Part shown: one piece after another, positions 1 to 64,000 of the stretch | Numbering within the stretch: the first letter of the stretch is position 1 | Layout: each line of letters opens with the position of its first letter | DNA from: an uncultured Flavobacteriaceae bacterium | GTDB lineage: Bacteria > Bacteroidota > Bacteroidia > Flavobacteriales > Flavobacteriaceae | NCBI GenBank assembly: GCA_947497245.1 | Contig: CANMFO010000002.1 | Location: forward strand, 1,116,001 to 1,180,000 | Direction of reading: 5' to 3' | Length of the DNA stretch: 64,000 bases | The notes under the pieces: generated by a model | Told to the model about the DNA's origin: nothing | The model's database searches: none | What the model saw: the letters and a program-made list of their open reading frames with translations, nothing else | Program-made: the position numbers and the translations under genes

Positions 1-1363
1 CCACAAAGTCCGCCAATTTTCCGATGGCGACCGATCCCAATATGTCGTCCGCTCCCAAGGCTTCCGCCCCGTTCAGGGTGGCAGAGCGAACTACCTCCAA
101 AGGATGGAAGCCCGCTTCTCGAAGCAGTTCCAGCTCCCGTATGTAGGCAAAGCCATACAGTTGAAAAATAAAACCGGAATCGGAACCCGTGGTGACCCGC
201 CCGCCCCGGTTTTTATATTCATTGATAAAGGTCATCCATAGTTTGTAGTTGTTCCTCCAGGCCACTTCTTGTTCTGTGCCCCAATCGTGCCAATAGCTTC
301 CGTGGGATATTTTACTGGGTTGGAAGAACCTCCATAAGGAGGGAAGAGTGTATTCTTCGTGCCATTCCGCCCTTCGGGCACGTTGCAGGTCGCGACTCGC
401 TTCGTAGATATTGAAGGTAGGGTCTAGTGTGAAATCCAATTCCAGTAGTTCGCCCATTACCTTTTCCCAATGTTCGGAATAAGGCTTGGCCGCCTGGGCC
501 CACAGCTTTCCGGCATTTTCAAATCGGTGTTGCTCGTTCTGATAGTTATAGTCCAACGGATAGTGTTGCACGGTCTTGTCGTCGAACAGGGCTTCCGGTA
601 GGCCGTACCAATGTTCCATGCTGGTCAGTCCGGCACGGGCGGAATGCAACACGTTCCAACGGGCGACGCTCAATTGTGCGTGGTGACAGGCGGAGCCCAA
701 TCCCAATTTTTTGTTCTCGTCCAGGGCTGCCGCCATAATCTCTGGCTCCGCCCCGAAGAACTTTATGCCATCTGCCCCTTTTTTAGCGTTTGCACGTACC
801 CATTCCCGAGCCTGATCGGGTGTTGAAATGGGAATGTCGTTCAGCGGATTAAAGGTCTTGCTCTTCTGCCCAAAGCCAGTATAGGCATAGATGCGAGGAG
901 CGATAATCTCATTTTTCGAACTTTTTCGTTTGAGGTCCATGGTAAAGTCCACCCCGCGACCACTGGGCTCCCGTACGGTAGTTACCCCATGGCCCATCCA
1001 TAGCTTGAAGACATAGTCGGGCTCGGCCCCTTGTGCTACGCCCCCGATATGGCCATGCATATCCACAAAACCGGGCAATAGGTACATGCCAGTGCAGTCC
1101 AGTTCTTTCCCACCAACCTTCAGTTTGGGTCGTTTTGAGGTGTCGATCTTTACGCCCGGATAGCCAACGACCTTGATGCCTGTGATGATATTGTTTTCCA
1201 CCACGATATCGATCGGTCCCTGGGGCGGGGCACCATTTCCATTGATCAACATCACCCCCCGGATGATGAGTTGTGAATGCGGTCCGTCGCCCTCAAGCGA
1301 CTGGGCCGTAATTTGGGCAATCCCGGTCAAAAGGGATACTAGGAGAAAGAGGATTCGCTTCAT
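1..1363 (-). CDS. Secreted amidohydrolase family protein (3' part outside window)
   Basis: Metal-dependent amidohydrolase of the imidazolonepropionase/dipeptidase type; 454 codons are visible and the C-terminus runs off the left edge. The ATG at 1363 is followed by a hydrophobic signal peptide (about residues 1-20, ending near AQS). A beta-sandwich segment leads into the metal-binding motif LLPGFVDMHGH (near residue 95), and a later GSDSG holds the Asp expected at the barrel's metal site. These motifs give the family, not the substrate. It follows the M14 carboxypeptidase gene on the same strand after 49 bases, so the two may be cotranscribed and act together on peptides or amides in the periplasm. 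Confidence 0.85.
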   Translation of the reverse strand, partial: MKRILFLLVSLLTGIAQITAQSLEGDGPHSQLIIRGVMLINGNGAPPQGPIDIVVENNIITGIKVVGYPGVKIDTSKRPKLKVGGKELDCTGMYLLPGFVDMHGHIGGVAQGAEPDYVFKLWMGHGVTTVREPSGRGVDFTMDLKRKSSKNEIIAPRIYAYTGFGQKSKTFNPLNDIPISTPDQAREWVRANAKKGADGIKFFGAEPEIMAAALDENKKLGLGSACHHAQLSVARWNVLHSARAGLTSMEHWYGLPEALFDDKTVQHYPLDYNYQNEQHRFENAGKLWAQAAKPYSEHWEKVMGELLELDFTLDPTFNIYEASRDLQRARRAEWHEEYTLPSLWRFFQPSKISHGSYWHDWGTEQEVAWRNNYKLWMTFINEYKNRGGRVTTGSDSGFIFQLYGFAYIRELELLREAGFHPLEVVRSATLNGAEALGADDILGSVAIGKLADFV

Positions 1364-1412
1364 TGGGAATATGTTGGGTTCGATCTAAAGTTCGGTTTAG
1401 TTTTTGTGATGC

Positions 1413-3944
1413 CTATTCTGTGGGAACGGTAATCTTGTCCCCTAAAAACAGGGCGTTCAAAAACAGTTTGTTGGTGCCATACCAACTTCCCCTAAAATTC
1501 GGATTATCGGCAAAGAGCACGGCCCTGCCACGACCCACTTTGCTAACGACCAGGGAGGCAGAGGGCTTCACGCGTTCTTCCATGTTCTTTTTGGTGATAA
1601 AGCCATCGATGTGCGGGTTTTGGGCGTACTTCGCCACTGTGGCATATGCGTTTTTACTGGGCAGCAACCAGACCTCGTTGTTTTTGTACACCGGGATATT
1701 TTTGTCACGGTACCCAAAGGCCAAAGGATGGGTCAAATCTAAATCGACCCTTAAAATTACACCGCCCACGCTTTCCTTTCCTATATTTTCCTCGGCATCG
1801 GCATAAGGTCTGCGGACCGTAATTTTTTTTGTTACCTTTTCCGTCGAGTCTTTTTTCGCATCCGTCAATTTTTCTTGGACCAATTTCTTTTCGATAGCCC
1901 ATTTTGTAGCACTTCCTATCGTAATCAGGGTATTTCCCTTGCTTACCCAGTCCTTTATCTTGTCCTGTTGTTTTTCGGTAAGCTTGTAATTCCCCGAAAC
2001 CATGACCAGCGTATTGTACTTGTCGAAATTGGCCCGGTCGAAATTCCTCATTGGAATTTTGGTTATCGGCATGTGTACACGGGTATCCAATAAATGCCAG
2101 ATCTCCCCGGCCTCATAGGAACGGATGCCATTCCCTATGAGCATCATGGCCTTGGGTTTTTTTAGAGGTCGGACGTAACGACTCCCCAAATCGATACCAC
2201 CGCGGCTATAGCCCGAGTTCGCCCCATATATCGGGACCTGGAATCTTTGCTGCGCCGTCTTTATCAGATCGAACACCACCTTGGCACTTTTCTTCTGAAG
2301 GCTAACGGGAACCACCAGGCTCCCACTGCCAAAGTTTTTCACCCCGTCGCCCGCTTGGGCCGTGAAGGGCCTAAAGGCGGCAGAGACCACCAGACCCTTT
2401 TGCTGTAGGTAGTGCAGGGCCGCCGGGGCATTATAATCGTCCCAATCGACGATATAGGCATAGTTGGACTCCAGGACTGGGGATACTTTGACCAGATTGT
2501 CGGTGCTTGTAATCCGTTCTCCCCGGTCGGTTGAGGTTACCGGTCGGTATTTCATATTGTAAAAATTGGCGACCGACCAACCCGAAGCATCGTAGTACAC
2601 ACTGTCCCTGTACTTGCTATAGGTCTCGAACATCGTCTGCACCATCCGGTACTGGGCCTGTTGGGTCGGGACCAGATACTTGTCGCCCCATTTATACGTA
2701 TCGATTCGATGAAGCAACAATTTGTCGATAAAGGCCTTGGTGCGGTTGGCATCATGGGCATCTCCGAAGGTGTATCCCTTGATCTTGCTCTTAGAGGCAT
2801 TGACCAGCGCGCTTTTAAAGAAATCTTGCTGATACTTTCGCATATAGCCCCTGTTCTTGACCGCGGTCTTCACGGTGGTGATGCTCGAGATGTATTGGTT
2901 TCGGATCGTAAACGGGAAGGTAATCTCCCCAAAGGCCGTCGTTTGCCTATGCCCCCGGGAACTGGCCTGTTCGAACAACAGGCCCAGTCCGCCCTGTAGG
3001 TCCGGATAGGAGGAGCCATAGCCCGGGTAGGTGCCATCGAACACTTCCTTGGTAAAATAGAAAGAACCAATACTGTCCAATGCCCTGGCAAACCCCGCCC
3101 CGAACATATTGTTGAGGTCTTCGTAATTCTCCTTGGGCATAATGGGGTCGAGGGAGGCGTTGGTTTTCATCGGTTCGAAAAAATAGGTCGATTGGGTGCC
3201 CATTTCGTGGAAATCCGTTACCACGTTGGGATACCATTCATGGTACCAGGCCAGTTTCCCCCTGCTCTCGGGATGGATGCCCAATAGCCAATCCCTGTTG
3301 AGGTCGAACCAATAGTGGTTGGTACGGCCTCCCGGCCAATACTCGTTGTGTTCGGCATCCTGCGGGTCGGGTACATTGGGCGTGCCCTGATAGCTATTGG
3401 CCCATTGGGTATGTCGGTCGCGCCCGTCCGGATTTATGGTGGGATCGATAAAGATCACGGCCTTGTCCAGGTAGTCGAGGATTTCTGGGGCGTTGGAGGC
3501 CGCAAAAGTATAGGCCGTTAGCAAGGCGGCTTCCGAACTGGAGGGTTCGTTGCCATGCACATTGTAGCCCAGATTGACAAAAATGGGCACCGCTCCATAG
3601 TTCGATGCGACACCTTCTGGTCGGGTAAAGGCCAGATGCTGTTTTTTGAGCACTTCCAAGTTGGCTAGGTTTTCCGGGGAAGTAAGGGTCAAGATGACCA
3701 ATTTTCGACCCTCGTGCGTCTTTCCATAATAATGGATGGAGACCCGGTCGGAAACCTCTGCCAGCTTCTCCATATATGCCACGATACGATCATGGCGGGT
3801 GTGGTGCTCCCCAATTCCATAACCTAAAAAGGTCTCTGGTGAAGGGATATTTTCGCTAAAGGGCCGGAATTTTTTAAGGAAATAGTCCTGTGCTTGGATA
3901 CCAGTACTGAAACACAGTACCAGAAGGAGCCATTTTTTGAACAT
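1413..3944 (-). CDS. Secreted M14-family zinc carboxypeptidase
   Basis: 843 residues. I chose the ATG at 3944 because it opens a clean signal peptide (MFKKWLLLVLCFSTGIQAQ); the frame stays open 58 codons further upstream but that stretch looks noncoding. The N-terminal half carries the M14 signature: HGNE (zinc His and Glu), DLNRDW (Arg that binds the substrate carboxylate), DFHEMG (third zinc ligand) and FEQASSRG (candidate general-base Glu). The roughly 400 C-terminal residues have the look of the glutamine-amidotransferase-like tail seen in large Bacteroidetes M14 proteins. It probably trims peptides outside the cytoplasm. The amidohydrolase gene lies 49 bases downstream on the same strand. 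Confidence 0.9.
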   Translation of the reverse strand: MFKKWLLLVLCFSTGIQAQDYFLKKFRPFSENIPSPETFLGYGIGEHHTRHDRIVAYMEKLAEVSDRVSIHYYGKTHEGRKLVILTLTSPENLANLEVLKKQHLAFTRPEGVASNYGAVPIFVNLGYNVHGNEPSSSEAALLTAYTFAASNAPEILDYLDKAVIFIDPTINPDGRDRHTQWANSYQGTPNVPDPQDAEHNEYWPGGRTNHYWFDLNRDWLLGIHPESRGKLAWYHEWYPNVVTDFHEMGTQSTYFFEPMKTNASLDPIMPKENYEDLNNMFGAGFARALDSIGSFYFTKEVFDGTYPGYGSSYPDLQGGLGLLFEQASSRGHRQTTAFGEITFPFTIRNQYISSITTVKTAVKNRGYMRKYQQDFFKSALVNASKSKIKGYTFGDAHDANRTKAFIDKLLLHRIDTYKWGDKYLVPTQQAQYRMVQTMFETYSKYRDSVYYDASGWSVANFYNMKYRPVTSTDRGERITSTDNLVKVSPVLESNYAYIVDWDDYNAPAALHYLQQKGLVVSAAFRPFTAQAGDGVKNFGSGSLVVPVSLQKKSAKVVFDLIKTAQQRFQVPIYGANSGYSRGGIDLGSRYVRPLKKPKAMMLIGNGIRSYEAGEIWHLLDTRVHMPITKIPMRNFDRANFDKYNTLVMVSGNYKLTEKQQDKIKDWVSKGNTLITIGSATKWAIEKKLVQEKLTDAKKDSTEKVTKKITVRRPYADAEENIGKESVGGVILRVDLDLTHPLAFGYRDKNIPVYKNNEVWLLPSKNAYATVAKYAQNPHIDGFITKKNMEERVKPSASLVVSKVGRGRAVLFADNPNFRGSWYGTNKLFLNALFLGDKITVPTE

Positions 3945-4150
3945 GAAGCGGTATTTTATAATTAGTCGTTTTAAATATAGGGATAAAATCAGTACGCAGC
4001 CGATAGTCGGCGCGAAAGTGTTTTGATGGGCCAATGGCCTTTTGGCCAGCTCATGAAAATTTGGTCCACCCCCGGGAATTGTACTTGAAATCATCCTTTG
4101 AACCCACCTTGCGGGCAATGGGAACGATCGGGTTAGTCCATCGAGGGAAC

Positions 4151-5346
4151 CTAAAGACCAATTTCCTTGAACTTTATGATGTAATGGGTGCCTTTTTTCG
4201 AGAGATCACGGGACATGGAGCCCTGCAGTTGCCGCGACAAGTTGTGAATTAACCTTAACCCCAATGATTTTGAATTTCTGTAGTCCAGGTCTTTGGAAAA
4301 ACCGATACCATCGTCTCCAATGTGCAGGATGAAATGGTCGGGCCCGCTTTTTTTCAGTTGTATGAAAATCTCACCCTTGCTGTCATTGAGAATGCCGTAC
4401 TTCAGCGTGTTGGTGACCGCTTCATTGACCAATAGGCCCAAGGGAATGGCCGTGTCGATATTGAACCTTAAATCGGGGATATCGATATCCACGGCAATGT
4501 TGTCGCTGTTCCCTTTTATGGAGCGTACCAGATATTTCACCAGTTCCAGGATATAGGAGCGATAATGGATCTTTGAAAGATCTTCGCGGAGATACAGCAT
4601 TTCGTGGATCATGGCCATGGATATGACCCTGTTCTGACTGCTTTTCAATAATTTTTTTGCGCCCTCGTCCTCAATGTTCCGGGACTGTAGGCTCAGCAAG
4701 CTCGAAATGGTCTGCAGGTTGTTCTTCACCCTGTGGTGCACTTCTTTGAGCAAGGTTTCTTCTCATGTATTTTTGCCTCTACCTCCCGCTTGGCCTTATA
4801 CAAACTGTGATGTGCCCGCAGCAGGTGCTTGCCGAATATCCCCCCGAGAAGGTATACCGAAAACAATATGCTGATAAAACTAAAAATATCTTTGGACGTG
4901 TTCGGGACCACATTGGTTATGGGACCGTTCGCCCCGATCCCCAGAAAATAAAGTAAAGTAATGAGAATCAAAATGGTGTACAAATAGATTTTGCCGAAAA
5001 CCCGGGTAGAAACATAGCCTGCCAAGACGATAAGGGCGAGAACAAAAACAAAGGGACTGCTGATTCCCCCGCTATAAAGGGTAATGGCCACGGTACCGAA
5101 CAAGGAGAGTATCGAAGTGGTCAGGGCCATTGTGGTCAGGTTACCGTGTTTTTTAAAAGCGAGAACGTTGATCAGGTTCAAGACAAAATAAGCAAAGAGG
5201 ACATAGGGGATTACCTGCCTTATGTGCAACAGGTACATACATACCAACCCAAAAAGCAAGCTTAATACCGAAGAGGCATAATTGAACTTGAGGAGCAGGT
5301 GGGTCTTGTCGATGACCCTGGTCTGGTCTTTGATCGATTTTTCCAT
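4151..5346 (-). pseudogene. Frameshifted HisKA_2 sensor histidine kinase (tandem copy)
   Basis: The same architecture as the intact kinase just upstream on this strand: about six membrane segments (from the ATG at 5346), then the phospho-acceptor region LLKEVHHRVKNNLQ, then a HATPase domain with NEAVTNTLKYG, IGDDGIGF and SLGLRLIHNL. The reading frame breaks near 4760, between VEAKIHEK and the ETLLKEVHHR block. Restoring one base (AAG-GAA-ACC instead of AAG-AAA-CC) rejoins the two parts exactly as in the paralogue. As read, the first frame stops at 4726 after 206 residues without the His box, and the kinase half (4151-4753) has only a TTG to start from. Either a real loss of function or a one-base sequence error. 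Confidence 0.8.
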
Positions 5347-5483
5347 CGCATTTTTATTCGGGACAGGCCCATCTACCCTTTGGCAGGGAGTCCAAACGGG
5401 ATTTCAGGGTATTTTGAGAACGCCCTACCCGCTGAAAAAAAGACGTAGACCGATTTTTAAAATACAGGGATATCGTTCCAAAC

Positions 5484-5516
5484 GTAAAGCTAAGCATGTT
5501 TTGCAGGATTGCTCAA
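5484..5516 (-). promoter_or_regulatory. Promoter of the frameshifted kinase, duplicated with the gene
   Basis: On the minus strand a TTG at 5516-5514 is followed after 21 bases by TAGCTTTA. The block has the same 33-base length and shares TTG, AAAACAT, TTAG and TTTAC at matching positions with the block upstream of the intact kinase (6889-6921). The flanking sequence is otherwise diverged, so the conserved block is probably the promoter. It lies 138 bases upstream of the start; the rest of the 264-base gap (5347-5610) holds nothing I recognise. Confidence 0.5.
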
Positions 5517-5610
5517 AAAGTAGGAAAAAATCGACAAAACGCACACAAAGTGGCGGCGTGGGCCTAGGGGAATCGGTAGAAAAAATGAGATTGGGATACG
5601 AGGTGCAAAG

Positions 5611-6825
5611 CTAGGCCACCGACGGGATCTGTTCCGTAATCTCCCTGAATTTCACAATATAATGCGTCCCCTTTTTCGAAAGATCTCGAATGATGGAGCC
5701 GCGCAGCTGGCGGGCAAGGTTATGGATCAGCTTCAACCCTAGCGATTTGGATGTTTTGTAGTTGATGGTATCCGCAAAACCGGCCCCGTTATCTCCAATG
5801 TTCAAAAGGTACTCATCGTTCTCACCCTTGCGCAGCTTAATAAAGATCTCTCCCTGACTGTCGTCCACAATACCGTATTTGAGCGCATTGGTCACGGCCT
5901 CGTTGATCAAAAGTCCCAGTGGAATGGCCGTATCGATATTCAGTTTTACCTGGGGAATGTCAATATCCAATGTAATATTACCGCTCGTTCCCTTAATGGA
6001 GCGCACCAGATATTCGGCCAGGTCCTGTACATAGGTTTTGTACTCGACCTTGGAGATATCTTCCCTCATATAGAGCATTTCGTGTACCATGGCCATGGAA
6101 ATGACACGGTTCTGACTGCTTTTTAAAAGGTCTTTTATCCGGGGGTCCTCGTTGTTCCTGGCCTGTAAGCTCAGCAGACTTGAAACGGTCTGCAGGTTAT
6201 TTTTCACCCGGTGGTGCACCTCCTTGAGCAAGGTTTCCTTTTCCTTGATCTTGTCTTCGAGCTGATTCTTTGTTTTGTATAGGTTGTGGTGGGCGTGCAG
6301 CAGGTTCTTTCCAAAAACGCCTCCCAACAGGTACACCGAGAACAGGACGCTCAACAATGCAAAAAGGTTTTTCGATTGTTCCGGGACCACATTGGTCACA
6401 AAACTGAAATCGGCAATGCTTTGGGAATAGATCAACACGATGATCAAAAGGTTAAGGTTCAGGTAGATCGTACCGTACGACTTTGTGGTCACATAGCCCG
6501 CAACCACGATAAGGGCGAGTACAAAGATGAACGGACTATTGATGCCCCCACTGTATAGCGTGATGATACTGGCACCCGTTAGGGTCATAATCGACACAAT
6601 ATTATAGGTGAGGGTAAGGTTTTTATGGGACTTGTAGAGAAAGGTATTGGTGAGGTTCAGTATACCAAAAGCGAAAAAGACATAGGGAATCACCTCCTTG
6701 ATGTCCAGTACAAAAAAACAGAGCACGCCAAACAAAAGTGAAAAGATGGAGGTGAAGTAATTTACCTTCAGGACCAATCGGGCCTTATCCCTCAACCGTT
6801 CTTCCAATTTTTTGTTTGTTTGCAT
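5611..6825 (-). CDS. Membrane sensor histidine kinase, HisKA_2 family
   Basis: 404 residues. Residues about 15-180 form roughly six hydrophobic segments with no separate periplasmic domain, followed by a short coiled linker (LYKTKNQLEDKIKEKETL). The HisKA_2 dimerisation/phospho-acceptor helix LLKEVHHRVKNNLQ comes near residue 205, and the HATPase_c domain has an N box (NEAVTNALKYG), G1 (IGDNGAGF) and G2 (SLGLKLIHNL). The ligand cannot be told from sequence. No response regulator lies nearby, so its partner is encoded elsewhere. A frameshifted paralogue follows 264 bases downstream. Reads as an intact orphan kinase. Confidence 0.88.
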   Translation of the reverse strand: MQTNKKLEERLRDKARLVLKVNYFTSIFSLLFGVLCFFVLDIKEVIPYVFFAFGILNLTNTFLYKSHKNLTLTYNIVSIMTLTGASIITLYSGGINSPFIFVLALIVVAGYVTTKSYGTIYLNLNLLIIVLIYSQSIADFSFVTNVVPEQSKNLFALLSVLFSVYLLGGVFGKNLLHAHHNLYKTKNQLEDKIKEKETLLKEVHHRVKNNLQTVSSLLSLQARNNEDPRIKDLLKSSQNRVISMAMVHEMLYMREDISKVEYKTYVQDLAEYLVRSIKGTSGNITLDIDIPQVKLNIDTAIPLGLLINEAVTNALKYGIVDDSQGEIFIKLRKGENDEYLLNIGDNGAGFADTINYKTSKSLGLKLIHNLARQLRGSIIRDLSKKGTHYIVKFREITEQIPSVA

Positions 6826-6888
6826 ATGAGAAATTTTAAATATTGGTTTTCTGAAAAGGGTCGATTCTGGGTACGGAATTATTTCGTT

Positions 6889-6921
6889 GTAAAACTAAAT
6901 ATGTTTTGGCAGATATTCCAA
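6889..6921 (-). promoter_or_regulatory. Promoter of the intact HisKA_2 kinase
   Basis: On the minus strand TTG (6921-6919), 21 bases, then TAGTTTTA, a near match to the Bacteroidetes -7 element TAnnTTTG. It shares AAAACAT and the TTAG/TTTAC core with the block upstream of the frameshifted paralogue, in register over 33 bases. Confidence 0.5.
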
Positions 6922-7021
6922 TTTCTACCGTTCATATTTCGCCCGGTTCGAAGGAAAATGAATAATCTTCTTTTCAATACGGACCGATGCGTGACCGGCC
7001 AAAACGAGCTCAGCCTGATCG

Positions 7022-8425
7022 TTACGGGCGCTGGGAGCGCTCCACCTTGGGTTCTAGGTCGGTCAGATCGGAAATCTTTATGGGCAGTCCTTTTTCGATG
7101 CTGCGCACCGCCGCGATACCGATGAGGCACGACATTGCACCATCGCGGATGCCCGCGGCCCTTCCAAATTCGTCCTCGGCTCCTGGAGTCTTGAATATAT
7201 TGTCCTGTAAACGTCCGTCCCCGCCGCCATGGCCCCTTTTTTCAGTGACCACGTTTACGGTTTCAAAGTCCTTCCAGAGTTTGTGTACAATTATGGGTTC
7301 GATTTCAAAGACCTCTTGGTTCGACTGGTCCATTTCCTTGGCGTGCAACTCGGCCTGGCTAAGCTTGCTGTTTTTGTTATAGGGAATGTCCAGCCAGGCT
7401 TCGATCCGACCTTCGGTACCGTTGAAGGCCACTCGCCAGCCCTCAAAAGGGGAGTAGGTGGTAAGGGAGTAGTTCAAAATGGTATTGTCGGCATACTTGA
7501 CCTGTGACGACATCTTATCGTAAATGTCGATTTCTTCCCGGAACAGGCAATTATCCCTGATATAGCCGTCCTCGTGCTCATGGTCGACATACAAACGCTT
7601 TGATCGTTCATCCTTCATAATGTCCCAATGGAACGCGCAGTTTTCCTTGTGGTCACAGGTTCGACAGTTCTTTCCCCTGAAGGGGCCATTTTTCCCATAA
7701 AATTCCAGGGCACCATAGGCGAACACTTCTTCCGGCTCGGAATCGATCCACCAGTTCAGCAGATCAAAGTGATGCGTGGATTTGTGCACCCAAAGCGACC
7801 CGCTACTCTCCATCTGTCCGTGCCACCGCCTAAAATAGGATGCCCCATGGTAGGTGTTCAGGTACCAATGGAAATCGACAGAGACCAATTTCCCGATGGC
7901 ATTGCCGGCCAAAAGTTCCTTGATCTTGGTTGCGTACGGGCTCCAGCGGTAATTGAAGCCCATGATCAGGTTTTTGTTCGATTTCTTTTCGGCTTCCAAA
8001 ATGGCCTGGCATTTTGTCTCATCGGTGGTCAATGGCTTTTCAGTCAGCACATCGCAACCCATTTCCAAACCTTTTATAATGAATTCGTGGTGCGTGGAAT
8101 CCTTGGTGGTCACAATGACCAGATCCGGTTTGGCAGTGGCGATCATATGGTCAAAATCGGTAAAAGTGGGGCAACTGGTACCGATGTACTTTTTTCCGTA
8201 TTCCAGTCGACCCGGGTTGATGTCACAAAGTCCTACAAATTCCAGTAAATCCGAATATTCATCCACCAGGCGTTTGCCCCAGAAGGTGGTACCCCGTATG
8301 CCCGTGCCCACAAGGGCCACTCTCAATTTCTTGGAAGTACCAAAATCAAAGGCATGTACCGGAATTGCGGAACTGGCCGCCAACATGCTGATGGATGATA
8401 AAAATTTGCGTCGCGAAGTAGTCAT
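7022..8425 (-). CDS. Tat-exported Gfo/Idh/MocA family oxidoreductase
   Basis: 467 residues from the ATG at 8425, chosen because it opens a twin-arginine signal (TTSRRKFLSS followed by a hydrophobic stretch ending AIPVHA). The mature protein starts with a Rossmann fold (VALVGTGIRG) and has the family's EKP motif (CDVLTEKPLTTDE, near residue 140). The C-terminal half has the GFO_IDH_MocA alpha/beta domain, with FRRWHG and THHFDLLNWW. The family oxidises or reduces sugars and polyols with NAD(P) or a tightly bound cofactor; the Tat signal fits export with the cofactor already bound. The substrate is unknown. It is separated from secA by a strong terminator, so it is probably transcribed alone. 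Confidence 0.88.
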   Translation of the reverse strand: MTTSRRKFLSSISMLAASSAIPVHAFDFGTSKKLRVALVGTGIRGTTFWGKRLVDEYSDLLEFVGLCDINPGRLEYGKKYIGTSCPTFTDFDHMIATAKPDLVIVTTKDSTHHEFIIKGLEMGCDVLTEKPLTTDETKCQAILEAEKKSNKNLIMGFNYRWSPYATKIKELLAGNAIGKLVSVDFHWYLNTYHGASYFRRWHGQMESSGSLWVHKSTHHFDLLNWWIDSEPEEVFAYGALEFYGKNGPFRGKNCRTCDHKENCAFHWDIMKDERSKRLYVDHEHEDGYIRDNCLFREEIDIYDKMSSQVKYADNTILNYSLTTYSPFEGWRVAFNGTEGRIEAWLDIPYNKNSKLSQAELHAKEMDQSNQEVFEIEPIIVHKLWKDFETVNVVTEKRGHGGGDGRLQDNIFKTPGAEDEFGRAAGIRDGAMSCLIGIAAVRSIEKGLPIKISDLTDLEPKVERSQRP

Positions 8426-8575
8426 ATTTAAAAGGATAAGGTTACTTCTTAAAGGTATTGATTTTTTTGGATACGGACCCAAAGACGGCAGAACGATCGC
8501 TGCCCGGTCCAGCAGGTAGGTTGATGCCCTTTCGGGGATCCCATTTTTTGGTGGCTTGCCCACCCGATCGCCCAA

Positions 8576-8607
8576 ATAAAAAACGGCGACCCGTTTGGGG
8601 CCGCCGT
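8576..8607 (-). terminator. Rho-independent terminator after secA
   Basis: Minus-strand hairpin with outer stem ACGGCG/CGCCGT (8602-8607 with 8583-8588) and inner CCC/GGG pairs, followed directly by a run of six T (8583-8578). It lies 24 bases past the secA stop codon. Confidence 0.8.
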
Positions 8608-8630
8608 CCACTATCATCGGGATTCCCGAC

Positions 8631-11600
8631 TTAATGTTCCGTCAGTACCCAGTCCCCTTTTTGAATCAAGGGCTCGGCCTGTTTGTATTTCAGGGTCTTG
8701 CTCTCGCCCGACATGACATTCTTTATCGTTACGCGCTCGTTGCGTCCTATTTTGGGTTGCTCCCGTACGATGGTCTCCGTAACCTGGGGGCGTTGGCCCT
8801 GTGTTTGTCCGGCGGCCCGGTTTCGGGCGGCAAGTTCGTCGCTGTTCGGGATTTCGGCCTTGCTGGTCTGGATGTTCTCCTTGCGTGTTACATTTCTCGC
8901 TTCGTGGATTTCATTGGGATTGGCCGTTGGCAGTTCGCCCTTGAACAAAAAGGAGACCACCTCTTTGTTCACTTTATCGATCATGCTTTTGAACAGTTCA
9001 AAGGCTTCGAACTTATAGATCAGCAGGGGATCCTTCTGTTCGTGCACGGCCAATTGCACGGACTGTTTCAATTCGTCCATTTTTCTCAAATGCGTCTTCC
9101 AGGCGTCGTCTATTATGGCCAAGGTGATGTTCTTTTCAAAATCTGTGACCAGCTGGGCGCCGTCGCTTTCATAAGCCGCCTTTAAATTGGTGACCACGTT
9201 GAGCGTTTTGATCCCATCGGTAAAGGGCACTACAATGCGTTCAAATTTGTTCGCGTTGTCCTCGTATACCTTCTTAATGACCGGGAAGGCGGTCTGTGCA
9301 TTCCTTTCTATCTTGTTCTGATAGTGTTGATAGGCGGAGGTATACATGGTGTTGGCAATTTCCTGGGGGCCCAATCGTGCAAAATCCGCTTCGGAAACAG
9401 GCGAGGTGATCGAGAAATACTTGATCAGCTCGAATTCAAAGTTCTTGAAATCGTTGGCCGCCTTGTTGGTGTCCGCGATCACCTCACAGGTGTCGTACAC
9501 CATATTGGCGATATCTACCTTAAGACGTTCCCCCTGCAGCGCATGGCGCCTTCTTTTGTAGACCACCTCACGTTGGGCGTTCATCACATCGTCGTACTCC
9601 AAAAGTCGCTTACGCACGCCAAAGTTGTTCTCCTCTACCTTTTTCTGGGCACGTTCAATGGACTTGGTCATCATCGAATGCTGAATGACCTCGCCTTCCT
9701 CCAAGCCCATTTTATCCATCATTTTGGCGACCCGGTCCGATCCGAACAACCGCATCAGGTTGTCTTCCAAGGATACGTAGAATTGTGAGCTTCCAGGGTC
9801 GCCCTGACGCCCGGAACGTCCGCGCAGCTGTCTATCGACCCTTCTGGAATCATGTCGCTCCGTACCGACAATGGCCAAACCTCCGGCTTCTTTCACCGCA
9901 TCGCTCAATTTGATATCGGTACCCCGGCCGGCCATGTTGGTCGCTATGGTGACCACGCCAGGGTTTCCCGCCTCGGCGACCACATCGGCCTCCTTCTTGT
10001 GGAGCTTGGCGTTCAACACATTGTGCTCTACCTTCCGGATGCCCAACATACGGGAAAGCAATTCGGAAATCTCTACCGAGGTCGTACCGATCAGTACGGG
10101 CCTCCCGTCTTGTGCCAGTTTTGTAACCTCGTCAATGATGGCATTGTATTTTTCACGTTTGGTCTTGTAGATCAAATCGTTCCTGTCATCCCTTGCGATT
10201 GGGCGGTTGGTGGGAATTTCCATCACATCCAACTTGTAGATCTCCCAAAACTCCCCTGCTTCGGTAATGGCAGTACCCGTCATACCGGCCAATTTGCGGT
10301 ACATTCTAAAATAGTTCTGCAGGGTTACCGTGGCGAAGGTCTGGGTGAGTGCCTCGATCTTTACATTTTCCTTGGCCTCGATGGCCTGGTGCAATCCGTC
10401 CGAATAACGGCGCCCGTCCATAATACGGCCGGTCTGCTCATCTACGATCATTACCTTATTATCGATCACCACATATTCCACATCCTTTTCAAATAGGGTA
10501 TATGCCTTGAGCAATTGGCTCATAGTATGGATTCGCTCGCTCTTGACCGTAAAATCTTTGAAGAGTGCCTCCTTGAGCTCTGCCTCCTTTTCAATTTCGA
10601 GATTTTGGTCTTCGATCTTGGCGATTTCCCCTCCAATATCGGGCATAACAAAGAAATCTTTGTCCTGTGCCCCGGAAATGTACTCCACCCCCTTATCGGA
10701 CAGCTCGATCTGGTTGTTTTTCTCATCGATCACGAACAAGAGGTCCTCATCTACTTTGGGCATTTCCCTATTGTTGTCCTGCATATAGAAGTTCTCGGTC
10801 TTCTGGAGCAGCTGTTTTACGCCCTCCTCGCTCAAAAACTTGATGAGTGCCTTGTTTTTGGGCAGACCGCGGTGCACACGGAGCAATAGGAACCCGCCTT
10901 CCTTCGTATCGCCCTCAGCAATCAGTTTTTTGGCCTCCGCAAGCACGCCGGTCAAGTGCTGGCGCTGTTTTTGCACGATGTCGGCAATCTTGGGCTTCAG
11001 TTCATTGAACTCATGGCGATCCCCTTCCGGAACAGGTCCCGAAATGATCAGGGGGGTACGGGCATCGTCCACCAAAACGGAATCGACCTCATCGACGATC
11101 GCATAATGGTGCGGGCGCTGTACCAGATCTTTTGGCGTATGTGCCATATTATCCCTCAAATAATCAAAACCAAATTCGTTGTTGGTACCATAGGTGATAT
11201 CGGCATTATAGGCAGCGTGCCGCCCTTCCGAATTGGGCTTGTGATGGTCTATACAGTCCACCGAAAGTCCATGGAACTCAAAAATGGGCGCCATCCAGGC
11301 ACTGTCCCTTTTGGCGAGGTAATCGTTGACGGTCACCAGATGGGCACCGTTTCCGGAGAGTGCATTGAGGTACAAGGGCAGGGTCGCCACAAGGGTTTTC
11401 CCTTCCCCGGTCTGCATCTCGGCTATCTTTCCCTGGTGCAGGGCGATGCCCCCGATAAGCTGTACATCGTAGTGCACCATGTCCCAGGTGACCTCCTTTC
11501 CGGCGGCGTCCCAGGAATTTTTCCATATCGCCCGATCTCCGTCCAAGGTAACATAGTCCTTGCTCCCGGAAAGCAGGCGATCGTGTTCCGATGCCGTGAC

Positions 11601-11990
11601 GGTAAGGGTCTCATTGTCCTTAAATCGTTTGGCGGTCTCTTTGACCACCGCAAAGGCTTCCGGTAGGATATCGTTCAAGGTCTCCTCGGATATTTTGTAG
11701 GCATCTTCCTTGAGTTTGTCGATTTCGGCATAAGTGTCCTCGTTCTTATCGATATCGGTGGACACCTTTACCTGTTCCTGTAGTTCCGCGATCTTGTCAT
11801 GGACCGTTTTGCAATCTTCCTGGATGCGTTGCTTAAAACTTTTTGTCCTGTCCCGCAGTGCATCGTGGTCGAGCCCTTCCAGTTCGGCCTCGAACGATTT
11901 TATTTTGTTGACCAAAGGTTGAAGCTCCTTCACGTCTTTCTGCGATTTGTCCCCAACAAAGGTCTTTAGGATCGAATTTAAAAAACTCAT
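8631..11990 (-). CDS. secA: Protein translocase ATPase SecA
   Basis: 1119 residues, longer than E. coli SecA (901) and usual for Bacteroidetes. It drives preproteins through SecYEG. Visible parts: NBD1 with MQTGEGKTLVATLPLYLNAL (Walker A) and VDEVDSVLVDDARTPLIISG (Walker B region), a preprotein cross-linking domain with extra sequence around residues 330-470, and NBD2 with GTTSVE, NMAGRGTDI and QLRGRSGRQGDPG. The helical wing and scaffold follow (AQREVVYKRRRHAL). The tail ends QKGDWVLTEH and lacks the cysteine-rich SecB-binding zinc motif of proteobacterial SecA. Its own terminator follows. Confidence 0.97.
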   Translation of the reverse strand: MSFLNSILKTFVGDKSQKDVKELQPLVNKIKSFEAELEGLDHDALRDRTKSFKQRIQEDCKTVHDKIAELQEQVKVSTDIDKNEDTYAEIDKLKEDAYKISEETLNDILPEAFAVVKETAKRFKDNETLTVTASEHDRLLSGSKDYVTLDGDRAIWKNSWDAAGKEVTWDMVHYDVQLIGGIALHQGKIAEMQTGEGKTLVATLPLYLNALSGNGAHLVTVNDYLAKRDSAWMAPIFEFHGLSVDCIDHHKPNSEGRHAAYNADITYGTNNEFGFDYLRDNMAHTPKDLVQRPHHYAIVDEVDSVLVDDARTPLIISGPVPEGDRHEFNELKPKIADIVQKQRQHLTGVLAEAKKLIAEGDTKEGGFLLLRVHRGLPKNKALIKFLSEEGVKQLLQKTENFYMQDNNREMPKVDEDLLFVIDEKNNQIELSDKGVEYISGAQDKDFFVMPDIGGEIAKIEDQNLEIEKEAELKEALFKDFTVKSERIHTMSQLLKAYTLFEKDVEYVVIDNKVMIVDEQTGRIMDGRRYSDGLHQAIEAKENVKIEALTQTFATVTLQNYFRMYRKLAGMTGTAITEAGEFWEIYKLDVMEIPTNRPIARDDRNDLIYKTKREKYNAIIDEVTKLAQDGRPVLIGTTSVEISELLSRMLGIRKVEHNVLNAKLHKKEADVVAEAGNPGVVTIATNMAGRGTDIKLSDAVKEAGGLAIVGTERHDSRRVDRQLRGRSGRQGDPGSSQFYVSLEDNLMRLFGSDRVAKMMDKMGLEEGEVIQHSMMTKSIERAQKKVEENNFGVRKRLLEYDDVMNAQREVVYKRRRHALQGERLKVDIANMVYDTCEVIADTNKAANDFKNFEFELIKYFSITSPVSEADFARLGPQEIANTMYTSAYQHYQNKIERNAQTAFPVIKKVYEDNANKFERIVVPFTDGIKTLNVVTNLKAAYESDGAQLVTDFEKNITLAIIDDAWKTHLRKMDELKQSVQLAVHEQKDPLLIYKFEAFELFKSMIDKVNKEVVSFLFKGELPTANPNEIHEARNVTRKENIQTSKAEIPNSDELAARNRAAGQTQGQRPQVTETIVREQPKIGRNERVTIKNVMSGESKTLKYKQAEPLIQKGDWVLTEH

Positions 11991-12207
11991 AGCTGCTATT
12001 CTGTTTATATGGTAAACTGATGGAAATCAGTGTATCGTCGAACGTTGTGAAAATTGAACGGTATGTCCGATGCGTGTCAAAAGGCATTCCAGTTTTCTAA
12101 ATCTGTGAAAATACCCCTACTAACTGCCAAAATTACAGAAAAGCTGAGACAAGTGGAGGAAGTCCACCAACTTTTTCTTTGGAACCGGATATCTGGCGTA
12201 TTTCCAT

Positions 12208-12233
12208 AAAAAAAGCCCCCGGAGAGGCTTTTT
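12208..12233 (-). terminator. Rho-independent terminator after the DUF2795 gene
   Basis: Minus-strand hairpin AAAAAGCC / GGCTTTTT with an 8-base loop and a T run, 24 bases past the stop codon. The gap to secA (11991-12256, 266 bases) otherwise shows only a palindrome at 12018-12029, discussed under rejected items. Confidence 0.75.
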
Positions 12234-12256
12234 CAATACATTTAATGATGATTTTA

Positions 12257-12481
12257 TCAATACTCGTCCTCATTCCAGAGGTAATCTTCTTCGGTAGGGT
12301 AGTCTGGCCAAATTTCTTCAATGGATTCGTAAATTTCGCCACCTTCCTCTTCCATAGACTGGAGGTTCTCCACAACCTCCAAAGGCGCCCCGGTCCTGAT
12401 TGAATAATCTATCAATTCGTCTTTTGTCGCCGGCCAAGGCGCATCGCTCAAATAGGATGCCAATTCTAATGTCCAGTACAT
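12257..12481 (-). CDS. Small DUF2795 domain protein
   Basis: 74 residues, very acidic at the C-terminus (EEEGGEIYESIEEIWPDYPTEED, read in parts). The N-terminal part MYWTLELASYLSDAPWPATKDELIDYS matches my recollection of the DUF2795 family, common in Bacteroidetes and Actinobacteria and without a known biochemical role. It is monocistronic, with its own promoter at 12508-12537 and its own terminator. That isolation and the conserved WPATKDEL stretch argue for a real gene. No signal peptide, so cytoplasmic. Confidence 0.85.
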   Translation of the reverse strand: MYWTLELASYLSDAPWPATKDELIDYSIRTGAPLEVVENLQSMEEEGGEIYESIEEIWPDYPTEEDYLWNEDEY

Positions 12482-12507
12482 GCTGATGGTTTGATTTTAA
12501 TTTTTTG

Positions 12508-12537
12508 CAAAAGTAATTTTTAATAGGAAATTGCCAA
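12508..12537 (-). promoter_or_regulatory. Bacteroidetes-type promoter of the DUF2795 gene
   Basis: Minus strand TTG (12537-12535), 19 bases, then TACTTTTG (12515-12508), a full match to TAnnTTTG with good spacing, 27 bases upstream of the ATG. Confidence 0.65.
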
Positions 12538-12617
12538 GTTTTTTTTGAACAATTTCAATTAACTTATCAACAATAATTTTGATTTAATATTGTGATAACG
12601 AAGAAATGCCGGATTTA

Positions 12618-13193
12618 TTAGTTTTTTTTCTTGGGAACCCACTTTATTTCTTCCGCTTTTAGGTTTTGGGACAATTTTCGTGCCAATACGAAAAGATAGT
12701 CCGAAAGTCGGTTGAGGTACGATAAAACCTGATTGTCGAAGGGTTCGTGTTCGTGAAGTAGGGTCGCCAAGCGCTCTGCCCTCCTGCAAACGGTACGGGC
12801 TATATGACAGTATGACACGGTGGAGTGGCCCCCGGGCAGGATGAAATGTGTCATAGGGGGCAGACTTTTGTCCATCTCGTCCATTTCACGTTCCAGCAGC
12901 ATGCAGTCCGCGTTGGAGATCCGGGGAATGTCCAAGCGTTCCTTCCCGTTTTTTAGCATCGCTTTTTTTGGTTCGGTGGCCAGAACAGCGCCCACGGTAA
13001 AGAGCTTGTCCTGTATAAGGGTGAGGGTTTCCTTGGCATGGGCATCGATCGGTTGGTCCCTGATAAGGCCCAACCAGGAGTTCAGCTCATCGACCGTGCC
13101 ATAGGCATCAATGCGCACATGGTGTTTGGGTACCCGTGTTCCCCCGAATAGTGCAGTGGTTCCGCCGTCGCCCGTTTTGGTGTATATCTTCAT
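12618..13193 (-). CDS. Cob(I)yrinic acid a,c-diamide adenosyltransferase, PduO type
   Basis: 191 residues. Transfers the adenosyl group of ATP to cob(I)alamin, giving adenosylcobalamin. The N-terminus MKIYTKTGDGGTTALFGGTRV is the ATP-binding signature of the PduO/MMAB class, followed by DAYGTVDELNSWLG and, near the C-terminus, RRAERLATLL and LNRLSDYLFVLAR, where the conserved Arg and Asp residues sit. Cobalamin made here could serve enzymes such as methylmalonyl-CoA mutase and also the CarH-type regulator at 50437-51339. It lies at the end of a same-strand run of uup, a methyltransferase-like gene and a 46-residue membrane peptide, but 267 bases separate it from the peptide gene. Confidence 0.95.
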   Translation of the reverse strand: MKIYTKTGDGGTTALFGGTRVPKHHVRIDAYGTVDELNSWLGLIRDQPIDAHAKETLTLIQDKLFTVGAVLATEPKKAMLKNGKERLDIPRISNADCMLLEREMDEMDKSLPPMTHFILPGGHSTVSYCHIARTVCRRAERLATLLHEHEPFDNQVLSYLNRLSDYLFVLARKLSQNLKAEEIKWVPKKKN

Positions 13194-13460
13194 TTGTCAG
13201 CTTCTCAGGTGTTGGATTTTATGTATTGATTTGAATTCCACGGCCCACCGTCCATTGCAAATTGCCCGTTTTTCACGGCCCAATGTACCTGGTGGACTGT
13301 GCCCATCTGTCCCAAACGTCCCCGTTGTTCAAGGGAAACATCCCCTATGATCATGGAAAACATCCCAGATGTTTAAAAACGGGTTATTGTATGGGTCTGC
13401 CAGCCGCTAGGTGCTATCCAAATTCAAAATTGCCCACGGTCACGGTCAACTGCCCTCGTT
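13194..13460. other. Intergenic stretch without recognisable gene
   Basis: 267 bases upstream of the adenosyltransferase. Short frames exist on both strands but none resembles a protein. Segments near 13256-13285 and 13426-13455 share loose similarity (AAATTGCCC and CACGG words), possibly decayed sequence. I see no cobalamin-riboswitch signature. Confidence 0.4.
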
Positions 13461-13601
13461 TTACTCCTCCTCGCGCTTTCGTTTATAGTCCTCCATGAAC
13501 TTTTTTGACTTTCGCCGTTTCGCTTTGTTCCGATTGGTAATTGAAATCGCAAGATAAACCACAATAAGTACGCCTAATACGATGTAGATTGTATTGTCCA
13601 T
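13461..13601 (-). CDS. 46-residue single-span membrane peptide
   Basis: A short frame that length filters would drop. The ATG at 13601 gives MDNTIYIVLGVLIVVYLAIS, a single hydrophobic helix at the extreme N-terminus, then a strongly basic tail (NRNKAKRRKSKKF) and an acidic end (KRKREEE). By the positive-inside rule the tail would face the cytoplasm. It starts 30 bases after the stop of the methyltransferase-like gene on the same strand, as in an operon. Function unknown. The clear helix-plus-charged-tail layout and tight spacing support translation. Confidence 0.7.
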   Translation of the reverse strand: MDNTIYIVLGVLIVVYLAISITNRNKAKRRKSKKFMEDYKRKREEE

Positions 13602-13631
13602 TCCAACATAATTAGGATTAAAAATAGGGGT

Positions 13632-14135
13632 TTATATCCGAATCTTAAAATGTTCCCGGGCCTGGCCCTTCCTAAAAAACACCGCACCGCAGTGGAACAT
13701 ATCCACAGTTACGGTGACCGTTTTGGTTTTTTTGAGCCGTTCCCAGCACTTTTCACTCCCTTTGCTCCTGTGGGTGCCATCGATTAGGAGCAGGCTGTCG
13801 TTGTGGATTTTGTTGTTTGGGGAGGATAGGATGTCCTGTACCCGATCATCGCAGAAATCGACAAAAAGAAGGTCGTAGGGTCCGCCATCGAAGGTGATGG
13901 CCGGGAATTTTTCGCGGACCTCATGTAGGATTTCCTCTTGGCCGGAGGGGATGTACGCCCGCTCCGCCTTGAAATGATCTATGCTTTTGAGAAGGACGTC
14001 CAAGCTTTTTCGCCTATGCCTACGGGGTTTGGCGTAGAGACATTGGGTTACGTACTTATAGACAAAAGGGGAGTGTACCCCGTGCTGGTTTCGGGAACTT
14101 AAGAGAAACTTCAGGTATTTGACAGGATCGTTCAA
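13632..14135 (-). CDS. Putative SAM-methyltransferase-like protein (short form)
   Basis: 167 residues starting at a TTG (14135); no in-frame ATG or GTG exists between it and the upstream gene, and the first residues NDPVKYLKFLLSSRNQHGVHSPFVYKY read as a conserved flavobacterial start. The HGVHSPFVY block and the later YDLLFVDFC and DSLLLIDGTHRSK segments resemble class I SAM-methyltransferase-like proteins of this group, but the usual glycine-rich SAM loop (GxGxG) is not visible and the protein is shorter than the roughly 230 residues I expect. It could be a degenerate or non-catalytic member. It follows uup by 35 bases. Confidence 0.65.
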   Translation of the reverse strand: MNDPVKYLKFLLSSRNQHGVHSPFVYKYVTQCLYAKPRRHRRKSLDVLLKSIDHFKAERAYIPSGQEEILHEVREKFPAITFDGGPYDLLFVDFCDDRVQDILSSPNNKIHNDSLLLIDGTHRSKGSEKCWERLKKTKTVTVTVDMFHCGAVFFRKGQAREHFKIRI

Positions 14136-14170
14136 TGCTCCATTCGGTTGATGGGGGTCGGCCCCGTTCC

Positions 14171-16054
14171 TTACGCACCTTCCAGTATGGCCGATAGTTC
14201 AAACCAGCGTTCGGTCTTTGTTTCGATCTGGTCCGTGATCTGCTTCAATGCTTTTGAAAGTGCCGCGATATCGTCCCCCGAAAGGTCGTCCGTGATAAAT
14301 TGGTTCTGTATTTCCCCTTTTTTGAATTCCAGTTTTTGGATGTCCTTTTCCAATTGCTTGTACTCCTTTTGTTCCAGATAGGAGAGCTTTGTGGTCTTTT
14401 CTTCGGATTTCCAGGTGTTCTTGCTGGATTTGGGCGCACTGTTTTTTTCTTTCCCGGTCCGGCCCTCCAGGACCGCACTGTCCTCATAGGCCCTGAAATC
14501 GGAGTAGTTTCCCGGAAAATCCTCAATGAGGCCATCGCCCCTGAAAACAAAGAGATGGTCCACGATCTTGTCCATGAAGTAGCGGTCGTGCGAGACCACG
14601 ACAAGGCATCCGGGAAAGTCCAAAAGAAAACTTTCCAGCACGTTCAGGGTAACAATGTCCAGATCGTTGGTGGGCTCATCGAGAATAAGAAAATTGGGGT
14701 TCTGGATCAATACGGTGCAGAGGTAGAGCCGCTTCCGTTCCCCCCCGCTCAGTTTTTCGACAAAATCGTATTGCTTTTTCCGATCAAACAGAAAGCGCTC
14801 CAACAGCTGCTGGGCCGAGATCTGCCGCCCCTTCATCAAAGGGATGAAATCGCCGAATTCCCGTATCACGTCGATTACTTTCTGCCCCTCTTTGATAGGG
14901 ATGCCCTTTTGCGTATAATACCCGAATTTAATGGTATCGCCCACGACGACCTTACCGCCATCAGCGGTATCGCTGCCGGTGATGATGTTCAAAAAAGTAG
15001 ACTTTCCCGTGCCGTTCTTGCCTATGATGCCCACCCGTTCCCCTTTGGTAAAGGTGTAATCGAACTTGTCCAGGATGGGTTTTCCGGGAAAGGATTTTAC
15101 CAATTTGTGCAGTTCCAGGATTTTGCTGCCCACCCGCTCCATATTGATTTCCAACTGCACCTGGTGCTCCTTTCTCCGCTGGCCCGCCTTTTCCTTGATG
15201 GTCTGGAAATCGTCGATCCGGGACTTCGATTTGGTGGTACGGGCCTTGGGCTGGCGGCGCATCCAATCCAACTCTTTTTTAAAGAGCTGCTTCGATTTGT
15301 GCAATTCGGTGGCCTCCTGCTCCTGACGGGCCTCTTTCTTCTCCAGATAATAAGAATAGTTCCCTTTGTACGGGTACAGGGTACCGCGGTCCAGTTCAAT
15401 GATCTCGTTGCACACCCGTTCCAAAAAATACCGGTCGTGGGTAACCATAAAGAGCGTCATTTTCTCCTTGGAGAAATACTGTTCCAACCATTCGATCATC
15501 TCAAGGTCCAGATGGTTGGTAGGTTCGTCCAGAATCAGTAGATCGGGCCGATTGATCAGCGCATTGGCCAGGGCCAGGCGTTTTTTTTGCCCCCCCGACA
15601 ACAGCCCCACCTTAATATGGAGGTCATCCAGTTTTAGTTTGGAGAGGATTTGTCTGTACTGCGTCTCAAAGTCCCAGGCACCGAAGCGTTCCATGGCTTC
15701 AAATGCCTTTTGGTAGCCTTCTTCCTCCTCGGGCTGCTCCAAGGCCCTTTCATAATTGGAAATAACCTGCAACACTTCGTTTCCGGAGGCGAAAATGGTT
15801 TCTTCAATGGTCAATTTGGGGTTCAGGTCCGGCTCCTGTTCCAAGAAGGACACCCGGATACCCTTTCGGTAGTTGACCTGCCCCACATCGGGCACATCGA
15901 GCCCAGCCATAATGTTCAGGATGGAGGTCTTGCCCGTACCGTTCTTGGCGATCAAGGCAATTTTCTGGTCCTTGTTGACGCCAAAGGAGATCCCCTCGAA
16001 AAGTACGAGTTCACCATAGGATTTTGCTATGTTTTCTACTGTCAGTAAGTTCAT
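14171..16054 (-). CDS. uup: ABC-F family ATPase, Uup type
   Basis: 627 residues with two ABC ATPase domains and no membrane segment, as in ABC-F ribosome-associated factors. Domain 1 has Walker A GKTSILNIMAG and signature LSGGQKKRLALA; domain 2 has GTGKSTFLNIITG and LSGGERKRLYL; both have LILDEPTNHLDL-like or LILDEPTNDLDI Walker B segments. The last 80 residues (KLSYLEQKEYKQLEKDIQKLE onward, read in parts) form the coiled coil typical of Uup. The ATG at 16054 overlaps the stop of the upstream DUF4105 gene by four bases (ATGA), so the two are translationally coupled. Probable role: relieving stalled or structured states of the ribosome. Confidence 0.92.
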   Translation of the reverse strand: MNLLTVENIAKSYGELVLFEGISFGVNKDQKIALIAKNGTGKTSILNIMAGLDVPDVGQVNYRKGIRVSFLEQEPDLNPKLTIEETIFASGNEVLQVISNYERALEQPEEEEGYQKAFEAMERFGAWDFETQYRQILSKLKLDDLHIKVGLLSGGQKKRLALANALINRPDLLILDEPTNHLDLEMIEWLEQYFSKEKMTLFMVTHDRYFLERVCNEIIELDRGTLYPYKGNYSYYLEKKEARQEQEATELHKSKQLFKKELDWMRRQPKARTTKSKSRIDDFQTIKEKAGQRRKEHQVQLEINMERVGSKILELHKLVKSFPGKPILDKFDYTFTKGERVGIIGKNGTGKSTFLNIITGSDTADGGKVVVGDTIKFGYYTQKGIPIKEGQKVIDVIREFGDFIPLMKGRQISAQQLLERFLFDRKKQYDFVEKLSGGERKRLYLCTVLIQNPNFLILDEPTNDLDIVTLNVLESFLLDFPGCLVVVSHDRYFMDKIVDHLFVFRGDGLIEDFPGNYSDFRAYEDSAVLEGRTGKEKNSAPKSSKNTWKSEEKTTKLSYLEQKEYKQLEKDIQKLEFKKGEIQNQFITDDLSGDDIAALSKALKQITDQIETKTERWFELSAILEGA

Positions 16055-17235
16055 GTTGTAAGGGTTTGGCCGGTCCGAATGAAAAACCGGGCCGCAAGAT
16101 ACCGGATGCCCAGGGCCAACAACAGTGGAAGCAGGACCGGACTGAACCATTGTACCCCGAAAAGCCATAGTACGCCCATCAATACCAACAGGAACACCAA
16201 TAACAGCAGGTATTTGCCTACCCAGGGGGGCGGTGATCTGCGCATGATCCAGAAAGCCACCACCAAGTTTACCGGAAATGTCCAAAGGATGTTGTAATTG
16301 GCAACGGTCCAGATATGATCCGTTAAAAACCAAAGAAAGGCCAATAAGCTGCCCGCCAACCCTGTAAAGAGGAAAATACCAAAATCGAGCCAACGGCTGC
16401 GCTTTTTTCTTTTAAAGTCGTTGTAGGTGACCAGCAGGATCAGGACCAGAAGCAGTAAGGTCAAAAATAGGGGCGATGTAAAAAAGTGGGATGGCTTTTC
16501 CCGGCGGCGGCTTTCCAAAAGGGTAACTTCCGGCGAAGCCAAAGGACCATTGTTCAATTGGGCGGCATTCAATTGGTGCATCACATAAATGGGCAGGTAT
16601 AGATGTTCCTTCGGAGTAGCTTGTCGGTCGATGGCCGAACCCAAGGCGAGATCGATCCCAAAAGCCCCCCAAGTATTGGTTTTTATATTGTGGTGGATCA
16701 GTTCGCGAAAGCTGAACCCTTGGTCCAGATAGGTTTCATCGAAGACCAGTCCGTTTCCATAATTTTCCTTCAGGACATCCCAGATCTTTGTGGCGCAATT
16801 GTTGGTGAAATAATCGTATTGGTAGACCTTGTTCTCCGGCAAATTGTTGTTCTCCAAGAACTTGAAAAGTTTGTTTCTTTCTTCGACCGACAGCTTCAGA
16901 TGCTGTTCCTTGACCCATCTGTTCTCCACTTCGTAAGAGCGCAAATAATATTGAAACCCTCTCCGCTGCAGCAGGTAGTCCATTCTCCCCTTCGCGAACT
17001 TTAGATAGAAATTCTCACCACTGGTATCGAAAACCCCATAATTATAAACGACATCGATGCCCTGGGCGGGGTCTTGCACTCGGATGGCCGAATGGCCAAA
17101 AGCGGAATACAGGATATCGCCCGGCCCGCTGGTCAGCACACTTATCCGCGACATTGGGGACAGTTCCGGTGTTTGGGAAAGGACCGCGCCGGCCCAGGTG
17201 AAAAGAAAAATAAAAAACCACTTTTTTAACCGCAT
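16051..17235 (-). CDS. DUF4105 / Lnb N-terminal-type membrane protein
   Basis: 394 residues from the ATG at 17235, which opens a signal sequence (MRLKKWFFIFLFTWAGAVLS); the frame extends 17 codons further but without sense. The periplasmic domain has FGHSAIRV and DYFTNNCATKIWD, a conserved His and Cys pair like that of papain-like acyltransferases of the DUF4105 (Lnb) family. About five membrane helices follow from residue 260. Lnb-type proteins act on lipoprotein N-acylation in some Firmicutes; whether this one does is not known. The gene overlaps uup by four bases and is divergent from pssA. Confidence 0.82.
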   Translation of the reverse strand: MRLKKWFFIFLFTWAGAVLSQTPELSPMSRISVLTSGPGDILYSAFGHSAIRVQDPAQGIDVVYNYGVFDTSGENFYLKFAKGRMDYLLQRRGFQYYLRSYEVENRWVKEQHLKLSVEERNKLFKFLENNNLPENKVYQYDYFTNNCATKIWDVLKENYGNGLVFDETYLDQGFSFRELIHHNIKTNTWGAFGIDLALGSAIDRQATPKEHLYLPIYVMHQLNAAQLNNGPLASPEVTLLESRRREKPSHFFTSPLFLTLLLLVLILLVTYNDFKRKKRSRWLDFGIFLFTGLAGSLLAFLWFLTDHIWTVANYNILWTFPVNLVVAFWIMRRSPPPWVGKYLLLLVFLLVLMGVLWLFGVQWFSPVLLPLLLALGIRYLAARFFIRTGQTLTT

Positions 17236-17335
17236 CGGGATAGGTCTTGTAGACTGCTCGGCAAATATCCGAATAAAATAGGTCACGAAACCAATTCCTG
17301 AAAAATTGTGCTATTTTTACGAAAACCACCCAAGC

Positions 17336-18091
17336 ATGAAGCGACACATTCCCAACCTGATCACGCTCCTCAATGTTTTTTTCGGATGCGTAGCCGTGGT
17401 CTTTGCAGTCCTGAACCGCTTGGAGCTGGCCGCGCTTTTCGTTTTTTTAGGGATCTTGTGCGACTTTTTGGACGGACTTGCCGCTCGGCTGTTGGACGTT
17501 CAGAGTGAACTGGGCGTGCAATTGGATTCCCTGGCCGACATGATCACCAGTGGCCTGGTACCCGGTATCGTAATGTTCCAATTGCTCGCAATGTCGATGA
17601 GCGGGGGATGGAACCTGGATTTTTCGGTAGAAGTGTCCGAAACCATGTTCTGGACCACCGGAAAGTTTACTCCTTTGCCCTTTCTGGGCTTTGTGATCAC
17701 CTTGGCTTCCGCCTATCGGTTGGCCAAGTTCAACATCGATGAAGACCAGGCAACTTCCTTTATCGGATTGCCCACCCCGGCGAATGCGCTCCTGATCCTC
17801 TCCCTGCCCTTGATCCTGTTGTACCATCAGAACGATGTTTTGAACAGCATTGTTCTCAACCAGTGGTTTTTGATCGGTACCACTTTGTTGAGCGCATTCC
17901 TGCTCAATGCCAGAATAGAGCTGTTCGCCCTTAAATTTAAGAATTGGAGTTTTAAGGACAACGCCCTACGCTACGTTTTCATCATTGTGAGCCTGGTATT
18001 GTTGATTACCATGCAGTATTTGGCTGTGCCCATTATTGTAGCCTTTTATATTTTGAGCTCCCTTGTCAACCAATGGGGGGCCAAGGCGTGA
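17336..18091 (+). CDS. pssA: CDP-diacylglycerol-serine O-phosphatidyltransferase
   Basis: 251 residues. Makes phosphatidylserine, the precursor of phosphatidylethanolamine, in the inner membrane. The CDP-alcohol phosphotransferase signature D-x2-D-G-x2-A-R-x8-G-x3-D-x3-D is complete in DFLDGLAARLLDVQS followed by ELGVQLDSLAD (residues about 49-76). Seven to eight hydrophobic helices surround it. I chose the ATG at 17336 (MKRHIPNLITLLN), the usual start of the Bacteroidetes enzyme. It is divergent from the DUF4105 gene and 29 bases upstream of the AtoE-like gene. Confidence 0.93.
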   Translation: MKRHIPNLITLLNVFFGCVAVVFAVLNRLELAALFVFLGILCDFLDGLAARLLDVQSELGVQLDSLADMITSGLVPGIVMFQLLAMSMSGGWNLDFSVEVSETMFWTTGKFTPLPFLGFVITLASAYRLAKFNIDEDQATSFIGLPTPANALLILSLPLILLYHQNDVLNSIVLNQWFLIGTTLLSAFLLNARIELFALKFKNWSFKDNALRYVFIIVSLVLLITMQYLAVPIIVAFYILSSLVNQWGAKA

Positions 18092-18120
18092 CTCGAAGCG
18101 AACCTTTTTAACCAACGACC

Positions 18121-19515
18121 ATGATAACCAAACTTGGTGAGCGATTTACGGACCTTTTTAGAAAAAATATGCCCGATGCCTTTGTATTTGCATTGGTGCT
18201 GACACTGGTAACGGGTTTGGTCGCTTTTTTTTGGATCGGGGCTTCTCCCTTGAAGATCGTTCAGTCGTGGTATGACGGTTTTTGGACCCTTTTGGAGTTC
18301 GGGATGCAGATGGTCCTGTTGATCATAACGGGCTATAGTATTGCATTATCGCCCTTTGTGGAAAAAGGGATAGATCGACTTACCGGATACATAAAAAGCC
18401 CACGCCAGGTGTATTATTTTGTAGTACTTACCGGCTTTTTGTTATCGATGATCAGTTGGGGATGGGTCGTGATCGCCGCTGTGTTGGCTCGGGAATTGGC
18501 CCTGCGGATTCGCGGTGTCAACTATCCCTACCTTATTGCGTGCACTTACTTCTCCAGTATCAGTTGGGTTACCGGAATGTCGAGTTCCATCCCACTTTTG
18601 CTCAATACGGACAAGAACTATATGATCACCACAGGAATTTTGCCCTCGACCATTTCCACTTCCTATACTTTGGGGTCCGCTTTGAACATAGGAATGATGG
18701 TCTTGATGCTCGGAATCGGTCCTTTTCTAATGCTGGTGCTGGCCCCCAAGACGGCCAAGGATAACGAACTTAGCGACCTTTTGGAGACCCAAGTGGCCGC
18801 ACCATTGGGGATCAAGGAAGAGGCAGAGCGCTTAAAACATCCCTTCAAAGCCCTTTCGGACCAGCTCAATAACAGCATGTTGCTCCAGTACACCATAGGC
18901 CTGATGGGCCTTACCTATATCATTTGGCACTTTAAGACCAAAGGCTTTGACCTGAATTTGAACATAATGATCTTCGTGTTTCTGATCTTGGGGCTGCTGT
19001 TGCACAAGACCCCGATGCGTTATAGCATTTCAATGAAAAGGGTCAGTGGCAACATCTCGGATATCCTGTACCAGTTTCCCTTTTATGCGGGGATCATGGG
19101 CATTATGACCTTCACCGGTCTGGGGGCCGCCCTGGGAGAGCTCATTGCGTCAGTGGCCACAAAGGATACCTATCCCTTTTTCGCCTATTTGCTGGGTGGG
19201 GCCGTTAATTTTGCCATCCCATCGGGAGGCGGGGAATATGCCGTTATCGGCCCCAGCGTTGTAGAGGCGGTCAACCAGATCGGTGCGGGCCTGCCGCCCG
19301 AGGAACTGAAGGCCATGACGGCCAGGGCCTCGCTTTCCATTGCCTATGGGGAGGGCCTGACCAACCTGTTGCAGCCCTTTTACCTGATTTTACTGCTGCC
19401 GGTGATGGCCCAGGGCATTAAAATTCAGGCACGCGACGTGATGGGATACTTGGTCGTACCTTTCCTATTGTACTTTGTCCTACAGCTACTCATGGTATTG
19501 TGGATGCCGTTATGA
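18121..19515 (+). CDS. Short-chain fatty acid transporter, AtoE family
   Basis: 464 residues with about eleven to twelve membrane helices. The start MITKLGERFTDLFRKNMPDAFVFALVLT and the internal NFAIPSGGGEYAVIGPS block are typical of the AtoE/TIGR00366 family of short-chain fatty acid or C4-dicarboxylate-like carriers. Bacterial AtoE is linked to acetoacetate and butyrate uptake; no other ato genes are in this window, so the substrate is inferred only from family. It follows pssA by 29 bases and is closed by a strong terminator. Confidence 0.88.
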   Translation: MITKLGERFTDLFRKNMPDAFVFALVLTLVTGLVAFFWIGASPLKIVQSWYDGFWTLLEFGMQMVLLIITGYSIALSPFVEKGIDRLTGYIKSPRQVYYFVVLTGFLLSMISWGWVVIAAVLARELALRIRGVNYPYLIACTYFSSISWVTGMSSSIPLLLNTDKNYMITTGILPSTISTSYTLGSALNIGMMVLMLGIGPFLMLVLAPKTAKDNELSDLLETQVAAPLGIKEEAERLKHPFKALSDQLNNSMLLQYTIGLMGLTYIIWHFKTKGFDLNLNIMIFVFLILGLLLHKTPMRYSISMKRVSGNISDILYQFPFYAGIMGIMTFTGLGAALGELIASVATKDTYPFFAYLLGGAVNFAIPSGGGEYAVIGPSVVEAVNQIGAGLPPEELKAMTARASLSIAYGEGLTNLLQPFYLILLLPVMAQGIKIQARDVMGYLVVPFLLYFVLQLLMVLWMPL

Positions 19516-19525
19516 CCGGGAGATA

Positions 19526-19564
19526 GGGGCAAGCAGGGGTTCAAAAAGACCTTGCCCCCTTTTT
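19526..19564 (+). terminator. Rho-independent terminator after the AtoE-like gene
   Basis: Stem GGGGCAAG (19526-19533) with CTTGCCCC (19551-19558), 17-base loop, then a T run at 19560-19564. It lies 11 bases past the stop codon. Confidence 0.75.
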
Positions 19565-19768
19565 GATATTGATTTTCCGGAAACCGTACCATTGCTTTGG
19601 CGCGAACCCCATGTGCCCGTTTAGCGAACTCCCATTTCTCTTTTTGGTGGTGATGATGTTTTGGGGGATTTAAAGAAAAATTTCGGGCGCTGGTTTCAAA
19701 TGACCTTTGTCATAGGCGCAAAAAACGCAATGGAATATTTTCGCCTTTTCCAACGAATACGTTTTAAA

Positions 19769-20548
19769 ATGAAAAGGTGGTTGCTGATTTCTGTGATGGC
19801 CTTGTCGATCCAAAGTTGTACCATGGTAAAAATTGCAATCAGTGAAAAACGAAATCCAACTCCGCAAAACTACAGTTTTGGGGGGGCGGTCATTACAACA
19901 TGGGGCGCTATCCGCGTCAACAAATCGGACTTTTTCCCGTCCAGTTTTCAGATTATTAAGGAAGAAACGGTGATCTATATCGATCCCGTTGGGATCGATA
20001 GTCCAAAAAAGGCGGATTACATCCTGCTGACCCATTCGCATCCCGATCACTTTTCAGCAAAAGATATCGGGAAGCTCGTGAAACCGGAGACCGTGATCGT
20101 CTGCCCGGAGGGCATGTTGAAAAAACTTACCCGCTACAAACATCAATTGCATGTGGTAAAGCCCAAGGACAGGTTGAAGTTTGAGCATATCCTACTTGAG
20201 GCCACCCCTGCCTACAATACAAAATCGGTTTTTTTGTGGATCAAGGCCCATCCCAGGTCAAAGGGCAATGTGGGCTTTGTGGTTACATTGGACAATGATT
20301 TGAGATTGTACCATACGGGCGATACCGATTATATACCAGAAATGCAGGACCTAAGGGATATTGACGTTGCGATGGTACCCGTTGGGGGCGACAATTTGAC
20401 CATGAACATTGCGGAAGCTGCCAAAATGGTAAATGAAATCGGCCCCAAGTTGGTTTTGCCCATGCACTATGAGATCGGGAAGAAGGGAAATCTTTCACTT
20501 TTCGAGAATTTGGTCAAGGAAGGTATCGAGGTAGTGGCGTTGGATTAG
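19769..20548 (+). CDS. UlaG-like metallo-beta-lactamase-fold lipoprotein
   Basis: 259 residues. The ATG at 19769 gives a lipoprotein signal (MKRWLLISVMALSIQSC, Cys 17), so the protein is likely anchored to a membrane outside the cytoplasm. The fold's first metal motif is THSHPDHFSAKDI (HxHxDH), followed by HTGDTDY and MPMHYEIG for the remaining ligands. The short, direct pattern places it with the UlaG/beta-lactamase_2 hydrolases; the substrate is unknown. The 253-base upstream gap after the terminator at 19526-19564 shows no other gene. Transcribed alone towards lptB. Confidence 0.85.
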   Translation: MKRWLLISVMALSIQSCTMVKIAISEKRNPTPQNYSFGGAVITTWGAIRVNKSDFFPSSFQIIKEETVIYIDPVGIDSPKKADYILLTHSHPDHFSAKDIGKLVKPETVIVCPEGMLKKLTRYKHQLHVVKPKDRLKFEHILLEATPAYNTKSVFLWIKAHPRSKGNVGFVVTLDNDLRLYHTGDTDYIPEMQDLRDIDVAMVPVGGDNLTMNIAEAAKMVNEIGPKLVLPMHYEIGKKGNLSLFENLVKEGIEVVALD

Positions 20549-20598
20549 TGCCGGTGCCCTCCGAAAGTGTGAAAAAATATATGGTACCCGGAACGGAA

Positions 20599-21339
20599 CT
20601 AAAAATCCAGCTTTTTCTTTCTCAATTCGAAATTCTGGCCCAAATATACCTTACGGACCATTTCATCGGCCGCGAGATCTTCGGGGATACCCGATTTTAG
20701 GATGCCCCCCTCGAACATAAGATAAGAGCGTTCTGTAATCGCCAAGGTTTCCTGCACATTGTGGTCGGTGATCAGGATGCCGATGTTTTTGTTCTTAAGT
20801 TGTGCCACAATGCGCTGTATGTCTTCCACGGCAACGGGATCGACCCCGGCAAAAGGTTCGTCGAGCAAAATGAACTTTGGATCGGTGGCCAGTGCGCGTG
20901 CGATTTCGGTACGCCGTCGCTCCCCTCCCGACAGAAGGTCACCACGGTTCTTTCTAATGTGCCCAAGGCCAAATTCGTCAATGAGCGACTCCATCTTCAT
21001 CAACTGCTCCTTTTTGCTCAATTTGGTAAGCTGTAGCACGCTCAATATATTTTTTTCAATGCTTAGTTTTCGGAAGACCGATGCCTCTTGCGCCAAATAA
21101 CCGATCCCGTTTTGGGCCCTTTTGTACATGGGGAATTTGGTGATTTCCATGTCATCCAAATATATATTCCCGCTATTGGGCTTTACCAAGCCTACGATCA
21201 TGTAGAACGAGGTGGTCTTGCCGGCACCATTGGGCCCCAGTAGGCCAACAATTTCCCCTTGGTTTACTTCTAGGGAAATACTCCGCACCACCTGGCGTCC
21301 GCGGTACGATTTTACAATGTTCTCTGCTCTAAGTTTCAT
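20599..21339 (-). CDS. lptB: LPS export ABC transporter ATPase LptB
   Basis: 246 residues, the usual LptB length. It powers the LptBFG complex that extracts lipopolysaccharide from the inner membrane. Walker A is [12 protein letters not shown] loop [18 protein letters not shown] (highly typical of LptB), signature [16 protein letters not shown], Walker [14 protein letters not shown] and switch [10 protein letters not shown]. The ATG at 21339 is preferred over a TTG-led extension of four residues. No lptA or lptC is beside it; Bacteroidetes often carry lptB apart. A promoter is visible at 21442-21469. Confidence 0.95.
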
Positions 21340-21441
21340 GCTTGGGTTCAAGTTTACGTATCAAGCTCAAGTTCAAATTTGGAATACCGATTTATCCTCA
21401 GCGCCAAGCTGTCATCGGAAAAGGACCTTGCCAAGGGGTAC

Positions 21442-21469
21442 CAAAACTAAACTTTACCACCATTAACAA
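21442..21469 (-). promoter_or_regulatory. Bacteroidetes-type promoter of lptB
   Basis: Minus strand TTG (21469-21467), 17 bases, TAGTTTTG (21449-21442), a full TAnnTTTG match about 100 bases upstream of the lptB ATG. Confidence 0.6.
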
Positions 21470-21487
21470 AAAACAATTACCCTTTTT

Positions 21488-21859
21488 TTAACTAGGGGAG
21501 CCTTCGGTTTGCCCGCCTTCTTGCTCCAAAGCTTCCCAAAAGCCATAAGCGCGGCGCAAATGGGGCACCACAATGGTTCCTCCCACCAAGGTGGCAATGC
21601 CAAGGGTCTCCATGACCTCCTCTTTGGTCGCTCCTTCCCTGAAACAGGTTTCCAGATGGTACTTTACGCAGTCGTCGCAGCGCAGTACCGTGGAGGCAAC
21701 CAATCCCAAAAGTTCTTTGGTCTTCACATCCAGGGCACCTTCGGCATAGGCGTTCGTATCCAAATTGAAAATGCGCTTGATGATCTTGTTGTTGTCCGCC
21801 AACAACTTTTCATTCATTTTTTCACGATAGGCATTGAATTCCTTAACTGGGTTTGACAT
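21488..21859 (-). CDS. Carboxymuconolactone decarboxylase / AhpD-like protein
   Basis: 123 residues. The segment VLRCDDCVKYHLETCFREGAT carries the CxxC plus downstream His (C-x2-C-x3-H) of the AhpD-like core, used for thiol peroxidase chemistry, and sits between two helices as in that fold. Flavobacterial members are annotated as carboxymuconolactone decarboxylase family, but the redox CxxC makes a peroxidase or thiol role likelier than decarboxylation. It overlaps the tatC end by 17 bases on the same strand and ends the kdsD-tatC-ahpD-like run. Confidence 0.85.
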   Translation of the reverse strand: MSNPVKEFNAYREKMNEKLLADNNKIIKRIFNLDTNAYAEGALDVKTKELLGLVASTVLRCDDCVKYHLETCFREGATKEEVMETLGIATLVGGTIVVPHLRRAYGFWEALEQEGGQTEGSPS

Positions 21860-22694
21860 CTTTCCTTGCTTTTTGTTCTTTTTTGGCCTCTTTCCTCAAG
21901 ACTACTTTTGAAACGTAAATGCTTATCTGGTACAAAATCAGAATGGGGACGGCCACTACAATCTGGCTGGTCACATCGGGCGGGGTGATCACCGCTGCAA
22001 GGATCAGGACCACAACAAGGGATATTTTTCGATATTTCCTGAGTATTTTCGGGGTGACCAAGCCAACCTTGGTCAAAAAATATACAATGATGGGAATCTC
22101 GAAAATAAGTCCGCACGCAATTACGGATATTCGCACTGAGCCCACATAGGAGGCCAGGTCGATTTCGTTGGTAACTTCCTGGCTTACCTGGTAGCCTCCC
22201 AAAAAGTTGATGGACAAAGGGGCGACCACATAGTATCCGAACAAGGCTCCCACGAAAAATAAAAGTGACGCGATCGTAATGAACCCCCTGGAGTTTTTAC
22301 GTTCCTTTTCGTACAGGCCTGGACTTATAAATTTCCACAATTCGTACAGCACATAGGGAAACCCGAGGATAAACCCGGCCCAAATGGAGGTCCAGATATG
22401 GGCGGAAAATTGTCCCGCCATCAACCTACTTTGAATGGTAAAGGGCAATTCGTCCGCACAGAAATCGGATTCGAAACCAAAATAGGTGGCAATATTGCAA
22501 AAGAACCTATAGGTCGGAAAATCCATTTGTTTGGGGCCAAAAAGAACGGTATCAAAAATGAACTCCGGCACCATGAATGCCACGGAACCAATGATCACAA
22601 CGGCCGCGACCGATCGGATCAGGTGCCATCTAAGTACTTCCAAATGGTCCAAGAAGGACATTTCGTTCGCATTTCCGGTATTTGCTTTTGCCAT
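21843..22694 (-). CDS. tatC: Twin-arginine translocase subunit TatC
   Basis: 283 residues with six membrane helices. TatC recognises twin-arginine signals and with TatA forms the pore for folded proteins. The start MSFLDHLEVLRWHLIRS (residues 12-28) is the conserved cytoplasmic N-terminus, and GFILGFPYVLYELWKFISPGL the conserved first periplasmic/TM2 stretch (read in parts). The central loop is longer than in E. coli, as usual in Bacteroidetes. It starts inside the stop of the upstream isomerase gene (TAATG). The Tat-signal oxidoreductase at 7022-8425 is a likely client. Confidence 0.95.
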   Translation of the reverse strand: MAKANTGNANEMSFLDHLEVLRWHLIRSVAAVVIIGSVAFMVPEFIFDTVLFGPKQMDFPTYRFFCNIATYFGFESDFCADELPFTIQSRLMAGQFSAHIWTSIWAGFILGFPYVLYELWKFISPGLYEKERKNSRGFITIASLLFFVGALFGYYVVAPLSINFLGGYQVSQEVTNEIDLASYVGSVRISVIACGLIFEIPIIVYFLTKVGLVTPKILRKYRKISLVVVLILAAVITPPDVTSQIVVAVPILILYQISIYVSKVVLRKEAKKEQKARKDVKPS

Positions 22695-23659
22695 TATATT
22701 ATGCCTTCGTTAATTAGGTTGTGCAGATGTACCACGCCTTCATATGTATCGCCATTGACGGCCAGCAATTGTGAAATGCCCTTGTCCTGCATCAATTCCA
22801 GTGCTTTTATGGCCAGCACATCGGTGCCAATGGTCTTTGGGTTCGAAGTCATGATATCTTTTGCTGTAAGTCCGTTTATTGAATCGTATTTGTTCAGCAT
22901 CCTACGGATATCACCGTCGGTCACCACCCCGACGATCTTGCCATTTTCCAGTACCGGGGTCGCCCCCAACATTTTTTCAGAAATTTCGACAATGACTTTT
23001 TTGATGTCGGAATCGACCTCCACTTGTGGCTTTTGATTGGTAGATACGATGTCGGAGACCCGGAGGTAGAGCCTTTTGCCCAAGGCACCGCCTGGATGGT
23101 ACTTGGCAAAATCCTTGCTGCTGAACCCTTTCAGTTCCAGTAGACATATCGCCAGCGCATCGCCCATGACCAATTGCGCCGTGGTGCTGGTGGTCGGGGC
23201 CAGGTTGTTGGGACAGGCTTCCTTTTCCACAAAGGTATTGATCACGTAATCGGCATGCTGGCCCAGAAAGGAATCCGGATTCGCCGTCATCCCTATCAAT
23301 TTGTTCCCGCCCCTTTTGATCAGAGGTACCAGCATTTTAATTTCCGGGGTGCCTCCACTTTTTGAAATACAGATGACGATATCTTCCCCTTGGATGGTAC
23401 CCAGGTCCCCGTGGATGGCATCGCCCGCGTGCATAAAAATGGCCGGGGTCCCCGTGGAATTTAAAGTGGCCACAATTTTGGAGGCGATGATGGCACTTTT
23501 TCCGATTCCCGAGACGATCACCCTTCCGTTGGATTTTATGATGTAATCTACAGCACCCGAAAACCCCTTGTCGAGTTTGGTTGCCAGGTGATTTATCGAT
23601 TCACTTTGCAAGCCAATGGTCTTCTTTGCAATGTCAAGTATAGCTTTGCTATTCTCCAA
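22694..23659 (-). CDS. kdsD: KpsF/GutQ-type arabinose-5-phosphate isomerase with CBS pair
   Basis: 321 residues: a SIS sugar-isomerase domain (residues about 30-180; GRVIVSGIGKSAIIASKIVATLNSTGTP, read in parts, then CISKSGGTPEI) followed by two CBS domains (IVSTNQKPQVEVDSD and DIMTSNPKTIGTDVLA). The enzyme turns ribulose-5-phosphate into arabinose-5-phosphate, the first step to Kdo in lipopolysaccharide. The family member could also be a GutQ-like isozyme, but the lack of sorbitol genes favours KdsD. Divergent from recQ; overlaps tatC by one base. Confidence 0.92.
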   Translation of the reverse strand: MENSKAILDIAKKTIGLQSESINHLATKLDKGFSGAVDYIIKSNGRVIVSGIGKSAIIASKIVATLNSTGTPAIFMHAGDAIHGDLGTIQGEDIVICISKSGGTPEIKMLVPLIKRGGNKLIGMTANPDSFLGQHADYVINTFVEKEACPNNLAPTTSTTAQLVMGDALAICLLELKGFSSKDFAKYHPGGALGKRLYLRVSDIVSTNQKPQVEVDSDIKKVIVEISEKMLGATPVLENGKIVGVVTDGDIRRMLNKYDSINGLTAKDIMTSNPKTIGTDVLAIKALELMQDKGISQLLAVNGDTYEGVVHLHNLINEGII

Positions 23660-23716
23660 TGTATAATTAGGATTATGTGATTGTGGTGCTAAAAGAATGT
23701 GTTATATTTAAGATTA

Positions 23717-23745
23717 CAAAATTACACAAACTTAATTTATCGCAA
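23717..23745 (-). promoter_or_regulatory. Bacteroidetes-type promoter of the kdsD-tatC run
   Basis: Minus strand TTG (23745-23743), 18 bases, TAATTTTG (23724-23717): full match to the -33/-7 consensus, 58 bases upstream of the kdsD start, in an A+T-rich divergent region. Confidence 0.65.
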
Positions 23746-23850
23746 TTTTAAATTACTACAAAATGATTTGGCCCGATTTCTGTATTAAAACATGAAAAAT
23801 ACGTATCTTATAAGAATTGATCGCGTGTGCCAAACCGATTTCATTTTCAA

Positions 23851-26064
23851 ATGATAAAGGACAATACAGTTTTGAAAGACATTGATCTATACCCCCCCTT
23901 GAAACAATATTTTGGATTTTCCCAGTTTAAAGGGCTTCAGGAAGATGTGGTACGACACATATTACAACGGAACAACACCTTTGTGATCATGCCCACCGGT
24001 GGCGGTAAATCATTGTGTTACCAGCTTCCGGCGCTAATGCAGCAGGGTACCGCCATAGTCGTTTCTCCCTTGATCGCCTTGATGAAAAATCAGGTAGACG
24101 CCATACGGGGCATCTCCTCGGAGAACGGGGTGGCCCATGTGCTGAACTCCTCCCTCACCAAAACCGAGGTCAGACAGGTCAAGGAGGATATCACCAATGG
24201 GATTACCAAGTTGCTATATGTAGCTCCGGAGTCGTTGACCAAAGAAGAGTATGTCGATTTTTTGCAATCGGTGACCCTATCTTTTTTGGCGGTCGATGAG
24301 GCACATTGCATTTCGGAATGGGGGCACGATTTTAGGCCCGAATACCGTAACCTACGATCGATCGTCAACCGACTGGGAAATGACATTCCCATTATTGCCC
24401 TGACCGCCACGGCGACCCCTAAGGTGCAGGAAGATATTGTAAAGAACCTGGGTATTACAGGGGCAAAACTGTTTAAGGAGTCGTTCAACAGACCCAATCT
24501 GTTTTATGAGGTGCGGCCAAAGACTTCGGACGTCGATGCGGACATTATCCGTTTTGTGAAAAAGAATGCGGGTAAATCCGGGATTGTCTATTGTCTAAGT
24601 AGAAAACGGGTAGAGGAACTCTCCCAGGTATTACAGGTCAATGGGGTAAGCGCCGTACCCTACCATGCTGGTTTCGATGCCAAGACACGCTCAAAGTACC
24701 AAGATATGTTTTTGATGCAGGATGTCGATGTGGTTGTGGCCACCATTGCCTTTGGTATGGGCATCGACAAACCCGACGTGCGATTCGTAATCCACCACGA
24801 CATCCCCAAGAGCATTGAAAGTTATTACCAGGAAACGGGGCGTGCCGGAAGGGATGGGGGAGAGGGCCACTGCTTGGCCTTTTATTCCTATAAGGATATT
24901 GAGAAGCTCGAAAAATTCATGTCCGGAAAACCCGTGGCAGAACAGGAAATAGGCAATGCGCTCCTGCAAGAGGTAGTGGCCTATGCAGAAACGTCAATGT
25001 CGCGAAGAAAGTTCATTTTGCACTATTTTGGGGAGGAGTTCGATGAGGTGGATGGTGCGGGGGCCGATATGGATGACAATGTTAGGAACCCCAAGGAAAA
25101 GGAAGAAGCCCGGGACAATGTTGTAAAACTCATTCAAACGGTACAGGCGACCAGTGAGAAATTCAAGTCCAAGGAGATCGTGAAGACATTGGTAGGCAAG
25201 GTAAACGCCATGATCGCATCGCATAAGACCAATGAAAAGGAGATTTTTGGAATTGGGGCCGATATGAACAAGGGATACTGGATGGCCTTGATCAGGCAGG
25301 TTTTGGTCGCCGGCCTCTTAAGTAAGGAAATTGAACAATACGGGGTATTGCACGTAACGGATACCGGCATGGATTTTCTGAAGAACCCGGGTTCTTTCAT
25401 GATGACCAAGGACCATGTGTACGGTGCCCGCGAGAACGACGCAATCGTCAGTGCGGCCAAAGGGGGAGGTGTGAGCGATGAACGCTTACTGAAGCAGCTC
25501 AAGGGCCTTAGAAAGGCACAGGCCGATAAATTGGGAGTACCTCCCTTTGTAGTGTTCCAGGACCCCTCCCTGGACGATATGTCCTTAAAGTACCCCATTT
25601 CCATGGAAGAGCTCCTGAACATCCATGGGGTAGGGGAAGGCAAGGCCAAGAAGTACGGAAAACCCTTTGTGGAATTTATCGCTGGCTATGTAGCGGAAAA
25701 TGGGATTGTAAGACCGGACGACCTGGTAGTTAAGACCACCGGCGCCAATTCGGCCCTGAAGTTGTACATTATCCAAAATGTGGACAGAAAATTACCACTG
25801 GATGATATTGCTTCCTCTAAAGGTCTTGAAATACCGGAATTGATCAAGGAGATGGAGCAGATCGTCTTTAGCGGAACCAAACTGAACCTTGGCTACTGGA
25901 TCGATGAGGTCCTCGATGAGGACCAACAGGAAGAGCTCCACGAGTACTTTCTTGAAACCGAGACAGACGATATTGAGACGGCCCTTGCTGAATTTGAAGG
26001 GGATTATGAAGACGAGGAACTACGACTGTACCGTCTTAAGTTTATCAGTGAGGTCGCAAATTAG
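23851..26064 (+). CDS. recQ: ATP-dependent DNA helicase RecQ
   Basis: 737 residues from the ATG at 23851. Unwinds DNA 3' to 5' in repair. Helicase motifs: MPTGGGKSLCYQLPAL (I), VDEAHCISEWGHDFRPEY (II and aromatic loop), ALTATATPKVQ (III) and YYQETGRAGRDG (VI). A winged-helix RQC region follows, then an HRDC domain (residues about 550-630). The zinc subdomain is altered: the segment TSMSRRKFILHYFGEEFDE lacks the CRR start and the paired cysteines of E. coli RecQ. This looks like a Bacteroidetes trait and not damage, because the rest is intact. About 100 extra acidic residues close the protein. Confidence 0.94.
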   Translation: MIKDNTVLKDIDLYPPLKQYFGFSQFKGLQEDVVRHILQRNNTFVIMPTGGGKSLCYQLPALMQQGTAIVVSPLIALMKNQVDAIRGISSENGVAHVLNSSLTKTEVRQVKEDITNGITKLLYVAPESLTKEEYVDFLQSVTLSFLAVDEAHCISEWGHDFRPEYRNLRSIVNRLGNDIPIIALTATATPKVQEDIVKNLGITGAKLFKESFNRPNLFYEVRPKTSDVDADIIRFVKKNAGKSGIVYCLSRKRVEELSQVLQVNGVSAVPYHAGFDAKTRSKYQDMFLMQDVDVVVATIAFGMGIDKPDVRFVIHHDIPKSIESYYQETGRAGRDGGEGHCLAFYSYKDIEKLEKFMSGKPVAEQEIGNALLQEVVAYAETSMSRRKFILHYFGEEFDEVDGAGADMDDNVRNPKEKEEARDNVVKLIQTVQATSEKFKSKEIVKTLVGKVNAMIASHKTNEKEIFGIGADMNKGYWMALIRQVLVAGLLSKEIEQYGVLHVTDTGMDFLKNPGSFMMTKDHVYGARENDAIVSAAKGGGVSDERLLKQLKGLRKAQADKLGVPPFVVFQDPSLDDMSLKYPISMEELLNIHGVGEGKAKKYGKPFVEFIAGYVAENGIVRPDDLVVKTTGANSALKLYIIQNVDRKLPLDDIASSKGLEIPELIKEMEQIVFSGTKLNLGYWIDEVLDEDQQEELHEYFLETETDDIETALAEFEGDYEDEELRLYRLKFISEVAN

Positions 26065-26111
26065 CCGTTAGGTCGGAACCATGCCCCAATAAACAAAAAA
26101 GCATACTTCAC

Positions 26112-26149
26112 AAAAAAGCCATTGCCCATACCGGGGCAACGGCTTTTTT
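26112..26149. terminator. Bidirectional terminator between recQ and the convergent gene
   Basis: Near-perfect hairpin: AAAAAAGCC-A-TTGCCC pairs with GGGCAA-C-GGCTTTTTT, one mismatch in 16 pairs, loop of about 6 bases. A runs on one side and T runs on the other serve both converging genes. Confidence 0.85.
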
Positions 26150-26174
26150 GTATTTAGGTCAAGGGCAAAATCCG

Positions 26175-27503
26175 TTAGGGGGCAGAGGTGCCTCCCTGGT
26201 TTTTGGCCCTGCGCAATTGTCGCTGGATTTTTTTGATGGCAGATTGGATCGATTTCTCCGGCTCGATGATGTTGTATTCCCCCCAAAAGTCTGGATCGGA
26301 AAAACCGATGGCTGCGTCGGTCAATATGATGGAAGACCTGATCCGGTCCCTTGATTTTGGAACTTTACCCGCCAGATTTTTCTCCCAGTCCGTAACGGCC
26401 ATTTCACAGGTCATGCTGTACACCGAATTGAAAAGGCGTTTGTCCCAATTGATCTTGAACTGCATGAGCACGTTGCTGTACCCGTAATACCATTTTCCGT
26501 TTTTCTCCCTATAATCCACCCTATAGGCCACCTCTGTGGGCCAAACATCGGCGTTCCTGGGCTTTTTACGGACAAACAGTCTCGAGGCCCTTTCCCTATT
26601 GGTAATGTTGAGGGTATAAATGGCACTGGTCAATATTTTGTTTTCGGCATCGATATAGAGTTTGCCCTCGTACATGGGTTCCAAAACACCCTCTCGCTGC
26701 TCAAAATTGATGACATAGACCAATTTGTTGTTTACCCTAGTGGAGTGATCGAACCTAAACGTATAGTTCTCCAGGGTCTCCTCAGTGAATATGTATTCGG
26801 GATATTTCATGATATCCACAAAAAGTGCATTGAAAGGACCTCCCTGTAGTTTCAGCGCGACGGTATCCAACCGACTGTAGTCCGTACTCTTCCTGGCCTT
26901 ATAGAGTTGGACCGCATCCTGTCGTTCTGAGTTATAGGGGGTTTTATAGATGTTCACCACCGCTTCGGAAAGCGAGACGTTCTTCCTGCGACGTTTGATC
27001 GTCTCCCTATAAAATGCCGTCATTAAGGTGGGGTCATCAAAGTAATTTTCCCCTTTTTTGGCAAGCGTTTGCTGCACCAGGTCCCGGGCATCCTTGGGAA
27101 CACTTAGGTTCACCTCGGCCAACTCGACAATGGAGACTTCCATAAAAATCCGATTGTTCCCCTCATTGAGCTGGGCCAAAGGCACATTGATGGTCTTGTA
27201 CCCCAAAAAAGTAACAATTACATCGGCCTCCGTAATGTGTGCCGGTACCTTAAGCGAAAATTCCCCTTCCGTATTGCTTATAGTGCTCAGGTTCGAATTC
27301 GCAATTGACAGCGAAGCGAAAACCAGTGGTTTTTTTGTGCTTTTGTCCAGAACCTCGCCCCGGTACTGCTTAAAGGTGGCTTCTTGCGGATTATCCTGAA
27401 AAATGACCGCAGCCCTTACGATATCATTGCCCCCGATCATCAGTGCCATCAAAAGGGTGATGAAGAGGTGTTTTTTTGAAATTATGCTAGAATGTTGTTT
27501 CAT
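26175..27503 (-). CDS. Exported protein with carboxypeptidase-like regulatory domain
   Basis: 442 residues from the ATG at 27503. A signal peptide (residues about 10-28) leads to a beta-sandwich CarboxypepD_reg-like domain (YRGEVLDKSTKKPLVFASLSI then TISNTEGEFSLKVP and FLGYKTI), as at the N-terminus of TonB-dependent receptors. The remaining 300 residues contain FYRETIKRRRKNVSLSEAVV and many beta strands but no receptor barrel signature. Such proteins are common in Flavobacteriaceae and presumably sit at the cell surface or in the periplasm. No known enzymatic motif. Its transcript ends at the shared terminator. Confidence 0.8.
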   Translation of the reverse strand: MKQHSSIISKKHLFITLLMALMIGGNDIVRAAVIFQDNPQEATFKQYRGEVLDKSTKKPLVFASLSIANSNLSTISNTEGEFSLKVPAHITEADVIVTFLGYKTINVPLAQLNEGNNRIFMEVSIVELAEVNLSVPKDARDLVQQTLAKKGENYFDDPTLMTAFYRETIKRRRKNVSLSEAVVNIYKTPYNSERQDAVQLYKARKSTDYSRLDTVALKLQGGPFNALFVDIMKYPEYIFTEETLENYTFRFDHSTRVNNKLVYVINFEQREGVLEPMYEGKLYIDAENKILTSAIYTLNITNRERASRLFVRKKPRNADVWPTEVAYRVDYREKNGKWYYGYSNVLMQFKINWDKRLFNSVYSMTCEMAVTDWEKNLAGKVPKSRDRIRSSIILTDAAIGFSDPDFWGEYNIIEPEKSIQSAIKKIQRQLRRAKNQGGTSAP

Positions 27504-27599
27504 GATCAAATACTTTTGGTCGGTGCGAACACCATCTCTAAGGTAATGATTTTTAGCTGGTTTTATGTTAATATTCTCTTATAAACCACTTTCGCCCCT

Positions 27600-28508
27600 T
27601 TAAAATTCCTCGTGTATCAGCTCTTTGTTCAGCACTGCTCCCGATGCTGCTCCGGAAGCGACAGCGTTGGAAATGGAGCGCATGGGCGAGGTGTTGTCGC
27701 CGCAAGCGAATATTCCGGGAACGGTGGTCCTTTGAAGCGCATCTACATTGATGTAACCTTCTTCGGTAAGTTCACAGCCCAGAGCCTTTGGTAGGGTGGA
27801 ACGCTGGGCAAAGGGTGTTCTCGCATATACCGTTTGAACCCCTGCTTTGGAGCCGTCTTTAAAAGAGATGTTTTTGATCAGCCCGCTTTCATGTTCAAAC
27901 CGCGCCACCGCTGTTTCCACAATTTTGATATCGTGTTTTTTCAATTTTTCGGATTGCCAAGGGGTCAATGTCGATTTCCCATTCGTGAAGAGGGTCAGGT
28001 CACGGGTCCAGTTGCTGATCATTTTTGAAAATTCAAAACCGTAGTCCCCATTTCCAAGTATTCCGGTTTTTGCATTTCTTAGCTCGTAACCATGGCAATA
28101 TGGACAATGGATAACCGAAATGCCCCAACATTCCGAAAAACCGGGGATTTCGGGTATTTGATCGCTCACTCCTGTTGCCAAGATCAGTTTTTTTGCCGTA
28201 AAGTCGTCCCCTGATCGGGTACTTATTTTAAAATCTTGACCCGTTTTCGTGCCATGGGTCGCCAGGCCATTGTAAAATGTTACGGTTTCATATTTTGCGA
28301 CCTGACGTTTTGCGGCGGCCGAAATTTCTTTTGGTGTCTTTCCATCCTGAGTGAGGAAGTTGTGTGAGTGGGGTGCTTGAATGTTGCAAGGTTTCCCGCC
28401 ATCAATGATCAAAACCCGTCGTAGTGACCTGCCCAATGCCATTCCAGCCGAAAGGCCCGAATAGCTGCCACCGATGATTATTGCGTCGAAATTTTTGTTG
28501 TCCGTCAT
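27600..28508 (-). CDS. Thioredoxin-reductase-like FAD oxidoreductase
   Basis: 302 residues. FAD-binding GGSYSGLSAGMALGRS at the N-terminus, redox pair in VIHCPYCHGYELRN (CPYC, near residue 137), NADPH-binding GILGNGDYGFEF and the C-terminal FAD motif FACGDNTSPMRSISNA. Typical TrxB has CATC; the HCPYCHG form marks a related subfamily whose physiological electron acceptor is unknown. The gene is divergent from a Fur-family regulator, and the large palindrome at 28639-28671 covers its putative -33 region, so it is probably under that regulator's control. A role in redox or metal stress is an inference from this context. Confidence 0.85.
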   Translation of the reverse strand: MTDNKNFDAIIIGGSYSGLSAGMALGRSLRRVLIIDGGKPCNIQAPHSHNFLTQDGKTPKEISAAAKRQVAKYETVTFYNGLATHGTKTGQDFKISTRSGDDFTAKKLILATGVSDQIPEIPGFSECWGISVIHCPYCHGYELRNAKTGILGNGDYGFEFSKMISNWTRDLTLFTNGKSTLTPWQSEKLKKHDIKIVETAVARFEHESGLIKNISFKDGSKAGVQTVYARTPFAQRSTLPKALGCELTEEGYINVDALQRTTVPGIFACGDNTSPMRSISNAVASGAASGAVLNKELIHEEF

Positions 28509-28622
28509 ATGATTTGATTTTGAAAGCGTTGCCGGGACCGCGGTGAGGTGAAAAGGGATTCAACCATACCAGCGGGCCTTACCAACTCCTTTATGTTCGT
28601 TGTTCCCGGAAAATTTATTTGT

Positions 28623-28653
28623 CAAAGATAGTAAAAATCAATATTATTGCAAC
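28623..28653 (-). promoter_or_regulatory. Promoter of the TrxR-like gene, overlapping the palindrome
   Basis: Minus strand TATCTTTG (28630-28623), a full TAnnTTTG match, with a TTG 19 bases upstream (28652-28650). The -33 element lies inside the 33-base palindrome, which would let a bound repressor block it. Confidence 0.55.
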
Positions 28654-28671
28654 AAAGTCGCAATAATATTG
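28639..28671. promoter_or_regulatory. 33-bp palindromic operator between trxR-like and fur-like genes
   Basis: Perfect 12-base inverted repeat (CAATATTATTGC at 28639-28650 and its complement at 28660-28671). It continues inward as AAC-AAA-GTC with one mismatch, so the whole is a 15-3-15 palindrome. It ends two bases before the regulator's ATG. Size, symmetry and position fit a Fur-family binding site that controls both directions. Confidence 0.75.
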
Positions 28672-28673
28672 AC

Positions 28674-29054
28674 ATGAAAAGAAGAACGACGGCCACCCAA
28701 ACAGAAATTTTAACGCTTTTGGAAGCGGCGAATACCGCCCTGAGCCATGAAATGGTACAATCGGAATTGGGCGCAAATATGGACAGGGCGACCATCTACC
28801 GCGTTTTGAACCGGTTTTGTGAAGATGGGCGGGTACATAGGATAGTAGGAGACGATGGCAAACAGTACTTCGCACTTTGTTTGAACTGCGGGGAGCTAAG
28901 GGAATCGCATACCCACAACCATTTTCATTTTAGGTGCCTGGAATGCGGAAAGGTGGAGTGCCTGAAGCACGACATTAAGGTACCGCTGCCAGATGGGTAT
29001 ACTTCGGAAAGGTTCAATGGATTCATTTCGGGCCGTTGTAAAAACTGCTCTTAG
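28674..29054 (+). CDS. Fur-family metal-dependent transcriptional regulator
   Basis: 126 residues from the ATG at 28674. N-terminal winged helix (QTEILTLLEAANTALSHEMVQ with ATIYRVLNRFCEDGRVHRI), then the dimerisation domain with metal sites: CLNCGE, HTHNHFHFRCLECGKV and the C-terminal GRCKNC. Three CxxC pairs suggest a structural zinc; the HxHxHFHF cluster fits the sensing site. Whether it senses iron, zinc or peroxide (Fur, Zur, PerR) cannot be decided by eye. The palindrome two bases upstream of its start implies autoregulation, and the divergent TrxR-like gene is the other likely target. Confidence 0.88.
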   Translation: MKRRTTATQTEILTLLEAANTALSHEMVQSELGANMDRATIYRVLNRFCEDGRVHRIVGDDGKQYFALCLNCGELRESHTHNHFHFRCLECGKVECLKHDIKVPLPDGYTSERFNGFISGRCKNCS

Positions 29055-29082
29055 GCCCATTTCCCGATGCGGACAACTTGGT

Positions 29083-29865
29083 TCAATGGAGCTCTTTGAT
29101 CCTTATATTCCTAAACGAGACTTTGCCCGGGTGATCTTGGAAGCAGATGCGGCCCTTGGGGAACTTTCCAAAGCCTTTCCATCGTGCATCGCCCAGATAG
29201 GGAAAATCTTCCGACCTGCTGAACTTGCTCTCTTGGAGCATGGCCTCCCATTTGGCTCCTTGGAGGGGAAAGGAATTGATTACCACCCCGTTTAGGGCGA
29301 CCTCCCCGTGATTGGCTCCGTAATCGATTTTGATATGGTAGGAATTCCATTGGTCCGCAGGCTTGGCCACATCCAACGCAGAGGGAGCGGAAAGATCGTA
29401 CAGGGCGCCCACAAAGTGTTTATGGGCCTCCAGATCCTCTTTTACATTGTTCACTTCTATGGCCCCTCCTAGGGCAGCACTGGGGTCGTCATAGATGGCC
29501 GGATCCAAAATTTGGATTTCGGGCCCCGTTTGGTAGGGATATTTGTACTTTTCATCTTCCTGTACACCCCACATAAAACCACTGTTGCCCCCGGGGATTA
29601 CCTTCCAATCGAACTTGATCTCGAAATTCCCATAGACCTTGTCCGATAATAGACTGGCGTCCCCTTCCCCCGATTCCATGTCCGAAACCCCATTGAAAAT
29701 CAAAACGTTGTTTTCTACGGTCCATCCCTTTGGAGCACCTTCTTTTTGAAAGCTGTGCCAACCTTGGAGCGAGTTATCGATGATCAATGTCTTCCATTCC
29801 GTATCGGCCTTCCTGCAATGTATGCAGGCGAAGATCAATAAAAAGGCCAAAAATGTTTTTCCCAT
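29083..29865 (-). CDS. DUF1080 (3-keto-disaccharide hydrolase type) lipoprotein
   Basis: 260 residues with a lipoprotein signal (MGKTFLAFLLIFACIHC, Cys 17). The mature part is one concanavalin-like beta-sandwich DUF1080 domain: NSLQGWHSF, WTVENNVLIFNG, DFEIKFDWKV-like NFEIKFDWKVIPGGNSGFMW, and FPYLGDARWKGFGKFPKGRI (each read in part). Members of this family hydrolyse 3-keto-glycosides made by Gfo/Idh/MocA-type oxidases, or simply bind sugars. Converges with the Fur-family gene and follows the GyrI-like gene on the same strand after 27 bases. Confidence 0.85.
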   Translation of the reverse strand: MGKTFLAFLLIFACIHCRKADTEWKTLIIDNSLQGWHSFQKEGAPKGWTVENNVLIFNGVSDMESGEGDASLLSDKVYGNFEIKFDWKVIPGGNSGFMWGVQEDEKYKYPYQTGPEIQILDPAIYDDPSAALGGAIEVNNVKEDLEAHKHFVGALYDLSAPSALDVAKPADQWNSYHIKIDYGANHGEVALNGVVINSFPLQGAKWEAMLQESKFSRSEDFPYLGDARWKGFGKFPKGRICFQDHPGKVSFRNIRIKELH

Positions 29866-29892
29866 TGTTTTATTTTTTTGTTCAGGAACCGA

Positions 29893-30603
29893 TCAAGCCA
29901 ACACCATGGGGCAAAGAAACTCGAAATAGTTGGATTTCGGTTCGGTCGCGGCTGCCGGGGACCCTACTTTCAAGTATTGGTCCGCTACCTGGAACCGCAA
30001 TACCGTTTTCAGTTTTTCGGGAGCCACCTTCCTAAAATCGGATAGGTAGATTTCCCGATGCTTTTTCGTCTTTCTTGAAAGATTTTGCTGTTCGGCGAAC
30101 GCTTCCATCAGTTCAAAACTTTCCGGTTCGCTGTCATAGCTTCCCAAATGTAGCATTTGAATGCACTTTCCTTCGGTAATTCTTTCAAATTTAACCTTTT
30201 TCAACAGGGCGTGCGGTTTTTTTTTCCGGGTAAGGGCCCTCATTTCTTCAAAATACTCCCCATCCACAAAATCGGGCTGCCGTATCATCAATTTGAAGAC
30301 CAGATCGTTTTTATCGATCGTACCGTCATACTTCTTCTTCGCCGCATCGTTAATGTCCCAAACCCCTTCCAAGGGATACACGGTGTAATCAAAATGACCG
30401 TTTGGCGCCGTGTTTTTTTTGGCGTTCATTTTTATGGCGTACGAAAGGGCGTACAGTACTCCGATATATTCCGAAAAGTCGGCATTGTTGGGATTGCCTT
30501 CCCCTTCAATGGTCAGAAATTGGTATTCCGGGACCTGGATGATCTCAGGCCTATTTTTGGGAAGATAAATTTCTTTTTCCTTTTTTCTCCATTCATGTTT
30601 CAT
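29893..30603 (-). CDS. GyrI-like small-molecule binding domain protein
   Basis: 236 residues, no signal peptide. The start EWRKKEKEIYLPKNRPEIIQVPEYQFLTIEGEGNPNN (in parts), the middle DYTVYPLEGVWDI and the segment GKCIQMLHLGSYDSEPESF match the pattern of the GyrI-like/SOUL-type small-molecule binding family that is widespread as stand-alone proteins. The ligand is unknown; some relatives degrade or bind cyclopropanoid drugs. It has its own promoter (TATTTTTG at 30642-30635) with a 7-base inverted repeat just upstream. Confidence 0.75.
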   Translation of the reverse strand: MKHEWRKKEKEIYLPKNRPEIIQVPEYQFLTIEGEGNPNNADFSEYIGVLYALSYAIKMNAKKNTAPNGHFDYTVYPLEGVWDINDAAKKKYDGTIDKNDLVFKLMIRQPDFVDGEYFEEMRALTRKKKPHALLKKVKFERITEGKCIQMLHLGSYDSEPESFELMEAFAEQQNLSRKTKKHREIYLSDFRKVAPEKLKTVLRFQVADQYLKVGSPAAATEPKSNYFEFLCPMVLA

Positions 30604-30634
30604 GCGCTGTTCCTTTTATAATTGTACGATGGGA

Positions 30635-30671
30635 CAAAAATAAAAGGGAGCGGTGACAGCCCTATGTCACC
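30635..30671 (-). promoter_or_regulatory. Promoter and inverted repeat upstream of the GyrI-like gene
   Basis: Minus-strand -7 element TATTTTTG (30642-30635), full consensus. A perfect inverted repeat GGTGACA-N6-TGTCACC lies at 30652-30671, centred 19.5 bases upstream of the -7 element, where the -33 contact would be. This spacing differs from the FNR-type sites elsewhere in the window, so it more likely marks a repressor or a different regulator. Confidence 0.55.
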
Positions 30672-30704
30672 TTTAATGGATTTTTTTGCATGTTCTTGGC
30701 CCAA

Positions 30705-31736
30705 TCAGTTTACAATGGGTTTCAGGACCAAATTTCGATAGGACACGTTTCCGTGATCCCCCTGAAGGTAAATGGGTCCCGGTGCAAAAACATCGGAAAT
30801 AATGGCGCCCCCGGTTGGGCCGTAGACCGGTTGGTTGTCAATGATGGTCTTTCCGTTCAAGCGTACGGTAACATGTCGGTTATAAAGGGTGATGTCCAGG
30901 GTTTGCCAAGATCCTGCCGGTTTTTCGGCGGCCACACTGGGAGTGATCCGACTGTAAAGGGCTCCCATGTTATGTGAATCCAAATCCTTTCCGTAAGAAT
31001 CGAACACCTGTATCTCATACATGCCCCTAAGGTATATACCGCTGTTGTTCCCTTCGGGAACGTTGACCTCCAAGGATAGATTGAAATCCTTGAATTCCTG
31101 TTCGGTCCTGAGGTTGCCGTAGCTTAAATGTTCCCCATCCTTGGGTTGTACCGGGTCGTTTACCAATTCACCGTCCACAGCTTTGAACCCGTTGGCTTTT
31201 TCGGGGTCGATAAGCTTCCAACCTTTTAGGTCTTTTCCATTGAAAAGGGTTATGGGTTTGTCATACTTGATTTGGGCTAGGTCCGGGGCCGCGGGAACAT
31301 CAGGTAGTCGTTTTCCGGTAAAGGTGGTTGAGGTTTCTCCAGGTTTCCCCCAATTTGGCCCCTGCATTACACCTTCGATATCATCTCCGACCCTTTTTAC
31401 ACGCAGGGTGAAGGTAAGTGTGTGTTTGCGTTCCTTTCCATCCGGGTCGGTGTGTACCGTCCTTTCCCAGGTTCGGGTGACCACCAGATTTTTTTGGTCC
31501 ACCAGGTATACGTGGGCCACGGGCACGACGCTTCCTCCGATCCATAGGAGATCGGCATCCAAGAACCCCTGCTTTTCGTGGACTTCCAGCCAACCGACAC
31601 CTCCTCCCTCGATATCCAAGGTCCACATGCCCAGAAAATCATTCCCCGCTACAGGAGGATGGTCAGGGGACGGATGGGCGATGATTGTACCGAAGGAACA
31701 AATTAAAATGGCCGCGATAATGTGGTATTTTTTCAT
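30705..31736 (-). CDS. Exported DUF1080 (3-keto-disaccharide hydrolase type) protein
   Basis: 343 residues with a signal peptide (MKKYHIIAAILICSFGTIIA). Residues about 30-140 form an extra beta-rich domain (GMWTLDIEGGGVGWLEVHEK), and residues 165-343 the DUF1080 sandwich (ITLFNGKDLKGWKLI, NNSGIYLRGMYEIQVFDSYG, GPIYLQGDHGNVSYRNLVLKPI in parts). The intact NSGIYLRG motif is a hallmark of the domain. A two-domain version of the protein at 29083-29865; the two flank the GyrI-like gene. Probably periplasmic sugar-glycoside turnover. The substrate is not deducible. Confidence 0.86.
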   Translation of the reverse strand: MKKYHIIAAILICSFGTIIAHPSPDHPPVAGNDFLGMWTLDIEGGGVGWLEVHEKQGFLDADLLWIGGSVVPVAHVYLVDQKNLVVTRTWERTVHTDPDGKERKHTLTFTLRVKRVGDDIEGVMQGPNWGKPGETSTTFTGKRLPDVPAAPDLAQIKYDKPITLFNGKDLKGWKLIDPEKANGFKAVDGELVNDPVQPKDGEHLSYGNLRTEQEFKDFNLSLEVNVPEGNNSGIYLRGMYEIQVFDSYGKDLDSHNMGALYSRITPSVAAEKPAGSWQTLDITLYNRHVTVRLNGKTIIDNQPVYGPTGGAIISDVFAPGPIYLQGDHGNVSYRNLVLKPIVN

Positions 31737-31868
31737 GATGTCTGTTTTTATGGTGTTCTTTTTAATTCCAATAACTTATATTCCTTACCGAACAAGGTTT
31801 TCCCGAATTCTCCCACTTGCCTATCCTTCATCAAATCCAATCCCTTTTTTTCAGGAACATAAATGTAT

Positions 31869-31898
31869 TAAAAAAGCGCAAGCTTTTGCTACTTGCGC
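31869..31898 (-). terminator. Rho-independent terminator after the HTHP gene
   Basis: Minus-strand stem GCGCAAG (31898-31892) with CTTGCGC (31882-31876), 9-base loop, then six T (31875-31870). It lies 34 bases past the HTHP stop codon. Confidence 0.8.
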
Positions 31899-31931
31899 CC
31901 TATTTACCATTTCTTGTTGGAAAGTGCAAGG

Positions 31932-32171
31932 CTATTTCCAGTAACCGTTGGCCCTAGCAATCGTAGCAAATTCCATGGCCACCGTTTGTCCTATGGCGAT
32001 GAGCATTGCCGCATCGTTTGCATAGACCGGTCGTAATTTTTCCCTTATAACGGCATCTGGCTGTGTTATCTTGATGGTCAACCTTGCCATTTTTACGGCC
32101 AGTGCCCTACCTTCTTCGGGAGAGTTGGTGATCAAAGTGTTGTCTGGAATCAATAGTGTTGGATCGGACAT
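31932..32171 (-). CDS. Hexameric tyrosine-coordinated heme protein (HTHP)
   Basis: 79 residues, no signal peptide. The stretch TNSPEEGRALAVKMARLTIK, the following ITQPDAVIREKLRPVYANDA and the end FATIARANGYWK match closely what I recall of HTHP from Silicibacter pomeroyi, a small protein that assembles as a hexamer with tyrosine-ligated heme and shows peroxidase and weak catalase activity. Members are rare and scattered. It has its own promoter with an FNR/CRP-type box and its own terminator, so it is a single-gene transcript just downstream of a Crp/Fnr-family gene. That context suggests control by oxygen or redox state. Confidence 0.88.
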   Translation of the reverse strand: MSDPTLLIPDNTLITNSPEEGRALAVKMARLTIKITQPDAVIREKLRPVYANDAAMLIAIGQTVAMEFATIARANGYWK

Positions 32172-32196
32172 GATTTTTTGTTTTTAAGTTCCGGGA

Positions 32197-32204
32197 CAAA
32201 ACTA
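32197..32204 (-). promoter_or_regulatory. -7 element of the HTHP promoter
   Basis: TAGTTTTG on the minus strand, a full TAnnTTTG match, 26 bases upstream of the ATG. No TTG is found at the usual -33 distance, as expected of an activator-dependent promoter. Confidence 0.6.
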
Positions 32205-32227
32205 TGGTTTGAAAGTATCCTGTGCAG

Positions 32228-32239
32228 TGACCAATGTTA
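32228..32239. promoter_or_regulatory. FNR/CRP-type box upstream of HTHP
   Basis: TGAC-CAAT-GTTA, one mismatch from TGAC-N4-GTCA, within the longer imperfect palindrome AGTGACCAATGTTACT. Its centre is 29.5 bases from the first base of the HTHP -7 element, the same spacing as at usp, fnr, ccoI and ccoS. Confidence 0.6.
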
Positions 32240-32241
32240 CT

Positions 32242-32865
32242 TTAGAGCACTTTTATTTTTCGGCCGATCTGCATTACTTCCCCGTTGGCACCCAGTTTTT
32301 TCATCAATCGGGAGACCACCTCCCGTGATGTCCCCAGGTCATCGGCGATTTCCTGATGTGAAATGTTTAGCAGGTCGGACTGCCCTATTTTGGCCTTGGT
32401 CTTCAAATGGTCCAATAAGCGGTGGTCCAGATTGTAGCAGGTAATCTGTTTGGTGGTATTCAGTAGATCCCTGTAATGCTTCTGATAATCGGTAAGCACC
32501 AGATAGCCAAAGGAAGGGTACTTTTTTAGCCAACTGATGACCTTGGGAAAGGGGAGCAACAGCAATTGACTTTCCACTTCCACAACAGCCGAGAACTCCG
32601 CCGGGCCGTTGTTAAATGTGTGGGCAAAACTGTATATGCAGGATGCCCCTGAAACGATGTAGTACAACAGGAACTGTACCGTATCTTCATCACTGAATAC
32701 TTTTACGCGTCCATCTATAACGATGGGCAAGAATCGGATAAAACTTCCCTGTCGAACAATGTATTCGTGGGCCGAAAAGCGTTTTACGGATGCATGTTCC
32801 TCGACTTCCTTCAAGAGTTCCTTTTCAAGAACTGGAAAGCACTCGGCCAAAAATGACGTTTTCAT
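32242..32865 (-). CDS. Crp/Fnr-family transcriptional regulator
   Basis: 207 residues from the ATG at 32865. An N-terminal cyclic-nucleotide-binding-like fold (FSAHEYIVRQGSFIRFLPIVIDGRVKVF) is followed by a C-terminal helix-turn-helix ISHQEIADDLGTSREVVSRLMKKL. The recognition helix has the E-x2-S-R pattern used by FNR to read TGA-N6-TCA half-sites. No N-terminal cysteine cluster is present, so it does not sense oxygen through an iron-sulfur cluster; the effector is unknown. HTHP follows on the same strand behind an FNR-type box that begins three bases past this gene's stop, making HTHP a plausible target. Confidence 0.85.
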   Translation of the reverse strand: MKTSFLAECFPVLEKELLKEVEEHASVKRFSAHEYIVRQGSFIRFLPIVIDGRVKVFSDEDTVQFLLYYIVSGASCIYSFAHTFNNGPAEFSAVVEVESQLLLLPFPKVISWLKKYPSFGYLVLTDYQKHYRDLLNTTKQITCYNLDHRLLDHLKTKAKIGQSDLLNISHQEIADDLGTSREVVSRLMKKLGANGEVMQIGRKIKVL

Positions 32866-33117
32866 TGCATAACTTTGGTTAGCAACAACGGTCCGCCCCC
32901 TTAGCGCGGTGAGCACCGTTCTTTTTGCAATTGATTATTTCTTTTGCACTATCTACACAATTCGATCGGCATGGTCCGAATTGGGGATAAACGGCCCAAA
33001 AATCCTTATACCGATCCCGATCTGCGGGTACCTGATTTATTGGTGGGTCGCGGTATTGTTCCCATCGGGCCGCTCCAAAACGCCCTTAAATCCTTTTTCA
33101 ATAGCCTTTATCTTGAA

Positions 33118-33852
33118 CTAACCATCGTGCGTTTTCGAGGAATCGGCCACCAAGCGGTTAATTTCCTTCAATTCGGCCTCGGTCAGGTCGCGCCATTGTC
33201 CTACGGGAATGTCGAGGTTTACGTTCATGATACGGACGCGCTTTAAACGGGTCACCTTGTAGTTCAAGTACTCGCACATGCGACGAATCTGTCGGTTCAG
33301 TCCCTGGGTCAGTATGATTTTGAACCGGTATTTGTCGATCTGCTCCACTCCACATTCCCGGGTGACCGTGTCCAAAATGGGAACCCCCCTTCGCATCCGC
33401 TGCAAAAAGGATTCGGTAATGGGTCGGTCGACCGTCACCAAGTATTCTTTTTCGTGATGGTTGCGCGCCCGCAAAATCTTGTTCACAATGTCCCCATCAT
33501 TGGTCAGAAAGATAAGGCCCTCACTGGGTTTGTCCAACCGTCCGATAGGGAAGATCCGTTTAGGATAATTGATATAATCGATGATATTGTCCTTTTCTAC
33601 TCCGGTATCGGTTGTACAGACAATGCCTATGGGTTTGTTGAACGCAATATAGATCGGTTCCTCCCGCGGTGGCGAGATCAGTTTGCCATCTACATGGACT
33701 TGATCTCCAGCACCGACTTTGGTCCCCATTTCGGGTACCTGCCCATTGATGGTGACCCTGCCCTGTTCGATCAGTTTATCGGCCGCCCGTCGGGAGCAAT
33801 GGCCCACCTCGCTAAGGTATTTGTTGATTCGGGTGGAAGGAGTTGTCGTCAT
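33118..33852 (-). CDS. rluF: 23S rRNA pseudouridine synthase, RluF/RluB group
   Basis: 244 residues. An N-terminal S4 RNA-binding domain ([31 protein letters not shown], in parts) and the RsuA-family catalytic motif [10 protein letters not shown] (catalytic Asp near residue 103), then [20 protein letters not shown]. The C-terminal wording ([14 protein letters not shown]) fits RluF, which modifies U2604 of 23S rRNA; RluB is the alternative. It follows the symporter gene by 24 bases on the same strand, though its job is unrelated. The 252-base gap upstream of it towards the Crp gene (32866-33117) shows no gene. Confidence 0.88.
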
Positions 33853-33876
33853 GGAGTTCTTTTATCTTACCATTAT

Positions 33877-35448
33877 TTACCACAACCAGATCAAGATCCA
33901 AAGAATAAGAAGGACCAAGACCACAATGTGATACACATAGTTTTGATACCAGGGCACATTTTCAAACCCGTCCTTTATCAGTTCCGGCCTGTAGGTCAAC
34001 AATTTTATTTTTTCGGCGTCGGGAGCGGCGGTCATACTGCTCACCACAATGAATATCAGGGTCGAGAGAACGACCATCAGTCCTACATTAATGGTATAGT
34101 GCAAATGCCATAGACCGAACTGTTCCAATACAAACAGGGCAATACCGGCCAGTGTACCCAAAACCAGGGTCCAAAAAGCGCCATCACCATTGCCCCGTTT
34201 ATAGAAAACCCCCACCAGAAAGATCACCGCTATCGGTGGTACGATGATGGAGAACATTTGTTGCAGATAATCCCACAAACCGGTAAAGTTTTGAATCTGT
34301 GGGGCCCAGAGTGCGGCTATGACCATAAAGATCAGGGTAGAGATCCGACCGTACTTTACAATCTCCTTTTCAGTGATATTCGCTTTTCCCGGTTTGATAA
34401 AATCGATTACGAGAAGTGTCGAGGAAGAATTCAGGGCCGAATCGACACTCGACATGATCGCAGAGATGACACCGGCCAATACGAGTCCCACCAAGCCCAC
34501 CGGAAGCACTTTGGTGACCAGGGTCGGAAACACGGCATCCCCATTGGCAATGTCGGGAAAAAGACTAATGGCCATAGCCCCGGGAATCACCATAATGAAC
34601 AGCGGGATGATTTTCAAGAAGCCGGCAAAGATTACGCCCCATCGGGCCTGTTTCATATCCCGTGCTCCCAATACGCGTTGGAATATATACTGATTGGTCG
34701 ACCAATACCAGAAACCTAGAAAGGGAACACCCATTAGTAACCCGGGCCAGGGCAATCCTTCATCGTCCAGGGGCTGCACCACGGAAAAATGGCCTTCCGG
34801 GGCCGAGGAAACCACCCTGCTCCAGTCATAGTCCAACTTCCCAAAAAGAATCCATGAGATAATACCACATCCAACAATGAGAATAACCGCTTGGATCGCA
34901 TCGGTATAAACCACTGCCTTTAGTCCACCCCCTGCTGTGTAGATACCCGCAACTATAGCCAACACAAGGGTGGTCTGCCACATGATCAGATCGGGAAAAA
35001 AGGTTTGCAGCACCAGACTCCCGGCGTACAAAGCCCCGGCCGTCTCGATCATGATGGTACTGAAAATGGTTACGATCGAGAAAAACTTCTGTGACCGCCT
35101 GTCATATCGAAGCTGTAGAAACTCGGGTATGGTCGTAATGCGGCTACGTAAATAGAGGGGAATAAAAATAAGCGCGGCTATGATCAGCGGAAGTCCCGAC
35201 ATCCATTCGTATACCGAATTGACAATACCCGTGGTATATGCCGCTCCGGCCAGTCCCACAATAGTGGATCCAGAAATATTGGAAGCAAAAAGGGATAGCC
35301 CTATGATGCCCCAACCAAAGGTTCGCCCTCCTAGGAATAGATCCTCCCCGGTTTTGGTTTTTCGGGAGATCCAAAGTCCTATGAACAGTACAAGTAAAAA
35401 ATACGAGATCACAATCCCGATATCGATATTAGAAATAGTGCTTTCCAT
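33877..35448 (-). CDS. Sodium:solute symporter, probable sugar carrier
   Basis: 523 residues from the ATG at 35448, with about fourteen membrane helices. The SSS-family pattern is clear: FLGGRTFGWGIIGLSLFASNISGSTIVGL (in parts) carries the sodium-site region after the first helix, and GGLKAVVYTDAIQAVIL is the family signature. This SGLT-like subgroup in Bacteroidetes usually sits with glycoside hydrolases. Here it lies 16 bases downstream of lacZ, so uptake of galactose, lactose or a related beta-galactoside is the likely role; the sugar is inferred, not shown. Confidence 0.88.
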   Translation of the reverse strand: MESTISNIDIGIVISYFLLVLFIGLWISRKTKTGEDLFLGGRTFGWGIIGLSLFASNISGSTIVGLAGAAYTTGIVNSVYEWMSGLPLIIAALIFIPLYLRSRITTIPEFLQLRYDRRSQKFFSIVTIFSTIMIETAGALYAGSLVLQTFFPDLIMWQTTLVLAIVAGIYTAGGGLKAVVYTDAIQAVILIVGCGIISWILFGKLDYDWSRVVSSAPEGHFSVVQPLDDEGLPWPGLLMGVPFLGFWYWSTNQYIFQRVLGARDMKQARWGVIFAGFLKIIPLFIMVIPGAMAISLFPDIANGDAVFPTLVTKVLPVGLVGLVLAGVISAIMSSVDSALNSSSTLLVIDFIKPGKANITEKEIVKYGRISTLIFMVIAALWAPQIQNFTGLWDYLQQMFSIIVPPIAVIFLVGVFYKRGNGDGAFWTLVLGTLAGIALFVLEQFGLWHLHYTINVGLMVVLSTLIFIVVSSMTAAPDAEKIKLLTYRPELIKDGFENVPWYQNYVYHIVVLVLLILWILIWLW

Positions 35449-35464
35449 AATGGGTTTCGTTTGG

Positions 35465-38982
<3,518 letters not shown>

Positions 38983-38987
38983 AACCC

Positions 38988-40118
38988 TTATTTTTTTCGG
39001 TTCAGTTCGGCGGCGTGGATTTCCCGCCCCAATTCGGCCAAAAAGGGCATGCCCACATCGTCATATTCGTATTTGTCATCATTGAACAGCCCATTTTTGT
39101 TCACTAAAATGGTAGCGGTCAATAAAAACTCCACCTTGTTTTTAGAATCCCTAATATAGGCACAATCCGTCAGGGTTCCATAGGCAAAACCCACTTTGTT
39201 GTAAATTTTGATGTGCTCGGGTATGGCCGTTTGGGTATCACCGTACATAAAAAATTTGCAGTAGCCGTCATAGTACTCCACAGGGTCATAACCCACCACT
39301 TTGGGAAGGGTATGCATGGCAGTGAGCAAAAACTCCCTTTGGGCACTGTTCAGGTCGAACCGCTCTTCCTTATCGAACTTTTCTGGAAAGATCACGCGTT
39401 TTAAAACACCATGCTGCGCATCTATGGGATAGTGGTTTTTGAGACTGAAGTCGAAAGGTTCGTTCACCAAGGCGTCATCCCTGTAAAAACCAATGCCCTT
39501 CCGTATGCCGTCCAACTGCAAGGGTTGGGGTTCGGCATTGATCGTGGGCCGGGTAATTGCAGTGGTGCTATCGTTGACATACACGATCAGAGGCTTGGTG
39601 GTGACATCATCGGCATGGTACCCCAAGCGGTGCGAAATGCGAACAGGCGCTATGCCCTTTGTTTTTAGCCCATCGTTGATGGCATCCTGACCCAGAAACT
39701 CCAACAAACGGTTGTTGGCGTCATTGTCGCTAACCGCAAAGATCTTTGAGATCGCCTTGGCAAAGGTCGTTTCCACCGAATCGCCTTCCACGTAAAACCT
39801 AGTGTCCATATCCAGGGTATCGGTTCTGTTCAGTTTTTCCAGGGCCAAGACCGCGATGGGGAATTTTACCGTACTGGCCGGATAAAAATAATTCCGCGCA
39901 TTGACCTGAAAGTCATGGTCCGTTAAGACAACACCGTCGTTTTGCCGGTCGACTTGGGTATATCGGATCTGTAGCTCGTATTGACCCAAACTGTCCATGA
40001 CCCGTCTGATGTTTGGGTTTTCCGAAGCAAGCGCCGCTTCCAATGCGTGATCATGGCCCGTGTTTTGAGCGCAGGAGCACAGCAAGGGCAAAAATGCCAA
40101 TATATATTTTTTCTTCAT
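38988..40118 (-). CDS. Class A beta-lactamase-like serine hydrolase lipoprotein
   Basis: 376 residues from the ATG at 40118. A lipoprotein signal (MKKKYILAFLPLLCSC, Cys 16) is followed by a penicillin-recognising fold: nucleophile motif YPASTVKFPIAVLAL (S-x2-K), SDNDANN (SDN loop), and NKVGFAYGT in the place of KTG. Total length exceeds a typical class A beta-lactamase (about 290), with a long insertion between SDN and KVG. Such proteins are annotated as serine hydrolases; beta-lactam resistance cannot be assumed. It heads the run that continues with the SRPBCC gene and lacZ. Confidence 0.83.
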   Translation of the reverse strand: MKKKYILAFLPLLCSCAQNTGHDHALEAALASENPNIRRVMDSLGQYELQIRYTQVDRQNDGVVLTDHDFQVNARNYFYPASTVKFPIAVLALEKLNRTDTLDMDTRFYVEGDSVETTFAKAISKIFAVSDNDANNRLLEFLGQDAINDGLKTKGIAPVRISHRLGYHADDVTTKPLIVYVNDSTTAITRPTINAEPQPLQLDGIRKGIGFYRDDALVNEPFDFSLKNHYPIDAQHGVLKRVIFPEKFDKEERFDLNSAQREFLLTAMHTLPKVVGYDPVEYYDGYCKFFMYGDTQTAIPEHIKIYNKVGFAYGTLTDCAYIRDSKNKVEFLLTATILVNKNGLFNDDKYEYDDVGMPFLAELGREIHAAELNRKK

Positions 40119-40144
40119 CCCTAGGGAGCTGGTATTAAAGCATG

Positions 40145-40384
40145 TCAATCCTCAAAAACTTCACCCCTATGGGGCTTCAGGGTATCACGGACCATAACCA
40201 TATCGCTTGCTTCCACCACCATGAAGGCCAAACTATGCATATCGTGCAAATGTTGGTGGCCCGTAATGCACAACGGAAATTCCCCGATAGCTATGAACTC
40301 CTTCAAATGCTTCTCGTGGTGGGCGGCGGTTTTGGCTGCGGCAGGACCTTTGAAGTCCCATATCAATTTAATTTTTTGGTCCAC
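40145..40384 (-). CDS. Small conserved flavobacterial protein
   Basis: 79 residues starting at a GTG (40384); upstream in frame only an ATT precedes a stop. The sequence DQKIKLIWDFKGPAAAKTA, then HHEKHLKEFIAI, and ends RDTLKPHRGEVFED, which I recall as a small family conserved among Flavobacteria with no known role. His-rich middle (HHEKH, GHQHLHDMH) could bind metal. No signal peptide. It lies upstream of the serine hydrolase gene on the same strand (26-base gap) and is divergent from the PpiC-like gene. Confidence 0.7.
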   Translation of the reverse strand: MDQKIKLIWDFKGPAAAKTAAHHEKHLKEFIAIGEFPLCITGHQHLHDMHSLAFMVVEASDMVMVRDTLKPHRGEVFED

Positions 40385-40517
40385 GTGCTGATCTTTGTTC
40401 CGGTTGTCCGTTCCAATGGCGGTCGTACTAATGTACTAAATTCTTTAACGGGCGTAAAAAACTGTTAAGGATAAAACAAGCCCTTGCCTACCATCAGGTA
40501 TTTGTTATTTTTGCAAG

Positions 40518-41411
40518 ATGCAATTTTTAAAGATCGGTCGCAAATCCATAGCTTTACCACTTGTCCCGTTGGCATCTGCATTCGTACTGTTGTCCTGTGA
40601 TGGCATGTTCGACAGGCAGGACGACAAACTGCCCTTGGCCCGGGTAGGGGAAACCTACCTTTACCGGTCCGACATTGCCCCCTTGCTGCGAAAGAACATT
40701 TCCAAGGAAGACAGTACTTCCTTCGTGACCAACTACATCAACAACTGGGCCTCTAAACAGCTCTTGCTCACCAAGGCAAGAATAAACTTGCCCGACGATC
40801 AAATTAACGAGTTCGATATCCTGGTGAACAACTACCGGAACGATTTGTATACACGGGCCTACAAGGAAGCGTTGGTGCAGCAGGGCAGCGATTCCACGGT
40901 TACCAAGGAACAGTTGAGCACTTTCTACAACGAGGAAAAGGAAAATTTTAGGTTGAAGGAAAAACTGGTGCAATTGCGTTTTATAGAACTTCCCAAACAG
41001 TTCCTGAACAAGGGGGAAACCATAAAAAGGTTGAAGCGTTTCAACAAAGAGGATGTGGCTTATTTGGATTCCATAGGGGTGCAGTTCAAGAAACTCAATT
41101 TTAACGATTCCATCTGGGTTCAGGCTTCCCGGGTGATCAATGAGATTCCGCCCTTGACCCGTGAGAATGAGGACCGATACTTAAAAAAATCACAATTTTT
41201 TGAGATGGAGGACGCAAACGGGGTATATTTGACCAAGATTGAGGAAGTGTTGCAGACCAATGATATTGCCCCGCTCTCTTATATCGAACCTACCATAAAA
41301 CAGGTGCTTCTAAGTCGTAGAAAATTGAACTACATACGAAAATTGGAAACAGAGATCATAGATGAGGCGATTAAGGACAAAGAATTTGAGGTGTATGGAA
41401 AAGAGGAATAG
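40518..41411 (+). CDS. SurA-like periplasmic lipoprotein without clear PPIase domain
   Basis: 297 residues with a lipoprotein signal ending LLSC (Cys 27). An N-terminal helical SurA_N-like chaperone segment (ARVGETYLYRSDIAPLLRKN, then DSTSFVTNYINNWASKQLLL) is visible, but no parvulin motif such as GGxLG or FGxH. It precedes a two-parvulin SurA homologue and overlaps its start by 17 bases, so the two are coupled. The pair probably assists outer-membrane protein folding. In related Flavobacteria I recall two or three such chaperone genes ahead of a MoxR ATPase, as here. Confidence 0.8.
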   Translation: MQFLKIGRKSIALPLVPLASAFVLLSCDGMFDRQDDKLPLARVGETYLYRSDIAPLLRKNISKEDSTSFVTNYINNWASKQLLLTKARINLPDDQINEFDILVNNYRNDLYTRAYKEALVQQGSDSTVTKEQLSTFYNEEKENFRLKEKLVQLRFIELPKQFLNKGETIKRLKRFNKEDVAYLDSIGVQFKKLNFNDSIWVQASRVINEIPPLTRENEDRYLKKSQFFEMEDANGVYLTKIEEVLQTNDIAPLSYIEPTIKQVLLSRRKLNYIRKLETEIIDEAIKDKEFEVYGKEE

Positions 41412-42843
41412 TATATTGGTTTTGGGATGTTTGCTACTGAGTGGGGGCATTTTCGCCCAAGAGGTGGATAGTATACCGGATACCCAGGTGGAACCGACGG
41501 ATATGTTGGTCCAAGCCGATACCGGCGTCAAAAAAGATACCACCAATACCTTCAAAAAAATAAAATTGGACGGTATTGCCGCGGTGGTCGGGGATTATGT
41601 GATCTTGGAATCGGATATTGAAAAAACCTTGATCGACCTGCGCAGCCAAGGGGCTTCGGTAGAGGACATTACCAAATGCGGACTCCTGGGCAAACTGATG
41701 GAGGATCGCCTGTATGCCCATCAAGCCGTACAGGACAGTATTTTGGTTTCGGATGACGAGGTAAATATGACAGGGGACAGACAATTGCAATCCCTGGTCC
41801 AACAGATCGGGTCCATCGAAAAGGTGTTGAAATACTACAAGAAAGAGGATGAGACCAGTTTTAGACAGGAGCTTTACAAAATAAACAAGCTACGGATGTT
41901 GTCCGAGAGGATGCAGCAGAATATCATCAAGGAGATTGAAATTACCCCGGAAGAGGTACGCCAGTTCTTCAATAAGATACCCGAGAGTGAACGGCCCGTT
42001 TTTGGTGCGGAGATGGAAATTGCCCAAATTGTAAAGCAACCCAAGCCCACCGACAAGGAAATTCAGGAAGTGGTCGATAAATTGAATAAGATCAAGGCCG
42101 ATGTCGAGGATAACGATGCCAGTTTTAGCGTAAAGGCCATATTGTATTCCCAGGGGCCTTCCAAATCGCAAGGGGGGCTGATCAAAAGTGTGACCAAGGA
42201 ATCTGCTTTGGTAAAGGAGTTCAAGGATGTCGCTTTTAGTTTGAAGGAAGGGGAGGTTTCGGAACCCTTCGAGACCATGTTCGGTTACCATATCATGTAT
42301 ATCGAAAAAATCAGGGGCCAGGAAGTGGATGTGCGCCATATTCTCTTGCAGCCGGAAATTTCACAGGAAGCCCTTGACAGGGCCAAAACGGAATTGGATA
42401 GCATCCGTCAGCATATCTTGGACGGCAAATATACCTTTGCCCAAGGAGCCCTGAATTTTTCGGATGAGGAGGAGACCAAATTCGATAATGGGCAGCTCCG
42501 GAACCCGACGAATTTTGATTCGCGTTTTGAGCTTACCAAAATGGACCCGAAGCTTTACAATCAGGTGCGGAACCTCAAGGACAATGAAATTTCCTACCCG
42601 ATTTTGGAACAGGACGAAAGAGGGGGCGGACCATCGTTCAAACTGCTCAAGGTTACCAATAGATATGACGAGCATGTGGCCGAATTTTCCAAAGATTATA
42701 TGAAGATAAGGGAGCTGGCCCTTACCGAAAAGCAGTACACGGCCATCAAAAAATGGATGGACGACCATATTGAAGACACCTATATCAGCGTGAACGAATC
42801 CCGGAAAAACTGCGATTTCGCCAACAATTGGATCAAGGAATAG
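41395..42843 (+). CDS. surA: Periplasmic peptidylprolyl isomerase, SurA type
   Basis: 482 residues from the ATG at 41395, with a signal peptide (SILVLGCLLLSGGIFAQ). Two parvulin domains follow a helical chaperone core: domain 1 ends KSQGGLIKSVTKESALVKEF with VSEPFETMFGYHIMYIEKIRG, domain 2 begins VDVRHILLQPEISQEAL and has a weaker substrate loop (NFDSRFELTKMDPKLYNQV). It helps unfolded outer-membrane proteins cross the periplasm. Overlaps the preceding chaperone gene by 17 bases and ends one base before moxR. Confidence 0.9.
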   Translation: MEKRNSILVLGCLLLSGGIFAQEVDSIPDTQVEPTDMLVQADTGVKKDTTNTFKKIKLDGIAAVVGDYVILESDIEKTLIDLRSQGASVEDITKCGLLGKLMEDRLYAHQAVQDSILVSDDEVNMTGDRQLQSLVQQIGSIEKVLKYYKKEDETSFRQELYKINKLRMLSERMQQNIIKEIEITPEEVRQFFNKIPESERPVFGAEMEIAQIVKQPKPTDKEIQEVVDKLNKIKADVEDNDASFSVKAILYSQGPSKSQGGLIKSVTKESALVKEFKDVAFSLKEGEVSEPFETMFGYHIMYIEKIRGQEVDVRHILLQPEISQEALDRAKTELDSIRQHILDGKYTFAQGALNFSDEEETKFDNGQLRNPTNFDSRFELTKMDPKLYNQVRNLKDNEISYPILEQDERGGGPSFKLLKVTNRYDEHVAEFSKDYMKIRELALTEKQYTAIKKWMDDHIEDTYISVNESRKNCDFANNWIKE

Positions 42844-42844
42844 C

Positions 42845-43798
42845 ATGTCGGACGTTACTGCAATCAACAATCTCGTACAAAGGCACAACACCTTAAAGCA
42901 GGAAATCGCCAAGGTAATTGTGGGCCAGGATGGGGTCATCGATCAAATCTTGCTTTCGATCTACACGGGCGGGCATGCGCTGCTCATTGGGGTTCCGGGC
43001 TTGGCAAAGACCCTAATGGTCAATACCATTGCCAAAACCTTGGGACTCGATTTCAAACGTATTCAATTTACTCCCGATTTGATGCCCAGTGACATTTTGG
43101 GCAGTGAAGTGCTCGATCAGAACAGGAATTTTAAGTTTATCAAGGGCCCGGTCTTTTCCAATATCATTCTGGCCGATGAGATCAACCGCACCCCGCCCAA
43201 GACACAGGCGGCGCTTTTGGAGGCCATGCAGGAACGTTCCGTGACCATAGCCGGACAACAGCACAAACTGGAACTGCCCTATTTTGTATTGGCCACGCAG
43301 AACCCCATAGAACAGGAAGGGACCTATCCGCTGCCCGAAGCGCAGTTGGACCGCTTTATGTTCGCAATAGAGTTGAAGTACCCCTCCGTGACCGAAGAGA
43401 TCCAGGTGGTGAAAACCACCACCACGGACAGTACACCGACCGTCAATGCACTGTTCAGTGCGGCGGAAATATTGGAAGTACAACACCTGATCAGGCGAAT
43501 TCCCGTACCCGACAACGTGGTGGAATACGCGGTGCGCCTGGTAAACTCCACGAGACCTAACCTGGAGGGATCTTCCGACTTCGTAAGACAATATATCGAT
43601 TGGGGCGCGGGCCCCAGGGCCTCCCAAAACCTTATTTTGGGCGCCAAGGCCCATGCGGCGGTACAGGGAAAATTCTCACCTGATATCGAAAATGTCCAAG
43701 CCGTGGCGATGGGTATCCTCCGCCATAGGATCATCAAAAATTACAAGGCCGAGGCGGAGGGCATTTCTGAGGAAAACATAGTGGACAAACTGCTCTAG
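42845..43798 (+). CDS. MoxR-family AAA+ ATPase
   Basis: 317 residues. Walker A GVPGLAKTLMVNTIAK (residues about 45-60), Walker B ILADEINRTPPKTQAALLEAMQE, and the MoxR-typical NPIEQEGTYPLPEAQLDRF. These ATPases act as chaperones that insert metals or activate von-Willebrand-A proteins. The usual DUF58 and VWA partner genes do not follow; instead a methyltransferase gene comes 9 bases later. It is tightly linked to the SurA pair (1 base), so a role in envelope protein maturation is possible but unproven. Confidence 0.92.
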   Translation: MSDVTAINNLVQRHNTLKQEIAKVIVGQDGVIDQILLSIYTGGHALLIGVPGLAKTLMVNTIAKTLGLDFKRIQFTPDLMPSDILGSEVLDQNRNFKFIKGPVFSNIILADEINRTPPKTQAALLEAMQERSVTIAGQQHKLELPYFVLATQNPIEQEGTYPLPEAQLDRFMFAIELKYPSVTEEIQVVKTTTTDSTPTVNALFSAAEILEVQHLIRRIPVPDNVVEYAVRLVNSTRPNLEGSSDFVRQYIDWGAGPRASQNLILGAKAHAAVQGKFSPDIENVQAVAMGILRHRIIKNYKAEAEGISEENIVDKLL

Positions 43799-43807
43799 CA
43801 CACTCCC

Positions 43808-44563
43808 ATGAAAAGGGCTCTGGACAAATTCTCGGCACAATCTGAAACGTATCGGAAATTTAGACCGATCTACCCGGAAGCGCTTTATGGGGACATTTTG
43901 ACATTGGTCCCGTCCAAGGGGAAGTGCTGGGACTGTGGTACCGGGAACGGTCAGGTCGCGGTGGCCCTTTCAGAACATTTTGAAAGCGTGTCCGCAAGCG
44001 ATCTCAGCGCCCAGCAGATTGCCCATGCGGAAAAACGTGACAATATTGTCTATTCGGTGGAAAGGGCCGAGAATACGGGTTTTTCCTCGGATCAATTCGA
44101 TCTGATCACCGTTGCCCAGGCATTTCATTGGTTCGATTTTCGGGCCTTTAACCAAGAGGCCAAACGGGTTTCCAAGAACGGCGGTATCGTGGGCATATGG
44201 GGATACGGATTATTGCGGATTTCGGAACCCTTGGACCTGCTGGTCGATCATTTTTACCACCAAGTGGTCGGACCGTATTGGGATCGGGAAAGAAGGCATG
44301 TGGACAATAGATACGAAAGTGTTCCATTCGATTTTGAACCCATTGACCTGGTCACCGACCACGCCATTACCGTTCATTGGGACCTGCGACACTTGGAAGG
44401 CTATTTCAACTCATGGTCGAGCGTGCAGAATTATATGAAGGAAAACAGCAATAAAAACCCCGTTTCCCATTTGATGAAAGACTTGGCCCCTTTATGGAAA
44501 GGAGACGTAAAGAAGGAAGTTACCTTTCCCATTTTCATGAAGTTGGGAAGGGTGGTCAAATAG
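43808..44563 (+). CDS. Class I SAM-dependent methyltransferase
   Basis: 251 residues. N-terminal FSAQSETYRKFRPIYPEALYGD, then SAM-binding CWDCGTGNGQVAVALSEHFESVSASDLS (motif I GTGNGQ and acidic Asp of motif II), motif with FDLITVAQAFHWFDFRAF (Methyltransf_11 type). The HWF block is typical of a subgroup resembling Tmt1/Crg1 trans-aconitate-type enzymes. The substrate is unknown, though aconitase is encoded 187 bases downstream, so trans-aconitate detoxification is a conceivable but speculative role. Confidence 0.87.
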   Translation: MKRALDKFSAQSETYRKFRPIYPEALYGDILTLVPSKGKCWDCGTGNGQVAVALSEHFESVSASDLSAQQIAHAEKRDNIVYSVERAENTGFSSDQFDLITVAQAFHWFDFRAFNQEAKRVSKNGGIVGIWGYGLLRISEPLDLLVDHFYHQVVGPYWDRERRHVDNRYESVPFDFEPIDLVTDHAITVHWDLRHLEGYFNSWSSVQNYMKENSNKNPVSHLMKDLAPLWKGDVKKEVTFPIFMKLGRVVK

Positions 44564-44587
44564 ATTTTTTTGGGTTTTCGAGGCTTA

Positions 44588-44614
44588 GGCCGCTCTTTGG
44601 GAAGCGGGCCTTTT
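44588..44614 (+). terminator. Possible terminator after the methyltransferase gene
   Basis: Stem GGCC-GCT (44588-44594) against AGCGGGCC (44603-44610), one bulged base, followed by four T. Weak T tail, so only a moderate candidate. The rest of the 187-base gap to aconitase is A+T-rich promoter-like sequence. Confidence 0.4.
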
Positions 44615-44750
44615 GGAAGATGCCGCTTTTTCGATCGATTTGCCATCGTACAATTCCCGAAAATTACTGCTTTCCTGGTTCAAAAATTTTATTTACCCTT
44701 TGTATTTTCTTAATTTTACGGAATTGTTCTAACCTTAAACAAATAAGATA

Positions 44751-47018
44751 ATGGCATTCGATATCGATATGATCAAAGGGGTTTACGCCAACATGGCGGA
44801 AAGAGTCGATAGGGCTCGGGAAATCGTGGGCAGACCACTTACCCTTTCTGAGAAAATTTTGTATTCCCACCTTTGGGATGGAAATCCCACGACAGCATTT
44901 ACAAGAGGTAAGGATTACGTAGATTTCGCTCCAGATCGTATCGCCTGTCAAGATGCAACCGCACAAATGGCATTGCTGCAGTTTATGCAGGCAGGAAAAC
45001 CCAAGGTTGCCGTACCGACGACCGTTCACTGCGATCACTTGATCCAGGCAAAAAGCGGGGCCGCGGCCGATTTGATGTCGGCCAATAGTACCAGCGCTGA
45101 GGTTTTCGATTTCTTGGAATCGGTCTCGAACAAATATGGAATCGGTTTTTGGAAGCCCGGGGCCGGAATCATCCATCAAGTGGTTTTGGAAAATTATGCC
45201 TTTCCGGGCGGAATGATGATCGGTACGGATTCGCATACCGTAAATGCCGGAGGATTGGGTATGGTCGCCATAGGCGTGGGCGGTGCCGATGCAGTGGATG
45301 TTATGGCGGGAATGGCATGGGAGCTTAAATTCCCTAAACTGATCGGAGTGAAACTGACCGGGAACATTTCAGGTTGGACCTCCGCAAAGGACGTTATTTT
45401 GAAGGTGGCCCAAATCCTTACCGTAAAGGGGGGAACCGGGGCGATAATAGAATATTTTGGAGAGGGTGCCAAAAACCTTTCCTGTACGGGAAAGGGCACT
45501 ATTTGCAACATGGGCGCCGAAGTAGGGGCGACCACCTCCACATTTGGATATGATGCGGCAATGGAGCGCTATCTTAAGGCTACCGATCGCAGCGATGTGG
45601 CGGAAGCGGCCAATAATGTAAAGGACTATTTGACGGCAGACCCGGAGGTATACGCCGATCCGGATACTTATTTTGATCAGCTGATCGAGATCGACCTTAA
45701 CACTTTACGCCCCCACTTAAACGGTCCGTTCACCCCGGATCTCGCCACTCCCATTGGGGAATTGGGACCTAAGGCAAAGGAAAATGATTGGCCGATCCAA
45801 GTGGATTGGGGCCTGATCGGATCCTGTACCAACTCTTCCTATGAAGATCTGACCCGGGCAGCTTCCATAGCGGAACAGGCCGTTGCGAAAAAGATCAAGC
45901 CGAAGTCCGATTTTGGGATCAATCCCGGTTCGGAGCAGATCCGGTTTACGGCTGAACGTGACGGACTCCTCCAGATCTTTGAGAATTTGGGAGCGACCAT
46001 CTTCACGAATGCTTGTGGGCCCTGTATAGGGCAATGGGACAGGAGCGATCTCAAAGGGGATGAAAAGAACACCATTGTGCATTCCTTTAACCGGAATTTT
46101 TCGAAAAGGGCCGATGGAAACCCGAATACCCATGCTTTTGTGGGATCTCCGGAGATGGTTGCCGCCATAGCCATTTCAGGCCGGTTGGATTTCGATCCCA
46201 TGAACGATGCCTTGATCAATGAAGAGGGTCAGGAGGTTATGTTGGACGAACCTGTGGGCATCGAATTGCCGCCCAAAGGATTTGAGGTAGAGGACGCCGG
46301 ATTTTTGGCGCCCGATGAGGACGGTTCCAGAGTGGAGGTCAAAGTGAGCCCCAGTTCCGAACGACTACAGTTGTTGACCCCCTTTGTGCCCATACCCAAC
46401 GAACAAATGCAGGGAATGAAATTGCTCATCAAGGCCTTTGGTAAATGTACGACCGACCATATCTCCATGGCCGGGCCGTGGTTGCGCTATCGCGGCCACT
46501 TGGACAATATTGCCAATAATACGCTGATCGGAGCGGTGAATGCCTTTAACAAAAAGACGAATTTTGTCAAAAATCAATTGACCGGGGAATATGGTGGAGT
46601 TCCCGATACACAGAGGGAATACAAAGCAGCTGGAATTGGATCCATCGTGGTCGGGGACCATAACTACGGGGAAGGCTCTTCCCGGGAACACGCAGCGATG
46701 CAGCCCAGGCATTTGGGCGTGGCGGCTGTCCTGGTGAAGTCTTTTGCCCGTATACACGAAACCAACCTTAAAAAGCAGGGCATGCTCGGCCTTACCTTTG
46801 CCAATGAGAACGACTACGATCTTGTACAGGAAGACGATACCTTTAATTTCGTGGACATTGCCGATTTTGCTCCAGGGAAACCACTGACCATTGAAATGGT
46901 GCACGCCGATGGTAGCCGTGATACCATTAAAGCGAACCACACCTACAATGAATCGCAGATCGGTTGGTTCCGGGAAGGTTCGGCGCTGAACGTCATCAAG
47001 AAGGAAAACGCGGCCTAA
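44751..47018 (+). CDS. acnA: Aconitate hydratase (mitochondrial-type)
   Basis: 755 residues. Interconverts citrate and isocitrate through cis-aconitate in the TCA cycle. Cluster-binding cysteines are visible in [11 protein letters not shown] and [12 protein letters not shown]; the C-terminal swivel domain has [22 protein letters not shown]. The length and motifs match the mitochondrial-like aconitase found in Bacteroidetes, shorter than the 890-residue AcnA of E. coli. The gene has a near-perfect terminator and looks monocistronic. Confidence 0.95.
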
Positions 47019-47039
47019 GCGGTATCCAAAAAATTGCTG

Positions 47040-47069
47040 AAAACTCCTGAATATCCTCAGGAGTTTTTT
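47040..47069 (+). terminator. Rho-independent terminator after aconitase
   Basis: Perfect 11-base stem AAAACTCCTGA (47040-47050) with TCAGGAGTTTT (47057-47067), 6-base loop, T run to 47069. It lies 22 bases past the stop and just upstream of the TlpA-like gene. Confidence 0.88.
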
Positions 47070-47096
47070 AGTTTTACGAAAACCCCCGATATAGCA

Positions 47097-47654
47097 ATGA
47101 GGAAAAAGACCATTTTAAATGTGTTATTGATCGCCTTTGTGATCTCTTTCTTCATCACTCCCCTTGGCTATCACGCCAAAGTGTTGCTGAACACTCTTTT
47201 TGCTTCGACACCCCAGGTCATTCCAGAAACGCAACAGGAGGCCATTCCCCACTACAATTGGAAACTAAAGGGTCCGGAATGGAATTTTTTCAATTTTGAA
47301 AAGTCTTCGGGTAAAGTGGTATTCATCAATTTTTGGGCCTCCTGGCGCTTGCCCTGTGCCGCGGAGCTCAAGGGCATCCAAAAATTATATGACCGGTTCG
47401 GTGATAGGGTCGACTTCTACATCATCACCAATGAAGAACGACCTCCGGTGGAAGAATTTATGGAAAAGAACGATTTTACTTTTCCGGTTACCTATCTCAT
47501 CATAGGAGAACCGACCCCCATTCCCATAATGGAGCCACCATCCTCCTATGTCATCGATAAAAAGGGTCGCATCGTGGTTCGGCAAGATGATATTTCGGAT
47601 TGGGACAATCCTACCGTAATTGGTTTGTTGAACAAATTACTGGTTTCCAAATAG
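47097..47654 (+). CDS. TlpA-like thioredoxin-fold protein with altered active site
   Basis: 185 residues from the ATG at 47097. One N-terminal membrane anchor (TILNVLLIAFVISFFITPLG), then a thioredoxin/TlpA fold facing the periplasm. The active-site segment is VVFINFWASWRLPCAAELKGI: W-R-L-P-C in place of W-C-x-P-C, so the first, nucleophilic Cys is Arg and only the resolving Cys remains. The codon is CGC, one transition from TGC. The cis-Pro region (PPSSYVIDKKGRIV) looks normal. It cannot be a usual dithiol oxidoreductase. Convergent with crtZ, stops two bases apart. Confidence 0.82.
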   Translation: MRKKTILNVLLIAFVISFFITPLGYHAKVLLNTLFASTPQVIPETQQEAIPHYNWKLKGPEWNFFNFEKSSGKVVFINFWASWRLPCAAELKGIQKLYDRFGDRVDFYIITNEERPPVEEFMEKNDFTFPVTYLIIGEPTPIPIMEPPSSYVIDKKGRIVVRQDDISDWDNPTVIGLLNKLLVSK

Positions 47655-47655
47655 G

Positions 47656-48105
47656 CTAATCCTTAAAGTACTTAAAGGGAACGAACAACATACCAAAGCA
47701 TTCCCCCTCGTATTTTCCCAAATGCTTGTGATGTATTTTATGTGCCCGCCTCACGCCACGGGCATACCGGTTGTTCGCATTTCGGAAGAGTTTGAAACGC
47801 TGATGGATAAAAATATCATGTACTAAAAAGTAGGCCGCCCCGTAGGCCATGATCCCAAAACCAATGGGCCAGCCGTACCAGAAGCCTTCCTCGGCCGCGG
47901 CGTAGAAAAACGATATGCTCACCACCGCATAAAAGATGAAAAAAGCATCATTTCGTTCGAACCAGGAGTCATGGTCCTTTAGATGGTGATCTTTATGCAA
48001 GCTCCAAAGAAAGCCGTGCATCACGTATTTATGGGTAAACCAGGCCATAAACTCCATAATGGAGAAAACTGCTATAAATATCGATATCCAAAGAACAATC
48101 TTCAT
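47656..48105 (-). CDS. crtZ: Beta-carotene hydroxylase
   Basis: 149 residues, membrane-bound di-iron hydroxylase that adds 3-OH groups to beta-carotene to give zeaxanthin. The histidine boxes are complete: WFTHKYVMHG, LHKDHHLKDH, VHDIFIHQRF and AHKIHHKH. Three to four membrane segments. Last gene of the carH-crtI-crtB-crtZ operon, 2 bases after crtB. A lycopene cyclase, needed to supply its substrate, is not in this window. Confidence 0.95.
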   Translation of the reverse strand: MKIVLWISIFIAVFSIMEFMAWFTHKYVMHGFLWSLHKDHHLKDHDSWFERNDAFFIFYAVVSISFFYAAAEEGFWYGWPIGFGIMAYGAAYFLVHDIFIHQRFKLFRNANNRYARGVRRAHKIHHKHLGKYEGECFGMLFVPFKYFKD

Positions 48106-48107
48106 TT

Positions 48108-48947
48108 TTAGACCAAATTCAGTTTATAGTTGAGATACGACTTTGCCAGCAGTCCGAACTTCTGGTAATTGGGCACTCGAATCCGTGCATTTTTAATTTC
48201 CAATGGAGGGGTGTTCTGAAGTTTTTGGAGCAGTTTATAATAATATTTATAGGCGGTGTAAACTCCGAATTTGGCATCTCCCGGTAAGCGCTCGATCCCT
48301 TTATAGCCCTTGGAGAAATCGGACCTTATTTCTTCCACGATCCTTTTTTTGGATCGCTCATCGAGTTCCATCAGGTCGGTATTGGGGAAGTAGCTGCGGT
48401 TGAGCCCCTCAAAATCTTCTTTTAAGTCCCGTAAAAAATTCACTTTTTGGAATGCGGAACCCAGGGACATGGCGGGCTGCCTCAGTTCCTCGAACCGATT
48501 TTTATCGCCTTTGACAAAAACCCTGAGGCACATGAGGCCCACGACATCTGCCGAACCATAGACATATGCCCTGTATTCCTCTTCATTGTGGTAAACGGTC
48601 TTATACAGGTCCATTTCCATACTTTTCATGAACGAGTCCACCAAATGTCGCGGTATACCGTATTTGTGATAGGTATGTTGAAAAGCGTTCAGGATGGGAT
48701 TTAAACTTATTTTATCGGCAAGCGCATCATCGAGCGCTTTGGAAAATTTTTTAAAAAGGGTTTCCTTATCGTAATCATGAAAAGTGTCGACAATCTCATC
48801 GGTAAAACGCACAAAACCGTAAATATTGTAAATATCGCTTCGTATGGAGCTGCCCAACATTTTGGTGGCCAAAGCAAAGGAGGTACTGTAAGATTCGGTC
48901 ACGAGCCTGCTACACTGATACGAAACATTATCAAAAATTGCCTTCAT
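48108..48947 (-). CDS. crtB: Phytoene synthase
   Basis: 279 residues. Condenses two geranylgeranyl diphosphates to phytoene. Both aspartate-rich motifs are present: VRFTDEIVDTFHD (DxxxD, near residue 50) and NFLRDLKEDFEGLNRSYFP (second DxxxD plus the family signature). Start overlaps the crtI stop by four bases (ATGA), giving translational coupling. Confidence 0.95.
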   Translation of the reverse strand: MKAIFDNVSYQCSRLVTESYSTSFALATKMLGSSIRSDIYNIYGFVRFTDEIVDTFHDYDKETLFKKFSKALDDALADKISLNPILNAFQHTYHKYGIPRHLVDSFMKSMEMDLYKTVYHNEEEYRAYVYGSADVVGLMCLRVFVKGDKNRFEELRQPAMSLGSAFQKVNFLRDLKEDFEGLNRSYFPNTDLMELDERSKKRIVEEIRSDFSKGYKGIERLPGDAKFGVYTAYKYYYKLLQKLQNTPPLEIKNARIRVPNYQKFGLLAKSYLNYKLNLV

Positions 48948-50407
48948 GATCTAAATGTTTTTGCAATTAGTTCGGACACCAATTTTCCCGAAATCAACGA
49001 TGGCGGCACTCCTGGACCGGGAACGGTGAGCTGCCCCGTAAAGTAGAGGTTCTTTACTTTTTTACTTTTCAGTTTAGGCCGTAGGAATGCAGTCTGTAGT
49101 AGCGTGTTGGCCATTCCGTAGGCGTTTCCCTTGTACGAATTGTAATCCCGGACAAAATCGTTCACACAAAAGGACTCCTTAAATATAATATTATTTCTAA
49201 CAGGTTCCCCGGTGCGTTCCTCAAACCTTTTTAGAACAATATCGAAGTATCGGCACCTCAATTCCGGTGTATCGTCCAGGTCGGGGGCTATGGGGACCAG
49301 AAAAAAACCGGTCTCAAACCCCTGGGGCGCCATGGAGGCATCGGTCACCGATGGGAAATTAGCATAAAACAAGGGATCCTTTGGCCACCGGGGCTCGTCA
49401 TAGATTTCCCGGGTATGTCGATCAAAATCAGTATCGAAGAATAAATTGTGATGCTCGATGTTCCCCAGTTTTTTATCAAAACCCACATAGAAGAGCAGGG
49501 AGGAAGGGGCAAAGGTCCTGCCTTCCCAATAGGCTTCGGAATACTGGCGGTGTTTTATATCAAGCAATGTTTCCGAATGGTGGTAGTCCGCACCACTGAG
49601 TACCACATCCGCATCGATGTTGTGCCCCTTGCTCGCTATTCCGACCGCCCGTCCTTTTTCCACCCTTATTTTGTCGATAGGGCTGTTCGTTCGAATCTGT
49701 ACCCCCAACTCCTGGGCCAATTTCTTAAGGGCCCTAACGATCTCGTACATACCGCCTTTCGGATGCCAAGTGCCCAGGCCAAAATCGGCATAGTTCATAA
49801 AACTATAGAAGGACGGGGTATTCTTGGGTCTCGCTCCCAGGAAGAGCACGGGAAATTCCAGGATGGAAACCAGCTTTGGGTTTTTGAATTTCCTGCGCAC
49901 CTGTCCACTAATGGTCTTAAAAAACCGATCCATACGCAACAGGGTCTCCGGGGTCACCAACTCGAAGGGCGAGATCCCCGGGCGCAGCACCACCTTGTTT
50001 ATCGCAATATCATAGTTCTCACGGGCCCGGGCGATAAATTTTATTAAGTGCGCCGCGCTTCCTTTTTCAATGCGTTCAAATTCCGCACCTATCTTGTCCA
50101 TGGTATCACCGATGGTGACCACATCGTCGGAGAAGAAAATCTTATATGCCGGGCTCAATTTGTCCAAACTGTAGTAATCTGCCCTTTTTTTGCCAAAATC
50201 TGCAAAGAACTTATCGAAAATGTCGGGCATCCAATACCAGCTGGGGCCCATATCGAAAGTAAAGCCTTCCCTGACCAACTGTCCACACCTTCCGCCCAGA
50301 CTGCCGTTCTTTTCATAGAGGGAAACCTGGAACCCCGCCTTGGCCAGATAACAGGAGGCCGACAGGGAGGAAAAACCGGAGCCGATGATGACCACTTTTT
50401 TGTTCAT
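48944..50407 (-). CDS. crtI: Phytoene desaturase
   Basis: 487 residues from the ATG at 50407. FAD-dependent desaturase that turns phytoene into lycopene. N-terminal dinucleotide motif VVIIGSGFSSLSASCYLAKAG, followed by LYEKNGSLGGRCGQ, and the C-terminal family block YFTGQLTVPGPGVPPSLISG (near residue 465). The paralogue CrtD/CrtO cannot be fully excluded but the position next to crtB favours CrtI. Begins 30 bases after the CarH-type regulator and overlaps crtB by four bases. Confidence 0.94.
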   Translation of the reverse strand: MNKKVVIIGSGFSSLSASCYLAKAGFQVSLYEKNGSLGGRCGQLVREGFTFDMGPSWYWMPDIFDKFFADFGKKRADYYSLDKLSPAYKIFFSDDVVTIGDTMDKIGAEFERIEKGSAAHLIKFIARARENYDIAINKVVLRPGISPFELVTPETLLRMDRFFKTISGQVRRKFKNPKLVSILEFPVLFLGARPKNTPSFYSFMNYADFGLGTWHPKGGMYEIVRALKKLAQELGVQIRTNSPIDKIRVEKGRAVGIASKGHNIDADVVLSGADYHHSETLLDIKHRQYSEAYWEGRTFAPSSLLFYVGFDKKLGNIEHHNLFFDTDFDRHTREIYDEPRWPKDPLFYANFPSVTDASMAPQGFETGFFLVPIAPDLDDTPELRCRYFDIVLKRFEERTGEPVRNNIIFKESFCVNDFVRDYNSYKGNAYGMANTLLQTAFLRPKLKSKKVKNLYFTGQLTVPGPGVPPSLISGKLVSELIAKTFRS

Positions 50408-50436
50408 ATTGCTATTCTTGACAATGGCTCGTGAAG

Positions 50437-51339
50437 TTAGAGTTCTTCGATGATCGCATCGAGCGAGGTAAACCTTCTCACACAATCGGGCAATTGCCCT
50501 TTTTCCAGATACTGGACCTGACGACCGAGTATCCACAATTTTGAGGTATCGTTGTATTCCCGGGCCATCGCGTCGAACTCCTGGATATAGCCTTTGATAC
50601 GCTCTTTCGAGGGGATGACCGTAAAATAGGACACAAAGTGGAGGTTGTCGTAATACTTCATTACATCCTTAAGGTTTTCCAAAGGAATGGTCTGCCCGAG
50701 ATAGATGGACTTGTACCCCCGAAGTATTATTTCGTAGTTTATGTACAACAATCCAATTTCATGGATTTCGTTCTCTGGAAGAAAGGGTACAAACACCTTG
50801 TCCTTCTTGCTGGGAGCTATATGCTGTAGTTTTTCGGTATTGGTCTGGATTTTTTGTTTGATCAAACCCGTGATGAAATGCTCATGCGCCGGACTGATGG
50901 TATCGGTCTGCCACAAAAGTCCCAGCTCGTTCAAAAGCGGTATAAACACATCGGCGAAAATTTCACGAAACGATCGCTCCGTTAAAAGCCCATTGTAGGT
51001 ACTGATAAAGAGCGTTTGGTCAAAATTGATCATCGCCAGTTTAAAGGCATTTACGGCATGGTTCTTCACGCTGTTCTTGGCCACAATTTCCTTGACCATC
51101 AATGGGATGTCCTGATCTTTTATCTTCGCAATCTTGGAAATCTTGTATCCGTTATGGTACAACATGGTGATGTTCAACAACCTTTGGAGGCTTTCGAGAC
51201 TGTAGGTCCTGATATTGGTATCGGTCCTTTCCGGGGACAATAGGTTGTACCTCTTTTCCCAAATACGGATGGTGTGTGCCTTGATTCCAGACAGATTTTC
51301 CAAATCACGTATGCTGAAGAACTTTTTAATATTGTTCAT
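50437..51339 (-). CDS. B12-binding MerR-type photoreceptor regulator (CarH/LitR class)
   Basis: 300 residues. N-terminal MerR helix-turn-helix (FSIRDLENLSGIKAHTIRIWEKRYNLL), a helical cap with W-x9-E-H (LLWQTDTISPAHEHFIT, Trp and Glu-His that pack over the cobalamin), and a cobalamin-binding domain with E-x-H-x2-G (PENEIHEIGLLYINYE), where His is the lower axial ligand in CarH. These residues support adenosylcobalamin binding. CarH represses carotenoid genes in the dark and releases DNA on illumination; the location as first gene of the crt operon fits this, with autoregulation. Some MerR relatives lost B12 binding; this one keeps the key residues. Confidence 0.88.
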   Translation of the reverse strand: MNNIKKFFSIRDLENLSGIKAHTIRIWEKRYNLLSPERTDTNIRTYSLESLQRLLNITMLYHNGYKISKIAKIKDQDIPLMVKEIVAKNSVKNHAVNAFKLAMINFDQTLFISTYNGLLTERSFREIFADVFIPLLNELGLLWQTDTISPAHEHFITGLIKQKIQTNTEKLQHIAPSKKDKVFVPFLPENEIHEIGLLYINYEIILRGYKSIYLGQTIPLENLKDVMKYYDNLHFVSYFTVIPSKERIKGYIQEFDAMAREYNDTSKLWILGRQVQYLEKGQLPDCVRRFTSLDAIIEEL

Positions 51340-51360
51340 TTTATTTTAAAATTCGTTAAA

Positions 51361-51368
51361 CAAATTTA
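51361..51368 (-). promoter_or_regulatory. -7 element of the carotenoid operon
   Basis: TAAATTTG on the minus strand, a full TAnnTTTG match 22 bases upstream of the CarH-type start. No TTG is at -33. The word TTAACG occurs twice in the same orientation, at 51359-51354 and 51405-51400, flanking the element; these may be regulator half-sites, but this is weak. Confidence 0.45.
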
Positions 51369-51573
51369 CACTTTTTTGCTATTTTTTATCCGTATGGAAC
51401 GTTAATTTTCTTTGGGAAGGTCCAAAAACTTTCCTTTACCCTGGTTATTTGTGCTCCTTGCCCACGGATATGAAATGGAAACATGGATGGATCAACTTTG
51501 TTGGGAACAGTTTTCCGAATGGGGTGTCCCGGAAACAAAAAAAGTCATTCACCTACTGGCAAATGACTTACTG

Positions 51574-51657
51574 TGCGCACGAGAAGACTCGAACTTCCAC
51601 GACCTAATGGTCACTAGCCCCTCAAGCTAGCGCGTCTACCAATTCCGCCACGTGCGC
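51574..51657 (-). tRNA. tRNA-Leu (anticodon GAG)
   Basis: 84 bases. Acceptor stem GCGCACG/CGTGCGC with discriminator A, D arm GGCGGAATTGGTAGACGC, anticodon stem CTAGC/GCTAG with loop TTGAGGG, so the anticodon is GAG (reads CUC and CUU). Long class II variable arm, T loop TTCGAGT. CCA is not encoded. Flanking gaps 51340-51573 and 51658-51836 hold nothing else apart from the crt promoter. Confidence 0.95.
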
Positions 51658-51836
51658 GATTTTGGTATTTGGATGGCAAATATAACGCCCTTTTTCGTAA
51701 GGTTAAAACATGTTGGACAATAATTGCGCTCTTCCGGTTTGATTGGGCAGGATATCTTTCCCAACGGAAGATTCGAAGGGATTCAGCTACCCATCGTCTT
51801 GCTCTAATCTTCAGGAAGGTCCATTAGCGGAACAAA

Positions 51837-52739
51837 TCAATTCGAGACCGACATTTGGTTCTCTTTTTTGTTTTTCGAGGGGGAGTTCATTCCCAGTTCG
51901 GGAATGACAAGCAATGGAATCTGCGTATGGAAGGCCACGCGCTTGATCACGGGTTCGCGGGTCATTTTTTCCATATAACTGTGTTGGTAATTGAGCATGG
52001 CAAGTAGGTGGATATCCAACTCCTTGGAAAAAACTTCCAAGGTTTTTGAGACGGAGTTTAGTTCAGAGACCGTATGCACATAATAGGGTACCGTATCAAG
52101 GTATTTTCGGAGCATGCTTAAGTTGAATTGCTGTAATTCGGTCAGGGCCTTGATTTCGTACTGTACATGCACGATACGAACATTGGCCCCAAAGGCATGT
52201 GCCAGGTTGATCATCGGCTGTAGTTCCGATTGGGTATAAAATCTGTTAAAATCGGTTGCAAAGCCGATTTCCGTGGGAGCGGTAAATTCGAAATGCTGTG
52301 GAATGGCGAGCACCGGACAGTTTTTTATCGATTTGATGATACGGACGGTATTGCTTCCCATGAACACTTCTTCTAGGCCTGAAGCTCCTTTGGTACCCGT
52401 AATTATGAGTTCGATCCCCTCTTCCTCGACCACGGATTTGATTTCGTCCACCAATAGGCTAAAGGAAGAAATGGTCCTGTAGTTTTGGTTGGCATAGGTG
52501 TACCGTTTCCGAATCTGACCAACGAGCATTTCAAGCCCACGCAAGGAAGCGGCATGTGCCCCATCTTCAAGCTGTCCCCCATTTAAACTGGCGGCCATAA
52601 AGCGGCTGCTCGCTATGGCCGGGGTGTAAACGTTCAGGAAATGCAAGGTGCACTCTTCTTCTTTGAACAGTTCTATCGCGTATTGGGCCGCGTTCCAAGC
52701 ATTTTCCGAAAAGTCTGTGGGTATCAATATATTTTTCAT
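51837..52739 (-). CDS. Universal stress protein, tandem UspA domains
   Basis: 300 residues from the ATG at 52739 (an ATG two codons earlier, 52745, is equally possible). Two UspA folds in tandem. The first keeps the ATP-binding pattern G-x2-G-x9-G-S in ITGTKGASGLEEVFMGSNT; the second (residues about 160-290) has no such loop and is probably non-binding. Soluble. In Bacteroidetes such genes often respond to oxygen limitation. An FNR-type box (52793-52804) lies 29.5 bases from its -7 element, and the fnr-like gene is its direct neighbour. Confidence 0.9.
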   Translation of the reverse strand: MKNILIPTDFSENAWNAAQYAIELFKEEECTLHFLNVYTPAIASSRFMAASLNGGQLEDGAHAASLRGLEMLVGQIRKRYTYANQNYRTISSFSLLVDEIKSVVEEEGIELIITGTKGASGLEEVFMGSNTVRIIKSIKNCPVLAIPQHFEFTAPTEIGFATDFNRFYTQSELQPMINLAHAFGANVRIVHVQYEIKALTELQQFNLSMLRKYLDTVPYYVHTVSELNSVSKTLEVFSKELDIHLLAMLNYQHSYMEKMTREPVIKRVAFHTQIPLLVIPELGMNSPSKNKKENQMSVSN

Positions 52740-52761
52740 GCTCATGTCTATACGAATGGCG

Positions 52762-52769
52762 TAAAATTA
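52762..52769 (-). promoter_or_regulatory. -7 element of the usp promoter
   Basis: TAATTTTA on the minus strand, one base from TAnnTTTG, 22 bases upstream of the usp start. No TTG lies at the -33 distance. Confidence 0.5.
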
Positions 52770-52792
52770 GTAAGGGGAAAAAGGGAAAACTA

Positions 52793-52804
52793 TGACTTAT
52801 GTCA
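52793..52804. promoter_or_regulatory. FNR-type box upstream of usp
   Basis: Perfect palindrome TGAC-TTAT-GTCA. Its centre (52798.5) is 29.5 bases from the first base of the usp -7 element, which would put it near -41 from transcription start, the class II activator position. Confidence 0.7.
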
Positions 52805-52959
52805 GGTTTCCGGTTCGCTATGGTGTTTGGCGGGGGGGAATCATGGGGGCAAGGGCTACGGACTGGTTCGGGAAAGGCTTTTTTATCCAAGGGCAGCGGT
52901 CCACATAACAGGTATTGAATTGGGTCGGCCCGTCCAAAGCGACGACCTTATGGTTTCGG

Positions 52960-53649
52960 TCAAAACCCTTCTGCCAAATCCAACAACTTCCTTTCGTCGG
53001 CGATGCCTATCTTCTTTCCAGATGCTTTTAACAACCCTTTTTTCTTGAACTCTGAAATAATGCGGATACAAGATTCGGTAGCGGTGCCGACCACATTGGA
53101 AATATCTTCCCGAGAGAGCGTAAGATGGAGAAAACCGTCCGGATCTTCCCCAAAATTGTTCTTGAGGTAGAGAAAAGCCTCGGCGACCCTTTGTTTGACA
53201 CTTTTTTGGGACATATTCACGATCACATCGTCGGCTTCCTTAAGGTCGTGCGCCATGTGTCGCAGTACTTCAACGGCAAATGCGGGATTGGTGTTCAGGG
53301 TATTTACAATGTTCTCTTTGGGGATGAAACAGACTTCCATGTCGTTCACGGCAACGGCGCTCAGGTTGGTCGATTCTTCGGTAATCACCGATCGCTGTCC
53401 GATGACCTCTCCTTTGGTGGCCAACTTTACAATCTGATCTTTGCCGTTGGCACTGAGCTTGGAAAGTTTTGAAATTCCATCACGGACACAGAAAACCCCA
53501 TCGAGTTTTTCACCTTCCTCGAAAAGGGCCTCGCCCTTTTTAATGGTTTTGGTGACCTTGGAGTCGGAAACTTTTTTCAGTTCCTCTTTACTCATGGCCC
53601 GTAGGGAATTGAACTGACGGATAATACAATTTTCACATCTGCTTTCCAT
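52960..53649 (-). CDS. fnr: FNR-like Crp-family regulator of respiration
   Basis: 229 residues. N-terminal CENCIIRQFNSL gives a CxxC pair near residues 5-8; a cyclic-nucleotide-binding-like beta roll follows (KKGEALFEEGEKLDGVFCVRDG), then a helix-turn-helix LTLSREDISNVVGTATESCIRII whose recognition helix keeps the Glu and Arg of FNR. More cysteines occur at VFCV and VCFI, but the full four-Cys set of E. coli FNR is not obvious, so oxygen sensing by an iron-sulfur cluster is possible, not proven. It is divergent from ccoI across a shared FNR-type box; it probably controls itself, the cbb3 genes and usp. Confidence 0.88.
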   Translation of the reverse strand: MESRCENCIIRQFNSLRAMSKEELKKVSDSKVTKTIKKGEALFEEGEKLDGVFCVRDGISKLSKLSANGKDQIVKLATKGEVIGQRSVITEESTNLSAVAVNDMEVCFIPKENIVNTLNTNPAFAVEVLRHMAHDLKEADDVIVNMSQKSVKQRVAEAFLYLKNNFGEDPDGFLHLTLSREDISNVVGTATESCIRIISEFKKKGLLKASGKKIGIADERKLLDLAEGF

Positions 53650-53673
53650 ACCTTAAATTTATACCTGATACCG

Positions 53674-53681
53674 CAAAGGTA
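53674..53681 (-). promoter_or_regulatory. -7 element of the fnr-like gene
   Basis: TACCTTTG on the minus strand, full TAnnTTTG match, 24 bases upstream of the ATG and 29.5 bases from the centre of the box at 53705-53716. Confidence 0.6.
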
Positions 53682-53704
53682 ATAGTATTAAAATGGTCAA
53701 AACC

Positions 53705-53716
53705 TGATTTATATCA
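53705..53716. promoter_or_regulatory. Shared FNR-type box between fnr and ccoI
   Basis: Perfect palindrome TGAT-TTAT-ATCA, the E. coli FNR core. It is centred 29.5 bases from the -7 element of fnr on one side (53681) and 29.5 bases from a CATCTTTG element of ccoI on the other (53740), so one bound dimer could serve both directions. Confidence 0.75.
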
Positions 53717-53739
53717 TATTTTTGAAAAACCATCATCGA

Positions 53740-53747
53740 CATCTTTG
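53740..53747 (+). promoter_or_regulatory. -7 element of ccoI
   Basis: CATCTTTG, one base from TAnnTTTG, 20 bases upstream of the ccoI ATG. A second TATTTTTG at 53717-53724 is also a consensus match but would abut the FNR box. Confidence 0.45.
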
Positions 53748-53767
53748 CATTCAGGTAGAGTAAGTAA

Positions 53768-56170
53768 ATGTGTATGGAAACGACCGAATGTTACCATTGT
53801 GGGGACGACTGCGGTACGGCACCTATAATCTTCGATGAAAAGAACTTTTGCTGTCATGGCTGCAAGACTGTCTTTGATATTTTTTCAAGCAACGATCTGT
53901 CCTACTATTATGATTTGCAATCGGCTGCTGGAGCCAGTCCGCAGGCGATTGAAGGAAAGTACGATTTTCTCGGTTCTCCTGCTATTGTTGAAAGGCTGAC
54001 CGAGTTCAACGATGGGGACATGCAGGTGGTAAACCTCTATATTCCCCACATTCATTGTAGTTCCTGTATATGGGTATTGGAAAACCTGAACAAGTTGAAT
54101 CCGTCTGTGAGCGGATCCCAGGTCAACTTCCCCAAGAAAACGGTTCGTATTACCTATAGTAGCTCCAGTATAGCCCTAAAGGAACTGGTCGTGCTACTGG
54201 CACGTATTGGCTATGAGCCCTACATTTCGCTGGATGATTACGACAACCCCAAAAAAAAGGTCGACCGGAGCCTCATCTATAAACTGGGTGTTGCCGGATT
54301 TGCATTTGGCAACGTAATGTTTCTTTCCTTTCCCGAATATTTTGATCTGGCCAGCAGTGGCCGCGACGGAGGGGAGTTCTGGTTGAACCATTATCAAGGG
54401 CTTTTCCGTTGGCTGATGTTCGCTTTTTCGTTGCCCGTGGTTTTCTACGCGGGTCAGGGCTATTTTCTATCCGCCTTTAAAGGACTTCGGGCCAGGATGT
54501 TGAACATCGATGTGCCCATCGCTCTTGGTATTTCGGTACTCTTTCTGAGAAGTACCATCGAAATTGTCTTCGATTGGGGCCCAGGTTTTTTTGACAGTTT
54601 GACCGGATTGGTCTTTTTCCTGTTGCTGGGCAAGTTTTTCCAACAAAAAACCTATTCCTTTTTGTCGTTCGAACGGGATTATAAATCCTATTTCCCCATT
54701 GCCGTTACCCGTATGACATCAGCGGGAAAAGAGGAGACCGCGCAAGTCCATGATATAGAGAGGGGAGATCGGTTATTGATCAGAAATGGCGAATTGATCC
54801 CCGTGGATGGTATCCTTATCAAGGGCAATGCGCGGATCGACTACAGTTTTGTTACGGGCGAATCGGAGCCTGTGCGGAAAATATTGGGCGACAAGCTTTT
54901 TGCGGGAGGAAAACAATTGGGGGGTGTTTTGGAAATGGAGGTGGTGAAATCGGTTTCCCAAAGCTATTTGACCCAGTTGTGGAGCAACACCATTTTTCGT
55001 GAAGGGGCGTCCAGCAAGTTCCAGACCCTTACCGATGGTATTGGCAAACGGTTTACGATAGCCGTACTTTCCATCGCCTTTGCCGCTACCGCTTTTTGGC
55101 TGTTTTATGATAGCACCATGGCCATGAACGTATTCACGGCAGTGTTGATCATTGCCTGTCCATGTGCCATTGCCCTCGCCGCTCCCTTCACCCTGGGCAA
55201 TATGCTTCGGATTTTCGGCCGTAAAAAGTGTTATTTGAAAAGCAGTCAGACCATTGAGCAATTGGCACAGGTCGATACGGCCATTTTTGATAAAACCGGA
55301 ACCTTGACCACTACCACGGGCAATGTGGCCAGTTACCAGGGCATGGCCCTGACATCCGAAGAAGAATCCCTCCTGAAGAACACCCTCCGGGCTTCCAACC
55401 ATCCCTTGAGCCGCACCTTGTACGAAATGTTGTCGGAGCAGCAGATAATGACCTTGGACGATTATACAGAGCATTTGGGAAAGGGAGTGGAGGGCTCCAA
55501 GGACAACAACTATATAAAAATAGGGTCGGCGGATTTTGTAGGGAACGGTCAGGAGACGGACGCGCTGAACACTGCGGTTCATATTGGAAGCAATACGGGA
55601 TATAAGGGGCAATATGTGTTCCACAACCAATACCGGGAAGGGGTTTCCGATCTGTTCCGGACGATGTCCGAAACCTTGAAGTTGGCCATTTTGTCCGGTG
55701 ACAACGAAGGGGAGAAGGCCCATTTGGAAAAATTGTTGCCCAAGCTCACGCCGCTTTACTTCGATCAAAAGCCCGAAGGGAAGCTCCAATTTATTAAATC
55801 GCTACAGGAACAGGGCAGTAAGGTGATGATGGTCGGTGATGGTCTCAATGATGCCGGTGCCCTTGCCCAGAGTGATGTGGGCATCGCCATTTCGGAGAAC
55901 GTGAACGTATTTTCCCCGGCTTGTGATGGAATTTTGGACGCTTCAAAATTTCAACAGCTCTATCAGTACATCCTGGCCTCGCGGAAGGCGATGAAAATTA
56001 TCAAAATGAGTTTCGTACTTTCCCTGTTGTACAATGTCGTTGGACTTTATTTTGCGGTGACCGGACAATTGGAGCCGGTTATAGCGGCCATTTTGATGCC
56101 GTTGAGTTCCATAAGCATTGTGGTGTTCACCACGGTGATGACCAATATATTGGGAAGGAAGTTGAAATAG
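53768..56170 (+). CDS. ccoI: Copper-transporting P-type ATPase for cbb3 oxidase assembly (CcoI/FixI)
   Basis: 800 residues (a second ATG two codons in is possible). It supplies copper for the CuB centre of cbb3 oxidase. N-terminal cysteine-rich metal domain (CYHCGDDCG, FCCHGCKTVF) of the FixI type, an HMA-like domain with HCSSCIW near residue 97, eight membrane helices, the ion-binding CPC in IACPCAIALA (near 462), phosphorylation motif DKTGTLT (near 507) and hinge GDGLNDAGAL. First gene of the cco locus, divergent from fnr over a shared box. Confidence 0.95.
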   Translation: MCMETTECYHCGDDCGTAPIIFDEKNFCCHGCKTVFDIFSSNDLSYYYDLQSAAGASPQAIEGKYDFLGSPAIVERLTEFNDGDMQVVNLYIPHIHCSSCIWVLENLNKLNPSVSGSQVNFPKKTVRITYSSSSIALKELVVLLARIGYEPYISLDDYDNPKKKVDRSLIYKLGVAGFAFGNVMFLSFPEYFDLASSGRDGGEFWLNHYQGLFRWLMFAFSLPVVFYAGQGYFLSAFKGLRARMLNIDVPIALGISVLFLRSTIEIVFDWGPGFFDSLTGLVFFLLLGKFFQQKTYSFLSFERDYKSYFPIAVTRMTSAGKEETAQVHDIERGDRLLIRNGELIPVDGILIKGNARIDYSFVTGESEPVRKILGDKLFAGGKQLGGVLEMEVVKSVSQSYLTQLWSNTIFREGASSKFQTLTDGIGKRFTIAVLSIAFAATAFWLFYDSTMAMNVFTAVLIIACPCAIALAAPFTLGNMLRIFGRKKCYLKSSQTIEQLAQVDTAIFDKTGTLTTTTGNVASYQGMALTSEEESLLKNTLRASNHPLSRTLYEMLSEQQIMTLDDYTEHLGKGVEGSKDNNYIKIGSADFVGNGQETDALNTAVHIGSNTGYKGQYVFHNQYREGVSDLFRTMSETLKLAILSGDNEGEKAHLEKLLPKLTPLYFDQKPEGKLQFIKSLQEQGSKVMMVGDGLNDAGALAQSDVGIAISENVNVFSPACDGILDASKFQQLYQYILASRKAMKIIKMSFVLSLLYNVVGLYFAVTGQLEPVIAAILMPLSSISIVVFTTVMTNILGRKLK

Positions 56171-56189
56171 AAAAATAAAACCTGGAACA

Positions 56190-56201
56190 TGACATATGTC
56201 A
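56190..56201. promoter_or_regulatory. FNR-type box upstream of ccoS
   Basis: Perfect palindrome TGAC-ATAT-GTCA in the 81-base gap after ccoI. Centre 56195.5 is 29.5 bases from TAGTTTTA at 56225-56232. It would let ccoS-NO-Q-P be transcribed separately from ccoI. Confidence 0.72.
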
Positions 56202-56224
56202 TTTCCCAGGGCAGGTTGCAAATG

Positions 56225-56232
56225 TAGTTTTA
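56225..56232 (+). promoter_or_regulatory. -7 element of ccoS
   Basis: TAGTTTTA, one base from TAnnTTTG, 19 bases upstream of the ccoS ATG; no TTG at the -33 distance. Confidence 0.5.
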
Positions 56233-56251
56233 CACTTGAATTCAGGTAGGT

Positions 56252-56479
56252 ATGAGCGTTATTTATGTGTTATTGGCCATCAGCATTATAGTCGCGGTCC
56301 TTTTTTTCACGGCCTTTATCATAGCGGTCAGAAACGGCCAGTACGATGATGCCTATACCCCTTCCGTTCGCATGTTGTTCGAAGACGAACTGGTCAAGGA
56401 AAAACCAGGCCCGGACAGCCCCCCAAAGAACAAATCGAAAGAGCAAAAGAAAGTCATCCAACCAAATAAACAAGAGTAG
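56252..56479 (+). CDS. ccoS: cbb3 oxidase assembly protein CcoS
   Basis: 75 residues: one membrane helix (VIYVLLAISIIVAVLFFTAFI) followed by AVRNGQYDDAYTPSVRMLFE, the GQYDD block that marks CcoS, and a charged tail. CcoS is needed for heme and copper insertion into CcoN. Sits between ccoI and ccoNO, 2 bases before the latter. Confidence 0.93.
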   Translation: MSVIYVLLAISIIVAVLFFTAFIIAVRNGQYDDAYTPSVRMLFEDELVKEKPGPDSPPKNKSKEQKKVIQPNKQE

Positions 56480-56481
56480 TT

Positions 56482-58683
56482 ATGGAAGTACAGCAGTTTT
56501 ATTACGACAACAAGATCGTAAAAAAGTTCCTCTATGCAACAATGCTTTGGGGAATCGTGGGAATGTCGGTTGGCCTGTTATTGGCCTTCATGTTCATGTT
56601 CCCCAACCTGACCGATGGCATATCCTGGTTGAGTTTCGGGCGCCTGAGGCCGTTGCACACCAATGCCGTGATCTTTGCCTTTGTGGGCAACGCCATTTTT
56701 GCAGGGGTCTATTATTCCACCCAACGCCTGTTGAAGGCGCGGATGTTCAGCGACTTTTTGAGCCAGTTTAATTTTTGGGGCTGGCAGGCCATCATTGTTG
56801 CAGCGGCGATTACCTTGCCTTTGGGGTATACCACATCCAAGGAATATGCCGAATTGGAGTGGCCCATAGATATTGCCATTGCCCTGGTTTGGGTAGCTTT
56901 TGGGGTCAATTTGATCGGTACCATGATCAAAAGGAGACAACGTCATTTGTATGTGGCCATCTGGTTCTATGTCGCGACCTTTGTGACCGTTGCGGTACTC
57001 CACATCTTCAACAGCTTGGAACTTCCCGTAAGCGCACTGAAAAGTTATTCGGTCTACGCAGGGGTTCAGGATGCCCTGGTGCAATGGTGGTACGGACATA
57101 ATGCCGTGGCGTTCTTTTTAACCACGCCCTTTCTCGGTCTGATGTACTATTTCGTGCCAAAGGCGGCGAACAGGCCCATTTATTCATATCGGCTGTCCAT
57201 CGTCCACTTTTGGTCCTTGATATTTATTTACATCTGGGCCGGACCACACCATTTGCTGTATTCCACATTGCCCGACTGGGCCCAGAATTTAGGGGTGGCT
57301 TTCTCCGTTATGCTTATAGCCCCTTCCTGGGGAGGGATGATCAACGGATTATTGACCCTTCGCGGGGCCTGGGACAAGGTGCGGACCGACCCCACACTAA
57401 AATTCATGGTTGTGGCGATAACGGGCTACGGTATGGCCACTTTTGAGGGGCCTATGCTTTCCCTGAAAAATGTCAATGCCATTGCCCATTTCAGCGACTG
57501 GATCATCGCGCACGTCCATGTGGGTGCTTTGGCTTGGAATGGTTTTCTGACCTTCGGGATGATCTATTGGTTGGTGCCGAAAATGTTCAAGACGCGCCTG
57601 GCATCGGTGGGCTTGGCCAATTTTCATTTCTGGATAGGCACCTTGGGAATCATTTTGTACGCGCTGCCGATGTATGTGGCCGGTTTTACACAGGCCTTGA
57701 TGTGGAAGGATTTCAACCCCGATGGCACCCTGGTGTACGGGAACTTCCTGGAAACGGTCAATGAGATCATGCCCATGTACTGGATGCGGGCCATTGGTGG
57801 AAGCCTTTATATCATCGGGGCCTGCGTGATGATCTATAACGTAGTGGTCACCATTCGATCGGGAAGCAAGGTCGAGGACGAATTGGCGGAGGCCGCAGCC
57901 CTGACCCGGGTATCGAAAAGGAGGACCGTAGGGGAAACGTTCCACACCTGGTTGGAACGCAAGCCCATACAGTTGACCATTCTGGCCACAGTCGCCATCT
58001 TGATCGGGGGAATCATCCAAATCGTACCCACGATCTTGGTCAAGTCCAATATCCCCACCATCAGCAGCGTTACCCCCTATACTCCGCTGGAACTGGAGGG
58101 AAGGGACCTCTATATCCGGGAAGGTTGTGTGGGGTGCCATTCACAAATGGTACGTCCATTCCGTAGCGAGGTGGAACGTTATGGCGAGTATGCCAAAGCG
58201 GGAGAATTCGTGTACGATCATCCCTTTTTATGGGGGAGCAAGCGCACAGGCCCGGACCTTTTGCGGGTGGGTGGCAAATATTCCGACAACTGGCACTTGA
58301 ACCATATGTACGATCCCCAAAGCACCTCTTCCGGTTCCATAATGCCTGCCTATCAATGGTTGGTGCGCGATGCGCACGACCGTAGCGCGATAAGGGACAA
58401 GATGGAAGCCATGGTAAGTCTGGGCGTACCCTATACAGAGGAAGACATTGCCAATGCCGATCGATCTATGGCGGAACAAGCGGAGCAAATAGAAAAAAAC
58501 CTATACACTGACCCTGATTTCGCAAAAGGGTATGAAGCCGATAAAAAGTACGCCGCGGAAAACGGGCAGCCCTTTGTGGAAATGAAGGACCGTGAGATCG
58601 TTGCTTTGATCGCCTATCTGCAGCGTTTGGGAACGGATATCAAAATAAAGGGCGGTAACGAATCAATTTCACAAAACCAATAG
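56482..58683 (+). CDS. ccoNO: Fused cbb3 cytochrome c oxidase subunits I and II (CcoN-CcoO)
   Basis: 733 residues. Residues 1 to about 480 are CcoN: twelve membrane helices with the heme and CuB histidines, including LHTNAVIFAF, WYGHNAVAFFLT and the CuB pair WAGPHHLLYSTLPDW. After a helix near 500 the CcoO domain has a single c-type heme site REGCVGCHSQMVRPFRSE (near 548) and GSIMPAYQWL with the axial Met. Fusion of the two subunits is a known Bacteroidetes feature. The complex reduces O2 to water with high affinity and pumps protons. Confidence 0.95.
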   Translation: MEVQQFYYDNKIVKKFLYATMLWGIVGMSVGLLLAFMFMFPNLTDGISWLSFGRLRPLHTNAVIFAFVGNAIFAGVYYSTQRLLKARMFSDFLSQFNFWGWQAIIVAAAITLPLGYTTSKEYAELEWPIDIAIALVWVAFGVNLIGTMIKRRQRHLYVAIWFYVATFVTVAVLHIFNSLELPVSALKSYSVYAGVQDALVQWWYGHNAVAFFLTTPFLGLMYYFVPKAANRPIYSYRLSIVHFWSLIFIYIWAGPHHLLYSTLPDWAQNLGVAFSVMLIAPSWGGMINGLLTLRGAWDKVRTDPTLKFMVVAITGYGMATFEGPMLSLKNVNAIAHFSDWIIAHVHVGALAWNGFLTFGMIYWLVPKMFKTRLASVGLANFHFWIGTLGIILYALPMYVAGFTQALMWKDFNPDGTLVYGNFLETVNEIMPMYWMRAIGGSLYIIGACVMIYNVVVTIRSGSKVEDELAEAAALTRVSKRRTVGETFHTWLERKPIQLTILATVAILIGGIIQIVPTILVKSNIPTISSVTPYTPLELEGRDLYIREGCVGCHSQMVRPFRSEVERYGEYAKAGEFVYDHPFLWGSKRTGPDLLRVGGKYSDNWHLNHMYDPQSTSSGSIMPAYQWLVRDAHDRSAIRDKMEAMVSLGVPYTEEDIANADRSMAEQAEQIEKNLYTDPDFAKGYEADKKYAAENGQPFVEMKDREIVALIAYLQRLGTDIKIKGGNESISQNQ

Positions 58684-58686
58684 GCC

Positions 58687-58878
58687 ATGCTAAAATTTGT
58701 AAAAGGATATATGGAAAGTATCGAAGGGGTCGCCACCTATCCCATGATATCACTGTTGATCTTCTTCGTGTTCTTCGCGGTGCTGTTCTGGTGGGTACTG
58801 ACCGCTTCAAAAGCGCATATCAAAGAAGTAAGTGAACTACCATTGGAAAAAGATAACCAACAAAATTTCGAACTATGA
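58687..58878 (+). CDS. ccoQ: cbb3 oxidase subunit CcoQ
   Basis: 63 residues: one membrane helix (MISLLIFFVFFAVLFWWVLT) and a short polar tail (SKAHIKEVSELPLEKD). The size and place between ccoNO and ccoP identify it as CcoQ, which stabilises the complex. Overlaps ccoP by four bases (ATGA). Confidence 0.88.
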   Translation: MLKFVKGYMESIEGVATYPMISLLIFFVFFAVLFWWVLTASKAHIKEVSELPLEKDNQQNFEL

Positions 58879-59762
58879 AAAACAGATCAACTTGGTGGAT
58901 AAGGGTCCCCGTATTACTTTTCCTTATTTGGGGAATGATGGAGTACTTTATAGACTCCGGAGAAAAACCGGCGATAATTGAATACCCAGCTGCCCAGTTC
59001 TTTATGCTGATGGTGTTTCTATTGCTGATCGCCATAGAACTGATTCTCCAATCCGTGGAAAACGTAATGTTCCACACGCTGTCGGAGGAGGCCAAAGAAC
59101 GGTATTTGGCTTCGAAATCCAAATCTTGGGAATGGTCCTGGGGCAAAAATACCTACAAAAAGCTCTTGGGCTCAAAACCTATGGAAGCTGAGGGCGAGAT
59201 CATCCTCGACCACAACTACGACGGCATACGCGAACTCGACAATAAATTGCCCCCCTGGTGGGTCTATATGTTCTATGCGACGATTATATTTGGGGTCGTG
59301 TATTTGGTCCGGTTCCACGTTTTCAACGATTATGACCAGGATTCGGAATATGAACGAGAGGTCGCAGCTGCCCAATTGGAGATCGAGGCCTATAAAAAAA
59401 CGGCAAAAGATCTTGTAGATGCAAATACCGTTGCGCTTTTGACCGAGGCAGCCGACATTAATGCGGGCAAGGCCATTTACGAGACCAATTGCGTCGCCTG
59501 CCATATGGCCGATGGAGGGGGCGGTATTGGCCCCAACCTCACCGATGACCACTGGATTTTGGGTGGGGGCATCAAAAATGTTTTCAGCACGGTTTCCGAA
59601 GGAGGGCGTGATGGGAAAGGAATGGTCGCCTGGAAGCAGATATTGAAACCTGTCGAAATGGCACAGGTGTCTAGCTATATTTTAATCGAGATCCAAGGAA
59701 AAACCCCGGCCAATCCCAAGGCCGCGGAAGGCGATGTTTGGGAAGAATCCGATACACCCTAA
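58875..59762 (+). CDS. ccoP: cbb3 oxidase c-type cytochrome subunit CcoP (single heme)
   Basis: 295 residues. Two N-terminal membrane helices, the CcoP_N block ELDNKLPPWWVYMFYATIIFGVVYL (in parts), then one cytochrome c domain with CVACHMADGGGGIGPNL (heme site near residue 205) and GMVAWKQIL with the axial Met. Only one CxxCH is present, whereas proteobacterial CcoP has two; so electrons enter through a monoheme subunit. The following 200-base gap (59763-59962) shows no gene or clear terminator. Confidence 0.93.
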   Translation: MKNRSTWWIRVPVLLFLIWGMMEYFIDSGEKPAIIEYPAAQFFMLMVFLLLIAIELILQSVENVMFHTLSEEAKERYLASKSKSWEWSWGKNTYKKLLGSKPMEAEGEIILDHNYDGIRELDNKLPPWWVYMFYATIIFGVVYLVRFHVFNDYDQDSEYEREVAAAQLEIEAYKKTAKDLVDANTVALLTEAADINAGKAIYETNCVACHMADGGGGIGPNLTDDHWILGGGIKNVFSTVSEGGRDGKGMVAWKQILKPVEMAQVSSYILIEIQGKTPANPKAAEGDVWEESDTP

Positions 59763-59962
59763 GCGGGAAGAATGTGAACGGTCCGCACCTCTGCGATGGG
59801 GGCGTTGAAAGGACAAAGTACCAGGGTCTATAATTCAAATTGTAGCTTTGACCATCCGTAGGGCGGACCAAAGGCTACTCGGAAATAATGAGTTGATGGA
59901 ATGGGGGCAATCGGAATTCCAATAGATCCACCCCGTTCCAGTTCTAAGTTAATTTACGGCAA

Positions 59963-61381
59963 ATGGCCCAGGACAGTGAAAATTTCAGGGATTCAATAGG
60001 TACCATCAGCGAGGAGGGCAAACGGGCTTGGGTATTCCCTAAAAAGCCAAGCGGTAGGTTTTGGAAGTACCGCAAATATGTGAGCTACTTTTTGCTGGCC
60101 TTTATGTTCGCCTCCCCGTTTGTGAAGATCAACGGCAACCAGTTTCTGATGTTTAATGTACTGGAGCGCAGGTTCAACATATTTGGATTCCCGTTTTGGC
60201 CCCAGGATTTTCATCTATTCGTCATTTCCATGATCATTGGGGTCATTTTTATTGCGCTTTTCACCGTGGCCTTTGGCCGTATTTTTTGTGGATGGATGTG
60301 TCCACAGACCATTTTTATGGAGATGGTCTTCCGTAGGATAGAGTTTTGGATAGATGGGGATCGGGGTGCACAGATCAGACTCGATCGACAACCCTGGAAT
60401 GCCGAAAAAATTCGGAAACGCTTGGTGAAATGGACTGTTTTTTTCATTATATCCTTTTTGATCGCCAATGTGTTTTTGGCCTTTTTGATCGGAAGCGATC
60501 GTTTGATACAGTATATCGCGGACGGTCCTTTACAGCATCTCAGTACCCTGATTTCCCTTTTGATCTTCACGGCCGTTTTCTATTTTGTTTTTGCGTGGTT
60601 CCGCGAACAAGTGTGTATCATCGCCTGTCCCTATGGGAGGATGCAGGGTGTGCTCCTTGACAACAAGTCCATAGTGGTGGCTTACGACCACAAACGGGGC
60701 GAGGGCGAAAAGGGCCGAAAGAAATTCCGCAAGAACGAAGATAGGCAGGCGTTGGGGCATGGCGATTGCATCGACTGTTTCCAGTGTGTAAATGTATGTC
60801 CGACCGGTATCGATATCCGAAATGGGACCCAATTGGAGTGTGTGAACTGCACCGCCTGCATCGATGAATGCGATACGATCATGGAAAAGGTGAACCTTCC
60901 AAAGGGCTTGATCCGCTACGCCAGTGAGGCCGAGATCGTCAAGAAGGAAAAATTCAGGTTTACCCCCAGGCTCAAGGGATACACCGCGGTCCTGACCATT
61001 TTGACCGGGGTGTTTATAGGAATGCTGTTTTTGAGAAATGATCTGGAAGCCAATATCTTAAGGCTGCCCGGACAACTCTATGAACATAAGGAAGGCAATA
61101 TTATCAGCAATGTCTACACTTATAAACTGGTCAACAAGACGGCCCGGGACATCAACGATGTGAGCTTTAAGTTGCTTTCCCACAATGGGACCATAGAATT
61201 GGTTCGACATGAGAATTTCATGGTGGGGGCGCAGGATCTGGCCGAAGGGACCTTGTTCATAGAGATCAACAATGCCGCCCTGGATGGGGATAAGGACAAA
61301 TTGAAGATAGGTGTGTACAGTGGGGACCAGCTGATTGAAACCACTACGGCCCGATTTTTGGCGCCACGTAGCTATAAATAA
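59963..61381 (+). CDS. ccoG: Cytochrome oxidase accessory ferredoxin-like protein CcoG
   Basis: 472 residues. Membrane protein with five helices and iron-sulfur sites: FCGWMCPQTIFMEMVFR near residue 113, CIACPYGRMQGVL, and two 4Fe-4S clusters in DCIDCFQCVNVCPTGIDIR and CVNCTACIDECD. The C-terminal immunoglobulin-like domain (residues 370-472) is of the FixG_C type. CcoG reduces copper for cbb3 assembly. Followed 6 bases later by ccoH. Confidence 0.94.
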   Translation: MAQDSENFRDSIGTISEEGKRAWVFPKKPSGRFWKYRKYVSYFLLAFMFASPFVKINGNQFLMFNVLERRFNIFGFPFWPQDFHLFVISMIIGVIFIALFTVAFGRIFCGWMCPQTIFMEMVFRRIEFWIDGDRGAQIRLDRQPWNAEKIRKRLVKWTVFFIISFLIANVFLAFLIGSDRLIQYIADGPLQHLSTLISLLIFTAVFYFVFAWFREQVCIIACPYGRMQGVLLDNKSIVVAYDHKRGEGEKGRKKFRKNEDRQALGHGDCIDCFQCVNVCPTGIDIRNGTQLECVNCTACIDECDTIMEKVNLPKGLIRYASEAEIVKKEKFRFTPRLKGYTAVLTILTGVFIGMLFLRNDLEANILRLPGQLYEHKEGNIISNVYTYKLVNKTARDINDVSFKLLSHNGTIELVRHENFMVGAQDLAEGTLFIEINNAALDGDKDKLKIGVYSGDQLIETTTARFLAPRSYK

Positions 61382-61387
61382 AAAATT

Positions 61388-61834
61388 ATGAAGATAAACT
61401 GGGGAACGGCGATCGTACTGGCATTTATTGCTTTCATAGGTTTTATCCTATACTTTGTTGTCCGGATGGGCACGGACGATCGGGCCAATCACGATTTGGT
61501 GACCGAGGAATATTATAAGGAGGAACTGGGCTATCAAAAAGAAATCGATGCGGAGAACAATGCAAACGCCGATGGCCTGAACATCGAACTGGAAAAAACC
61601 GTCGACGGACTGCAATTGCAATTCCCGGAGACCCTGGAACCACAAAAAATAATAGGAACGGTGTCCCTTTACAGACCGTCCAATAAACACTTGGATTTTG
61701 ACTTACCCGTAAGTCTGTCCAATACACATTTGCTCATACCTGACAAACGTTTGTTGGATGGTCGCTGGGACATTAAAGTTTTTTGGGAATACGAGGGCAA
61801 GGCCTATTTGCACAAAGAAAGTATAACCTATTAG
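61388..61834 (+). CDS. ccoH: FixH/CcoH family protein
   Basis: 148 residues. One membrane anchor (IVLAFIAFIGFILYFVVRMG), then the FixH block HDLVTEEYYKEELGYQKEIDAENNA (in parts) and a beta-rich periplasmic domain. FixH/CcoH works with the CcoI copper pump in oxidase maturation. Placed directly after ccoG. Confidence 0.88.
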   Translation: MKINWGTAIVLAFIAFIGFILYFVVRMGTDDRANHDLVTEEYYKEELGYQKEIDAENNANADGLNIELEKTVDGLQLQFPETLEPQKIIGTVSLYRPSNKHLDFDLPVSLSNTHLLIPDKRLLDGRWDIKVFWEYEGKAYLHKESITY

Positions 61835-61959
61835 TGAAAAAATGAATACCGGAACCCGGACAGGAGGCGAACCGATCCCCGTGACATGGATTGTCGCCCG
61901 CCGCGCGCTTGGCAGCGTGTTAAAGCGATCTCCTTCTTTGCTGGAATGACCAATTTTAT

Positions 61960-62661
61960 ATGCTACTATCCGCCATCATATTGGGACTTATGGGAAGCTT
62001 GCACTGTGTCGGCATGTGCGGCCCGATTGCCTTCATGCTTCCCGTGGATAGAACCAACCAGCTCACGAAATTCTCCCAGATTTTCGTGTACCATTTTGGT
62101 AGATTATTGGCATACGCCACCATTGGATTGGTTTTTGGTACCCTGGGGAAAGGGCTTTATGTTTTTGGAATGCAACAAAAATTGTCGATCATCATTGGAA
62201 CGGCAATGATCGTCATCGCCCTTGTTCCATACAGGACTTTCAACAAATACAATCTTTCCAAACCCGTTTATAAAATCATAGCCGCGCTGAAAAACCGCTT
62301 GGGCAAGGAGTTGAAAAAGAAAACTCCGGACACCTTTCTGACCATAGGCTTCCTAAACGGCTTTCTGCCCTGTGGTCTGGTCTACATTGCCCTGTTTGCG
62401 GCCATTGCAATGGGCGACGCACTAGAAGGGGCATTGTATATGATGTTGTTTGGGGCAGGTACGGTTCCGCTGATGACCACGGCCATTTATTTCAGCGGAT
62501 TTTTGAAAGGGGTCGCCAAGCGGAAGATACAACAATTCATCCCGGTCTTTGTGGTGATTATGGGGATGCTCTTTATATTGCGCGGTCTGGGATTGGGCAT
62601 TCCCTATGTATCTCCGAAACCCGTCGTTGAAATAGTTGCCACAGAAATGGAATGCCATTAG
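61960..62661 (+). CDS. SafE/TauE-like membrane protein of the cco locus
   Basis: 233 residues with six helices. LGLMGSLHCVGMCGPIAFMLP and the later FLNGFLPCGLVYIALFAAIA are the two halves of the DsbD_2/UreH-like fold (DUF annotated as sulfite exporter TauE/SafE family). The paired Cys (HCVGMC and PCG) may bind copper or pass electrons. It regularly closes cco loci in Flavobacteria and probably helps copper delivery, an inference from position. 125 bases after ccoH; no promoter recognised. Confidence 0.85.
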   Translation: MLLSAIILGLMGSLHCVGMCGPIAFMLPVDRTNQLTKFSQIFVYHFGRLLAYATIGLVFGTLGKGLYVFGMQQKLSIIIGTAMIVIALVPYRTFNKYNLSKPVYKIIAALKNRLGKELKKKTPDTFLTIGFLNGFLPCGLVYIALFAAIAMGDALEGALYMMLFGAGTVPLMTTAIYFSGFLKGVAKRKIQQFIPVFVVIMGMLFILRGLGLGIPYVSPKPVVEIVATEMECH

Positions 62662-62816
62662 TCGCGCCATTTTAAAATCGGGATGTTCCCACGAGTAAGC
62701 GGAATACAATAACGATGCGCCGAAGTATTTCTTTTGATCTTTGCACTCCCAATGCAAGGGCAATGCAAATTGTTTCGGCCAAAAAACAGCTTTCAAGCGG
62801 CTCAAGAACTATAAAC

Positions 62817-63218
62817 ATGGATATGGACAAGCACGACATTACCACACGCGGGGATACCGAACTTTTGGTGCGGACCTTTTATGCCAAAGTACGGAAGGAT
62901 GGGGTATTGGGGCCGATTTTCAACGGTATCATTTCGGATTGGGACAGTCATTTGGAACTACTTACGGATTTCTGGGAGGGGCAACTGTTCCTCAAGCGGA
63001 AATATCAGGGAAATCCGGTGACCGCCCATCTCGAAGTGGACGACCAAACGGACCATACCATCACTCCGGAACATTTTGGGCTGTGGCTCAATATCTGGTT
63101 CGAAACCCTCGACGAACTTTTTGAAGGGGAAACGGTCTGGGTCGCCAAAAACCGGGCCCAGAAAATGAGTACCATGTTATTTATGCAAATGTACGAGCAC
63201 AGAAATCGAAAAAACTAA
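62817..63218 (+). CDS. Group III truncated hemoglobin
   Basis: 133 residues from the ATG at 62817 (a second ATG two codons later). The order TTRGDTELLVRTFYAKVRKDG, GPIFNG, HLELLTDFWEGQLF and HFGLWLNIWFETLDELF fits group III truncated globins; proximal His is in the EHFGLW segment. Group III globins bind O2 or NO tightly and have been tied to microaerobic or nitrosative conditions, fitting its place after the cbb3 locus. The TDO gene follows 9 bases later in the same frame. Confidence 0.88.
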   Translation: MDMDKHDITTRGDTELLVRTFYAKVRKDGVLGPIFNGIISDWDSHLELLTDFWEGQLFLKRKYQGNPVTAHLEVDDQTDHTITPEHFGLWLNIWFETLDELFEGETVWVAKNRAQKMSTMLFMQMYEHRNRKN

Positions 63219-63227
63219 GCAACTATT

Positions 63228-64000
63228 TTGGACACCAACAAAAAAATCAAGCAAAAATACGAGCGTCTGGGAGAAAACCCCGAAACCTATCTCCAGGGAC
63301 TTCTTCATGCCAAGCCCATTACCTATTGGGATTATGTGGAAGTGGACACGCTGTTGTCACTACAAAGACCCCGCACCGATTTTAAGGACGAGAGTATTTT
63401 TATCATGTACCACCAGGTGACCGAGCTTTTCTTGAAAATGATGCACCACGAGATTGAACAGATAGTGGAGATGGAAGTGGTCACCGAAGATTTTTTGATG
63501 ACGAAAATCAATCGGTTAAATCGCTATACAGGCATGCTCATTACCTCTTTTGACATTATGAAGGAGGGCATGGATTTCGAGGACTACAATACTTTCAGGA
63601 CCACCTTGACCCCGGCCAGTGGATTTCAAAGTGCCCAATTTAGATATATAGAACTGTACTGCACCCGTTTGAAAAACCTGGTGGGCAATAACGGCAATAA
63701 AGAGCTTTCCGGCCAACCGGCCCCGGAGGCCTACTTCGAGGACATCTACTGGAAGGATGCAGGTGTAAATCGTAAAACAGGGAAAAAAACATTGACAATG
63801 CAACAGTTCGAGGAAAAATATTTGGACGATCTTATCGCCCTCGCCAAAAAAATCGAGGGAAACACCATAGAGGATAAGGTGCTTTGCATGCCGGATCTCT
63901 CTGATGGGCTAAAGGAAAAGCTAAGGGAATTCGACCGTTTGTACAATGTGGAGTGGCCCTTGGTACATTTGAGAACAGCAGAACATTATCTGGAACGGAA
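63228..64000 (+). CDS. kynA: Tryptophan 2,3-dioxygenase (3' part outside window)
   Basis: 257 codons are visible; the rest lies beyond the right edge. The only plausible start is TTG at 63228, since the frame upstream closes at the globin stop. It opens tryptophan to N-formylkynurenine with heme and O2. FIMYHQVTELFLKMMHHEI contains the conserved His-Gln near the distal heme side and TPASGFQSAQFRYIELY is the substrate and heme-contact block. The position 9 bases after a truncated globin gene may mean cotranscription. Confidence 0.9.
   Translation, partial: MDTNKKIKQKYERLGENPETYLQGLLHAKPITYWDYVEVDTLLSLQRPRTDFKDESIFIMYHQVTELFLKMMHHEIEQIVEMEVVTEDFLMTKINRLNRYTGMLITSFDIMKEGMDFEDYNTFRTTLTPASGFQSAQFRYIELYCTRLKNLVGNNGNKELSGQPAPEAYFEDIYWKDAGVNRKTGKKTLTMQQFEEKYLDDLIALAKKIEGNTIEDKVLCMPDLSDGLKEKLREFDRLYNVEWPLVHLRTAEHYLER

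Follow-up and report, generated by a model that had tools for sequence, protein, structure and literature searches.

At class II FNR/CRP-dependent promoters of Escherichia coli, FNR sits at −41.5, and class I sites further upstream are used as well. In rhizobia, low-oxygen control runs through the FixL-FixJ-FixK cascade, in which the receiver-LuxR-type FixJ and the stand-alone FixK are separate proteins and a His and an Arg of FixL contact haem. To our knowledge, activator-dependent promoters have received little study with the Bacteroidetes sigma factor. In a study of Flavobacterium psychrophilum, the −7 box TAnnTTTG of sigma-A promoters is mapped at −12 to −5, and the cbb3 oxidase is up at oxygen limitation (PMC9723704).

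Here, we analysed a 64-kb stretch of the genome of an uncultured flavobacterium (hereafter, the window) in which a cbb3 oxidase operon, a copper-type ATPase gene, a gene for an FNR-type regulator and a universal stress protein gene lie next to each other. Their promoters carry palindromic boxes of the form TGAYN4RTCA, followed at a gap of 23 bases (29.5 bases from the box centre to the first base of the element) by sequences resembling TAnnTTTG. The features are as follows.

51837..52745 (−): usp, universal stress protein gene (open reading frame; Pfam Usp, E = 6.5e-25)
52762..52769 (−): −7 element of usp, TAATTTTA; at least a 5/6 match at gap 23 in 76/78 named loci in which usp was found
52793-52804 (−): regulator box of usp, TGACTTATGTCA, centre 52798.5; kept in 76/78 named loci
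52960..53649 (−): fnr, FNR-type Crp/Fnr regulator, 229 aa (Pfam cNMP_binding and HTH_Crp_2)
53674..53681 (−): −7 element of fnr, TACCTTTG
53705-53716 (unstranded): box common to fnr and ccoI, TGATTTATATCA, centre 53710.5; in 26/30 family loci
53740..53747 (+): −7 element of ccoI, CATCTTTG, first T replaced
53768..56170 (+): ccoI, heavy-metal/copper-type P-ATPase (NCBIfam P-type ATPase models; named from type and place)
56190-56201 (+): box of ccoS-ccoNO-ccoQ-ccoP, TGACATATGTCA, centre 56195.5; in 75/75 named loci in which ccoS was found
56225..56232 (+): −7 element of the ccoS operon, TAGTTTTA
56252..56479 (+): ccoS (Pfam FixS, E = 1.2e-18)
56482..58683 (+): ccoNO fusion, cbb3 oxidase subunits I/II (NCBIfam PRK14485, ccoN and ccoO above cut-off)
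58687..58878 (+): short open reading frame where ccoQ would be expected, the name being based on position alone
58875..59762 (+): ccoP-like open reading frame with a CxxCH haem motif (translation; named from sequence and place)

The three palindromes and their centres, and all four 29.5-base distances at usp, fnr, ccoI and ccoS, are exactly as the original prediction gave them. Three of the elements are degenerate, the one of ccoI lacking the first T and those of ccoS and usp the final G of TAnnTTTG. The prediction had also allowed for about four boxes by chance in a sequence of this size, which is a fair estimate: TGAYN4RTCA occurs 8 times in the window and 407 times in the 5.25-Mb genome, or about 5 times per 64 kb, so that the box count alone is no evidence. 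The combined pattern TGAYN4RTCA-N23-NAnnTTTN is found exactly four times in the window, always at the usp, fnr, ccoI and ccoS promoters, compared with a mean of 0.05 and a maximum of 1 in 100 first-order Markov resamples. This element pattern was relaxed post hoc, and independent tests therefore weigh more.

The genome-wide distance test that the original prediction had proposed was run with the strict element (TGAYN4RTCA plus TAnnTTTG, gaps of 8-38 bases), and the peak falls at the 29.5-base spacing. In the organism's own genome, gap 23 accounts for 13 of 26 matches (binomial p = 2.9e-13 for the preset gap). Across 60 genomes of the family, it accounts for 478 of 1102 matches, compared with 20.8 per other gap (a 23-fold excess over the mean), and the excess is still 9-fold in 28 genomes from the rest of the class (91/386 matches). 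Genomes from other classes show a weak peak (58/867). Among the 150 matches listed for 8 family genomes, the last of them covered in part, gap 23 was found 68 times, gap 24 15 times, gap 22 five times and every other gap at most 6 times. Gaps of 39-69 bases yielded 610 matches in the 60 genomes (19.7 per gap), and the 95 of these matches that were listed and tallied contained no comparable peak at a further-upstream (class I) position, the most frequent gaps being 66 (9 matches) and 60 (8 matches); a weak second box position may nevertheless exist further upstream. The sequences thus support the predicted single, fixed placement of the box with respect to the Bacteroidetes −7 element, and this arrangement, repeated in the sequences of dozens of relatives, very likely represents a shared switch.

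The upstream promoter element is poor at gap-23 sites, as expected of class II activated promoters. A TTG ending at −33, −32 or −31 occurs in only 1 of 70 such sites (every site listed for the 8 family genomes), in agreement with the earlier remark that a good TTG is lacking at the usual −33 distance. G is present at −32 in 4 of these 70 sites and in 3 of the 13 own-genome sites, and T is present at −33 in 43/70 and at −32 in 48/70; the T-rich stretch is weaker here than in a set of 78 family sites, which was hand-picked and hence biased. With the −7 box at −12 to −5, as mapped in another flavobacterium, F. psychrophilum (PMC9723704), the 29.5-base spacing would put the box centre at −41.5, the class II position.

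Orthologous promoters, compared at 75-80 named loci for each gene, retain the box and its gap while the spacer sequences diverge, with 66-73 distinct spacers per gene. Only 1 locus in this set had more than one candidate box, so that choosing the best box added little. The ccoS element is TAGTTTTA in 62/75 named loci and matches at least 5 of 6 positions in 75/75. The middle box, which had been described as serving fnr and ccoI symmetrically, does so in closer relatives, where, of 80 named loci, 63 have a fitting element at gap 23 on the fnr side and 79 have one on the ccoI side (13 of 76 fnr boxes are without a good element at this gap), but not across the family, where it fits the ccoI side in 25 and the fnr side in only 5 of 30 loci. 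The proposed single regulon of usp, fnr, ccoI and ccoS has the support of one common promoter code, but this code is not limited to the four promoters: gap-23 or near-match sites also precede hemN, OmpW, DnaJ and usp-like genes, and another lies ahead of a small cytochrome-c-like gene, itself upstream of nosZ. Judging by these genes, we infer that the regulon responds to low oxygen.

Both the FNR-type protein of the window and a response regulator whose gene lies about 37 kb further along the genome match PF00027 and PF13545 above the cut-offs, which places them in the Crp/Fnr superfamily. The FNR-type protein matches the solved 'FNR type regulator' chains 5e44/9qlt, which we take to be from Aliivibrio fischeri (E = 4.1e-24, aligned along residues 4-226), and reaches 109.1 bits with the NCBIfam Fnr model, below its cut-off of 228. 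It has cysteines at positions 5, 8, 54 and 107, all invariant in 117/117 orthologues, and a recognition helix reading GTATESCIR. Cys5, Cys8 and Cys107 align with FNR cysteines (the N-terminal CxxC and the central Cys). The third N-terminal Cys of E. coli FNR is Cys29; the corresponding position here is Asn14, with Asn in 114/117 orthologues. The protein accordingly does not have the E. coli-type set of three N-terminal cysteines and a central one, and its fourth invariant cysteine, Cys54, lies elsewhere. A structure model bearing on whether Cys54 is near the other cysteines was poor (mean pLDDT 61.9, pTM 0.43). The protein is probably an Fe-S oxygen sensor with Cys5, Cys8, Cys54 and Cys107 as ligands. 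Its recognition helix has the form E-x-x-I-R in 117/117 orthologues, instead of the E-x-x-S-R of the E. coli type.

The response regulator (350 aa) is a fusion of a receiver and a Crp/Fnr output in one protein, as defined by Pfam. Its E-x-x-I-R helix is the same as that of the FNR-type protein and recurs in all 11 response regulators read; full-length versions are encoded in 25 of the 60 family genomes. The gene itself sits within a run of gap-23-type sites, beside the gene of a PAS kinase. This kinase qualifies as FixL-like in that its PAS domain aligns to FixL with the His and Arg in register and HisKA/HATPase domains are recognized by Pfam. Both residues are invariant in 5 aligned kinases, and the kinase would carry a haem cofactor.

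Taken together, we consider it quite likely that the four sites serve a low-oxygen regulon as activator boxes, at which the Bacteroidetes housekeeping sigma factor is subject to class II activation. The recognition helices of a Crp/Fnr dimer would read TGAY...RTCA through Glu192 and Arg196. The dimer would be centred at −41.5, replacing a weak or absent −33 element, and would contact RNA polymerase next to the sigma-bound −7 box TAnnTTTG. The geometry is rigid: gap 23 dominates, gap 24 forms a small shoulder, and the gaps tallied further upstream showed no other position. Two possible readers are present here, the neighbouring FNR-type protein and the receiver-Crp/Fnr response regulator.

Three other explanations can be envisioned. 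Chance, or the picking of degenerate −7 elements by eye, would be compatible with the abundance of boxes in the genome and with the deviations from TAnnTTTG at usp, ccoI and ccoS; we reject this explanation, to which we attach next to no probability, in view of the strict-element peak in the whole genome and 60 relatives and of the same spacing at orthologous promoters. Alternatively, the box could be a repressor site overlapping the promoter, the fixed distance reflecting blockage of polymerase and not activation. The box does cover the −33 region, where a bound protein could block polymerase, and fnr could plausibly be autorepressed at loci whose fnr side is without a spaced −7 element. A repressor, however, would not depend on one exact distance, whereas gap 23 is predominant; the −33 TTG is almost absent from the sites, as activator-dependent promoters would show; and several targets are genes for low-oxygen respiration and haem synthesis. 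We regard this explanation as very improbable.

The explanation that comes closest to the preferred one, although it is still unlikely, keeps the activation and changes the activator: the response regulator, phosphorylated by the FixL-like kinase, would be the sole activator, with FNR a bystander or tuning its own divergent promoter. Consistent with this, the 11 family genomes with the response regulator and no close FNR orthologue contain 94 gap-23 sites, compared with 3.5 per other gap, and 10 of the 11 keep box and gap at the cco promoter; the location of the response regulator gene in a run of such sites points the same way. Conversely, the 23 genomes with FNR and without the response regulator also peak (161 versus 8.9 per other gap), fnr adjoins ccoI in 80/80 named and 29/30 family loci, and the FNR helix is invariant. 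The original prediction of an FNR-like activator is supported by sequence as far as a Crp/Fnr-type DNA reader is concerned, but a single FNR is probably not the whole story, given a response regulator with the same helix and genomes that keep the architecture with the response regulator and without a close FNR orthologue. These same genomes hold other Crp/Fnr proteins, which remain candidate readers, including an FNR-like one with E-x-x-I-R in G036.

The number of gap-23 sites per genome follows the regulators, averaging 14.5 with both, 7.0 with FNR only, 8.5 with the response regulator only and 1.7 with neither. The association is confounded by genome content, because most of the 12 genomes with neither are small and 10 of them have no cbb3 oxidase. 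These 12 still contain 20 gap-23 sites, compared with 2.6 per other gap; G048, a metagenome-assembled genome that is 82% complete, accounts for 9 of the 20, and more distant FNR-like proteins are encoded in G020, G043 and G051. As far as sequence comparison goes, two different kinds of sensor appear able to read the same box. Under a broader model, to which we give an even chance, TGAYN4RTCA-23-TAnnTTTG would be read interchangeably throughout the class by two unlike oxygen sensors with a common recognition helix, namely an FNR with a relocated Fe-S ligand (Cys54 instead of the third N-terminal Cys) and a protein, driven by FixL, that unites the functions of FixJ and FixK, with lineages swapping or combining sensors while the promoters stay unchanged.

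So sharp a code would allow low-oxygen regulons to be predicted solely from sequence in a family that is large and common. It also lends itself to testing class II activation with a −7/−33 promoter and provides a natural example of promoters that may receive input from different oxygen sensors, and the prediction for Cys54 makes it possible to test directly whether a relative of FNR uses an alternative set of Fe-S ligands. Among open-licence papers, we found no title or abstract describing the spacing or the receiver-Crp/FixL pair in Bacteroidetes, which is weak evidence of novelty. The sigma-A promoters of F. psychrophilum share the −7 box TAnnTTTG, but no activator box or spacing is described in the available part of that study, and 'fnr' and 'crp' do not appear in its main text (PMC9723704).

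Compared with FNR, the protein of the window is alike in the N-terminal CxxC and the central Cys and differs in Asn14 in place of the third N-terminal Cys, the extra Cys54 and the helix. The promoters resemble the class II promoters of E. coli in the expected −41.5 centre, the box in place of the upstream promoter element, the TGA...TCA core and the Glu/Arg recognition helix. By contrast, the partner here is the Bacteroidetes −7 box TAnnTTTG and not the sigma-70 −10 element, and a single position is seen, whereas E. coli has class I sites too. With the rhizobial FixL-FixJ-FixK cascade, the system shares a FixL-type PAS domain, a Crp/Fnr-like output and cbb3 genes as candidate targets. Instead of a separate FixJ and FixK, however, receiver and Crp/Fnr output form a single 350-aa protein, so that the two steps of FixJ and FixK would merge into one.

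The three TGAY-N4-RTCA palindromes (boxes) and the four elements resembling the -7 consensus TAnnTTTG, whose first bases lie 29.5 bases from the box centres, agree in coordinates and letters with the original prediction, and this observation emerges much strengthened. The boxes alone are ordinary, since there are 8 in the 64-kb window and 407 in the 5.25-Mb genome. With the element relaxed to NAnnTTTN to accommodate the four promoters, box and element separated by 23 bases (gap 23, equivalent to 29.5 bases from the centre) occur four times in the window, only at usp, fnr, ccoI and ccoS, compared with a mean of 0.05 and a maximum of 1 in 100 Markov resamples. Because this pattern was relaxed to suit these promoters, we put weight on tests that are independent of them.

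Scans with the strict TAnnTTTG at gaps 8 to 38 revealed the genome-wide peak on which the prediction had been staked: 13 of the 26 matches in the genome itself fall at gap 23, the others being spread across the remaining 30 gaps (binomial p 2.9e-13 for this preset gap). Twelve of these 13 sites lie outside any open reading frame (ORF) of at least 100 aa, and the 13th (L005) falls within the upstream extension of its own downstream ORF; at site L011, the 300 bases examined contain no ORF of 60 aa that begins with ATG. Across 60 genomes of the family, gap 23 holds 478 of 1,102 matches, versus 20.8 per other gap, and gaps 39 to 69 contain 610 matches (19.7 per gap), with no comparable peak in the 95 rows tallied. 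Among the matches listed for eight family genomes (only some of those of the eighth), gap 23 accounts for 68 of 150 and gap 22 for 5; gap 24 forms a small shoulder on the main peak (15 of 150). In a scan of 198 genomes from the phylum, gap 23 is enriched 18-fold within the family (173 of 458 matches, 19 genomes). The enrichment is 9-fold both in other members of the order (16 of 68, 2 genomes) and in other members of the class (91 of 386, 28 genomes), and 2.2-fold in the remaining 149 genomes (58 of 867).

FNR and CRP classically activate class II promoters from -41.5. In Flavobacterium psychrophilum, the -7 box occupies -12 to -5 (PMC9723704); a first T at -12 therefore places a box centre 29.5 bases upstream at -41.5. 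Among the matches listed for eight genomes, just 1 of 70 gap-23 sites has a TTG whose last base is at -33, -32 or -31 and 4 of 70 have a G at -32 (3 of 13 in the genome itself), a T-rich TnTT standing in place of TTG. Judged by sequence, this is how activator-dependent promoters would be expected to look.

The arrangement is rigid in 80 loci from closer relatives (Pelagihabitans, Maribacter, Zobellia, Muricauda/Flagellimonas and others). A box lies at most 220 bases upstream of fnr in 76 of 80 and of ccoI in all 80 and, where the gene was found, of ccoS in 75 of 75 and of usp in 76 of 78; a single locus has more than one box. An element matching at least five of the six letters of TAnnTTTG sits at gap 23 in 63 (fnr), 79 (ccoI), 75 (ccoS) and 76 (usp) loci, and the mean match is highest there (about 5.0-5.3 of 6), compared with at most 3.2 at the other gaps between 10 and 39. 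Spacer length is constant despite divergent spacer sequence: there are 73, 69, 66 and 67 different spacers for fnr, ccoI, ccoS and usp, with mean column conservation of 0.53-0.64, while the box reaches 0.93-0.96 and the -7 element 0.88-1.00. Departures from the consensus are also kept:

53740-53747, ccoI -7 element, lacking the first T of TAnnTTTG
52762-52769 and 56225-56232, usp and ccoS -7 elements, ending in A rather than G (TTTA)

In most of these relatives, the ccoI element is CAnnTTTG, that of ccoS is TAGTTTTA and that of usp is TAATTTTA; the TTTA ending is present in all 76 usp elements and in 73 of the 75 from ccoS. Among 30 more diverse Flavobacteriaceae loci, ccoI adjoins fnr in 29 and a box is present in 26; the element fits at gap 23 on the ccoI side in 25 of 30 and on the fnr side in 5 of 30, and symmetric use of the box is therefore a feature of closer relatives. 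Of the 25 ccoI elements that fit, just 2 have a T in the first position, and its general lack perhaps holds this promoter off when the activator is absent.

Which regulator reads these boxes has two candidate answers. The product of 52960-53649 (FNR) is a Crp/Fnr protein, its best PDB matches being the Crp/Fnr-family regulator 2gau (2.1e-24) and chains labelled 'FNR type regulator' (4.1e-24). In its helix G-T-A-T-E-S-C-I-R, the Glu and Arg, which we take to be the readers of TGA/TCA, are unchanged in 117 of 117 orthologues. Cys 5, 8, 54 and 107 are likewise present in all 117, and the position of the third N-terminal Cys of E. coli-type FNR is Asn in 114. A third FNR-like type, with helix GTTEEQVIR (L154, L155 and L164, from genomes G036, G051 and G017), has three N-terminal Cys, Phe at 54 and the central Cys in two of three proteins (His in L155). 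These patterns suggest that Cys54 may replace the lost third N-terminal ligand. The pattern is not strictly either-or, as two proteins (L152 and L153) combine CxxC, Cys54 and Cys107 with one extra N-terminal Cys.

The other candidate is encoded past the window end, beside a FixL-like kinase:

C2:1205176-1207533 (L058:9176-11533), PAS histidine kinase, then receiver-Crp/Fnr fusion

This 350-aa response regulator has receiver, cNMP-type and Crp HTH domains, and its helix G-M-A-T-E-T-L-I-R shares E-x-x-I-R with FNR, a motif found in 11 of 11 response regulators read (six of them aligned). The kinase PAS domain matches FixL (E about 1e-10). The alignment places in register a His and an Arg that presumably correspond to those with haem roles in FixL; both are unchanged in five of five kinases aligned. 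Boxes flank the pair on both sides. Full-length response regulator relatives occur in 25 of the 60 family genomes and close FNR orthologues (best hit E < 1e-60) in 37. Gap-23 sites average 14.5 per genome with both regulators (14 genomes), 7.0 with FNR only (23), 8.5 with the response regulator only (11) and 1.7 with neither (12). The last group, mostly small genomes, still has 20 gap-23 sites versus 2.6 at each other gap; the incomplete MAG G048 alone contributes 9 of the 20. A cbb3 oxidase is encoded in 11 of 11 response-regulator-only genomes and in 2 of 12 with neither (G048 and G020). Box and gap-23 element precede the cco operon in 10 of these 11, as well as in G048 and G020, so the promoter is kept where a close FNR orthologue is absent; upstream of the G040 cco operon, such a box and element were not found. 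As a caution, further Crp/Fnr proteins are present in the response-regulator-only genomes, one in G036 with E-x-x-I-R.

Beyond the four promoters, strict gap-23 sites in the genome lie upstream of hemN (above the NCBIfam cut-off), a small cytochrome-c-like gene (whose NCBIfam hits do not reach the cut-off) and genes for OmpW, DnaJ, an Alginate_exp-type protein, a LytTR response regulator and a usp-like protein, with near-match sites upstream of more usp-like genes. Some distance behind the cytochrome-c-like gene is nosZ (above the NCBIfam cut-off):

C2:1183024-1189637 (L057), nosZ, Sec-dependent nitrous oxide reductase, with the cytochrome-c-like gene ahead

The box of the cytochrome-c-like gene has an Rrf2-type regulator gene on its other side, pointing away from it; the TAnnTTTG of this regulator gene is at gap 29 rather than 23. 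Nearby, a 598-aa ORF (C2:1180383-1182179; L057:1383-3179) without a Pfam or NCBIfam match is preceded by a box whose gap-23 element is weaker. The predicted targets fit low-oxygen respiration and haem synthesis, with a stress-protein component. The interpretation originally proposed was right at its core, but it considered too few regulators and claimed too much for fnr. Judged by the openly licensed literature searched, three things appear new: how rigid and widespread the promoter code is, the altered Cys set of FNR and, on sequence grounds, the two sensor types that could share this code; the component parts of the code and its candidate sensors are of known kinds.
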